Shown here: piece after piece, positions 1 through 36,497 of the stretch
Layout of the letters: each line of letters begins with the position of its first letter
Numbering within the stretch: the first letter of the stretch is position 1
Origin: Halomarina oriensis
GTDB taxonomy: Archaea > Halobacteriota > Halobacteria > Halobacteriales > Haloarculaceae
Length of the DNA: 36,497 bases
Direction of reading: 5' to 3'
NCBI RefSeq assembly: GCF_009791395.1
Contig: NZ_WSZK01000002.1
Location: forward strand, 1-36,497
Program-made: the position numbers and the translations under genes
The notes under the pieces: generated by a model
Database searches by the model: none
Seen by the model: the letters and a program-made list of their open reading frames with translations, nothing else
Told to the model about the DNA's origin: nothing

Positions 1-251
1 GTATGGCACAAACAGTCAACGAATCGCTGCTGTTCGACTGTGGTCGGGCGTACACCGCCCGGATCGGCGCGACGACGGGACGTTCATCCTGCCGACGGCG
101 GACGGCCGCTGTCGATGTGGGGAACGGGGCGTTCAGCGAGTTACGAGACTCCTGCGCCAAACGGCCGGGCGTCCTCGTGAGTGGTGTCGGCCCTCGGAAG
201 CGGGTCGACGACGCGGAACAACCATTTAGGCCCCGCCGTGGTAGCGGCAGT
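1..251. other. Upstream region without a confident gene
   Basis: No start-to-stop frame here looks convincingly coding. The plus frame that runs into the isomerase gene turns arginine-rich after about 25 codons, unlike the acidic proteins around it, so I treat it as read-through. A short run of haloarchaeal-looking codons near positions 4-80, continuing in another frame to about 115, may be a remnant of a gene entering from the left edge, but this is weak. An AT-rich element (CATTTAGG, 223-230) lies 22-29 bases before the ATG at 252 and fits a TATA box for a leaderless transcript. Confidence 0.4.
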
Positions 252-1208
252 ATGGACCGCCATCCGACCGTCGAGGCGACCGCCGAGGACATCGCGTCGA
301 TGGAGATACGCGGCGCGGCGACCATCGGCGCGGCCGCGGCCGCCGCCCTCCGCGAGCAGGCGGAGTCGTCCGACGCGGAGACCCCCGAGGCGTTTCGAGC
401 GGAACTCCGCGCGGCCGCTCGCCGCCTCCACGAGACACGACCGACCGCGGTGAGCCTCCCCAACTCGCTGCGCTACGTCCTGCGGCGGATGGACGGGACG
501 GACGTACCGGCGCTTCGGTCGAGCGTCGTCGACGCCGCGACGGCGTTCGAGGTGCGACTCGACCGGGCACAGTCACAACTCGGGGCCATCGGGGCGAACC
601 GACTCCAGGACGGCGACGTCGTCATGACCCACTGTCACTCGACGGACGCGCTGGCGTGTGTCGAGGCCGCCGTCGAACAGGGGAAACACGTCGAGGCCAT
701 CGTCAAGGAGACTCGCCCCCGACTCCAGGGGCACATCACGGCCCGGCAGTTGCGGGAGATGGGCGTGCCCGTCACGCTCATCGTCGACAACGCCGCCCGC
801 CGCTATCTCGACGACGCCGACCACGTCCTCGTCGGCGCTGACGCCATCGCCGCCGACGGCAGCGTCATCAACAAGATCGGTACGTCGGGGCTGGCAGTCA
901 ACGCCCGCGAACGGGGCGTCCCCATCGTCGTCGCCGCCCAGACCATCAAACTCCACCCCGCGACGATGACCGGTCACACCGTCGAGATAGAGATGCGCGA
1001 CGAACGCGAGGTCGTCGACGACGAGGAGCGGGCGACTATCGGCGGTATCGAGGTCGAGAACCCGGCGTTCGACGTGACACCGCCGCGGTACGTCGACGCC
1101 ATCGTCACCGAGAGCGGGCAGTTCCCGCCGGAGAGCATCGTGACGCTGATGCGCGAACTGTTCGGCGACGGCGTCGCGGACCCGTGGCTCGACCCGGAAG
1201 AGCGCTGA
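252..1208 (+). CDS. Ribose-1,5-bisphosphate isomerase (eIF2B-related family)
   Basis: A 318-residue protein of the eIF2B/MtnA-like family. Archaeal members convert ribose 1,5-bisphosphate to ribulose 1,5-bisphosphate, the RuBisCO substrate, in AMP and nucleoside breakdown. Visible motifs are RGAATIG (20-26), THCHS (126-130) with Cys128, GADAI (195-199) with Asp197, and NKIGTSGL (207-214). Cys128 and Asp197 match the catalytic Cys/Asp pair known for the Thermococcus enzyme. I chose the ATG at 252 because the family N-terminus starts there and a TATA-like box precedes it; the longer frame upstream is arginine-rich. The RuBisCO at 3907-5154 and the sugar kinase at 1817 support this role over a general eIF2B or methylthioribose-1-phosphate isomerase role. 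No AMP phosphorylase gene is in the window. Confidence 0.9.
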   Translation: MDRHPTVEATAEDIASMEIRGAATIGAAAAAALREQAESSDAETPEAFRAELRAAARRLHETRPTAVSLPNSLRYVLRRMDGTDVPALRSSVVDAATAFEVRLDRAQSQLGAIGANRLQDGDVVMTHCHSTDALACVEAAVEQGKHVEAIVKETRPRLQGHITARQLREMGVPVTLIVDNAARRYLDDADHVLVGADAIAADGSVINKIGTSGLAVNARERGVPIVVAAQTIKLHPATMTGHTVEIEMRDEREVVDDEERATIGGIEVENPAFDVTPPRYVDAIVTESGQFPPESIVTLMRELFGDGVADPWLDPEER

Positions 1209-1263
1209 CGCGAGGCGTCTCGACACGCGACGGAGCGAGACGGGGGAGAACGAGCGGGGGCGG

Positions 1264-1647
1264 TCAGTCGAGGACGGCCGACTCGCCGGGGGAGGGGAAC
1301 TCGCCGGTGTCGCAGTCGGTCGGGAGCGTGGCGAGGACGTACGAGAGGCGGTCGGTCGGTTCGACGAGGTCGTCCTCGTCGAGGGGTGCGACGAGGGCGG
1401 CCGCTTCGAGTTTCGGGAGGTGGACGTGGTGGAGTCGAATCGCCGCAGTGCGACGCTGCGCCGGGGTCACGGCGACGGTGGTCGTCTCGTTGCGCTCGGC
1501 CGCGAGGTGGTCGCTGAGCGTCGAGAGCGTCGTCGGGCCGTTCCGGTCGAGGTGACGGACGAGATACCGACGGCTCGGGTCGGCGAGCGCTACGAACGTC
1601 TCGTCGAGTCTCGATGCCGTGGCTTCGGCGTGTCCGTCCTCAGACAT
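1264..1647 (-). CDS. Small winged-helix regulator (haloarchaeal DUF7344-type)
   Basis: A 127-residue protein. Residues 15-60 resemble an ArsR-like winged helix: a helix followed by ALADPSRRYLVRHL, then a turn and a second helix around TLSTLSDHLAAE. Residues around IRLHHVHLPKLEAAALV are the wing segment typical of many haloarchaeal DUF7344-type proteins. No metal-binding cysteines or sensor domain are visible, so the signal is unknown. It converges on the isomerase gene (55-base gap) and diverges from the sugar kinase, whose promoter shares its upstream region, so control of that neighbour is plausible but not shown. A TTTATGA element (about 1679-1685, minus strand) could be its TATA box. Confidence 0.75.
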   Translation of the reverse strand: MSEDGHAEATASRLDETFVALADPSRRYLVRHLDRNGPTTLSTLSDHLAAERNETTTVAVTPAQRRTAAIRLHHVHLPKLEAAALVAPLDEDDLVEPTDRLSYVLATLPTDCDTGEFPSPGESAVLD

Positions 1648-1766
1648 CAGTTACGCGCGTCAGTCGTGAACCCAACGTCATAAACACTTCGGGGGCCGGC
1701 TCGATTTCCGATGCGTCAGGGCCGGCAGACGCCCGTGAGGAGGTCCGACGGCGGGGTGGGCGGGAC

Positions 1767-1790
1767 ACCGTGGTGCCCACGGGTTTTTTC
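1767..1790 (+). promoter_or_regulatory. Hairpin plus T6 run just before the PfkB kinase gene
   Basis: CCGTGG (1768-1773) pairs perfectly with CCACGG (1777-1782) across a TGC loop. It is followed by six T residues at 1784-1789. The T run lies 28-33 bases before the ATG at 1817, where a TATA element would be expected. The arrangement could be an unusual promoter, or a terminator-like element that stops plus-strand read-through before the kinase gene. Confidence 0.4.
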
Positions 1791-1816
1791 TCACCCGGCG
1801 GCCACTTTTGAGCGAG

Positions 1817-2686
1817 ATGCGCGTCCTCTGTGCCGGCCACGTCAACTGGGACGTGACCCTTCGGGTCGACCGGTTGCCCGAACCCGACGGCGAGGTGTCG
1901 GTCGAACAGCGAGTCCAGGCCGGCGGGGGCAGTGCGGCGAACGTCGCGTGTACGCTGGCGTCGCTCGATGCGACCGTCTCGCTGTTCGGGAGCGTCGGCG
2001 ACGACGAGGAGGGGTCGCTCGCACGGAACGAACTCGACGCGTTCGGTGTCGACACCGACCACGTGGTCGTCGTTCCCGGCCACGAGACGACGACGAAGTA
2101 CCTCGTCGTCGACGGGTCGGGTGAGGTGATGGTGCTCTCGAACACGGGGGCGAACGAAGCGTTCACGCCCGACGACATCGACCCGGCGGTCCTCGAACGC
2201 GTCGACCACCTCCACCTGACGAGCCAGCAACCGGCGACGGCGGCGGTCCTCGCGGAACTGGCCGCCGAATCGGGCGTGAGCGTCAGTTTCGACCCCGGCC
2301 GACGCATCGCCAACCGGGACTACGGCGGGACGCTCGCGCACGTCGACGTGCTCTTTCTCAACGAGCGTGAAGCCCGCGTCCTCGAACGAGCGGCCTCGTT
2401 CGACTCGCTCGTCGCTGAGGCCACCGTCGTCAAACACGGCGGACGGGGCGCGACGGTCCACACCGAGGACGGGACGGTCGACCACGACGGCTACCCACTC
2501 GAAGCACTCGACACCACCGGGGCCGGCGACGCGTTCGCGGCCGGGTTCCTCGCCGCACGGTCGGGGGGCTACGAGCGGGCGCTGTCGGTCGCCAACGCGT
2601 GTGGTGCGATGGCGGCACTGAACGTCGGCGCACGGACGACGCCGACGCGAGACGAAGTGGAGGCGTTCCTCGCGGACCACTGCTGA
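1817..2686 (+). CDS. PfkB/ribokinase-family sugar kinase
   Basis: A 289-residue kinase (ATG start; an in-frame TTG at 1808 would add three residues). It has the PfkB substrate motif AGGGSAANVA (36-45), FDPGRR (158-163), LNERE (181-185) and the ATP/anion-hole signature DTTGAGDAF (232-240), with Asp238 as the expected catalytic base. The family phosphorylates sugars, nucleosides or sugar phosphates, and specificity cannot be read from sequence. Its position between ribose-1,5-bisphosphate isomerase and form III RuBisCO makes ribose-1-phosphate kinase an attractive role, because Thermococcus uses a PfkB enzyme for that step to feed the isomerase. A fructose, ribose or 2-keto-3-deoxygluconate kinase remains possible. 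Confidence 0.85.
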   Translation: MRVLCAGHVNWDVTLRVDRLPEPDGEVSVEQRVQAGGGSAANVACTLASLDATVSLFGSVGDDEEGSLARNELDAFGVDTDHVVVVPGHETTTKYLVVDGSGEVMVLSNTGANEAFTPDDIDPAVLERVDHLHLTSQQPATAAVLAELAAESGVSVSFDPGRRIANRDYGGTLAHVDVLFLNEREARVLERAASFDSLVAEATVVKHGGRGATVHTEDGTVDHDGYPLEALDTTGAGDAFAAGFLAARSGGYERALSVANACGAMAALNVGARTTPTRDEVEAFLADHC

Positions 2687-3096
2687 GCGGGAGCGTTCGG
2701 GGAACGCCCCCTCGACGTGTAGCGAAACCCCGGAACGCCACGCTCGATGAGTGGTGTGGGAATCGAATCGCCGAGAACCGTTCGCCGGTGTCGATGGACG
2801 GAGTACGGGTCTCTCGCGGACCGGGTCTCTCGCAAAGAACACGGCCAGTTCGCCCTCACGACGGGGTCCGGTAGCTGTTCGTACGGAAGTCGGTCGGTCG
2901 TCGAGTACCCGCGTGGACGACGAACCACCGTCCCCTAATCGAGGACAGGCCCGGACGCTCCTCCGGGTCGACACCGAGAGCGTCCGGTCACGGTCGATAG
3001 ACTCGCGCCACGGCCCGGACGACGACGCACTCGGAGCCTGTAGTGAACGGCCGACCTAAACACGTACTCCTCCTCTGGGGTGGTCTCCCCTATACA
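2687..3096. other. 410-base intergenic stretch with a strong hairpin and a short direct repeat
   Basis: I find no convincing gene; the open frames are arginine/serine-rich shadows. Two structures stand out. A perfect 10-bp inverted repeat has arms at 2951-2960 (CCGGACGCTC) and 2978-2987 around a 17-base loop. A 12-base direct repeat, CGGGTCTCTCGC, occurs at 2806-2817 and 2822-2833 with a 16-base period. GGGG-AACG-CCCC (2699-2710), 13 bases after the kinase stop, could mark the end of that transcript. Confidence 0.5.
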
Positions 3097-3276
3097 TCAG
3101 CTGTTGGAACGGTCGACCGCGCTGATGAGCGCCTCGTACTCGTACTGGCCGTCCATGCTTCGACAGGCCCAGCCACCCTCTATCGTGAGGTCGTTCTCCA
3201 CCGCCTCCCCGATGAGCGTGTCGAGCCGTCTGTAGAACTCTTCTTCCGTGGTGAGTTCGGTAGTATCTCCTGACAT
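3097..3276 (-). CDS. Small haloarchaeal protein of unknown function
   Basis: A 59-residue acidic protein that starts MSGDTTELTTEEEFYRRL and continues with a segment around LIGEAVENDLTIEGGW. It resembles small conserved haloarchaeal proteins with a predicted helix of the form FYxxLxxLIxxAVxNDxxxEG and no known function. I prefer the ATG at 3276 over one 11 codons upstream because the acidic, conserved-looking sequence begins there. No signal peptide, membrane segment or cysteine pair is present; there is one cysteine (CRSMDG). It is transcribed towards the kinase gene and is not clearly in an operon. Confidence 0.6.
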   Translation of the reverse strand: MSGDTTELTTEEEFYRRLDTLIGEAVENDLTIEGGWACRSMDGQYEYEALISAVDRSNS

Positions 3277-3364
3277 ACTTTCGCTCGTTACTCGACTCGG
3301 AACTCCCACGAACCTAAGAGATACCTTCGGAGTCGAAATACCGTATATACCGTCCGAACGGATG

Positions 3365-3688
3365 TCAACTCAGTCCATCGTTCGTCGGTTCCGCTAAACG
3401 GGGAGCGTGGGTCCAACGCTGGGTAGGACCCCTCCTATCGCTTGGTGGGACCATCGCCCGACGGTACACCTCTCGTGCCGCCAAGAGACAGGAGACGACG
3501 AGTACCAGCATCGCACAGACGACCACGACACGGTACGCTGCCAGTGACCCGGCCCGAGCGAGGATGACCGCGACGGGCGACTGCCACATCTCGGACCCGA
3601 CGACCAGTGACCGAACAGCCACGGAGAGGAGGGGAACGACCAGCACGACGCTGGCCCGTCGAAGCTGGCGTGGGGCCGAGGCGTTCAT
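3365..3688 (-). CDS. Putative small membrane protein
   Basis: A 107-residue protein, not recognised. Two hydrophobic segments are visible, at about residues 12-31 (ASVVLVVPLLSVAVRSLVV) and 53-70 (RVVVVCAMLVLVVSCLLA). They are followed by a short basic stretch and a hydrophilic tail, which predicts a two-helix integral membrane protein. The tail (about 78-107) is rich in Pro, Arg and Thr and is less typical of haloarchaeal proteins, which lowers confidence. An AT-rich element at about 3710-3718 on the minus strand sits at promoter distance. There is no functional clue from the neighbouring RuBisCO gene. Confidence 0.45.
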   Translation of the reverse strand: MNASAPRQLRRASVVLVVPLLSVAVRSLVVGSEMWQSPVAVILARAGSLAAYRVVVVCAMLVLVVSCLLAAREVYRRAMVPPSDRRGPTQRWTHAPRLAEPTNDGLS

Positions 3689-3814
3689 ACGGCCGGAAGG
3701 TTCACCGTGTGGAGTAGTTTGCGTCTATCGACGTGTTCGACTCGCGGTACGGCTCTGACGGTCGCGTCACCGCTCGGGAGTGAAGCGACGCCGCCGAGAG
3801 ACCCGAGGAGCGGA

Positions 3815-3831
3815 CCGGGCGTAGCGCCCGG
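3815..3831. repeat. Perfect hairpin with 3-base loop downstream of RuBisCO
   Basis: CCGGGCG (3815-3821), TAG loop (3822-3824), CGCCCGG (3825-3831). It lies 76-92 bases beyond the RuBisCO stop, inside the 218-base gap 3689-3906, which otherwise holds nothing I recognise. It has the same form (perfect 7-10 bp stem, 3-base loop) as the palindromes at 12441-12480 and 13408-13456. Confidence 0.5.
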
Positions 3832-3906
3832 AGCGTCGGTGGTTCTGCTCCGATGGCTTTCGGTGGTCGAGGGCGGCTCTGTCGCGGAATCGATCCGTCT
3901 GACGCC

Positions 3907-5154
3907 TCAGCGTGGCGTCTCGGTGCCCCACTTGTCGATGGCGACCTGGAGTTCGGGGTGGTCGGCCGCGTACTCCTCCAGCGAGGTGCCCTCGACGGTG
4001 GCGTCGACGGCCTGTCGGAACGCCTTCGCACCGGCGTGGGTGCCGTCGGGGTGGCCGTGGACGCCGCCACCGGCCTGAACGCCGATGTTGGTCCCGACGC
4101 GCTTCACGAGTTCGGGGACGAGACCGGGGTGCAGGCCACCGGAGGCCATCGGCAGCACGTCGGTCATGCCGTAGAGGTCGCCGTAGAGCCACTCGTTGAT
4201 GCCGACGGTGTCCTCGTTAGCGAGTTTCCCGAGGTCCGCCGTGCCGGTGTGAAGCTGGTCGACCCCACAGAGTCGGGATATCTGGGCGATGACGCGCATC
4301 GAGACGCCCTGGGTCTCGACACGGTCGAACGCGGCGTGCATCGCGCGGTGGGCGTGGATGGCGAGGCCGTGTTCCTCACAGCGCTCGCGGACGGCCTGGA
4401 CGGCCGCCCAGCCACACGTCACGACGTCGACCATCACGTACTCACAGCCCGCTTCTGCCACCCGGTCGACGCGTTCGAGCATCGTGTTCGCATCGGCGGT
4501 GACGTTGATGAGGTAGGATTTCTTCTCGCCGGTCTCGTCCTGGGCGTCGTCACGTGCCGCGAGCGACTCGGTCAGGCGCTCGTCGAAGCGGTTGAACCCC
4601 TGGTCGGTGAGGTTCTCGTCGTCCTTCAGGAGGTCCAGCCCACCGGTCCACGCCTCGTAGCCGACCTGCACGTGCTGGTCCGTCGAGAGGCCGACCTTCG
4701 GTTTGGGGACCGTCGCGGTGATCGGGCGCTCGCCCGCGTCGAAGATGTCGTTGCGGACCGCACTGCCGAACTGTGGCCCCACGAACGACGTGGCGAGTCC
4801 CTCGGGCCACTCGCAGTCCTCCAGACGGATGCGGTCGACGGCCTTCATGCCCATGATGTTCCCGGCGATACACGAGAGCACCTGTGGCATGTTGCCCAAC
4901 TCGAACAGTTCCTCGGGGTAGGCGACCCGCACGGTGTCGCCGTCGATACCGCAGGCGGTCGCGGAGAGGTCGGTGATGGTGCCGTCGACCTGTAGCTCCG
5001 CCCACGTGCCGTTGGAGGACTCGCTGGCGACACGGGAGGCCGCTGCCTCCATGTCCATGTCGCTCGCGGGGTGCACGGTGAACGTGCAGACGAGTTCCGA
5101 TTCCGCCGGGTCGTAGTCGAGGTCCAGGAAGTCCTCGTAGGTAATCCCGGTCAT
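3907..5154 (-). CDS. rbcL: Form III ribulose-1,5-bisphosphate carboxylase/oxygenase, large subunit
   Basis: A 415-residue archaeal form III RuBisCO, which turns ribulose 1,5-bisphosphate plus CO2 into two 3-phosphoglycerates, usually to salvage nucleotide ribose. By comparison with plant and Thermococcus enzymes the active site is complete: Glu45, Thr50, Trp51 and Asn99 in the N-terminal domain; Lys151 (VPKPKVGL); Lys177, which is carbamylated, with Asp179 and Glu180 (KDDEN); His269-Arg270 (HAHRAMHA); His302; loop-6 Lys310; Ser338 (SGGLHPG); and the phosphate-binding glycines 362-364. The length is normal and no small subunit or phosphoribulokinase gene is nearby, which argues against a Calvin cycle. 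The isomerase at 252-1208 would supply its substrate. The start codon is supported by a well-placed TATA box. Confidence 0.97.
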   Translation of the reverse strand: MTGITYEDFLDLDYDPAESELVCTFTVHPASDMDMEAAASRVASESSNGTWAELQVDGTITDLSATACGIDGDTVRVAYPEELFELGNMPQVLSCIAGNIMGMKAVDRIRLEDCEWPEGLATSFVGPQFGSAVRNDIFDAGERPITATVPKPKVGLSTDQHVQVGYEAWTGGLDLLKDDENLTDQGFNRFDERLTESLAARDDAQDETGEKKSYLINVTADANTMLERVDRVAEAGCEYVMVDVVTCGWAAVQAVRERCEEHGLAIHAHRAMHAAFDRVETQGVSMRVIAQISRLCGVDQLHTGTADLGKLANEDTVGINEWLYGDLYGMTDVLPMASGGLHPGLVPELVKRVGTNIGVQAGGGVHGHPDGTHAGAKAFRQAVDATVEGTSLEEYAADHPELQVAIDKWGTETPR

Positions 5155-5178
5155 GCCATTCGGCTTCGACCAGTGGGG

Positions 5179-5185
5179 TTATAAA
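5179..5185 (-). promoter_or_regulatory. TATA box of the RuBisCO gene
   Basis: TTTATAA on the minus strand, centred about 28 bases before the ATG at 5154. The spacing fits a leaderless haloarchaeal transcript. Confidence 0.75.
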
Positions 5186-5294
5186 TCAGGGGGCGACACG
5201 GGGCCGCAGCGTCCGAGCACGTGTCGCCCCCGTTCAGCAACGAACCCTCCGAGTTCCGAGACGTTATCCCGAAGGAACACGACCACACCGGTAG

Positions 5295-6464
5295 ATGCTG
5301 GTCGCAGTCCTGCTCGCGGTGCTCGGACTGGTCGGAGTCGCCGTCGTCACCCAGCGATACGGTCTCCGACTGGGAGGAACGATTACGGTCGGAGTGCTGG
5401 CCGTCTACACACTGAAGAACGTCGTCATGCTGCCCGTGTTCGTGTTGAGCACGCTCATCGCGTTCGTCGGCCTCTGGCTGTTGAAACAGCGGACGCTGCT
5501 GTACGGCCGTGACGAACTGGTCGCCGCCATCCTCATCGGGTCGGCGGTGCCGCTCGCGATCCTGCTCGCGCTCACCGGACTGGTCGGTGACCGTCTCCGG
5601 GAGGTGGTGTTCATCGGGAGCATCCTCCCCGGACTCGCGGCGTACAACTACCACCAGCTGAAACCCGAGTACCGGCTACAGGACGTCGGTGCGATGGTGG
5701 GACTCTACGCCGCGCTCCTCGTGCTGGGGTGGCTGCTCGTCAGTCCCTCGACCGTCCAGTTGCTCGGGTCGCCGACGCCGTCCGTCCTGTTCGCCGAGAC
5801 GGCCGACGTCGCCGTCCTCCGGGACGCGACGGTGCCGTCGACGACCGAACCCGTCATCATCCCCCGTGCACAGGTCGTCGTCCTGCTGCTCGTCGGGATG
5901 GGTCTCGCGGAGGCCGCCCGGAGTCGGTTCGGCGTCCGCCCCGGCATCATCTCGCTGGCACTGCTGTCCGTCTACGCGCTCGTCAGCGCGTGGCTGGTCG
6001 TGCTGTACGTCGTCCTCCTGTTCGGTGCGTTCCTGTTCGTCGAACTGCTGAACCGCGAGACGCTGCTGTACGGACGCGTGCTCATCGGTCTCGGAACCGC
6101 GTTCGCCCTCGTTCTCGCGGTTCCGTTGACCGTCTACTCGCCGGTCACCCGTGGACTGTCGGCGGTGTTCGTCGCCATCCTCGCGGGCGTCAACGCCTAC
6201 AACCGCCACGTCACGCCGGCGGTCGACCGCAAGACCCGGACGGCGCTCGTCGTCGCGCTGTTCGTCCCGCTGTTCCTGCTGGCACTGTTCGTCGGGGACC
6301 CGACAGCCGACGGCCTCGTGACGGCGTTGACCCTCCCGACGGGGTTCGGACTGGCCGTCCTCGGGGTGGTCGCGCTGGCGCTCACCTACGCGTTCGACGT
6401 GCCGCGACCGGACGACGAGGCGGTGTTCGAGGGGTCGGTCCTCAGCGGAGGTGACGGCGCGTGA
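5295..6464 (+). CDS. PgsC/CapC-like membrane protein, internally duplicated
   Basis: A 389-residue integral membrane protein. PgsC/CapC is the membrane partner of the PgsB/CapB poly-gamma-glutamate ligase and is normally about 150 residues. Here the unit occurs twice. Repeat 1 has RYGLRLGG (21-28), RTLLYGRDEL (66-75) and LAAYNYHQL (114-122). Repeat 2 has RFGVRPGI (211-218), ETLLYGRVLI (255-264) and NAYNRHV (300-306), with nearly identical spacing. About ten hydrophobic segments are visible, including extra ones between and after the repeats. The stop overlaps the next gene's start by four bases (GTGA), so the two are translationally coupled. A GTTATCC element at about 5263-5269 may be the promoter. 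Assignment rests on the repeat motifs plus the adjacent PgsB-like ligase. Confidence 0.8.
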   Translation: MLVAVLLAVLGLVGVAVVTQRYGLRLGGTITVGVLAVYTLKNVVMLPVFVLSTLIAFVGLWLLKQRTLLYGRDELVAAILIGSAVPLAILLALTGLVGDRLREVVFIGSILPGLAAYNYHQLKPEYRLQDVGAMVGLYAALLVLGWLLVSPSTVQLLGSPTPSVLFAETADVAVLRDATVPSTTEPVIIPRAQVVVLLLVGMGLAEAARSRFGVRPGIISLALLSVYALVSAWLVVLYVVLLFGAFLFVELLNRETLLYGRVLIGLGTAFALVLAVPLTVYSPVTRGLSAVFVAILAGVNAYNRHVTPAVDRKTRTALVVALFVPLFLLALFVGDPTADGLVTALTLPTGFGLAVLGVVALALTYAFDVPRPDDEAVFEGSVLSGGDGA

Positions 6465-8128
6465 GCGAGTCGCCCGAACCCCCGGTCGTCGACCAGCCAC
6501 CCGACGAGTTCCCGACCGACGACACCGCCTTCGAGGTGTACGAACGCGGCGACGGCTGGCACTGGCGACTCGTCGACGAGGACGTCCCCCTCGCGTACGG
6601 GGCGCTCTCGCTGTCGACGCCGGCCGACGCCGCCGCGAGCGTCGACCGGGTCCGGGCGCTGGCCAGCGATACGGCCGTCGTCACGGGGCGGGCGGCGTTC
6701 GAGGTCGGTCGGACCGACACCGAGGCGTTCGACTGGCGACTCGTCGACGCCGACGAGACGGCCCTCGCCGTCGGTGTCGTCGCCCGCGACGAGGAGGCGA
6801 CGGTGACGACGGACGTCGCTCGCTTCCGAGCGGCCGCCGAGACGGCGACCGTCGCGCTCAGACGCCCGCCGGAGTCACGGCGGGCCATCGACGCCGACAG
6901 CCTCGTCGTCGGCGAACGCGCCGCGCTCGGCGAGACGCTGCGGTCGGTCGGGTCGCTGTTCACCCGTGGCCGCCGACACCGGAGTCTGCTCGACAGCATC
7001 GAGAAGCGAATCGTCGTCTCGGGCATTCGCGGGAAGTCCTCGACGGTCAGACGACTGGACGACATCTTCGGTCGACGCGGGTACGACACGCTGACGAAGA
7101 TAACGGGCAACCACCCCGTCACCATCCACAACGGCACCGTCGTCCCCATCGACCGCCGGGGGACGCGGACGACGCTCTACGAGAACGTCCCTCTGCTCGG
7201 GCAGTTCGGCGACTGGTTCGAGGGCAACGAGCGCGGCGACGTCGCCATCGTCGAGAACCAGGGCATCACCGAGTACACGACTCGGCTGGTCAACGAGCGG
7301 TTCGTCCGGCCACACGTCGTCGTCCTCACGAACGTCCGGCAGGACCACACCGACACGCTCGGGCCGGACCGCCAGACGCTGGCCCGGACGTTCGCCCGAA
7401 CCATCCCCGAGGGGACCCACGTCGTCAGCGGCGAACAGCACCCCGTGCTCCACGACTACCTGCGTGAGGAGGTAGAGCGGCGCGGAGCGACCATCGAACA
7501 GGTCGAGGTTCCCGACCGCCATCGCGGCCTGCTGGGTGCGGAGACGGTCCACGCGCTCGACGCCGTCCTCCGTGCGTTCGACGTCCGTGGACTGAGCGAC
7601 CGGCAACTCGACGCCTACCTCGACGGCGCACAACCGGAGTGGCTCGACACACCGGACGGTCGGGTGTTCAACGGCGCGGAGATAAACGACATCGAGAGCA
7701 CGGAGATGATTCGCCGGGCGCTGGCGGGCGACGAGCGAGTCCTCCCGTTCGTCTACCTCCGGGCCGACCGCCGGGGACGGACGGCGTCGTTCGTCGAGTA
7801 CCTGAACGTACTCGCCGACCGCGGTCGTATCGACCGGGCGCGTGTCGGCGGGGCGAACACGGGCGTCTTCGCCCGGAACGTCGACGTCCCGTGTACGACT
7901 CACGGCCGAGACGAAGACGCGGGCGCAGTGCTCGACGAGATGCTCGCGGAGGGCGACCCGGTGCTCCTGATGGGCAACACCGTCGACGAGTTCATGCGCG
8001 AGATGGAGCGAGCCATCGCCACACGCGCCGCCGACTACGACACGTTCGACGACGCGGACCCCGCGGAGACACCGACGCTCGACGTTCCCGAACCGGTCAC
8101 GAGCCAGCACCTCGCGGACGACGACTGA
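6461..8128 (+). CDS. PgsB/CapB-like Mur-type ligase with N-terminal DUF1508-like repeats
   Basis: A 555-residue protein (GTG start). The C-terminal about 380 residues are a Mur-ligase-type ATPase of the PgsB/CapB family: P-loop SGIRGKSSTVR (187-197), then TKITGNHP, IVENQGI, LTNVRQDHTDTLG, FNGAEINDIES and a closing LLMGNTVDEF. PgsB activates gamma-carboxyl groups of glutamate by phosphorylation to extend poly-gamma-glutamate. Family members usually have the P-loop near residue 40; here about 150 residues precede it. That extension holds two similar units, FEV..WRLVD at 24-39 and at 80-96, resembling the DUF1508 (YegP/HVO_2922) fold. No PgsA/CapA or PgsE/CapE gene follows, so the product may be poly-gamma-glutamate or another amide-linked polymer. 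Confidence 0.85.
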   Translation: MSESPEPPVVDQPPDEFPTDDTAFEVYERGDGWHWRLVDEDVPLAYGALSLSTPADAAASVDRVRALASDTAVVTGRAAFEVGRTDTEAFDWRLVDADETALAVGVVARDEEATVTTDVARFRAAAETATVALRRPPESRRAIDADSLVVGERAALGETLRSVGSLFTRGRRHRSLLDSIEKRIVVSGIRGKSSTVRRLDDIFGRRGYDTLTKITGNHPVTIHNGTVVPIDRRGTRTTLYENVPLLGQFGDWFEGNERGDVAIVENQGITEYTTRLVNERFVRPHVVVLTNVRQDHTDTLGPDRQTLARTFARTIPEGTHVVSGEQHPVLHDYLREEVERRGATIEQVEVPDRHRGLLGAETVHALDAVLRAFDVRGLSDRQLDAYLDGAQPEWLDTPDGRVFNGAEINDIESTEMIRRALAGDERVLPFVYLRADRRGRTASFVEYLNVLADRGRIDRARVGGANTGVFARNVDVPCTTHGRDEDAGAVLDEMLAEGDPVLLMGNTVDEFMREMERAIATRAADYDTFDDADPAETPTLDVPEPVTSQHLADDD

Positions 8129-8137
8129 GTTCGTCGG

Positions 8138-8344
8138 TCAGTTCGAGAGCAGCACGTCGCTCGCCTTCACGACCGCCGTCGTCTCGTCGCCCTCCGCGAG
8201 GCCGAGCCGTTCGACCGACCCGCTGGTGATGGTCGCCGGCGATTTCGTTGCCCCCACCGACGTCGAGGACGACTTCGGCGACCGGCCCCTCGACGTGATG
8301 CTCGTGACGGTGCCTTCGAGACGGTTGCGTGCGGACAGTGCCAT
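8138..8344 (-). CDS. Mop/TOBE-type molybdate-binding protein with a shifted central segment
   Basis: A 68-residue protein whose start (MALSARNRLEGTVTSI) and end (TITSGSVERLGLAEGDETTAVVKASDVLL) match single-domain Mop/TOBE proteins that bind molybdate or tungstate as oligomers. The middle (about residues 19-37) is Ser/Arg/Lys-rich and unlike the family. Read one base over, it becomes GPVAEVVLDVGGGNEIAG, exactly the expected beta-strand segment with typical haloarchaeal codons. One missing base in the CCCC run at 8286-8289 and one extra base near 8233-8241 would explain this, so length is unchanged. The protein as written would probably misfold. Either these are two sequencing indels or the gene is decaying. 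Confidence 0.8.
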   Translation of the reverse strand: MALSARNRLEGTVTSITSRGRSPKSSSTSVGATKSPATITSGSVERLGLAEGDETTAVVKASDVLLSN

Positions 8345-8402
8345 CGGAGTCGTGACGGCACGCCGAGAGAGAAGCCTGCTCCGCGCCGGGCGAACACCCG
8401 CC

Positions 8403-9254
8403 TCACTCGGGAGCGCGAGCCTTCAGCGAGAACAGGAACGGGAGCGACGCGCCCGGTAGCTCCCAGAACCCGTCGTCTCGCTCCTCCATCCCGGCGACCT
8501 GTTCGAAGCAGGCGAACTCGTGTTCGTGGAGGAACTCGAGGTCCAGGCCGGCGTCGAGCAGCGCCGTTACGACGTCGCCCAACGGGTGGGGCCACTCGCG
8601 GGTCTCGGTGCTGGCGACGTCGGCCTCCTCGTCGGCGTAGCTCCCGTCGACGTCGTAGGTCTGTGGCCCCTCGCCGAAGTACGGCCAGTCGGAGTGGAGG
8701 CGGCCGTCACGGACGCCGACGTCCATCAGGACGTGGCTGAACGGGTGGATTTCGGCGACGTAGAACGTCCCACCGGGCGCGAGACAGTCCGCGACGACCC
8801 GCGCCCACGCCTCGACGTCGGGCAACCACGTCAACACGCCGTAGGAGGTGAACACCACGTCGAAGCCACCCGCGGGCATCGCCTCGGCGTCGGCCAGTGC
8901 CGTCGGGGCGTCGTAGACGTTCGCCTCGACGAACTGCGCGTGGTCGGAGAGGTCGGCGTCGCTGGCGAGGTTACGCGCCGTCTCGATGGCCGTCTCGGAG
9001 AAGTCGACGCCGACCACCTCCGCACCCTCGCGGGCCCACGAGAGCGTGTCCATCCCGAAGTGACACTGGAGGTGGAGCAGGCTCCGCCCGTCGACGTCGC
9101 CCAGTTCCTCGCGCTCGACCCACTGGAGCGAACTCTCGCCGCCGAGGAACCCGTCCAGGTCGTAGAACTCCGTCGTCGGGTGGAGGGCGGCGAGGTCCTC
9201 CCAGTGTGCTCGGTTGAGCGCCATCCCCTCGTCCGCACCGGATGCGTCGTCCAT
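8403..9254 (-). CDS. Class I SAM-dependent methyltransferase
   Basis: A 283-residue protein with a Rossmann-type methyltransferase core. Motif I is LLHLQCHFGMDTL (59-71), followed by the acidic end of strand 2 (VVGVDFSETAIETAR). FDVVFTSYGVLTWLPD is motif IV-like, and LAPGGTFYVAE is the post-motif segment. The C-terminal region (EIHPFSHVL, WPYFGEGPQTYDVDGSY) resembles ubiquinone/menaquinone-type and unassigned bacterial small-molecule methyltransferases. The substrate is unknown. The ATG at 9254 is favoured because GGATTTGC on the minus strand lies about 27 bases upstream; the Met 10 codons later is an alternative. The Mop gene follows after 58 bases on the same strand. Confidence 0.85.
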   Translation of the reverse strand: MDDASGADEGMALNRAHWEDLAALHPTTEFYDLDGFLGGESSLQWVEREELGDVDGRSLLHLQCHFGMDTLSWAREGAEVVGVDFSETAIETARNLASDADLSDHAQFVEANVYDAPTALADAEAMPAGGFDVVFTSYGVLTWLPDVEAWARVVADCLAPGGTFYVAEIHPFSHVLMDVGVRDGRLHSDWPYFGEGPQTYDVDGSYADEEADVASTETREWPHPLGDVVTALLDAGLDLEFLHEHEFACFEQVAGMEERDDGFWELPGASLPFLFSLKARAPE

Positions 9255-9314
9255 ACTCGGCGTCTCCGGCGAGAGTGCAAATCCGTTCTGGAGCCGTGTC
9301 GGGCCACCACGGAC

Positions 9315-9692
9315 CTACTTCCACGGGTTCGAGACGAGTTCGCGCTGGACGCTCGCGCCGACACGCAGGCGACAGTCCGACCGTGGTCGGGCGATACAAC
9401 AGAGCACGTAGTCATCCTCGCGGTGGTGCGCCTTCAACGCCCGTGGCGGTCGCTCGTGGACCACCTCGCCGGCTTCCAGATGCGCGGTACAGGTCGCACA
9501 CGCGCCGGTGAGACAGCCGAACGGGAGGCCGAGGTCGGCACGTTCGGCCGCGTCGAGAATCGTCTCGTCGCCCGCTACGCGAAGCGTCTCATCCTCGCCG
9601 TCGGGCCACGTCAGGACGATACGGTGAACGTCGCCATCGCCACCCGTCGCCGTCCCGTTCGCGTCGTCCGTGTCGTCCGTGTCGTCTACCAC
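9315..9692 (-). CDS. Plant-type [2Fe-2S] ferredoxin
   Basis: A 125-residue electron carrier, counting from a GTG one base after the upstream gene's stop. An ATG at 9749 would give 144 residues but overlaps that gene by 56 bases. The cluster motif is C60-x4-C65-x2-C68 (GCLTGACATC), with the fourth ligand at C98 or C99 (YVLCCIARP). The core sequence VHRIVLTWPDGEDETLRV is the first beta hairpin. A short Asp/Thr tandem repeat (DDTDDTDD) precedes the domain as a linker. It is tightly coupled to the SBP56 gene, suggesting a shared transcript and possibly an electron-transfer partnership, though SBP56 proteins are not known to need a ferredoxin. Confidence 0.88.
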   Translation of the reverse strand: MVDDTDDTDDANGTATGGDGDVHRIVLTWPDGEDETLRVAGDETILDAAERADLGLPFGCLTGACATCTAHLEAGEVVHERPPRALKAHHREDDYVLCCIARPRSDCRLRVGASVQRELVSNPWK

Positions 9693-9693
9693 G

Positions 9694-11088
9694 TCACGAC
9701 CAGACGTCGCTGGTGCAGTCGCCGTCGGGCCAGCGAATCTCGTGGGCACGGGCCGGTCCGTGGGGCATCTCGCCGAAGTCGACCAGGAACTCCTCGTCGA
9801 GTTCCATCGTCCCGCGCCGCGGGTCGACGTCGGCTTTCAGCATCACCGACCCCTCCGCCCCCTCGTCGGGGTAGAACTGCTCGTCCCACGAGGAGAACAG
9901 CGAGGTGGTCCAGTAGAGGCGTTCGCCGTCGAGGCTCAACTGGAGCATCTGCGGGCCGCCGTGGACCGCCCGCTCGCCCTCGATGGGGTGGCGCGGGCCG
10001 AAGTTCCCGCCCGCCCAGATTCGGTCGGCCAGTCGGGGGTTATCGGGGTCGCTGACGTCGTACATCCGGACGTCGCCGTGGAGCCAGTTCGAGAAGAACA
10101 GGTAGCGGTCGTCCATCGAGACGAGCAGGTCCGTGACGAGGCCGGGGACGGGCATGTCCCAGTCGTCGTGTTCCCGAGACTCGACGTCGATGACCTTGTC
10201 GGCGTGGTAGGTCCCATCACGTTCGTAGAAGTGGAACACGTTCGAGGAGAGCGCCGCGCCGACGAACCCGTGGGTCGAGACGGGCGAGTGCAGGAAGCGG
10301 ACTTCGAGCGGAATCATCCCCTCCTCTCCCAGGTCGAGGGTCTGTTTCACCGTCCCCTCCTCCCAGTTCCAGACGTGGAGCTTCCGGCCGTAGTTGCCCG
10401 CCTCGACGTCCTCCATGTCGAAACCGGGGTAGTACGTCTTCGGTGCGGCCCACTCGCTCGATATCATCACGTTCCGCCGGGGCTGGTACCAGTAGTCGTA
10501 GTTCATCTCTATCTCGCCGGGCGGGTCCCACCGGCCCGCGATCTCGAAGTCGTCGTTCAGTTCGAGGAACCCGCCGGGCAACTCCCCGTCGGCGTCCCCG
10601 AGCATCGAGAGGACCATCTTCCCGTCGGGCACGCAGTGGACGGTGTGCGGTGCGCTCAGGTCGTACTCGAACACCTCCTCGGGTTCGATGACGTGCGCGA
10701 GTTCCGGGTTGCGTCGGTCCGTCGCGTCGACGACGTGGATGCGCGAGGAGCGCTGGCCCGGAATCACGAGGTGCTGTCGTTCGAGGCCGTCCATGTGACA
10801 CGACGAGGAACAGGCGTTCCAGCCGAAGTGGTGGAGTTCGTCGCCGCGATTCGGCATCTCGACCCGGTCGACGACCTCGCAGTACGTCTCGGAGTCGGGG
10901 TCCACGTCGACGACGCCGAGGAAGTCTGGCGCGTCGACGTCCGTCCCGACGTACAATCCCATGACGTAGGCGAGTTTCTCGGGGGTCGACTCCTCGATGG
11001 CCGCCTGTGGCGTCGAGTAGCCCGGCCCGTCGTGGTGGTCGTGGTCGTGTGCGTGTGTGTCGGTGCTGGAATCGTCCGCGTCGCTCAT
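9694..11088 (-). CDS. SBP56-family protein (selenium-binding protein / methanethiol oxidase)
   Basis: A 464-residue beta-propeller protein closely resembling human SELENBP1 and bacterial methanethiol oxidase, which oxidises methanethiol to formaldehyde, hydrogen sulfide and hydrogen peroxide, probably with copper. Matches include HHFGWNACSSSC (86-97) with the conserved Cys93, VIPGQRSSRIHVVD, YDYWYQPRRNVMISSEWAAP, FSNWLHGDVRMYDVSDP, GGPQMLQLSLDGERLYWTTS and the closing DCTSDVWS. The N-terminus has an added His-rich stretch, HAHDHDHHDG (12-21), that could bind copper or another metal. No signal peptide is visible, so the protein is cytoplasmic as written. The ferredoxin gene follows immediately. 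Substrate is inferred from the family. Confidence 0.92.
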   Translation of the reverse strand: MSDADDSSTDTHAHDHDHHDGPGYSTPQAAIEESTPEKLAYVMGLYVGTDVDAPDFLGVVDVDPDSETYCEVVDRVEMPNRGDELHHFGWNACSSSCHMDGLERQHLVIPGQRSSRIHVVDATDRRNPELAHVIEPEEVFEYDLSAPHTVHCVPDGKMVLSMLGDADGELPGGFLELNDDFEIAGRWDPPGEIEMNYDYWYQPRRNVMISSEWAAPKTYYPGFDMEDVEAGNYGRKLHVWNWEEGTVKQTLDLGEEGMIPLEVRFLHSPVSTHGFVGAALSSNVFHFYERDGTYHADKVIDVESREHDDWDMPVPGLVTDLLVSMDDRYLFFSNWLHGDVRMYDVSDPDNPRLADRIWAGGNFGPRHPIEGERAVHGGPQMLQLSLDGERLYWTTSLFSSWDEQFYPDEGAEGSVMLKADVDPRRGTMELDEEFLVDFGEMPHGPARAHEIRWPDGDCTSDVWS

Positions 11089-11370
11089 GGTCGTCTGAGC
11101 CGTGACGGTGTGCGAACCTCACTCATCCCCTCGCGGCCACCGCTGCCGATAGCCACGACGGACCGACAGCTCCAGACCCTCCATAGCCGGAGGTCATCAG
11201 TCCTATGAGCGACAAATACTGCTACAACTCGCCGTCAACGATAGCAGCAACAACTGCTCCCTCCCCGCTCGGATAACAGTCACGTGAGCGGACCGTCCCT
11301 GTCGTGTCAAGCGGCTTACCGAACGAGGGTTCGGGAAGCACTGATAGGTGACGACACACAGGGGCAGACG
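11089..11370. other. Divergent promoter region between the SBP56 and S9 peptidase genes
   Basis: 282 bases with no gene I can support. It must hold both promoters. A CTGATAGG element (11341-11348) lies 22-30 bases before the peptidase ATG and could be its TATA box. An AT-richer stretch at 11205-11225 (GACAAATACTGC) is the other candidate. No clear operator is seen. Confidence 0.4.
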
Positions 11371-13257
11371 ATGACGGATTCAGACGTCGACGTCCTCGAG
11401 GCGCTCGCCAGCCTTCCGACGATGGCCCACCCGACGGTGTCGCCGGACGGTGACCGCGTCGCGTTCTACTACGACATCTCCGGACGCAACGAGTTACACG
11501 TCCTCGACGTCGAGACGGGCGAGCACGAACAGGTCTCCGACGGCGAGGTGCCACGGAACGCACGCTGGGGGACGGAGTGGAGCGCGGACGGCGACCAGGT
11601 GTACTTCCACCTCGACGACGACGGCAACGAACAGAACGACGTCTGGGCGTTCGACCTCGACTCCCGAAGCGCGGAACCGGTCGTCGAACTCGACGGCCAG
11701 ACCTCCCTGAGCGACGTGAGCGACGATGGGGAACGGCTCCTCCTCGGCTCGACACGCGACGGGCAGATGAACGTCTACAGCCACGACCTGACCACCGACG
11801 AGACGACGAAACTCACCGACTACGAGCGGGCGGCGGCCAGCGGGACCTTCTCACCCGACGGTGAGCGCATCGCCTACGCGACCAACGAGTCCGACGACTT
11901 CGGGAACGTGGACGTCTACGTCGCCGACGCCGACGGGTCGAACCCCCGGAACCTCCACGTCGGGGAGGACGGTGCGGAGGCCGGCCCCGCCGACTGGCAC
12001 GACGACGGCCGGCGACTGCTCGTCTCCGACAACACGGAGGACCTCTCGCGCTGTGGCGTCTACGACCTCGACACCGACGAAGTGACGTGGTTCGGTGACC
12101 TGACCGCGGAAGAACAGCCCGCACGCTTCCTCGACGAGGACCGGTTCCTCGCGGTCCGGACCCGCGACGCGGCCGCCGTCCCCGTCGTCTACGACCTCGA
12201 GACGGGCGAAGGCGAGGAGTTCGACGTCCCCGAAGGCGTCGCCTCCAGCATCGGCGGCACCGGCCTCCTCGACGACGGCCGGGTCCCCATCAACCTCACC
12301 ACGCCGAACCGACGTCCGGAACTGCTCGCGTACGACCTCGACTCCGGCGAGACGGAGACCCTCGTCGACGCGGAGTACGGCCCGTTCGAACGGGAGGACT
12401 TCGCCGACGCGGAGTACTTCACCTTCGAGAGCTTCGACGTTGCCGAGCAAAGCTCGGCAGGCAGCCAGACGCAGTCTGGCGACGGGCTCGAAATCGGCGC
12501 ACTGCTCTACGACTCGGGCCAGCGCCCGTCGCCGCTCATCGTCAACCCACACGGCGGGCCGCGTGCGGCCGACTACAAGTCGTTCGGCCTCTACACGCAG
12601 TTCCTCGTCTCGCGGGGCTACTCCGTCCTGCAGGTCAACTACCGCGGCTCGACCGGTCGTGGGAAGACGTTCGTCGACCTGCTGAAGATGGACTGGGGCG
12701 GCGGCGAACAGCGCGACATCGCCGAGGCGACCGAACTCGTCAGCGACTACGACTGGATAGACGACGACCGCGTGGTCGTCTTCGGTGGCTCCTACGGCGG
12801 CTACAGCGCCTACTGCCAGACGACGATGCACCCGGAGCTCTACGATGCCGGCATCGCCTGGATCGGCGTCACCGACCTCGTCGACATGTACGAGAACACG
12901 ATGCCCCACTTCCGGACCGAACTGATGGAGAAGTACCTCGGCACGCCCGAGGAGAACCCCGACCTCTACCACGACCGCTCGCCGGTCCACCACGCCGAGC
13001 ACCTCGACTGCCCCCTGCTGATGGTCCACGGCGTCAACGACCGCCGCGTCCCCGTCAGTCAGGCCCGCATCTTCCGTGACCGACTGGAGGAACTGGGCTT
13101 CGAGGAGGGTGAGGACGACGACTACGAGTACGTCGAACTCGGCGAGGAGGGCCACGCCTCCTCGGACATCGACCAGAAGATTCGCCTGTTCGAGATTCTC
13201 GACGACTTCTTGGAGCGGCGGGTCGGGACGACCGTCGAGTCGCTAGCCGACGACTAA
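11371..13257 (+). CDS. S9-family peptidase (prolyl oligopeptidase / acylaminoacyl-peptidase type)
   Basis: A 628-residue serine peptidase. Residues about 15-370 form a WD40/TolB-like beta-propeller with repeated blades (SPDGDRVAFYYD, SADGDQVYFHLD, SPDGERIAYATN). The rest is an alpha/beta hydrolase with a complete triad: Ser474 (GGSYGG), Asp557 (HGVNDRRVP) and His595 (EEGHASS). HGGPR is the oxyanion segment. No signal peptide, so intracellular peptide turnover is likely. I start at ATG 11371 because the conserved ALASLPTMAHPTVSPDG follows directly; an in-frame upstream GTG adds residues unlike the family. Residues 357-371 are an extra, Ser/Gln-rich insert encoded by two DNA palindromes at the propeller-hydrolase junction. 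Confidence 0.93.
   Translation: MTDSDVDVLEALASLPTMAHPTVSPDGDRVAFYYDISGRNELHVLDVETGEHEQVSDGEVPRNARWGTEWSADGDQVYFHLDDDGNEQNDVWAFDLDSRSAEPVVELDGQTSLSDVSDDGERLLLGSTRDGQMNVYSHDLTTDETTKLTDYERAAASGTFSPDGERIAYATNESDDFGNVDVYVADADGSNPRNLHVGEDGAEAGPADWHDDGRRLLVSDNTEDLSRCGVYDLDTDEVTWFGDLTAEEQPARFLDEDRFLAVRTRDAAAVPVVYDLETGEGEEFDVPEGVASSIGGTGLLDDGRVPINLTTPNRRPELLAYDLDSGETETLVDAEYGPFEREDFADAEYFTFESFDVAEQSSAGSQTQSGDGLEIGALLYDSGQRPSPLIVNPHGGPRAADYKSFGLYTQFLVSRGYSVLQVNYRGSTGRGKTFVDLLKMDWGGGEQRDIAEATELVSDYDWIDDDRVVVFGGSYGGYSAYCQTTMHPELYDAGIAWIGVTDLVDMYENTMPHFRTELMEKYLGTPEENPDLYHDRSPVHHAEHLDCPLLMVHGVNDRRVPVSQARIFRDRLEELGFEEGEDDDYEYVELGEEGHASSDIDQKIRLFEILDDFLERRVGTTVESLADD
12439..12483 (+). repeat. In-frame 45-base palindromic insert inside the S9 peptidase gene
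   Basis: Two perfect hairpins lie in tandem. TGCCGAGC (12441-12448) pairs with GCTCGGCA (12452-12459) over an AAA loop; GCCAGAC (12464-12470) pairs with GTCTGGC (12474-12480) over a GCA loop. The block encodes 15 residues between Asp356 and Gly372, and CGAC occurs at both edges (12435-12438 and 12480-12483), which could be a target duplication. Removing it leaves a smooth reading frame. Confidence 0.6.
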
Positions 13258-13578
13258 GCACCCACCTTTTGTACCCGACCGGGGGTTCGCTCGCGTTGCT
13301 CGCTCACCCCCGGAGGGCAAAAGCTGGATCAAAAGGATTTCTCGCGGACTTCGCCACGGCAAGCCGTGGCTCCGTCCGCTCGTCACCCCGCTCTCTCGCT
13401 TCGTCGCCGGCGGCGTTGCCGCCGGCTTCCAGCGAGACGGCGAAGCCGTCTCGCGTTGCTCGTTCCCGGTACAATTCACAGTGGTTCCGCACCGCGTGGA
13501 TTGCCGGTAATGTTAGACGCGTGCCGCGAGTGTATCTGTCACCTGAAGATACTTACCTCAGTAGTCATCACGGAAATT
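13258..13578. other. Noncoding stretch with a cluster of perfect hairpins
   Basis: No gene found. Four perfect inverted repeats follow each other: 13281-13288 with 13308-13315 (8 bp, 19-base loop), 13355-13362 with 13365-13372 (8 bp, AA loop), 13408-13416 with 13420-13428 (9 bp, GTT loop) and 13434-13443 with 13447-13456 (10 bp, GAA loop). GCGTTGCTCG recurs at 13295-13304 and 13454-13463. A short T run (13269-13272) right after the peptidase stop may terminate it. ATACTTACC (13551-13559) is a likely TATA box for the next gene. Confidence 0.6.
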
Positions 13579-14118
13579 GTGCCGTTCAGACGAGAAGTTC
13601 TCCGTTTGATTGGAGCCGCGAGCGTTGTTGGCTTAGCTGGTTGTTCGAGTGGTCAAACCACCTCTGGGACAGTTGCGACCAAGACTGTCACCATCGGCGT
13701 GCCGACCGACGATGAAACTGTTTTTGACGTCGTGGCCGCTGTACTCACCTACGAACCAGAAGAACGACTGGTGACGGGGGAGTACCCGGATATCCTCTCC
13801 GGAATCTTCCAGAGCCACTCGATGGCTGTTACCGAACAGGTACACGAACGGGTGAGCAGTCAATACTCGTACGTTCACTACAACACGAACATCGTTCCAG
13901 ACGATGGGTCCGAACCGGCGAACGGACGTGTGTCCCGGTCCATTTTCAACACTCTTTCAGTCGGGGGGACAGCCACCGTCGACCCGTACATGAAATCCGT
14001 CGACGAGGACCACTCCGTCGGGTTTCTCCGCGTAGATTCGACGTCACCGTTGGAACAGCCACCAAATGAAACGACGGTGAACACCTACAGCTGGGAAGCA
14101 CGCGTCGACGACGTATAA
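13579..14118 (+). CDS. Putative Tat-type lipoprotein of unknown function
   Basis: A 179-residue protein, not recognised. It begins (GTG start) with PFRREVLRLIGAASVVGLAGC: twin arginines, a hydrophobic stretch and a lipobox LAGC, so a lipid-anchored protein exported by Tat is expected. After the signal come TVTIGVPTDDETVFDVVAAV and a region rich in Ser, Thr and Val with no cysteines, which suggests a beta-rich domain. ATG codons upstream would place the signal internally, whereas the GTG lies about 22-28 bases after a TATA-like element. Codons are noticeably less GC-rich than those of its neighbours (GTT, TTA, ATT, GAT are frequent) and the gene sits between structured noncoding blocks, so recent acquisition is likely. 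Confidence 0.65.
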   Translation: MPFRREVLRLIGAASVVGLAGCSSGQTTSGTVATKTVTIGVPTDDETVFDVVAAVLTYEPEERLVTGEYPDILSGIFQSHSMAVTEQVHERVSSQYSYVHYNTNIVPDDGSEPANGRVSRSIFNTLSVGGTATVDPYMKSVDEDHSVGFLRVDSTSPLEQPPNETTVNTYSWEARVDDV

Positions 14119-14378
14119 GACTCGATAGCCCCACGCCCTCTGTCTAACAGCTGAATCAACCAACAAATTGTGAAATAAAGCACGGCTGCAAGATAATCGA
14201 GCGACCGCTCATAGGCCGTGCGAACCGGAGAGAATCCGAAGGAACTGCTACGTTGCTCCTCACGGCGTTCGCCGTTCGGATGACGCGATTCTCAGTCGCT
14301 TCCGCTCCCTTCTGAAAGACTCGCTACACTCGTCTTCTGTGCTCCCACTCGCTCTTCTCGCGGGAGTTCAGAATCGCG
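14119..14378. other. Structured noncoding stretch, possible transposase tail
   Basis: No intact gene. Inverted repeats include 14180-14186 (GCACGGC) with 14215-14221 and, inside it, GAGCG-AC-CGCTC (14199-14210); also ACGGCG-TT-CGCCGT near 14262-14275. Read on the minus strand from about 14225 to 14143, one frame gives a Tyr/Leu/Ile-rich stretch (VRTAYERSLDYLAAVLYF, then a hydrophobic run). It looks like the C-terminal end of a haloarchaeal transposase, but I cannot name a family and give this about one chance in three. Confidence 0.4.
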
Positions 14379-14840
14379 CTACTCGTAGAGCCAGGTTTCG
14401 TCGATACGCTCGTAGTCGACCAGTTCCTCGTCGTCGAAGAACAGGTCGATCTCGCGCGCTGCCGAGCCCTCCTCGGTGTCCGAGCCGTGGATGACGTTGC
14501 GCCCGAGGTCGAGACCGTAGTCGCCGCGGATGGTGCCGGGGTCCGCTTCGAGCGGGTCCGTCGCGCCCATCATGCGGCGGCCCTGCGCGACCGCGTCCTG
14601 GCCCTCCCAGACCATCGCGAGGACGGGACCGGACGTGATGAACGCCGTCAGGTCGTCGAAGAACGGCTTGTCCTCGTGTTCGGCGTAGTGCTGTTCGGCG
14701 AGGTCCTGACTGATCTGCACGAACTTCGCGCCGACCAGCTTCAGCCCGCGCTCTTCGAACCGGGAGACGATGTCGCCGGCGAGTCCGCGCTGGACACCGT
14801 CGGGCTTGACCATCAGGAAGGTTCGCTCGTGGTCACTCAT
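14379..14840 (-). CDS. ndk: Nucleoside diphosphate kinase
   Basis: A 153-residue enzyme that moves the terminal phosphate of ATP onto other nucleoside diphosphates through a phospho-histidine. The active-site His118 sits in NVIHGSD (115-121). The start [13 protein letters not shown] is the family signature, and length is normal for archaea. It is the last gene of the conserved ribosomal-protein operon; its ATG overlaps the L24e stop by four bases (ATGA), so translation is coupled, with a GGAGG sequence about 11-15 bases upstream. Confidence 0.97.
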
Positions 14841-15319
14841 TCCTCGTCGTCCTCCTCGTCGTCGGAGTTCTCGTCAGCAGCCTCGGCCTCGGCCGATTCG
14901 AGGTCGGGGGCGCTGTCGGACTCCTCGTCCTCGTCGAGGTCCTCGACATCGCTGCCTTCGATGGCGTCCTCGTCACCGGGACGCTGCTCGCCGGTCGTTC
15001 CCTCGGGTTTCGTTTCGTCGACACCCTCGGTGTCGTCCGGTTCCTCGTCGAGTCCCTCGGCCTCGTCGGACTCCGGTTCGTCCATCTCGGTCGAGCCTTC
15101 GTCGGCGACCTGCTGTGCCTGCTGACCGCGGTTGGCGGCACGCGCACGGCGGCCGGCCTCGGTCCACTCCAGGTCACGAGCCTCACGGCCCATGAGGTAG
15201 TTCTTCTCGGCCTTCGAGTTCACGAAGTGCAGGACGCTGCCGTCGTTCTTGACGTACATGACGCCCGTACCGGGTTCGATCTCTTCGCCCGTGTAGTCAC
15301 AGGTTCGGTTGGCTGGCAT
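14837..15319 (-). CDS. rpl24e: Ribosomal protein L24e with long acidic C-terminal tail
   Basis: 160 residues, against about 60-70 for most archaeal L24e proteins. Residues 1-60 are the L24e domain ([48 protein letters not shown]). In zinc-binding L24e the pattern is CxxC and CxxxC; here only Cys7 is left, with Thr10, Val33 and Ala37 at the other positions, so zinc is unlikely to be bound. Residues about 72-160 are an almost uninterrupted Asp/Glu-rich tail, expected to be disordered and to stick out from the large subunit. The start is set by a strong Shine-Dalgarno GGAGGT (15326-15331), seven bases before the ATG and inside the S28e gene. Confidence 0.93.
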
Positions 15320-15541
15320 CTACTGACCTCCGATGGAGTCTGCCTCGCGGGCGGTCTCGCGCAGCTGCAGCACGTCGCCGACGCGGACCGGCCCGAGGAC
15401 GTTTCGCGCGATGATGCGACCCTGGTTCTCGCCCTCGCGGATGCGACACTTGACCTGCATGGCTTCACCGTGCATGCCGGTCTTGCCGACGATTTCGACG
15501 ACCTCGGCGGACGTCGCACCGCTCTCTTCTTCGGCGCTCAT
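15320..15541 (-). CDS. rps28e: Ribosomal protein S28e
   Basis: A 73-residue small-subunit protein with the OB-fold sequence [23 protein letters not shown] followed by the family signature [24 protein letters not shown] and the usual LRETAREAD ending. It has no gap to the L24e start and only four bases to the L7Ae stop, so it is the second gene of the L7Ae-S28e-L24e-Ndk operon. The first 10 residues ([10 protein letters not shown]) are a haloarchaeal acidic extension. Confidence 0.96.
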
Positions 15542-15545
15542 CGCT

Positions 15546-15908
15546 TTAGTTCAGCTCCTCGAGCTTGTCGGCGATGTCCTCGACGTCTGCCGCGGCCTCG
15601 CCGGCGTCGACGATGGCGGCGGCGGCCGAGCCGACTTCGAGACCGGCGGCGTGGCCGATGTCGTCCTGCGTCTCGACGAACAGGTACGGGATGTCCTTCT
15701 CCGAGGAGAGCTCGGGGATGTGCATCACGACCTCTTCGGGCGAGACGTCTTCGGCGACGAAGACGAGCAGCGCGTTGCCTCGCTCGATGGCTTTGGTGGT
15801 CTCGTTCGTTCCCTTCTTGACGGAGCCGGTGTCCCGCGCGACCTGAAGCGCCTCGACGGCGTCGTCCTCGAGGTCGGCCGGAACGTCGAAATCTACGTAT
15901 ACTGGCAT
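15546..15908 (-). CDS. rpl7ae: Ribosomal protein L7Ae, kink-turn RNA-binding protein
   Basis: A 120-residue protein. In archaea L7Ae is part of the large subunit and also of box C/D and H/ACA RNPs and RNase P, binding kink-turns. Matches are the central [25 protein letters not shown] with the RNA-contacting GTNE-K motif, and [14 protein letters not shown] start at the [17 protein letters not shown], the usual haloarchaeal N-terminus; the frame continues upstream but is not family-like. It is the first gene of the operon. No AT-rich box lies 25-30 bases upstream, so the mRNA probably has a leader. Confidence 0.96.
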
Positions 15909-16068
15909 GATTGGATCAACCTCCCACGCGGTGGCTCGCGCCCCCTCCGCCTCGGTGCGAGTGGATACACACGACCGCTCGACACCTACCGGCGCGTACC
16001 GGCGAAAGTCCCTGGCTGGGGGCATCATCAACCCCACGCGGGTTGTACCCCGACGTTTCTGTGGAGAG

Positions 16069-16077
16069 CATAAAAGG
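16069..16077. promoter_or_regulatory. TATA-like element upstream of rpl7ae and the acetyltransferase
   Basis: GCATAAAAG on the plus strand, CTTTTATGC on the minus. It is the only strong AT-rich box in the 325-base gap 15909-16233 between two divergent genes. Used on the minus strand it would give rpl7ae a leader of roughly 135 bases containing a CAACCC/GGGTTG inverted repeat (16030-16046) and a UGAUGA box-C-like stretch; used on the plus strand it would serve the acetyltransferase. The rest of the gap holds nothing I recognise. Confidence 0.45.
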
Positions 16078-16233
16078 GCTTCCGAACGCGTCCGTCCGTG
16101 TGTCGCCCCCACACGGCCCCTCCGAGCAGTTCTCGACGACGACGGTCACGGAACGATGAGTACGTCGCGGGCACCACGGCGTCCCTCACGTCATCGACGA
16201 GACAGCGATCCGCTCGCGCGTCCACCCGAAAGA

Positions 16234-16755
16234 GTGACCGACACGGCGTTTCTCTCCGGTGCGGTCGTCGACCTCCAGCCCGTCGACGAGGCGGACGTGG
16301 CGTTCCTCACCGAACAGGTCAACGACCCGCGGGTCTGGCAGTCCCTCGGACTGGCCGCCCCCGTGAACGACCAGCAGGGCGAGCAGTGGTTCGGAGGACA
16401 CGTCTCCGACGACGCCAGCGTCGACTTCCTCGTCGTCGCCGGCGGTGACCCGGTCGGGACCGTCGACGCCTTCGACCTCGACGAGCGGAACGGCCACGCG
16501 ACGCTCGGCTGCTGGCTCGCCCCACAGTTCCACGACGAGGGCGACGGCACGGACGCGACGAGGACGATGCTACGATACCTCTTCGACCACCGACGACTGC
16601 GGACGGTCGCCGCGTCCGTCTTCGCGTTCAACGACTCCTCGGTCGGTGCGCTCGAAGCCGCGGGGATGCACCGCGTCGGGACGCTCCCCGACTGGGAGTT
16701 CGTCGACGGCCGGGTCCACGACACCCACATCTACGCGGTGACCGCCGAAACGTGA
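16234..16755 (+). CDS. GNAT-family N-acetyltransferase (RimJ/RimL type)
   Basis: A 173-residue acetyltransferase (GTG start). The fold is visible as LQPVDEADVAFLTEQVNDPRVWQSLG, then GDPVGTVDAFDLDERNGHATLGCWLAP and the acetyl-CoA region DATRTMLRYLFDHRRLRTVAASVF, ending in NDSSVGALEAAGMHRVGTLPD, the classic RimJ-like pattern. These enzymes acetylate protein N-termini, ribosomal proteins, or small amines and antibiotics; the substrate is not readable. An ATG 26 codons upstream would add an arginine-rich stretch unlike the family, so I prefer the GTG. Confidence 0.85.
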   Translation: MTDTAFLSGAVVDLQPVDEADVAFLTEQVNDPRVWQSLGLAAPVNDQQGEQWFGGHVSDDASVDFLVVAGGDPVGTVDAFDLDERNGHATLGCWLAPQFHDEGDGTDATRTMLRYLFDHRRLRTVAASVFAFNDSSVGALEAAGMHRVGTLPDWEFVDGRVHDTHIYAVTAET

Positions 16756-16782
16756 CAGTGAGCGACCAGTATCGAGGACGGT

Positions 16783-17796
16783 TCAGTCGCGTTCGGCGAC
16801 CTGTACGACCTGTTTCCCGACGTTGACGCCGTCGAACAGGCCGAGGAACGCGTCGGGGGCGTTCTCCAGTCCCTCCGTAGTCGTCTCTCGGTACTGGACC
16901 GTCCCGTCCCCGACCCACCGGGCGAGCCGTTCGGTCGCCTCGTCGAACCGGTCCTCGTAGTCGCTGACGAGGACGCCCTCGACGCGGGCACGCGTCTGGA
17001 TGAGCTGTGTGAGTTTCCGTGGCCCCGTCGGGACCTCCGTCGCGTTGTAGAGCGCGATCTGCCCGCAGACGACGACCCGCGAGCGGACGTTCAGCTCTCG
17101 GAAGACGGCGTCGGTGACGGGACCGCCGACGTTGTCGAAGTAGACGTCGACGCCGTCCGGCGCGGCCTCGCGCAGTGCGCCGTGCACGTCGTCTTCCTTG
17201 TAGTTGAGAGCCGCGTCGAACCCCAGTTCGTCGGTCAGCCACTCCGTCTTCTCCGGTGCGCCGGCCACGCCGACGACGCGACAGCCGGCTTCCTTCGCTA
17301 TCTGGCCCACCACGGAGCCGACCGCGCCCGCGCCACCCGAGACGACCACGGTGTCGCCCGGTTTCGGCTCGCCGACGTCGAGCAGGCCGAAGTACGCCGT
17401 CCGGCCGGGCATCCCGAGGACGCCGAGCGCCGTCGAGACGGGGGCGACGTCCGGGTCGACGCCGACGAGTCGGTGGCCCCCGGCGACGCTGTAGTCCGCC
17501 CAGTGGAGGTTGCCGGTGACGACGTCGCCCTCGCTCCAGCGCGGGTGGTTCGACTCGACGACCTCGCCGACGACACCGGCCTGCATCGGGTCGCCGACCT
17601 CCCACGGGTCGGCGTAGCTCTCCGCATCACGCATCCGGCCGCGCATGTACGGGTCGACGGACATGTACAGCGTCCGGACGAGCACCTCGTCGTCTCCCGG
17701 TTCGGGGACGTCGCGCTCGACGAACTCGAAGCTCTCCTCGTCGGGACGGCCGTCCGGTCGCTGTGCGAGCAGCCACGTGCGGTTGGTGTCGCGCAT
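16783..17796 (-). CDS. NADP-dependent oxidoreductase, zinc-free medium-chain (PTGR/curcumin-reductase-like)
   Basis: A 337-residue medium-chain reductase. It has the SVDPYMRGRM motif (46-55), typical of leukotriene B4 12-hydroxydehydrogenase/prostaglandin reductase and CurA-like enzymes, and the NADP-binding GGAGAVGSVVGQIAK (154-168). VYFDNVGG, CGQIALYN and VLVSDYEDRF follow in family order. Zinc-binding cysteines are absent, as expected for this branch. Such enzymes reduce activated C=C bonds of enones with NADPH. The ATG at 17796 matches the family N-terminus (WLLAQRPDGRP); the frame is open further upstream but runs into the divergent tmcA region. Confidence 0.9.
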   Translation of the reverse strand: MRDTNRTWLLAQRPDGRPDEESFEFVERDVPEPGDDEVLVRTLYMSVDPYMRGRMRDAESYADPWEVGDPMQAGVVGEVVESNHPRWSEGDVVTGNLHWADYSVAGGHRLVGVDPDVAPVSTALGVLGMPGRTAYFGLLDVGEPKPGDTVVVSGGAGAVGSVVGQIAKEAGCRVVGVAGAPEKTEWLTDELGFDAALNYKEDDVHGALREAAPDGVDVYFDNVGGPVTDAVFRELNVRSRVVVCGQIALYNATEVPTGPRKLTQLIQTRARVEGVLVSDYEDRFDEATERLARWVGDGTVQYRETTTEGLENAPDAFLGLFDGVNVGKQVVQVAERD

Positions 17797-17910
17797 GGGC
17801 AGTAGTCGTGGCCCGGCCACCTTACCGTGTCGACGGCGACACCGACGGCGACGCTGACGCCGACACACCGCGACCGCAGGACGCAAGCCCGCTCGCAGCA
17901 CAGCAGGAGC

Positions 17911-20115
17911 ATGCTCGGTTCGCTCGCCCGCGACCTCCGCACCGAAGCCCACCGTGCGAACGAGCGGCGCGTGCTCTGTCTCGCGGGCGACGGCGACCCC
18001 GAACCGTCGCTCCGGGAGGTCCTCGACGCCGCCTCACTCGACACTGCCGACACCGTCCTGCTCGGCCACCGCGACCTCGCCGCCGTGACGCGACACGAAC
18101 CACGACGGGCCGGGGCGCTGCTCGGGACGACCCACGACTGCGTCGTCGTCGACCTGCGCGACGAGTGCCGGCCCAACGCGCTCGGCCGGGCCGTCGGTGC
18201 CGTCGACGGCGGCGGCCTCCTCGTCGTCCTGACACCGCCACTGGACGACTGGCCGCGTCGGCGCGACCGGTTCGACGAGACGCTCGCCGTCCCGCCCGAC
18301 ACGCTCGACGACGTGGCGGGGAACGTCCGACGGCGACTCGTCACCCTGCTCCGCGACCACCGGGGCGTCGCGGTCGTGGACCTCGACGCGGGGACGGTCG
18401 AACACGACGGACTGACCGACCCCGCTCCCGTTCGGCGGTCGCCGCCACCGGACCCGCCGGCGGAGCACGCGTTCCCCCGCGTCGCCTACGACTCGTGTCT
18501 CACCGCCGACCAGGTCGAGACCGTCCGTGCGTTCGAGTCGCTCCGGGACCCGAACACCGCGGTCGTCTGCACGGCCGACCGAGGACGCGGGAAGTCCAGC
18601 GCGGCCGGCCTCGCGGCGGGCGCGCTCGCCGCGGCCGGCCGGGACGTGCTCGTCACCGCCGGCGACCGGCGGGGTGCGGGCGAACTGTTCGCCCGCGCTC
18701 GGGAGGTGCTCGATGCGCTCGGCACGCTCGCCGACGACGGTACGGACACCGTCCGCGCGAGCGACGGCGGCCGCGTGCGGTTCGCCGACCCCGCCGTCGC
18801 CACCGACCTGCCCGAGGACCCGGACGTCGTGTTCGTCGACGAGGCCGCCGGCCTCCCCGTCGACCTCCTCGCCGCCTTCCTCGGGCGCGTCCCGGTCGGC
18901 TACGCGACGACGCTCCACGGCTACGAGGGCGCAGGGCGAGGCTTCGCCGTTCGCTTCCGCGACCGACTCGCCGCGGCCGCCGACGACGTGACCGAGGTGA
19001 CGATGGCCGACCCGATTCGGTACGCCGCCACCGACCCCGTCGAACCGTGGGCCTTCCGGGCGCTCCTCCTCGACGCGAGTCCCCCGGTCGAACCGCTGGT
19101 CGTCGACGCGACACCCGAATCGGTCGAGTACGTCGCGCCGTCACCCACCGACCTGCTCGCGGACGAACACCTGCTTCGGGAGGCGTTCGGCCTGCTCGTC
19201 CTCGCACACTACAGGACCGAACCCGACGACCTGGCCCGGTTGCTGGACGCGCCGAACCTCTCGACGCGCCTGCTGACTCACGACGGTCACGCCGTCGCCG
19301 TCGCGCTGGTCGCCCGCGAGGGCGGCCTCGACACCGAGGCCTGCGAGGCGGTCTACCGGGAGGGTCGAATCCAGGGGAACATGCTTCCGGACCTCATGAC
19401 GGGCCAACTGCGCGACCCCGACGCCGCCGGGCCGGTCGGCCGGCGCGTCGTCCGCATCGCGGTCCACCCGCAGGTCCAGTCGCGCGGTCTCGGGAGTCGA
19501 CTGCTCGACGAACTCCACACCGAGTACGCGGACGCCGACTGGTTCGGGACGAGTTTCGGGGCGACGCCACGCCTGCTCGACTTCTGGTACGAGAACGGCT
19601 ACCGGCCCGTCCACCTCTCGGCGACACGCAACGCGACGAGCGGCGAGCACTCCGCGGCGCTCCTGCGTGGGGACTCACCGCTCGTCGACCGTCACACCGG
19701 CTGGTTCCGCGAGCGGGTGGGTGACGTGCTGGCGGACACGCTCCGGGACCTGCCGGTCGACGTGGTCCGACGAGCGCTCGCGGCGAGCGAGTTCACACCA
19801 CCGGACCTGACCGACCGCGAGTGGCGATTGGTCGCGGCGGCCGCCTACGGCCCCGGCCAGTTCGATATGCATCCCGGCCCGTTCCGGCGACTCGCGCTCG
19901 CGGCGCTCACGGACTCGACGCTGGCCCTGTCGGCCGACGGCGAGCGCCTGCTCGTCCGGCGTGTCCTCCAACTCCACGACTGGGAGGCCGTCGCCGACGA
20001 ACTCGGCTACTACAGTGCGAGCGGTGCACGTCGTGAACTCGGGCGAACCCTCCAGTCGCTCGCGGAAAGCTACGGGACTAAGGCGGCCCACGACGAACGC
20101 GACCGGTATGGTTGA
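17911..20115 (+). CDS. tmcA: tRNA(Met) cytidine acetyltransferase TmcA
   Basis: A 734-residue enzyme that makes N4-acetylcytidine in RNA (C34 of elongator tRNA-Met in bacteria; many rRNA and tRNA sites in some archaea) using acetyl-CoA and ATP. The helicase-like domain has Walker A TADRGRGKSSA (221-231) and the Walker B/DEAAGLP element (Asp310-Glu311). The GNAT domain has VVRIAVHPQVQSRGLGSRLLDEL (513-535). GWFRERVGDVL and a helical C-terminal part follow. I choose the ATG at 17911 (MLGSLARDLRTEAHRANERR) because it fits the family start; a GTG at 17827 would add 28 Thr/Arg-rich residues. The 3' end overlaps the next gene by eight bases. Confidence 0.93.
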   Translation: MLGSLARDLRTEAHRANERRVLCLAGDGDPEPSLREVLDAASLDTADTVLLGHRDLAAVTRHEPRRAGALLGTTHDCVVVDLRDECRPNALGRAVGAVDGGGLLVVLTPPLDDWPRRRDRFDETLAVPPDTLDDVAGNVRRRLVTLLRDHRGVAVVDLDAGTVEHDGLTDPAPVRRSPPPDPPAEHAFPRVAYDSCLTADQVETVRAFESLRDPNTAVVCTADRGRGKSSAAGLAAGALAAAGRDVLVTAGDRRGAGELFARAREVLDALGTLADDGTDTVRASDGGRVRFADPAVATDLPEDPDVVFVDEAAGLPVDLLAAFLGRVPVGYATTLHGYEGAGRGFAVRFRDRLAAAADDVTEVTMADPIRYAATDPVEPWAFRALLLDASPPVEPLVVDATPESVEYVAPSPTDLLADEHLLREAFGLLVLAHYRTEPDDLARLLDAPNLSTRLLTHDGHAVAVALVAREGGLDTEACEAVYREGRIQGNMLPDLMTGQLRDPDAAGPVGRRVVRIAVHPQVQSRGLGSRLLDELHTEYADADWFGTSFGATPRLLDFWYENGYRPVHLSATRNATSGEHSAALLRGDSPLVDRHTGWFRERVGDVLADTLRDLPVDVVRRALAASEFTPPDLTDREWRLVAAAAYGPGQFDMHPGPFRRLALAALTDSTLALSADGERLLVRRVLQLHDWEAVADELGYYSASGARRELGRTLQSLAESYGTKAAHDERDRYG

Positions 20116-20590
20116 ACCGTTGGGGTGGCTCGCGCTGGGACTGCTGGTGCTCGCCGTCGCAGGGGCGTTTCTCCCGTTGCTCCCCGGTGCGTTGCTCTCG
20201 CTGACCGGCATCCTGCTGTACTGGTTCTCGACGGGGTACACCGACCCGTCGACGGCGGTGGTCGTCGTGCTCTCGCTGGTCGCGCTCGGGACCGCCGCCG
20301 TCGACTACTTCGGCGGCGCGCTCGCGGCGAGAGCCGGTGGAGCGTCGACACTCAGTACGCTCCTCGCGTCCGTCGTCGGCGTCGTCCTGTTGTTCGTCAC
20401 CGGCCCGGTCGGCCTCATCCTCGGCGTCGCGGGAACGGTGTTCGCCGCCGAGTACTGGCGCAACCGGGACGCGACCGAGAGCGCACAGGCGACGCTCTAC
20501 GCCGTCGTCGGCATCCTCGCCTCGACGGTCGCACAGGTGCTGGTGACCCTCTCACTGCTCGTGGCGATGCTCGTCGTGGCGTTCGGGTAG
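20108..20590 (+). CDS. DUF456 family membrane protein
   Basis: A 160-residue membrane protein of the DUF456 family, function unknown. Hydrophobic segments cover about residues 5-45 (two helices around FLPLLPGALLSLTGILLYWF), 49-72, 83-112 and 129-159. The Gly/Pro-rich PLLPGALL and GPVGLILG motifs are typical of the family. The start overlaps the tmcA stop by eight bases, so it is co-translated. The 187-base gap that follows, before the end of gltX, holds a TATA-like TGGTATATGAAC (20718-20729) but no gene I can support. Confidence 0.85.
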   Translation: MVEPLGWLALGLLVLAVAGAFLPLLPGALLSLTGILLYWFSTGYTDPSTAVVVVLSLVALGTAAVDYFGGALAARAGGASTLSTLLASVVGVVLLFVTGPVGLILGVAGTVFAAEYWRNRDATESAQATLYAVVGILASTVAQVLVTLSLLVAMLVVAFG

Positions 20591-20777
20591 GCAGACAGGC
20601 GACGCCGGCACTCGGCGGGCGATAGGTGGAGACGGACGCGTCGCACGGTGTGGTCGCTCTCGACCCCGGACCCGTCTCCGGCGGGACTCAGCGCACGGGC
20701 CGCGCTCGTCGGCTCTTGGTATATGAACGTTCGCCGGACAGCGAAACTGTACCGTGGGGAACGGTGTGGGCTGGCGG

Positions 20778-22516
20778 CTACGGGTGGGTGTAGTACGCGA
20801 CGTGCTCCTCGGCGGCGTCCTCGGGCACCGAGTCGACGCGAGCGAACCCGACCCGCTCGAACTGCACCACGTCGTCGGGGGCGTAGTCGCGGAAGCTGGG
20901 TTCGGCGTGGCCCGACACGTCGCCGTCCATCGTCCGCAGCGTGACGGGGACGCTCTCGGCGGCCGGGACCCAGTGGATCACGGGGACACCCTCCTCGCGG
21001 ACGGCGTCGATGTCGTCGTCGGTGAACACGAACGACGCCTCGCCGTCGACGGGGTCCTCGTAGCGGACACAGCCGTAGCCCTTCAGCCAGACGCGTTCGC
21101 CGACGTCCGGGACGTCCTCCAGTTCGACCAGCACGGCGTCGCGCACGGGGATGTCGCGGCGGCCACGGTCCTCGTGGTCGGGGTGGAGCGGCGGGTGAGC
21201 GGCGTCCGGTCCCCCTTCGACGGGGATCGCTGCACCATCGCGCACGAGGAACCGGCGGTCGCTCTCGTCGTCGACGAGTTCGCGGTTCTTCGCGTAGACG
21301 GTCGACATGGCGAGGTCCACGTCGCTCGTGGAGGTCCCGAGTTCGACGATGGCGTCGACGACGGCCTCCCCACGGATGCCCCGGCGCTTCACGCTCGCCA
21401 GGGTGGGAGCGCGCGGGTCGTCCCAGCCGTCGAGGTCGCCCGACTCGACGAGGGACCTGATGGTCGAGGTGCTCATCTTCACGTCGTAGGCGTCGATCTG
21501 GATCTTCCCCCAGTGGACGACTTCGGGGTACTCCCAGCCGAAGTAGTCGTAGACGAACCGCTGGCGTTTCGCGGAGTCCTGCAGGTCGATGCCGCGGATG
21601 ATGTGCGTCACACCCGTGAGGTGGTCGTCGATACCGCTCTGGAAGTCGAGCATCGGCCACGCGCGGTACTCTGCGGCCTCCTCGCGTGGGTGGGGGGTGT
21701 CTATCATCCGGAACGCCACGAAGTCACGGAGCGCGGGGTTCTTGTGGTCGATGTCCGTCCGCACGCGGAGGACCATCTCGCCGCTCTCGTACTCGCCGGC
21801 GACCATCGCCTCGAACTCCTCGCGGACCGTCTCGACGTCCTTCTCGCGGTGGGGGCAGGCCTCCCCGGAGTTCTTCATGTCCGAGAACGCGCCGGCCTCA
21901 CACGAGCAGGTGTACGCCCCGCCGAGGTCGACGAGTTCCCGCGCGTGGTCGTAGTACGTCTCGACCCGGTCGCTCGCGCGAATCACCTCGTCGGTTCGAA
22001 CCCGAGGTAGTCGATGGCGTCGAGGATGGCGTCGTAGGCGTCGAGGTCCGGCCGTTTCGTCTCGGGGTCCGTGTCGTCGAACCGGCACAGCATCCAGCCG
22101 TCGTAGAGGTCTTTGTACGTCCCGATGACGGCGGGCATCCGGGCGTTGCCGAGATGCCACGGGCCGTTGGGGTTCGGCGCGAGGCGCATCCGAACCTCGT
22201 CGTACTCCTCGGCGTTCGGGAGGTCCGGCAGCACCTGGTCGTCCTCCTCGTCGTCGGCGTCCAACTCGGCGACCGCTTCGGGGTCGAGTTCTTCGAGACG
22301 CTCGCGTTTCTCCGCGTTCGAGAAGCCGTTGACCCGGCCGACGACGGGCGCGACGACACCCGCTATCTGGTCGCCGTGCTCTCGGAACTCGGGGTTCTCG
22401 CCCATCAACGGCCCCATGATGGCACCGACCTGTGCGTCGGAGTCGTGTTTGAGCGCGTTGAACAGCGCGTTGACCTCCGCTTCGCGCTCGACACGCTCAC
22501 GAATCTCGTCGTCCAT
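20778..22516 (-). CDS. gltX: Glutamyl-tRNA synthetase, reading frame broken near 21992
   Basis: Class I synthetase that charges tRNA-Glu and, in archaea, also tRNA-Gln for later amidation by GatDE. The first frame (22516 to 21983, 177 residues) carries the archaeal N-terminal helix domain and the HIGH-type motif PNPNGPWHLGNARM (114-127), then stops after LGFEPTR. The second frame resumes with DEVIRASDRVETYYDHARELV and holds the KMSKS-type motif VKMSTSTI and the anticodon-binding beta-barrels, ending HVAYYTHP. Adding one G at about 21992 (CCG GAC for CC GAC) joins them as FEPDEVI and gives 579 residues, the normal length. A one-base sequencing deletion is the likely cause. Confidence 0.93.
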
Positions 22517-22711
22517 TACGCCCGGATTACCGCTTGCGGGTGAAAACTGCGTGGGATTCGCTGTGAGGATTCGGTGGTGGGGTTTGTGGAGATGGTGCGA
22601 TTGTGACCACCTCGAACGGGGCGAGGCGCAGGACTCGGGGCTGTCGAGCTGTCCGCAACTCCTGGTACTCAGTAGAGAGTACGAGAACGAACCACAGAGA
22701 ACTCGACTCCG
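22517..22711. other. 195-base gap between gltX and the PRC-barrel gene
   Basis: Nothing recognisable as a gene or tRNA. It must hold the gltX promoter, since gltX starts at its left edge on the minus strand, but no clear TATA box is visible in the expected window around 22540-22546. Confidence 0.3.
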
Positions 22712-23002
22712 TTACGCCGCTGCTTCCTGTTCGGGGTCTTTCATGCGCTCGACGATGTCGTTGATGAGGATGATGTCGCCGACCGACCGGACCCAGCGGT
22801 ACGGGATGATGACGCCGCGGGCGCCACGAACGCGCTCGTCGAACAGGTCGAGGTTGAGGTCGGCGAGGGCGAGACCGGTCACCTGCTCGGTGTCGAGGTC
22901 GAGTCTCAGGTCCTCGACCTGCCCGATGAACACGCCGTTGTTCGAGTAGACTTCCCGCCCGACGAGCGTCGTAATCTCCTGTGGGCCCGCATCTGCGTCC
23001 AT
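22712..23002 (-). CDS. PRC-barrel domain protein
   Basis: A 96-residue protein consisting of one PRC-barrel: EITTLVGREVYSNNGVFIGQVEDLRLDLDTEQVTGLALADLN, then RGVIIPYRWVRSVGDIILI and a short helical tail. PRC-barrels occur in the RNA maturation protein RimM and in archaeal proteins implicated in cell division (CdpA/CdpB). In Halobacteria, small PRC-barrel proteins of this size are conserved, and some act as division-ring components, so that role is possible. It is cytoplasmic, with no signal. The start is supported by a TATA box at 23025-23032. Confidence 0.88.
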   Translation of the reverse strand: MDADAGPQEITTLVGREVYSNNGVFIGQVEDLRLDLDTEQVTGLALADLNLDLFDERVRGARGVIIPYRWVRSVGDIILINDIVERMKDPEQEAAA

Positions 23003-23024
23003 ACCGACGCGGTGGGTCGGGGGG

Positions 23025-23032
23025 ATAATAAC
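23025..23032 (-). promoter_or_regulatory. TATA box of the PRC-barrel gene
   Basis: TTATTATC on the minus strand, 23-30 bases before the ATG at 23002; fits a leaderless start. It lies just beyond the 3' end of the upstream regulator gene. Confidence 0.7.
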
Positions 23033-23052
23033 CCTTGGCTGAGCGTCTGACG

Positions 23053-23826
23053 CTACGGTGACGGCAGCGCGTCCGCTCGCTGCCAGTGGTGGTCGATGTA
23101 CGCCGCCGTCCACGACACGGCCTCCGGGGAGTCGTTCGTGACTACGCCTCGCAGGCCGTCGGACCCGTAGACGGTCAGCGACGCCACCTGCTCGTCGCCT
23201 CGTTCGTGAAGCTTGACGCTACAGGGAACCCGCTCGTCGGTCTCGCGGACCGAAACCCGGTCCAGTCCGAACACCGGGTCACCGACGAGGTCGTACCGCG
23301 AGAGCAGTCGCTCGAACACCGACGACGGGAAGACGAGTTCCACGCTCGTTCCGGTCTCGATCGCCTCCTGATAGGTGTCGACGTATCGCTCCGAGACCGC
23401 ACTGACCAGTCCGCGGACGGTGTCGGCCCACGAGAGCAGTTCCCGGTTGGTCTCGGCCGGTCTGTCCGGCGCGACGGGGGACGGACGGACCACCTCTGCC
23501 CCCGCGAACAGCGACGGCGGAAACGGTGCCTCGCGGGGGAGGACCGACAGCACGTCCGCTGCCTCGTCGACACCGGTGGTGGCCGCCTCGAACCGGTCGA
23601 GCGCGTCGAGCACGACCTGCCCCGAGAGGGTCGCCCGGTAGCCCCCGTCGACCGGTTCGACGAAGCCCCGTGTGGCAAGTTCCCGAACGGCCCGGTCGAC
23701 GGTCGACCGCGAGACGTCGAGGTTCGAGACGAGTTCGCGTTTCCCGACGACGCCCGTACTTAACGCACGCAGGACCGGCGCTCGAAACGAGAGGAGTCCG
23801 AGAAGGCCCGAGGAGCGTGCAGGCAT
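23053..23826 (-). CDS. Winged-helix transcriptional regulator with C-terminal FilR1-like domain
   Basis: A 257-residue regulator. Residues about 10-65 form a winged helix (FRAPVLRALSTGVVGKRELVSNLDVSRSTVDRAVRELATRGFVEPVDGGYRATLSG). The rest, including VSERYVDTYQEAIETGTSVELVFP and VKLHERGDEQVASLTVYGSDG, has the layout of the methanogen FilR1 (DUF1724) domain seen in many archaeal regulators. The ligand is unknown. I use the ATG at 23826; the frame stays open upstream but that stretch is not family-like. GATTGATAC (minus, 23850-23858) could be its TATA box, and TTCGACGG/TTCGACCGG direct repeats just upstream could be an autoregulatory operator. Confidence 0.82.
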   Translation of the reverse strand: MPARSSGLLGLLSFRAPVLRALSTGVVGKRELVSNLDVSRSTVDRAVRELATRGFVEPVDGGYRATLSGQVVLDALDRFEAATTGVDEAADVLSVLPREAPFPPSLFAGAEVVRPSPVAPDRPAETNRELLSWADTVRGLVSAVSERYVDTYQEAIETGTSVELVFPSSVFERLLSRYDLVGDPVFGLDRVSVRETDERVPCSVKLHERGDEQVASLTVYGSDGLRGVVTNDSPEAVSWTAAYIDHHWQRADALPSP

Positions 23827-24163
23827 TACGTTCAGTGCCTGCGCGAGCCGTATCAATCCTCCGGTCGAACCGTCGAATCGATATAAACGAACCGTACTTT
23901 TATATACGATTGCTCGGGTCGTGGTGTGCCGTCCCAGGCAGTGGACTGATAACACCTCGCGCCGTACAGATGCTCGCCGGACGCCTCTGACAATGCCCGG
24001 CAACGCGCGCCGCCCGGCGCGCACCGCCACCGGTCGGCCCGAATCGGTGGCTCTTGGGGGTTCTCCCCCACTCTCTCGACGCTACCGAGCGGTCGCTCCG
24101 GTCGTGCGACGGTCGGACACAGCGTCGGGGGAGCTAAATCGCCGTCACACCGTAGCTGTAGCA
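23827..24163. other. 337-base divergent region with a strong orphan TATA box
   Basis: The region holds the promoters of the regulator and of thioredoxin (GCTAAATC, 24132-24139, about 25-32 bases before its ATG). In between, TTTTATATAC (23898-23907) is the strongest TATA-like element, with ATATAAACG (23881-23889) beside it, too far from either gene for a leaderless start. Two perfect hairpins follow on the plus side: GCGCGCCG-CC-CGGCGCGC (24005-24022) and TGGGGG-TTCT-CCCCCA near 24055-24070. No protein frame is convincing; a small RNA is possible. Confidence 0.45.
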
Positions 24164-24559
24164 ATGAGCGACGAGGAACGCGACACGATACGCGAACGAA
24201 AGCACGAGGAACTCATCGACCGGGCGAGCGGCGGCGACAGACCGACCGAGCCGGTACACGTCCACGGCGAAGCGGAGTTCGACGAGGTGCTCTCGCAGTA
24301 CCCGCTGGTGCTCGTCGACTACCACGCCGAGTGGTGTGGTCCGTGCAAGATGCTCGAACCGACCGTGAAGACACTCGCGGCGGACTCGCCGGCCGTCGTT
24401 GCGAAGGTCGACATCGACGAGAACCAGTCCCTCGCCCAGCAGCAGGGTATCCGCGGCGTCCCGACGCTCCAGTTGTACGCGGGCGGTCGGCAGGTCGAAG
24501 AGGTCGTCGGCGTCCGCGACGAGGGGTCGCTGCGGTCGCTCATCGAGCAGCACGCGTAA
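24164..24559 (+). CDS. Thioredoxin
   Basis: A 131-residue thiol-disulfide oxidoreductase. The thioredoxin fold begins near residue 31 and contains LVDYHAEWCGPCKMLEPTV with the redox pair Cys60/Cys63 (WCGPC), then KVDIDENQSLAQQQGIRGVPTLQLYAGG with the cis-proline of GVPT, and a final helix. About 30 residues of charged N-terminal extension (MSDEERDTIRERKHEELIDR) precede it, typical of haloarchaeal thioredoxins. No signal peptide, so cytoplasmic. Its 3' end meets the subtilase gene. Confidence 0.95.
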   Translation: MSDEERDTIRERKHEELIDRASGGDRPTEPVHVHGEAEFDEVLSQYPLVLVDYHAEWCGPCKMLEPTVKTLAADSPAVVAKVDIDENQSLAQQQGIRGVPTLQLYAGGRQVEEVVGVRDEGSLRSLIEQHA

Positions 24560-24566
24560 AAATCGA

Positions 24567-24578
24567 GGTCCGCGGACC
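24567..24578. terminator. Palindrome between convergent thioredoxin and subtilase genes
   Basis: GGTCCGCGGACC is a perfect 12-base palindrome in the 24-base gap between the two stop codons, preceded by a run of A residues (24558-24562). Its position suits a shared transcript end, but it lacks a following T-tract on the plus strand. Confidence 0.35.
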
Positions 24579-24583
24579 GGTGC

Positions 24584-25987
24584 TTACAGCGCGTCGAGGA
24601 CGTTGAGGTAGCCGCTGCCGTAGTACTCCTTGCCGTACGCCTCGGGAACGTCGGCAGCACGTTTGAGCGTGCTCTCCAACTGGTTGGCGTTGTAGCCGGG
24701 GTTGACGCTCTTGACGAGCGCCGCGGCCCCCGCGACGTTGGGTGCGGCCATCGACGTGCCCGCCTTCCATCCCCACCCGGGGACGGAGCCGGCGTAGTTG
24801 CCCTCGTCGTCCGTGAGGACGGTCGTCACCGTGTTGAACACGAGGTCCCACGCGTAGGCGGGGACGCCGCCGAGCGGGTCGGTCATCGAGAGGTCGTAGT
24901 TCCCGCCGGGTGCGCCGATGTCCACGGCGTTCGTCCCGTAGTTGGTGTACTTCGCGGGCGTCTCGGGGGGCTCCACGAGCTCCTGGTCCGCGAACAGCGA
25001 GTACCCGTACCCGACCGGTCCGGTCGCGGAGACGGACATCGCCTGTGCGCCCTCGTTGGGCAGGCTGATCCAGTGTCCGCCTTCGAGCGTCTCCAGTTCG
25101 CCGTCGCCGTCGACGTCGACCCGCTGACCGTTGTCGTGCTGGAGGTCGACGGCGTCGTTGCCCGCGGAGATGACGAGCAGCGTCCCCTCCTTGTTGGCGT
25201 ACGTCATCGCCTTGTTGAGGAAGCCGCCGTAGAAGCTCCCGAGACCCTTCCGCGAGATGGGGTACGCACCGAGCGAGAGGTTCGCCACGTCACAGTCGTC
25301 CGCGGCGGCCTGCAGCACCGCGGCGACGACGATGGAGAACGCGCCGTTCTCTCCACCGAAGTTCGAGAACACACGGTAGTCGACGAGTTCGGTGTCCGGT
25401 GCGGTCCCGATGACACCGGTGTCACCGGCGTTCGAGGCACCGACGATGCCCGCGACGTGGGTACCGTGGTCGCCGCCGCCGGGGACGCCCGCGCCGAGGC
25501 CGTCGCCGGTGAAGTCCTGCGAGAGGTCGACGTTGACGTTCGGTGCGAGGTCCGGGTGTGTCGCGTCGATACCGGAGTCGATGACTGCGACACGGCTGCC
25601 CTCGCCGGTCGTCGTCTCGTGGGCCGTCGGGACGTCGAGGTCCTGCTTGTCCCACTGGTAGGAGTAGAACGAGTCGTCCGTCGACTCGTCCAGCGCGTCC
25701 GTCGAGACGGACTTCCGTGCCGGGTCGCTCACGTCGAAGGAGATGTCCGGGGCGTGCGACTTGACCGCCTTGTCCGTCTCCAGTGCGGACTCGCTGCCCT
25801 TCACGACCGCGTAGCCGATCTCCGAGAGGTCGTAGAGGACCTCCGCGTTCGGCGACCGGTTCCCTCTGAGTTTGACGATGAACCGCTCTCGACTCTCCAT
25901 CGCCGTGACCGTCGAACTCGCAGCGAACGCGCCGCCCAGCGCAGCCCCGCTGACCTTCAAGAACTTCCGCCGGCTGTGGTCTGTCAT
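24584..25987 (-). CDS. Tat-exported subtilisin-like serine protease (halolysin-type)
   Basis: A 467-residue S8 protease. Residues 1-29 are a twin-arginine signal (SRRKFLKVSGAALGGAFAAS). About 30-105 is an inhibitor-I9-like propeptide (RFIVKLRG...). The catalytic domain has Asp137 (VIDSGID), His174 (DHGTHVAG), the oxyanion Asn277 (SAGND) and Ser412 (GTSMAAPNVAG). It lacks the C-terminal extension of classic halolysins. I use the ATG at 25987; two in-frame ATGs lie up to nine codons upstream, but the twin arginines and an AT-rich box (CTTAACACTTATG, 26008-26020 on the minus strand) favour this start. Function: extracellular protein breakdown. Confidence 0.93.
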   Translation of the reverse strand: MTDHSRRKFLKVSGAALGGAFAASSTVTAMESRERFIVKLRGNRSPNAEVLYDLSEIGYAVVKGSESALETDKAVKSHAPDISFDVSDPARKSVSTDALDESTDDSFYSYQWDKQDLDVPTAHETTTGEGSRVAVIDSGIDATHPDLAPNVNVDLSQDFTGDGLGAGVPGGGDHGTHVAGIVGASNAGDTGVIGTAPDTELVDYRVFSNFGGENGAFSIVVAAVLQAAADDCDVANLSLGAYPISRKGLGSFYGGFLNKAMTYANKEGTLLVISAGNDAVDLQHDNGQRVDVDGDGELETLEGGHWISLPNEGAQAMSVSATGPVGYGYSLFADQELVEPPETPAKYTNYGTNAVDIGAPGGNYDLSMTDPLGGVPAYAWDLVFNTVTTVLTDDEGNYAGSVPGWGWKAGTSMAAPNVAGAAALVKSVNPGYNANQLESTLKRAADVPEAYGKEYYGSGYLNVLDAL

Positions 25988-26314
25988 CACCAATCCCATG
26001 ACAGGACCACACATAAGTGTTAAGAACCGAAACTGTTAAACCATACCATGTACATCCTCGTTTTTACTCGGAGCCGACGCGAGAGAGTCTGTACCGGGGG
26101 CGGCGGAGTCGGGCCGGCCGACGCGCTCGGCAGTGTGAGCTCTCGACCCGGTCGAGACCACCGAGGACGGACCGCCTCGTCGAAGGGAATACGCCGAGGA
26201 GGAATCCCCGGACGTGTGACACTACGGAGCTCGTGTGAGCTCCGGGTAGCTTTCATCGGCGGCCAGTATAACGCTTCGGCGTCCTGGCCGTGACCGTACG
26301 TCGCGGCGACCGTA
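25988..26314. other. 327-base gap between the DRTGG protein and subtilase genes
   Basis: Apart from the subtilase promoter, I see no gene. CGGAGCTC (26225-26232) pairs with GAGCTCCG (26237-26244) across a GTGT loop; it may mark the end of the acyl-CoA synthetase operon transcript. A plus-strand frame from 26048 is arginine-rich and unconvincing. Confidence 0.4.
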
Positions 26315-27385
26315 TCACTCGCCGGACAGTTCGAGGAGGGCCTCGACGTCGAGGTCCTCCTCGAGCAGGTCGTGCATCCGCTCGACGGTCGCCGCGTTCC
26401 GTGCGCGACCCGACCGGACGACGTCCTCCGCGCGGTCGACGGTGGTGATGGTGTCCGACCGGGTGAGCAAGACGGGCACACCGGCGTCCTCCGCCCGGCC
26501 GAGCACCGCCGCCGGTGGGTGGAAGCCGCCGGTCAGCAGGACGGCCTCGATGCCGGGGGCGTCGAGCGCGGCCGTCGTGATTTCGGGACGGTCGCCGCCC
26601 GTTATCATCGCCGCCGCACGGGTCCGCCGGAACTGCTTGCGTGCGTCCTCGGCGCTCATCGCCCCCACGGTGAACCGCTCGACGAACGCGTCGGTGGGGG
26701 CGTCGGTGGTCAGCACCTCGGCTCCGAGTTCGTCGGCGAGGTCGGAGACGGTGACGCCGGCGAGTTCCTGGACTCGTGGGAGCGCACCGAACACCCGAAT
26801 CCCGCGGCCTTCGAGGAACGGGATGGCGTCCTCCACGAGGGCGTCGAGGTCGGCGTCGGCGACGCCGTTGAAGACGACGCCGGCCAGTCGGTCGCCGAGG
26901 TGACGCGCCGCCGAGAGCACGTCGTCGACGTCCGTCGGGTCGGCGTACGTGGCGACGAGGACGGCGCGAGCGTCGAGCAACTCGGCGACGTCCGCGTCGG
27001 TCAGCGCCGCAGCGCCACCGGCGGCGAACGTCCCGCCGCCCTCCAGGACCATCACGTCCGTGCCGTCGGCGAGACGGTCGTAGCTCTCGCGCACCTGGTC
27101 GTGGAGTTCGTCGGGGTCCTCGCGGCCGCGCATCGTCTGTTCGACGAACGTGCGGGAGTACACCACGGGTTCGAGGTCCGCGATGTCCGCGTCCAGTTCG
27201 AGCAGTTCACGGGCGAGTAGCGGGTCCTCGTCGAGGGTCTTGCCGACCGCGCTCTGGAGGCGGGTCCCCTTCGGTTTCATGTAGCCGACGCTGTCGCCTC
27301 GCTCGCGGGCGCTGAGCGCCAGTGCGAGTGCGATGGCCGTCTTGCCGGTGCTCTCGTCGGTCGAGGTGATGAGTATCGGGTTCAT
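26315..27385 (-). CDS. Phosphotransacetylase-like protein (BioD-type P-loop plus DRTGG domain)
   Basis: A 356-residue protein. Residues 1-200 resemble the dethiobiotin-synthetase-like P-loop domain found at the N-terminus of long phosphotransacetylases. The loop is TSTDESTGKTAIA, degenerate at its first glycine; VMVLEGGG and FNGV follow. About 215-310 is a DRTGG-type domain (VGAMSAEDARKQFRRTRAAAMITGGDRPEI, VLLTGGFHPP). The acetyltransferase domain of true Pta is missing, so phosphotransacetylase activity is unlikely; a sensor or regulatory role is the better guess. Its ATG overlaps the acyl-CoA synthetase stop by four bases, so the two are coupled and act in the same process. Confidence 0.85.
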   Translation of the reverse strand: MNPILITSTDESTGKTAIALALALSARERGDSVGYMKPKGTRLQSAVGKTLDEDPLLARELLELDADIADLEPVVYSRTFVEQTMRGREDPDELHDQVRESYDRLADGTDVMVLEGGGTFAAGGAAALTDADVAELLDARAVLVATYADPTDVDDVLSAARHLGDRLAGVVFNGVADADLDALVEDAIPFLEGRGIRVFGALPRVQELAGVTVSDLADELGAEVLTTDAPTDAFVERFTVGAMSAEDARKQFRRTRAAAMITGGDRPEITTAALDAPGIEAVLLTGGFHPPAAVLGRAEDAGVPVLLTRSDTITTVDRAEDVVRSGRARNAATVERMHDLLEEDLDVEALLELSGE

Positions 27386-29477
27386 AGCTCGTCGGGGTCG
27401 ATGGTGAGGCGGACGTCGACGGCAGTCGCGCCATCCGGCGTCGCCACCAGGGGGTTCACGTCCAGTTCCAGAATCGCGGGGAAGTCCGTCGCCAACTGCG
27501 AGAGGCGACCGATGGTCTCGACCACCGCCGGTTCGTCGACGGGGTCGCGGCCACGCGCCCCCCGGAGGAGCGGCGCGGCCTGCACGTCGTCTATCATCTC
27601 GCTCGCCTCTCGCTCCGAGAGCGGCGCGACGCGAACGGTGGTGTCCTCCAGCACTTCGACGAAGATGCCCCCGAGACCGAACAGTACGAGGGGACCGAAC
27701 TGCGGGTCGCGGTTGATGCCGACGATAGTCTCGACGCCGGCGTCGAGGTCCAGCAACTCCTGGACCTGCACGCCGATGATGTGGGCGTCAGGCTGGTAGG
27801 TCCGTGCGCGCTGGACCAGGTCGTCGTACGTCGCGGCCACCTCGTCGTTCGGGACGCCGACGCGGACGCGCCGATGTCGGACTTGTGGAGGATGTCCGGC
27901 GAGACCACCTTCATCACGACGTCGCCGTCGATTGATTCGGCGACCTCACGGGCGTCGTCGGGCGAGTCGACCACCGCACCGTCGGGCACGGGGATGCCGT
28001 ACGCCGACAGCAGGTCCATCGCCTCGACGCCGATGCGGGTCTCGCCGCGGCCGGCCGCCTCCTGTAGAATCTCGCGGACGGCGTCGGGGTCCACGTCGTC
28101 GTACTCGGCGGCGGGGTCGTATTCCCGCGTGCTGCTGTCGCGGAACTCCCGAAGCGCGTCGAGACTCCGGATGGCGCGGGCCGGGTCGAAGTACGCCGGG
28201 ATGCCCGCCGCGTTGAGCGTCTCTTGGGCCTCCCTCGCGGAATCGCCACCCATGAAACAGACCGCGACGGGCTTGCCGTGTTCGGCCTGTTTCTCGACGA
28301 TGACCGCCGCGAGTTCCTCGAACGTGAGGACCGCGACGGGACACGAGACGATACAGGCCGCGCCGACGGTGGGGTCCGAGAGCGCGGTGTCGATGGCCGC
28401 GGCGAACCGGTCGACGTCGGCGTCACCGATGACGTCGACGGGGTTGTAGATGTTCGCCGTCTCGGGTAACTCCTCGCCCAGTTGGTCGAGGGTGGCCTGC
28501 GAGAACGAGGCGAGCGAGAGGCCCGCATCGCCCACCGCGTCGGTGGCCATCACGCCCGGCCCGCCGGCGTTCGTCACGACGGCCACGTCGTCGCTCTCGG
28601 GGAGCGGTTGGCCCGCCAGCGCCTCCGCGGAGTCGAACAGTTCCTGGACGTTCTCCGCGCGGAGGACGCCCGCCTGGTCGAGGCCCGCCTCGTACGCCGC
28701 CTCGCTGCCGGCGATGGTGCCGGTGTGGGAGGCGGCCGCGTGTGCCCCGGCCTCGGTCCGACCGGACTTCACCAGCACGATGGGGGTGTCCTGAGTCACC
28801 TCGCGGGCGGCGTCGATGAACGCTCGGCCCTCGCCGATGCCTTCGAGGTAGCCGAGGACGACGTCGGTGTCCGGGTCGTCGCCCCACGCGCGGACGAAGT
28901 CACGTTCGTCGAGAACGGCCTTGTTCCCCAGCGAGACGACGTCGCGGAAGCCGATACCGCGGTCGTTCGCCCAGTCGAGGACGGCCGTGATGAACGCCCC
29001 CGACTGACTCATGAACGAGATGTCCCCGTCGAGCGCCATGTCGGGGCCGAACGTCGCGTTCATCCCGACGCCGGTGGCGATGACCCCCAGGCTGTTCGGC
29101 CCGACGAGGTTCAGGTCGTAGCGCTCGGCCACTTCGCGCAACTCGCGTTCGCGGGCCGCACCCTCGCTGCCCGTCTCGCCGAACCCGGCGGTGATGACGA
29201 CGACGTTCTCGATACCCTCCTCACCGGCCTGCCGGACCACGTCGATGGCGACGCTCGGCGGGACGACGACCACCGCGAGGTCGACGTCGCCCGTGCGGGT
29301 GAGGTCCGGCACGGTTTCGAGGCCGAGGACGGCGTCGGTGTTCGGGTTGACCGGAACCGTCTCGCCCGCGAACTCCGAGAGCAGGTTCTCCATGACGGCT
29401 CTGCCGACCGACCCGTCGCGTTCGGTCGCTCCGACCACGGCGACCCGCTCGGGAGCGAACAGCGTCTCCAATCCCAT
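27382..29477 (-). CDS. acdA: Acetate--CoA ligase (ADP-forming), frame broken near 27869
   Basis: Archaeal enzyme converting acyl-CoA, ADP and phosphate to acid, CoA and ATP. The fused alpha-beta form of haloarchaea is about 700 residues. The first frame has the CoA-binding domain (LFAPERVAVVGATERDGSVG, ITAGFGETG, VGPNSLG), the catalytic His251 (AASHTGTIAGS) and the start of the ATP-grasp domain, up to VVSPDILHKSDIG. It then runs out of family sequence. The second frame continues from VAATYDDLVQRARTYQPDAH to the ATP-grasp end (LFGLGGIFVEVLEDT, ILELDVNPLVA). Restoring one G near 27869 (GGC GGC GTC) joins them and gives 698 residues. Likely a sequencing indel. AT-rich TATTTG about 29504-29510 may be its promoter. 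Confidence 0.93.
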
Positions 29478-29639
29478 TCGTCGTTCGGGGGTTCACCACC
29501 CCGGCGCAAATACGTGCCGGCTGTCCGCAGGACGAACCGCCGATTCGCCCCCCGTCTTCTGGTTTTATGAAGCCGCCCGCCGTCCCGACACGGCAGGGTC
29601 AAGCATGTTCGTGCCGAAGCCGAGGTTGATTTTTAACTC

Positions 29640-30911
29640 ATGAGCCAACTACTGCTTTTCGCAGGGCTCGCGGTGGCGGCGTTCGTCGGGTTCAACATCG
29701 GCGGGTCGTCGACCGGTGTCGCGTTCGGCCCCGCCGTCGGGAGTCGAATCGTCGGGAAAGTGGCCGCCGCGACGCTGTTCACAGGGTTCGCGCTGCTCGG
29801 CGGGTGGACCGTCGGAATCAACGTCATCGACACGATGAGCGGGGGCATCGTCCCCGCGACGCTGTTCACACCGACGGCGAGCGTCGGCGTCCTGTTCTTC
29901 TCGGGGGTCGCGTTGCTCGTCTCGAACCTCTACGGCGTCCCGGCCTCTACCTCCATGACCGCCGTCGGGGCCATCGTCGGCCTGGGTCTGGCCGCGGGGG
30001 AACTCAACGAACCGCTGATGTTCACCATCGTCTCGGCGTGGGTCGTCGCGCCGCTTCTAGCGTTCTGGACCGGCCTGTTCATCGGTCGGTATCTCTACCC
30101 ACATCTCGACGCCCGGTTCTCGTTCTCGCGCATCGAGGGTGGACTGTTCGGCCTCGACCGCTCGGGGCGAGTCCCGCGACCACGTCTCGGCGAGCAGGCG
30201 AACGGCCGCGACGTCGTCGGTGCGGCGCTCGTCCTCGTCATCGCCTGTTACATGGGGTTCTCGGCGGGCGCGTCCAACGTCGCCAACGCCGTCGCGCCGC
30301 TGGTCGGGAGCGGTGCCATCACCGTCGAACAGGGCGTCCTGCTGGCTATCGCCTCCCTCGGCCTCGGCGGGTTCACCATCGCGCGGCGGACGCTCGACAC
30401 CGTCAGCGACGGTATCACCGAACTCCCCATCCTCGCCGCGCTCGTCGTCTCGACCATCGGCGCGACGGTCATCACCGTTCTGAGCCAGTTCGGCATCCCC
30501 GCCAGTCTCGCGGTGAGCACCACCTCCTGTATCATCGGGCTGGGCTACGGGCGGGCGAGTCGCGCGGTCACGCTGGCCGAGGCCGCCGAGAGCGCCATCC
30601 AAGGCGAACCGGGACCGGACCTCTCGGTCGGAGCGCTCTCGCCGGAGGCGGGCGAGGTGGACGTCGAACCCGGTCCGACGGTCGGGACGCTGGCGACCAA
30701 CGACGTGCCGGACCGACCCGTCGCCGACGGCGGTCCCTCGACCCCCGAGGTGCCCGCCATCGGCGAGGAAGCGCCGGAGACGCTGACGAGCGAACAGCTG
30801 TTCGACGCGGCCGCGACCAGCCGTATCGTGATGCTCTGGATACTCTCACCGACCGTCTCGGCCGTCGGGTCGTACCTCCTGTTCGCGTTCGTCCTGCAGG
30901 TCGGCGGCTGA
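29640..30911 (+). CDS. PiT-family inorganic phosphate transporter
   Basis: A 423-residue integral membrane protein that takes up phosphate (probably metal-phosphate) coupled to cations. The two inverted-repeat signatures are VGFNIGGSSTGVAFGPAVGSR (17-37) and GFSAGASNVANAVAPLVGSGAI (about 203-224). About nine to ten hydrophobic segments are visible. A hydrophilic acidic loop of roughly 75 residues (about 318-392) precedes the last membrane helix and is longer than in bacterial PitA. TTTTTAAC lies only a few bases before the ATG, too close to be its TATA box, so the promoter is unclear. The UspA-type gene follows after 76 bases. Confidence 0.92.
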   Translation: MSQLLLFAGLAVAAFVGFNIGGSSTGVAFGPAVGSRIVGKVAAATLFTGFALLGGWTVGINVIDTMSGGIVPATLFTPTASVGVLFFSGVALLVSNLYGVPASTSMTAVGAIVGLGLAAGELNEPLMFTIVSAWVVAPLLAFWTGLFIGRYLYPHLDARFSFSRIEGGLFGLDRSGRVPRPRLGEQANGRDVVGAALVLVIACYMGFSAGASNVANAVAPLVGSGAITVEQGVLLAIASLGLGGFTIARRTLDTVSDGITELPILAALVVSTIGATVITVLSQFGIPASLAVSTTSCIIGLGYGRASRAVTLAEAAESAIQGEPGPDLSVGALSPEAGEVDVEPGPTVGTLATNDVPDRPVADGGPSTPEVPAIGEEAPETLTSEQLFDAAATSRIVMLWILSPTVSAVGSYLLFAFVLQVGG

Positions 30912-30987
30912 CGCCACGACTCGACACCGACCGTCCGCTCGTGACAGCCGGGGAATAGCTTTGGCGGTCGGTAGCCTCCGGTCGGCT

Positions 30988-31437
30988 ATGACCGAGCACG
31001 TGCTCGTCCCCCTCGACGGGTCACCGCAGTCCCAGCGTGCCTTCGACTACGCCCTGACGCTCCCGGACGTTCGACTCACCCTGCTGACCGTCATCAACCC
31101 GTTCGACGTGGACGCCGAGCGGCCGGGCTACCAGTCACCGCTCGGGAAGGCGGGGGTCCCGGCGTACTCCCAGGAGTGGTATCAGCGGTTCCGTGACGAG
31201 GCGGTCGAACGGCAGCAAGCGGACGTCGAGACGGCCGAGGAGGCGGGTGTCGAAACCGCCGGCGACGTCGTGTTCGGACAGGCCGCTCGTCAGATAGTCG
31301 GGTACGCCGAGGACCACGACGTGGACCACATCGTCCTCGGCACCCACGGCCGACGGAACCTCTCGCGCGTCCTCCTCGGAAGCGTCGCCGAGAGCGTCGT
31401 CCGACGCGCGCCGTCGCGGGTCACGGTCGTCAGATGA
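30988..31437 (+). CDS. Universal stress protein (UspA family)
   Basis: A 149-residue single-domain Usp. It opens with HVLVPLDGSPQSQRAFDYAL and ends with the ATP-binding signature GTHGRRNLSRVLLGSVAESVVRRAPSRVTVV (G-2x-G-9x-GS pattern). ATP-binding Usps of this kind sense energy state, often beside a transporter; here the phosphate transporter is directly upstream. GAATAGC (30952-30958), about 30-36 bases before the ATG, could be a separate promoter. The start is the ATG after a weak in-frame TTG. Confidence 0.92.
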   Translation: MTEHVLVPLDGSPQSQRAFDYALTLPDVRLTLLTVINPFDVDAERPGYQSPLGKAGVPAYSQEWYQRFRDEAVERQQADVETAEEAGVETAGDVVFGQAARQIVGYAEDHDVDHIVLGTHGRRNLSRVLLGSVAESVVRRAPSRVTVVR

Positions 31438-31492
31438 GCGACCGACTCACCGCTCACCGGCCGGTAACAACTACCGATACTTCGATAGCAGA

Positions 31493-31522
31493 TTTTATTA
31501 ACTAGTGTTTCTGAGTTAGTAA
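31493..31522 (+). promoter_or_regulatory. TATA box and dyad operator of the zinc importer operon
   Basis: TTTTATTA (31493-31500) lies 26-33 bases before the ATG, fitting a leaderless start. An imperfect dyad overlaps its downstream side: TTAACTA (31498-31504) and TTAGTAA (31516-31522), 11 bases apart. A repressor there would cover the transcription start, as metal-responsive repressors do. Confidence 0.55.
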
Positions 31523-31525
31523 CAG

Positions 31526-32638
31526 ATGGTCCACTACACTCGCCGGTCGGTGCTCGCTGCCACGGCCGGTCTGGCCACCGCTTCGCTCGCTGGCTGTCTC
31601 GACGGCGCGACCGCCGGCAGGTCGGGCGATGCCGATACGATGGCGTCGTTCGCCGTACTCGCCGACCTCTCGGCGGCCGTGGGCGGCGAGACGCTCGCCG
31701 TCGAGGGCGTCGTCCCGTTCGGTCAGCACGGCCACGGCTGGCAGCCCTCGGCGGCCGTCCAACGGTCGATTCGGGACGCTTCGGCGTTCGTCTACGCCGG
31801 CACGGGGTTCCAGCCCTGGGCCGACGACGTTGTCACGAGCCTCGACGCGGACGGGGCCGACGTCCACGTCGTCGACGCTCGACGGGATGTCGACCTCCTG
31901 CCCACCCCGTCGGGCGAGGATGAGGGCGACCACGAGGGAACGACGACCGACGACCACCACGAAGCGCACGAGGGAGAGTCGACGGAGACGGCACACGAAG
32001 GGGACCACGACGGAACGGAACCCCACGAGACCACCCACCACGAGGAGGACCACGACGGAGAGACCGGCCACGACGGAGAGGACCACGCGGGCCACGACCA
32101 CGGCGCGATGGACCCCCACTTCTGGCTCGACCCGACGCGGACGGTGACGGCCGTCGAGACGGTCACCGAAGGCCTGACGACGGCGTTCCCCGACGACGAA
32201 GCGACGCTCCGTGAGAACGCGAGCGCGTACGTCGAGGAACTGCGTGCGCTCGACGCCGAGTTCGAGGAGACGCTCGCCGGTCGCTCGCGCGAGACGGTCC
32301 TCGTCGCGGGACACGACGCGTTCCAGTACCTCGGGGAGCGCTACGGGTTCGAGATTCACGCGCTGACCGGCCTCTCGCCCGACGACTCGCCGACACCTCG
32401 GGACGTCGAGCGTGCGCAGACCGTCGTCGAGGACGAGGGCGTCACACACGTCCTCGCGCCGGTGTTCGAGTCCGACCGTGCGGCACGGCGACTCGCCGAG
32501 GAGACGGCCGTCGAGGGCGTCTTGCCCATCACCGCGCTGGCGGGCCGAACCGAGGAGTGGGCCGACCAGGGGTGGCGCTACGAGGACGTGATGCGCGAGG
32601 TCAACCTCGCCACGCTCCGGGAGGCGCTGGGCGCGTGA
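31526..32638 (+). CDS. znuA: Metal ABC transporter substrate-binding lipoprotein (zinc type)
   Basis: A 370-residue A-1-type metal-binding lipoprotein. RRSVLAATAGLATASLAGC (6-24) is a twin-arginine signal with Cys24 as the lipid anchor. Metal-site regions are GQHGHGWQP (67-74), DPHFWLDP (196-203), AGHDAFQYLGERYG (261-274) and the C-terminal PVFESDRAARR. Residues about 130-195 form a His/Asp/Glu-rich loop with about 15 histidines, a feature of zinc rather than manganese binders. The gene is first in an operon with the ATPase and permease; its stop overlaps the ATPase GTG start by four bases. Confidence 0.92.
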   Translation: MVHYTRRSVLAATAGLATASLAGCLDGATAGRSGDADTMASFAVLADLSAAVGGETLAVEGVVPFGQHGHGWQPSAAVQRSIRDASAFVYAGTGFQPWADDVVTSLDADGADVHVVDARRDVDLLPTPSGEDEGDHEGTTTDDHHEAHEGESTETAHEGDHDGTEPHETTHHEEDHDGETGHDGEDHAGHDHGAMDPHFWLDPTRTVTAVETVTEGLTTAFPDDEATLRENASAYVEELRALDAEFEETLAGRSRETVLVAGHDAFQYLGERYGFEIHALTGLSPDDSPTPRDVERAQTVVEDEGVTHVLAPVFESDRAARRLAEETAVEGVLPITALAGRTEEWADQGWRYEDVMREVNLATLREALGA

Positions 32639-33402
32639 GCGTCGTCGCGCTCGACGGGGTGTCGTTCGGCTACGCCGACCATCCCGTCGTCGAGGACGTG
32701 ACACTGACCGTCGACCCGGGCGAGTTCGTCGGTCTCGTCGGCCCGAACGGCTCCGGGAAGAGCACGCTCGTCCGAATCGCGCTCGGACTGGTCCGTCCCG
32801 ACCGTGGCACCGCACGGCTCTTCGGGTCGCCCGCCCACCGCGACCGGGACGGCACTCGGGTCGGCTACGTCGCCCAGCAGGCCACCCGACAGGCCGGCGA
32901 GATGCCCGTCACCGTCCGCGAAGTCGTCCGGATGGGTCGGTACCCGCACGTTCGCTGGCGGTTCGGCGAACGCGACCGGCGAGCAGTCGACGCTGCGCTC
33001 GACCGTGTCGGCGTGACGGACCTCGCCGACCGTCAGGTCCGGACGCTCTCGGGGGGACAGCGCCAGCGCGTGTTCATCGCTCGCGCCCTGGCGAGCGAGG
33101 CCGACCTGCTCGTCTTCGACGAACCCGTCGTGGGCGTCGACACCGAGTCCCGGACCGCGTTCTACGACCTGCTCGACGCGCTCAACGAGGAGGGGCTGAC
33201 CGTGCTACTGATCGACCACGACATCGGCGTCGTCACGGCCCACGCCGACCGCGTGGTGTGTCTCGACTGTCGGGTCCGGTTCGACGGCGACACGGACGCC
33301 TTCGCCGAGAGCGACGCGCTCGACCGGAGTTACGGCCCCGCCCACCGCACGCTCGACCACAGCCACGGCCACGACCACGCCGCCGACCACGACCACCCAT
33401 GA
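32635..33402 (+). CDS. znuC: Metal ABC transporter ATP-binding protein (zinc type)
   Basis: A 255-residue ABC ATPase (GTG start). All motifs are present: Walker A GPNGSGKST (39-47), Q-loop YVAQQATRQ, signature LSGGQRQR, Walker B LLVFDEPV and the H-loop LLIDHDIGVV. The tail, DHSHGHDHAADHDHP, is His-rich and could sense or bind zinc in the cytoplasm; few ABC ATPases carry this. It overlaps its neighbours by four bases on each side, so the importer is translated as a unit. Confidence 0.94.
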   Translation: MSVVALDGVSFGYADHPVVEDVTLTVDPGEFVGLVGPNGSGKSTLVRIALGLVRPDRGTARLFGSPAHRDRDGTRVGYVAQQATRQAGEMPVTVREVVRMGRYPHVRWRFGERDRRAVDAALDRVGVTDLADRQVRTLSGGQRQRVFIARALASEADLLVFDEPVVGVDTESRTAFYDLLDALNEEGLTVLLIDHDIGVVTAHADRVVCLDCRVRFDGDTDAFAESDALDRSYGPAHRTLDHSHGHDHAADHDHP

Positions 33403-34412
33403 CGTCGACGGTGTCGCCGCTCGCGCTACTGGCCCTCGTCTTGCCCCCGTTCGAACGGGCGTTCGACGCCTTCGTCGGCGTCTTCGGCGACGCCGCGTGT
33501 GCGGCGGGGGACGCGACCGTCGGGAGCGTCTTCTGCGAGGGGTACATGCAACTCGCCCTGCTCGCGGGCATCGGCGTCGGCGTGGTCGCGCCGCTGGTCG
33601 GGACGTTCCTCGTCCACCGCCGGATGGCGCTGGTCGGGGACACGCTCGCCCACGCCGCGTTCGCCGGAGTCGCCGTCGGCCTCTTCCTCGGGTCGACGCT
33701 CGGCGTCGCCGTCTCCCCGCAGGTGAGCGCGCTCGTCGTCGCCGTCGTCGCCGCGCTGGGTATCGAGACGCTCGTCGAGCGAACCGACACCGCCGGCGAC
33801 GTCTCGATGGCCATCGTCCTCTCGGGAGCGTTCGCGCTCGGAACCGTCCTCCTGAGCCTCGGGAGCGGTGGGCTCTCCGTCTCGGTCCACCAGTACCTCT
33901 TCGGGTCGCTGGTGCTCGTCGACCGCGCGTCCGTGGGTCTGTTGACCCTGCTCGTCGGCGTCGTCGTCGGCACCGTCGCGCTCACCTACCGCCCGCTCGT
34001 CTTCGTCACGTTCGACGAGACGGCCGCGCGGGTCGCCGGAATCCCCGTCCGGCGCTACGAGCGCCTGCTCGCCGTGCTGACCGCGCTCGTCGTCGTCGCC
34101 GCGATGCAGATTCTCGGCGTCATCCTCGTCGCCGCGATGCTCGTCGTCCCCGTCGCGGCCGCCACACAGGTCGCTACGTCGTTCCGCTCGTCGCTCTGGC
34201 TCTCGGTCGCTGCCGCCGAACTCGCCGTCGTGGCCGGTCTCGTCCTCTCGTACTACGCTGGTACGCAGGGGAGCGGGACCGTCGTCCTGCTCGCTATCGG
34301 CGTCTTCTGTCTCGCTGCGGGGGCTTCTCGGCTTCCAACGGGACTCGCCCGGCGCGTCCGGTCGGCGGTCGGCTCACGCCTCGGCCAGCGCGACGACACG
34401 CGCACCCGATAG
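33399..34412 (+). CDS. znuB: Metal ABC transporter permease (zinc type)
   Basis: A 337-residue ABC-3 family permease. About eight hydrophobic segments are visible. The family's conserved loop is RRMALVGDTLAHAAFAGVAVG. FGSLVLVDR and ILGVILVAAMLVVPVAAATQ are also typical. The N-terminus has about 45 residues before the first recognisable helix pair, including two Cys (CAAGDATVGSVFC) that could form a disulfide outside. The 3' end overlaps the convergent deacylase gene by 39 bases. Confidence 0.93.
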   Translation: MTSTVSPLALLALVLPPFERAFDAFVGVFGDAACAAGDATVGSVFCEGYMQLALLAGIGVGVVAPLVGTFLVHRRMALVGDTLAHAAFAGVAVGLFLGSTLGVAVSPQVSALVVAVVAALGIETLVERTDTAGDVSMAIVLSGAFALGTVLLSLGSGGLSVSVHQYLFGSLVLVDRASVGLLTLLVGVVVGTVALTYRPLVFVTFDETAARVAGIPVRRYERLLAVLTALVVVAAMQILGVILVAAMLVVPVAAATQVATSFRSSLWLSVAAAELAVVAGLVLSYYAGTQGSGTVVLLAIGVFCLAAGASRLPTGLARRVRSAVGSRLGQRDDTRTR

Positions 34413-34853
34413 CTCCCGCAGGCGCTCGGGGTCGATGGGGAAGACGGCCTCCGGGGTCCCTGCCGCGGCCCACACCGCCTCGAAGTCGAGCAGCGTCTCG
34501 TCCATGTACGTCGGGACGTCCGCTTCGTGACAGAACGGTGGGACGCCGCCGATGGACCAGCCCAGCGTCTCGCGGATGACGGCGGCGTCGGCCATCCCCA
34601 CCTCGCTCTCGGGGACGCCTCGCAACTCGGCGACGGCGGCCACGTCGACCCGATTCGCGCCGCTCGTGACGCAGACGACGAGGTCCTCGCCCGCCCGGAG
34701 GGCGATGGAACTGGCGATCTGAGCGACGTCACAGCCGACGGCTTCGGCCGCGGCGGCGGCCGTCTTCGTCCCCTCGTCGAACTCGTGGACCGCGACGTCG
34801 ACGTCGTAGCGCTCGCGCGCACGACCGGCGAACTCCTCCGCTCGTGGATGCAT
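34374..34853 (-). CDS. YbaK/ProX-type aminoacyl-tRNA deacylase
   Basis: A 159-residue single-domain protein of the YbaK/EbsC family, which hydrolyses mischarged tRNAs (for example Cys- or Ala-tRNA-Pro). Characteristic sequences are EGTKTAAAAAEAVGCDVAQIASSIAL, VVCVTSGANRVD (VTSG core), GWSIGGVPPFCHEADVPTYMDETLL and the closing PEAVFPIDPERL. A Met nine codons upstream is an alternative start, but MHPRAEEFAGRARERY is the usual family N-terminus. It converges on the permease gene. Confidence 0.88.
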   Translation of the reverse strand: MHPRAEEFAGRARERYDVDVAVHEFDEGTKTAAAAAEAVGCDVAQIASSIALRAGEDLVVCVTSGANRVDVAAVAELRGVPESEVGMADAAVIRETLGWSIGGVPPFCHEADVPTYMDETLLDFEAVWAAAGTPEAVFPIDPERLRELSGARVVALAEA

Positions 34854-34994
34854 GGCCCCGACTGTGACTGCCGGGGACATAGTGTTGGGGGCTGACGCGC
34901 CCGTAATCGGAGATACTCGTCGGTCGGGTGCGGTGGTTCAAAGCGCTCTCTGTTCCTTCCCAACTGGCTTTCTTTAGGGGGGCGAAGGCGTGGT

Positions 34995-35618
34995 ATGGAC
35001 AGACGAACGCTCCTGAGCACGGTCGGAACCGGTATCGCGGTCGCAGTGGCTGGCTGTATGGAGTCCGGTGGCGACGGCGATGGCGCGGGGAGCGGTGGCG
35101 CGGGGACGGCCGACCCGACGGACACCGACTCCCCGACGACGACCGAACACGCCGACGACGGCGTGACCGAGGAGGGCACGACGGGGAACGGGACGACAGA
35201 CGGGAGCACCGACGGAACGGAAAACGGTGGGACGACCGACGACGTGGGGACGCCGGAGGACTCGGGTGCGGTCGCCGTCGCGGACACCGCGTTCGAGGTG
35301 ACGAGCAACCAGTGCGGTGGCAGCCAACAGTCGGCGACCGTCTCGGCCGACGGGAGCACGGTGACCGTCGAGGGGGTGGCTCGTGGGTCCGACGCCTGTC
35401 ACACCGCACGCCTCGCGGGGACGAGCGTCGACGGCGGCACGCTCACCGTCTCCGTCGAGTCGTACGTCCCCGAGAGCGAGGCGGACGAGATGTGTCAGCA
35501 GTGTCTCGTCGACATCGAGTACACGGCGACGGTCACCACGTCCGGGGGCGCACCCGAGTCGGTCGTCGTGATGCACGGCGACGAGCAGGTGACGAGAGCC
35601 GACGCGCTCGAAGACTGA
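34995..35618 (+). CDS. Tat lipoprotein of unknown function with cysteine pairs
   Basis: A 207-residue protein. DRRTLLSTVGTGIAVAVAGC (2-21) is a twin-arginine signal with a lipobox Cys21. Residues 22-92 are a low-complexity Gly/Thr/Asp/Glu linker, common in haloarchaeal surface lipoproteins. The C-terminal about 110 residues look like one beta-rich domain with four cysteines (SNQCGG, DACHTA, MCQQC), able to form two disulfides. It is not recognised as a known family. CTTTCTTTAG (34966-34975) sits at promoter distance. The amidase gene follows after 55 bases on the same strand. Confidence 0.78.
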   Translation: MDRRTLLSTVGTGIAVAVAGCMESGGDGDGAGSGGAGTADPTDTDSPTTTEHADDGVTEEGTTGNGTTDGSTDGTENGGTTDDVGTPEDSGAVAVADTAFEVTSNQCGGSQQSATVSADGSTVTVEGVARGSDACHTARLAGTSVDGGTLTVSVESYVPESEADEMCQQCLVDIEYTATVTTSGGAPESVVVMHGDEQVTRADALED

Positions 35619-35673
35619 CCCCGTCACCTTCCGAACGAGTGGACTCTTGTCGTGGACGTTCGAACCGGCGGTC

Positions 35674-36444
35674 GTGAGTACCCCCGTCCGCGCCGCGATT
35701 TCGCAGTGTCCGGTCGACGACCTCGACGTCGCCGCCAACCTCGACCGACTCCGTCGTCGTGTCGACGCCCTCCCCGACGACGTCGAACTCGCGGTGTTCC
35801 CCGAGACCTCCCTGACGGGCTACGTTCCCGACGAACGCGTCCACGAGGTGGCGCTCGACCGCGACGGCCCGGAACTCGACTCGGTTCGGACGGTCGCCCG
35901 CGAGCACGACTGCCGCCTGCTCGTCGGCTTCGTCGAACGGGGCGACGAGGCGGTCTACAACGCCGCGGCGTGGGTCGCTCCCGACCGAACGACGGTGTAC
36001 CGCAAGCGCCACCTCTGGGGGAGCGAGCGCGACTGGCTCACCCCCGGCGAGGAGCGCGTGACCGTCGAGACGCCCGTCGGGACCGCCGCGCTCCTGACGT
36101 GTTACGACCTCAACTTCGTCGCCGAGAGCTACGCCCACCTCGACGAGTCCGTCACCGCGCTGCTGGTCCCCGGAGCGTGGCCCCCCGAACACGACGCGAA
36201 CTGGCGACTGCTCGCCCGTGCCCGCGCACTCGACGGCGTCCGCTGGGTACTCGCCGCCGGTCGAACGGGAACCCGCGACGTGCCGGACGCACCCCCGGCC
36301 GCCTACAACGGACGCTCGCTGGTCGTCCGCCCGGACGGTACGGTCGCAGCGGCCGCGGACCGAACTGCCAGTGACCTCCTCCCGACCCTCGACCCGGTCG
36401 TCCTCGACCGCTGTCGGGAGACGGTCGGGCTGTTCGAACGGTGA
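35674..36444 (+). CDS. Carbon-nitrogen hydrolase (nitrilase superfamily amidase)
   Basis: A 256-residue protein (GTG start; an in-frame TTG at 35647 would add nine residues). The Glu-Lys-Cys triad is present: Glu44 (FPETSLTGY), Lys111 (YRKRHLWG) and Cys143 (LLTCYDLNF). Others in order are LVGFVERGDEAVYNAA and PGAWPPEHDANWRLLARARALDG. The family hydrolyses amides or carbamoyl groups and includes omega-amidase-like and N-carbamoyl-amino-acid amidases; specificity cannot be read. The family start is near RAAISQCPVDD, which supports the GTG. Confidence 0.9.
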   Translation: MSTPVRAAISQCPVDDLDVAANLDRLRRRVDALPDDVELAVFPETSLTGYVPDERVHEVALDRDGPELDSVRTVAREHDCRLLVGFVERGDEAVYNAAAWVAPDRTTVYRKRHLWGSERDWLTPGEERVTVETPVGTAALLTCYDLNFVAESYAHLDESVTALLVPGAWPPEHDANWRLLARARALDGVRWVLAAGRTGTRDVPDAPPAAYNGRSLVVRPDGTVAAAADRTASDLLPTLDPVVLDRCRETVGLFER

Positions 36445-36449
36445 ATCAT

Positions 36450-36469
36450 TGTTCACGATAATGAGAACA
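36450..36469. promoter_or_regulatory. Perfect dyad in an AT-rich region at the window end
   Basis: TGTTC (36450-36454) and GAACA (36465-36469) form a perfect dyad with a 10-base AT-rich spacer. It starts six bases after the amidase stop and is followed by AT-rich GATTTTAGATTC (36471-36482). It could be an operator for a gene beyond the right edge, which cannot be seen. Confidence 0.35.
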
Positions 36470-36497
36470 GGATTTTAGATTCGCCAAAGGATTTTTT

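Follow-up and report, generated by a model that had tools for sequence, protein, structure and literature searches.

The window, a 36,497-nt stretch of a Halomarina oriensis contig, carries an adjacent pgsC-pgsB gene pair that is, with a probability of about 0.7, an archaeal variant of the PgsB-PgsC synthase of gamma-glutamyl polymers of the poly-gamma-glutamate (PGA) type. This reading draws on the match of PgsC to CapC above the family cut-off, the match of the PgsB core, the conserved ligase motifs and the presence of YGR and AYN motifs in both PgsC units. It also draws on the secretion of PGA by PgsBC without PgsA (PMC6029982), and on the genome's other pgsCB locus, which is short-type and has two PGA hydrolase genes as neighbours. 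The ligase carries two DUF1508 domains ahead of its core, and sequence comparison sets proteins with this fusion apart as a separate family, an established system in a form that archaea have conserved. The family would define a second archaeal PGA synthase type, in which the ligase is soluble, the PgsC dimer is fused and a YegP-type module is added; it is common to haloarchaea and Methanosarcinaceae methanogens, and the pair gives a genetic handle on DUF1508 function.

Among archaea, CapB is on record from Halobacteria and a small number of Methanosarcinales (PMC11915815), and a BLAST survey of 2015 did not find archaeal PgsC (PMC4497714). For Haloquadratum walsbyi, a CapBCA capsule has been proposed (PMC1544339), a haloarchaeal system that may be of the short type, without the DUF1508 extension. 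We found no literature on a DUF1508-PgsB fusion or on PgsC doubling, though open papers on archaeal PGA genes are few, so that a prior mention is possible.

Architecture of the pgsC-pgsB pair

The sequence-only reading had placed a PgsC-PgsB module at 5295-8128, and both reading frames were found there, overlapping by 4 nt (Table 1). Like the Bacillus PgsBCA/CapBCA systems, the pair consists of adjacent genes for a PgsB-type ligase with a P-loop core and a PgsC-type membrane protein. Unlike those systems, its PgsC is doubled, the gene order is C-B and PgsA is missing.

Table 1. Features of the pgsCB pair and its flanks, in window positions
Feature	Position	Strand	Basis and remarks
pgsC/capC-like gene	5295..6464	+	389 aa, ATG start; PF14102 E 3.4e-26 in 2 stretches
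PgsC unit 1 (residues 1-170)	5295..5804	+	half-versus-half alignment, repeat tree
PgsC unit 2 (residues 186-345)	5850..6329	+	conserved YGR 259-261, AYN 301-303; half-versus-half alignment, repeat tree
pgsB/capB-like ligase gene	6461..8128	+	555 aa, GTG start; TIGR04012 E 9.7e-24; alignment with 16 extended homologues
PgsB DUF1508/UPF0339 unit 1 (about residues 23-74)	6527..6682	+	HMM/profile matches, AlphaFold, Foldseek
PgsB DUF1508/UPF0339 unit 2 (about residues 78-128)	6692..6844	+	6q2z E 2.4e-4, AlphaFold, Foldseek
Mur-ligase-type PgsB core (residues 178-537)	6992..8071	+	TIGR04012, homologue alignment
P-loop GIRGKSS (residues 188-194)	7022..7042	+	G188, R190, G191, K192, S194 invariant in 16-homologue alignment
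Left flank, RuBisCO large subunit gene (rbcL)	3907..5154	-	PF00016/PF02788; divergent from pgsC; outside system
Right flank gene, common to congeneric species	8403..9254	-	methyltransferase-like by eye; outside system

PgsC passed the family cut-off of PF14102 (CapC) with 92.4 bits against 27. When profiles of the two halves were built from 35 archaeal homologues, half 1 aligned with half 2 over 161 columns (99.7% probability, E 2.8e-26, 25% identity), which bears out the earlier proposal of two full PgsC units in one chain, and the YGR and AYN motifs were conserved in both halves of the 35 proteins. The AlphaFold model was all-helical (pLDDT 88.5, pTM 0.87), and a fold search of the PDB with it returned nothing below 0.001 (best 0.054, TM 0.17). 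The doubling had been presented as unusual; that it is peculiar to this pair was ruled out, as doubling is general in archaeal PgsC, being the norm in haloarchaea and found also in Methanosarcinaceae. When each repeat was entered separately in a tree, the second repeats formed a single clade (100/100), as expected from one ancestral duplication, and the tree supports a duplication of PgsC that predates the split of the haloarchaeal and methanogen lineages. The one-chain doubled form also suggests that the membrane subunit works as a dimer. In genome G200, PgsC (L062 5985-7144) is encoded by two overlapping ORFs of 219 and 174 aa, either through a frameshift or because the doubled protein is naturally split.

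The match of PgsB to TIGR04012 covered residues 166-348 and, at 83.8 bits, did not reach the equivalog cut-off of 222.7; by this comparison PgsB is homologous to, yet outside, the bacterial equivalog model. The P-loop, which had been read at residues 187-197, begins at residue 188, and the P-loop, ENQ, DH, ND..ST, R.DRR and MGNTV motifs were invariant among 16 PgsBs with the N-terminal extension (extended type). The match to FolC was weak (6.6e-7). FolC, the folylpolyglutamate synthase, has a related Mur-type ligase core, but unlike the window PgsB it has no membrane partner and tails a cofactor. One membrane helix is predicted for Bacillus PgsB (PMC6029982). No such N-terminal helix was found in the window PgsB, which has the added DUF1508 pair, or in the other archaeal PgsBs tested, extended or short, in which no 19-residue stretch was hydrophobic (highest mean hydropathy 1.18). 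PgsC would thus be the sole membrane part.

The N-terminal extension of the window PgsB comprises about 180 residues. The window protein alone matched PF07411 weakly (E 0.2-0.3; 11.9 bits against a cut-off of 22) and the HVO_2922 model with E 4e-4, and each model matched 16 of 18 homologous N-termini, with best E-values of 4.7e-7 and 1.1e-9, respectively. A profile of the N-termini found PDB 6q2z (UPF0339 family) on unit 2 and 3bid on unit 1 (E 5e-3). In the AlphaFold model, the extension formed two strand-strand-strand-helix units, with a pLDDT of 88-97 by 10-residue block over residues 21-130, and Foldseek placed E. coli YegP 2k8e first (E 1.6e-6, TM 0.79 on the target) and Shewanella SO3888 2k49 second (E 1.3e-5). 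The predicted fold agrees with the two DUF1508/YegP-type units that the sequence-only reading had recognized at the N-terminus of the ligase, and we consider the domain identity settled: on profile and model evidence, residues 21-130 are a tandem DUF1508/UPF0339 (YegP-type) fold. YegP (2k8e) and HVO_2922 (6q2z) share this fold but are small stand-alone proteins, whereas that of the window is fused to a ligase. The homologue at locus L044 has another two DUF1508 domains, C-terminal ones that exceed the Pfam cut-off (E 2.9e-17). Elsewhere in haloarchaea, proteins of 535-932 aa combine a DUF7139 domain with five to seven DUF1508 repeats C-terminal to it (L165 492-3290, L166 568-2322, L167 1889-3496).

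Distribution of the two ligase types and comparison of the site

Of 391 haloarchaeal genomes, 79 had CapC, in most cases in a frame of about 390-420 aa that matched twice, and a phylum-wide draw yielded it, likewise doubled, in seven methanogen genomes, which were assigned to Methanosarcinaceae from their grouping with a named relative (Methanococcoides MAG L119). The extended PgsB N-terminus occurred at 32 places in 30 of the 391 haloarchaeal genomes, sharply separated in the search from other DUF1508 proteins (E <=3e-43 versus >=2.8e-19), and end to end in the methanogen loci L150-L156 (E about 1e-26). PGA synthase was also sought in viral contigs, and none was found there. Immediately upstream of pgsC, the methanogen loci L150 (6025-7852) and L153 (6386-7743) have two or three small membrane-protein-like genes that run in the same direction.

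When only the ligase core was used for a tree, a 100/100 branch divided the extended type (45 rows) from the short type. A nested group of five without the extension sits inside the 45-row clade, and the tree holds two changes of the extension in all, e.g. one gain and one loss. An earlier PgsB tree, with a highly divergent row as root, had placed the methanogens weakly with the short type (87/86); with long rows removed they joined the extended type (100/100), in agreement with their PgsC repeats. The short-type haloarchaeal pgsCB resembles the window pair in its doubled PgsC, its soluble PgsB and the usual lack of an adjacent CapA, and differs in having no DUF1508 extension and in often lying beside a PGA hydrolase gene (PF05908).

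Among the named relatives, Haloprofundus marisrubri was the closest (71%), and others were Haloferax, Natrinema, Halorubrum, Natronomonas and Halorientalis. The extended type is carried by Haloferax gibbonsii and H. prahovense, for example. Three congeners (G156, G596 and G597) have the same flanks without pgsCB; their alignments break off on the left at window positions 5193-5206 and on the right, in those cases that allowed it to be located, at 8132-8138. As the pair alone is missing between conserved flanks, pgsCB is a two-gene unit that comes and goes. Lateral transfer of the cassette is likely, since the nearest relative belongs to another family; loss in the congeners is the alternative. 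Measured against Haloprofundus, dN/dS was 0.24 in PgsC; within PgsB it was 0.17 in the ligase core and 0.48 in the extension, which indicates that the protein is kept under purifying selection, the extension more loosely. Between the same flanks elsewhere lie unrelated genes, copper-protein-like and membrane-protein-like by eye (L182 2078-3112 and L184 1810-2586). A small ORF at 8138-8344 (minus strand) resembles a 67-aa ORF of congener G596 (TOBE/Mop-like by eye); its middle third seems to run out of frame and then back, owing to compensating indels or a sequencing error.

CapA, neighbouring genes and the product of the pair

The lack of PgsA beside the pair, pointed out by the sequence-only reading, extends to the whole genome (99.6% complete), in which PgsA/CapA (PF09587) had no match. 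Haloarchaeal pairs do not always lack pgsA, a question raised at the outset, as it adjoins 7 of 32 extended haloarchaeal loci. Nor does a pgsA gene elsewhere co-vary with the pair, the finding named beforehand as telling against a variant system: genome-wide, CapA was present in 49/79 genomes with CapC and 161/312 others (p 0.10). Absence of CapA as a mark of the extended type was likewise ruled out, both by adjacency (7/45 extended-type versus 7/36 short-type loci) and genome-wide (20/30 versus 29/49 genomes). Since adjacency is equally rare in both types, its absence here is ordinary. With pgsBC but no pgsA, B. subtilis secreted PGA to 26 g/L (PMC6029982), and capsule models give CapA an accessory role (PMC5542703). 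The earlier suggestion that the product is not exported, or is other than PGA, is therefore unsupported. At L038 (5285-13142), a CapA gene lies between two extended pgsCB pairs (C-B-A-C-B).

We infer the following scheme for what the window system makes, how the polymer is exported and what the DUF1508 pair does. PgsB, as a soluble Mur/FolC-type ligase, would hold ATP in its P-loop, convert the gamma-carboxyl end of the growing chain to an acyl phosphate and then add glutamate. The doubled PgsC, as a fused pseudo-dimer, would anchor the ligase to the membrane, and the polymer would leave through or beside it. PgsA would be dispensable for export, which is plausible given the B. subtilis result and the accessory role of CapA. 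The DUF1508 pair, an added YegP-like module, probably serves regulation, docking or oligomerisation. We think it unlikely that the pair is a sensor or substrate-binding module through which PgsB synthesises, under regulation, a distinct gamma-glutamyl polymer or conjugate that stays bound to the cell; if true, this would be the first function for the widespread YegP family.

Counting against the PGA-type reading are the shortfall from the TIGR04012 equivalog cut-off, the lack of a match for the PgsC model among solved structures and the neighbourhood of the genes, which could point to a different product. A PGA hydrolase gene was nearby in 1/45 extended-type and 18/36 short-type loci, a contrast that rests on few independent changes (about five on the tree). 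The second pgsCB locus of the genome (L035, G000:C29, 5060-10232), which is short-type, adjoins two PF05908 genes and has no CapA. The extended pair might thus make a gamma-glutamyl product other than free PGA, e.g. a cell-surface carrier or small molecule tailed with glutamate, with DUF1508 binding the carrier, while the short-type locus could supply ordinary PGA; the genome without CapA and the weak FolC similarity of PgsB would fit. We hold this to be improbable, because a CapC subunit, which FolC-type tailing does not need, is present and conserved, the PgsB motifs are the same as in the short type, and the hydrolase contrast arose from few changes.

Somewhat less doubtful, though still tentative, is a division of labour in which the product of the extended type is a cell-bound PGA capsule under the control of a two-component system and that of the short type, with its hydrolases, is released or trimmed PGA. 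A response regulator gene adjoins 16/45 extended-type and 0/36 short-type loci, with PAS/GAF histidine kinases alongside, and capsule models exclude PGA-releasing enzymes (PMC5542703). However, the regulator shows only two state changes on the tree and may be a lineage accident, and none adjoins the window pair. The hydrolase and regulator contrasts both rest on few independent changes and are treated as leads only; tests of these associations that allowed for phylogeny lacked power. That the pair is a decayed or idle remnant, which its absence from the same site in three congeners might suggest, is highly improbable given the intact frames, invariant catalytic motifs and low dN/dS.

A stand-alone HVO_2922-like DUF1508 protein is encoded at L035 2807-2953; its location some 5 kb away from the second pgs locus is probably coincidental. 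The response regulator gene lies directly upstream of pgsC in L063, L065, L066, L070, L074, L091, L106-L108, L110-L115 and L117, and most of the loci with this arrangement have a PAS/GAF histidine kinase gene beside the regulator.
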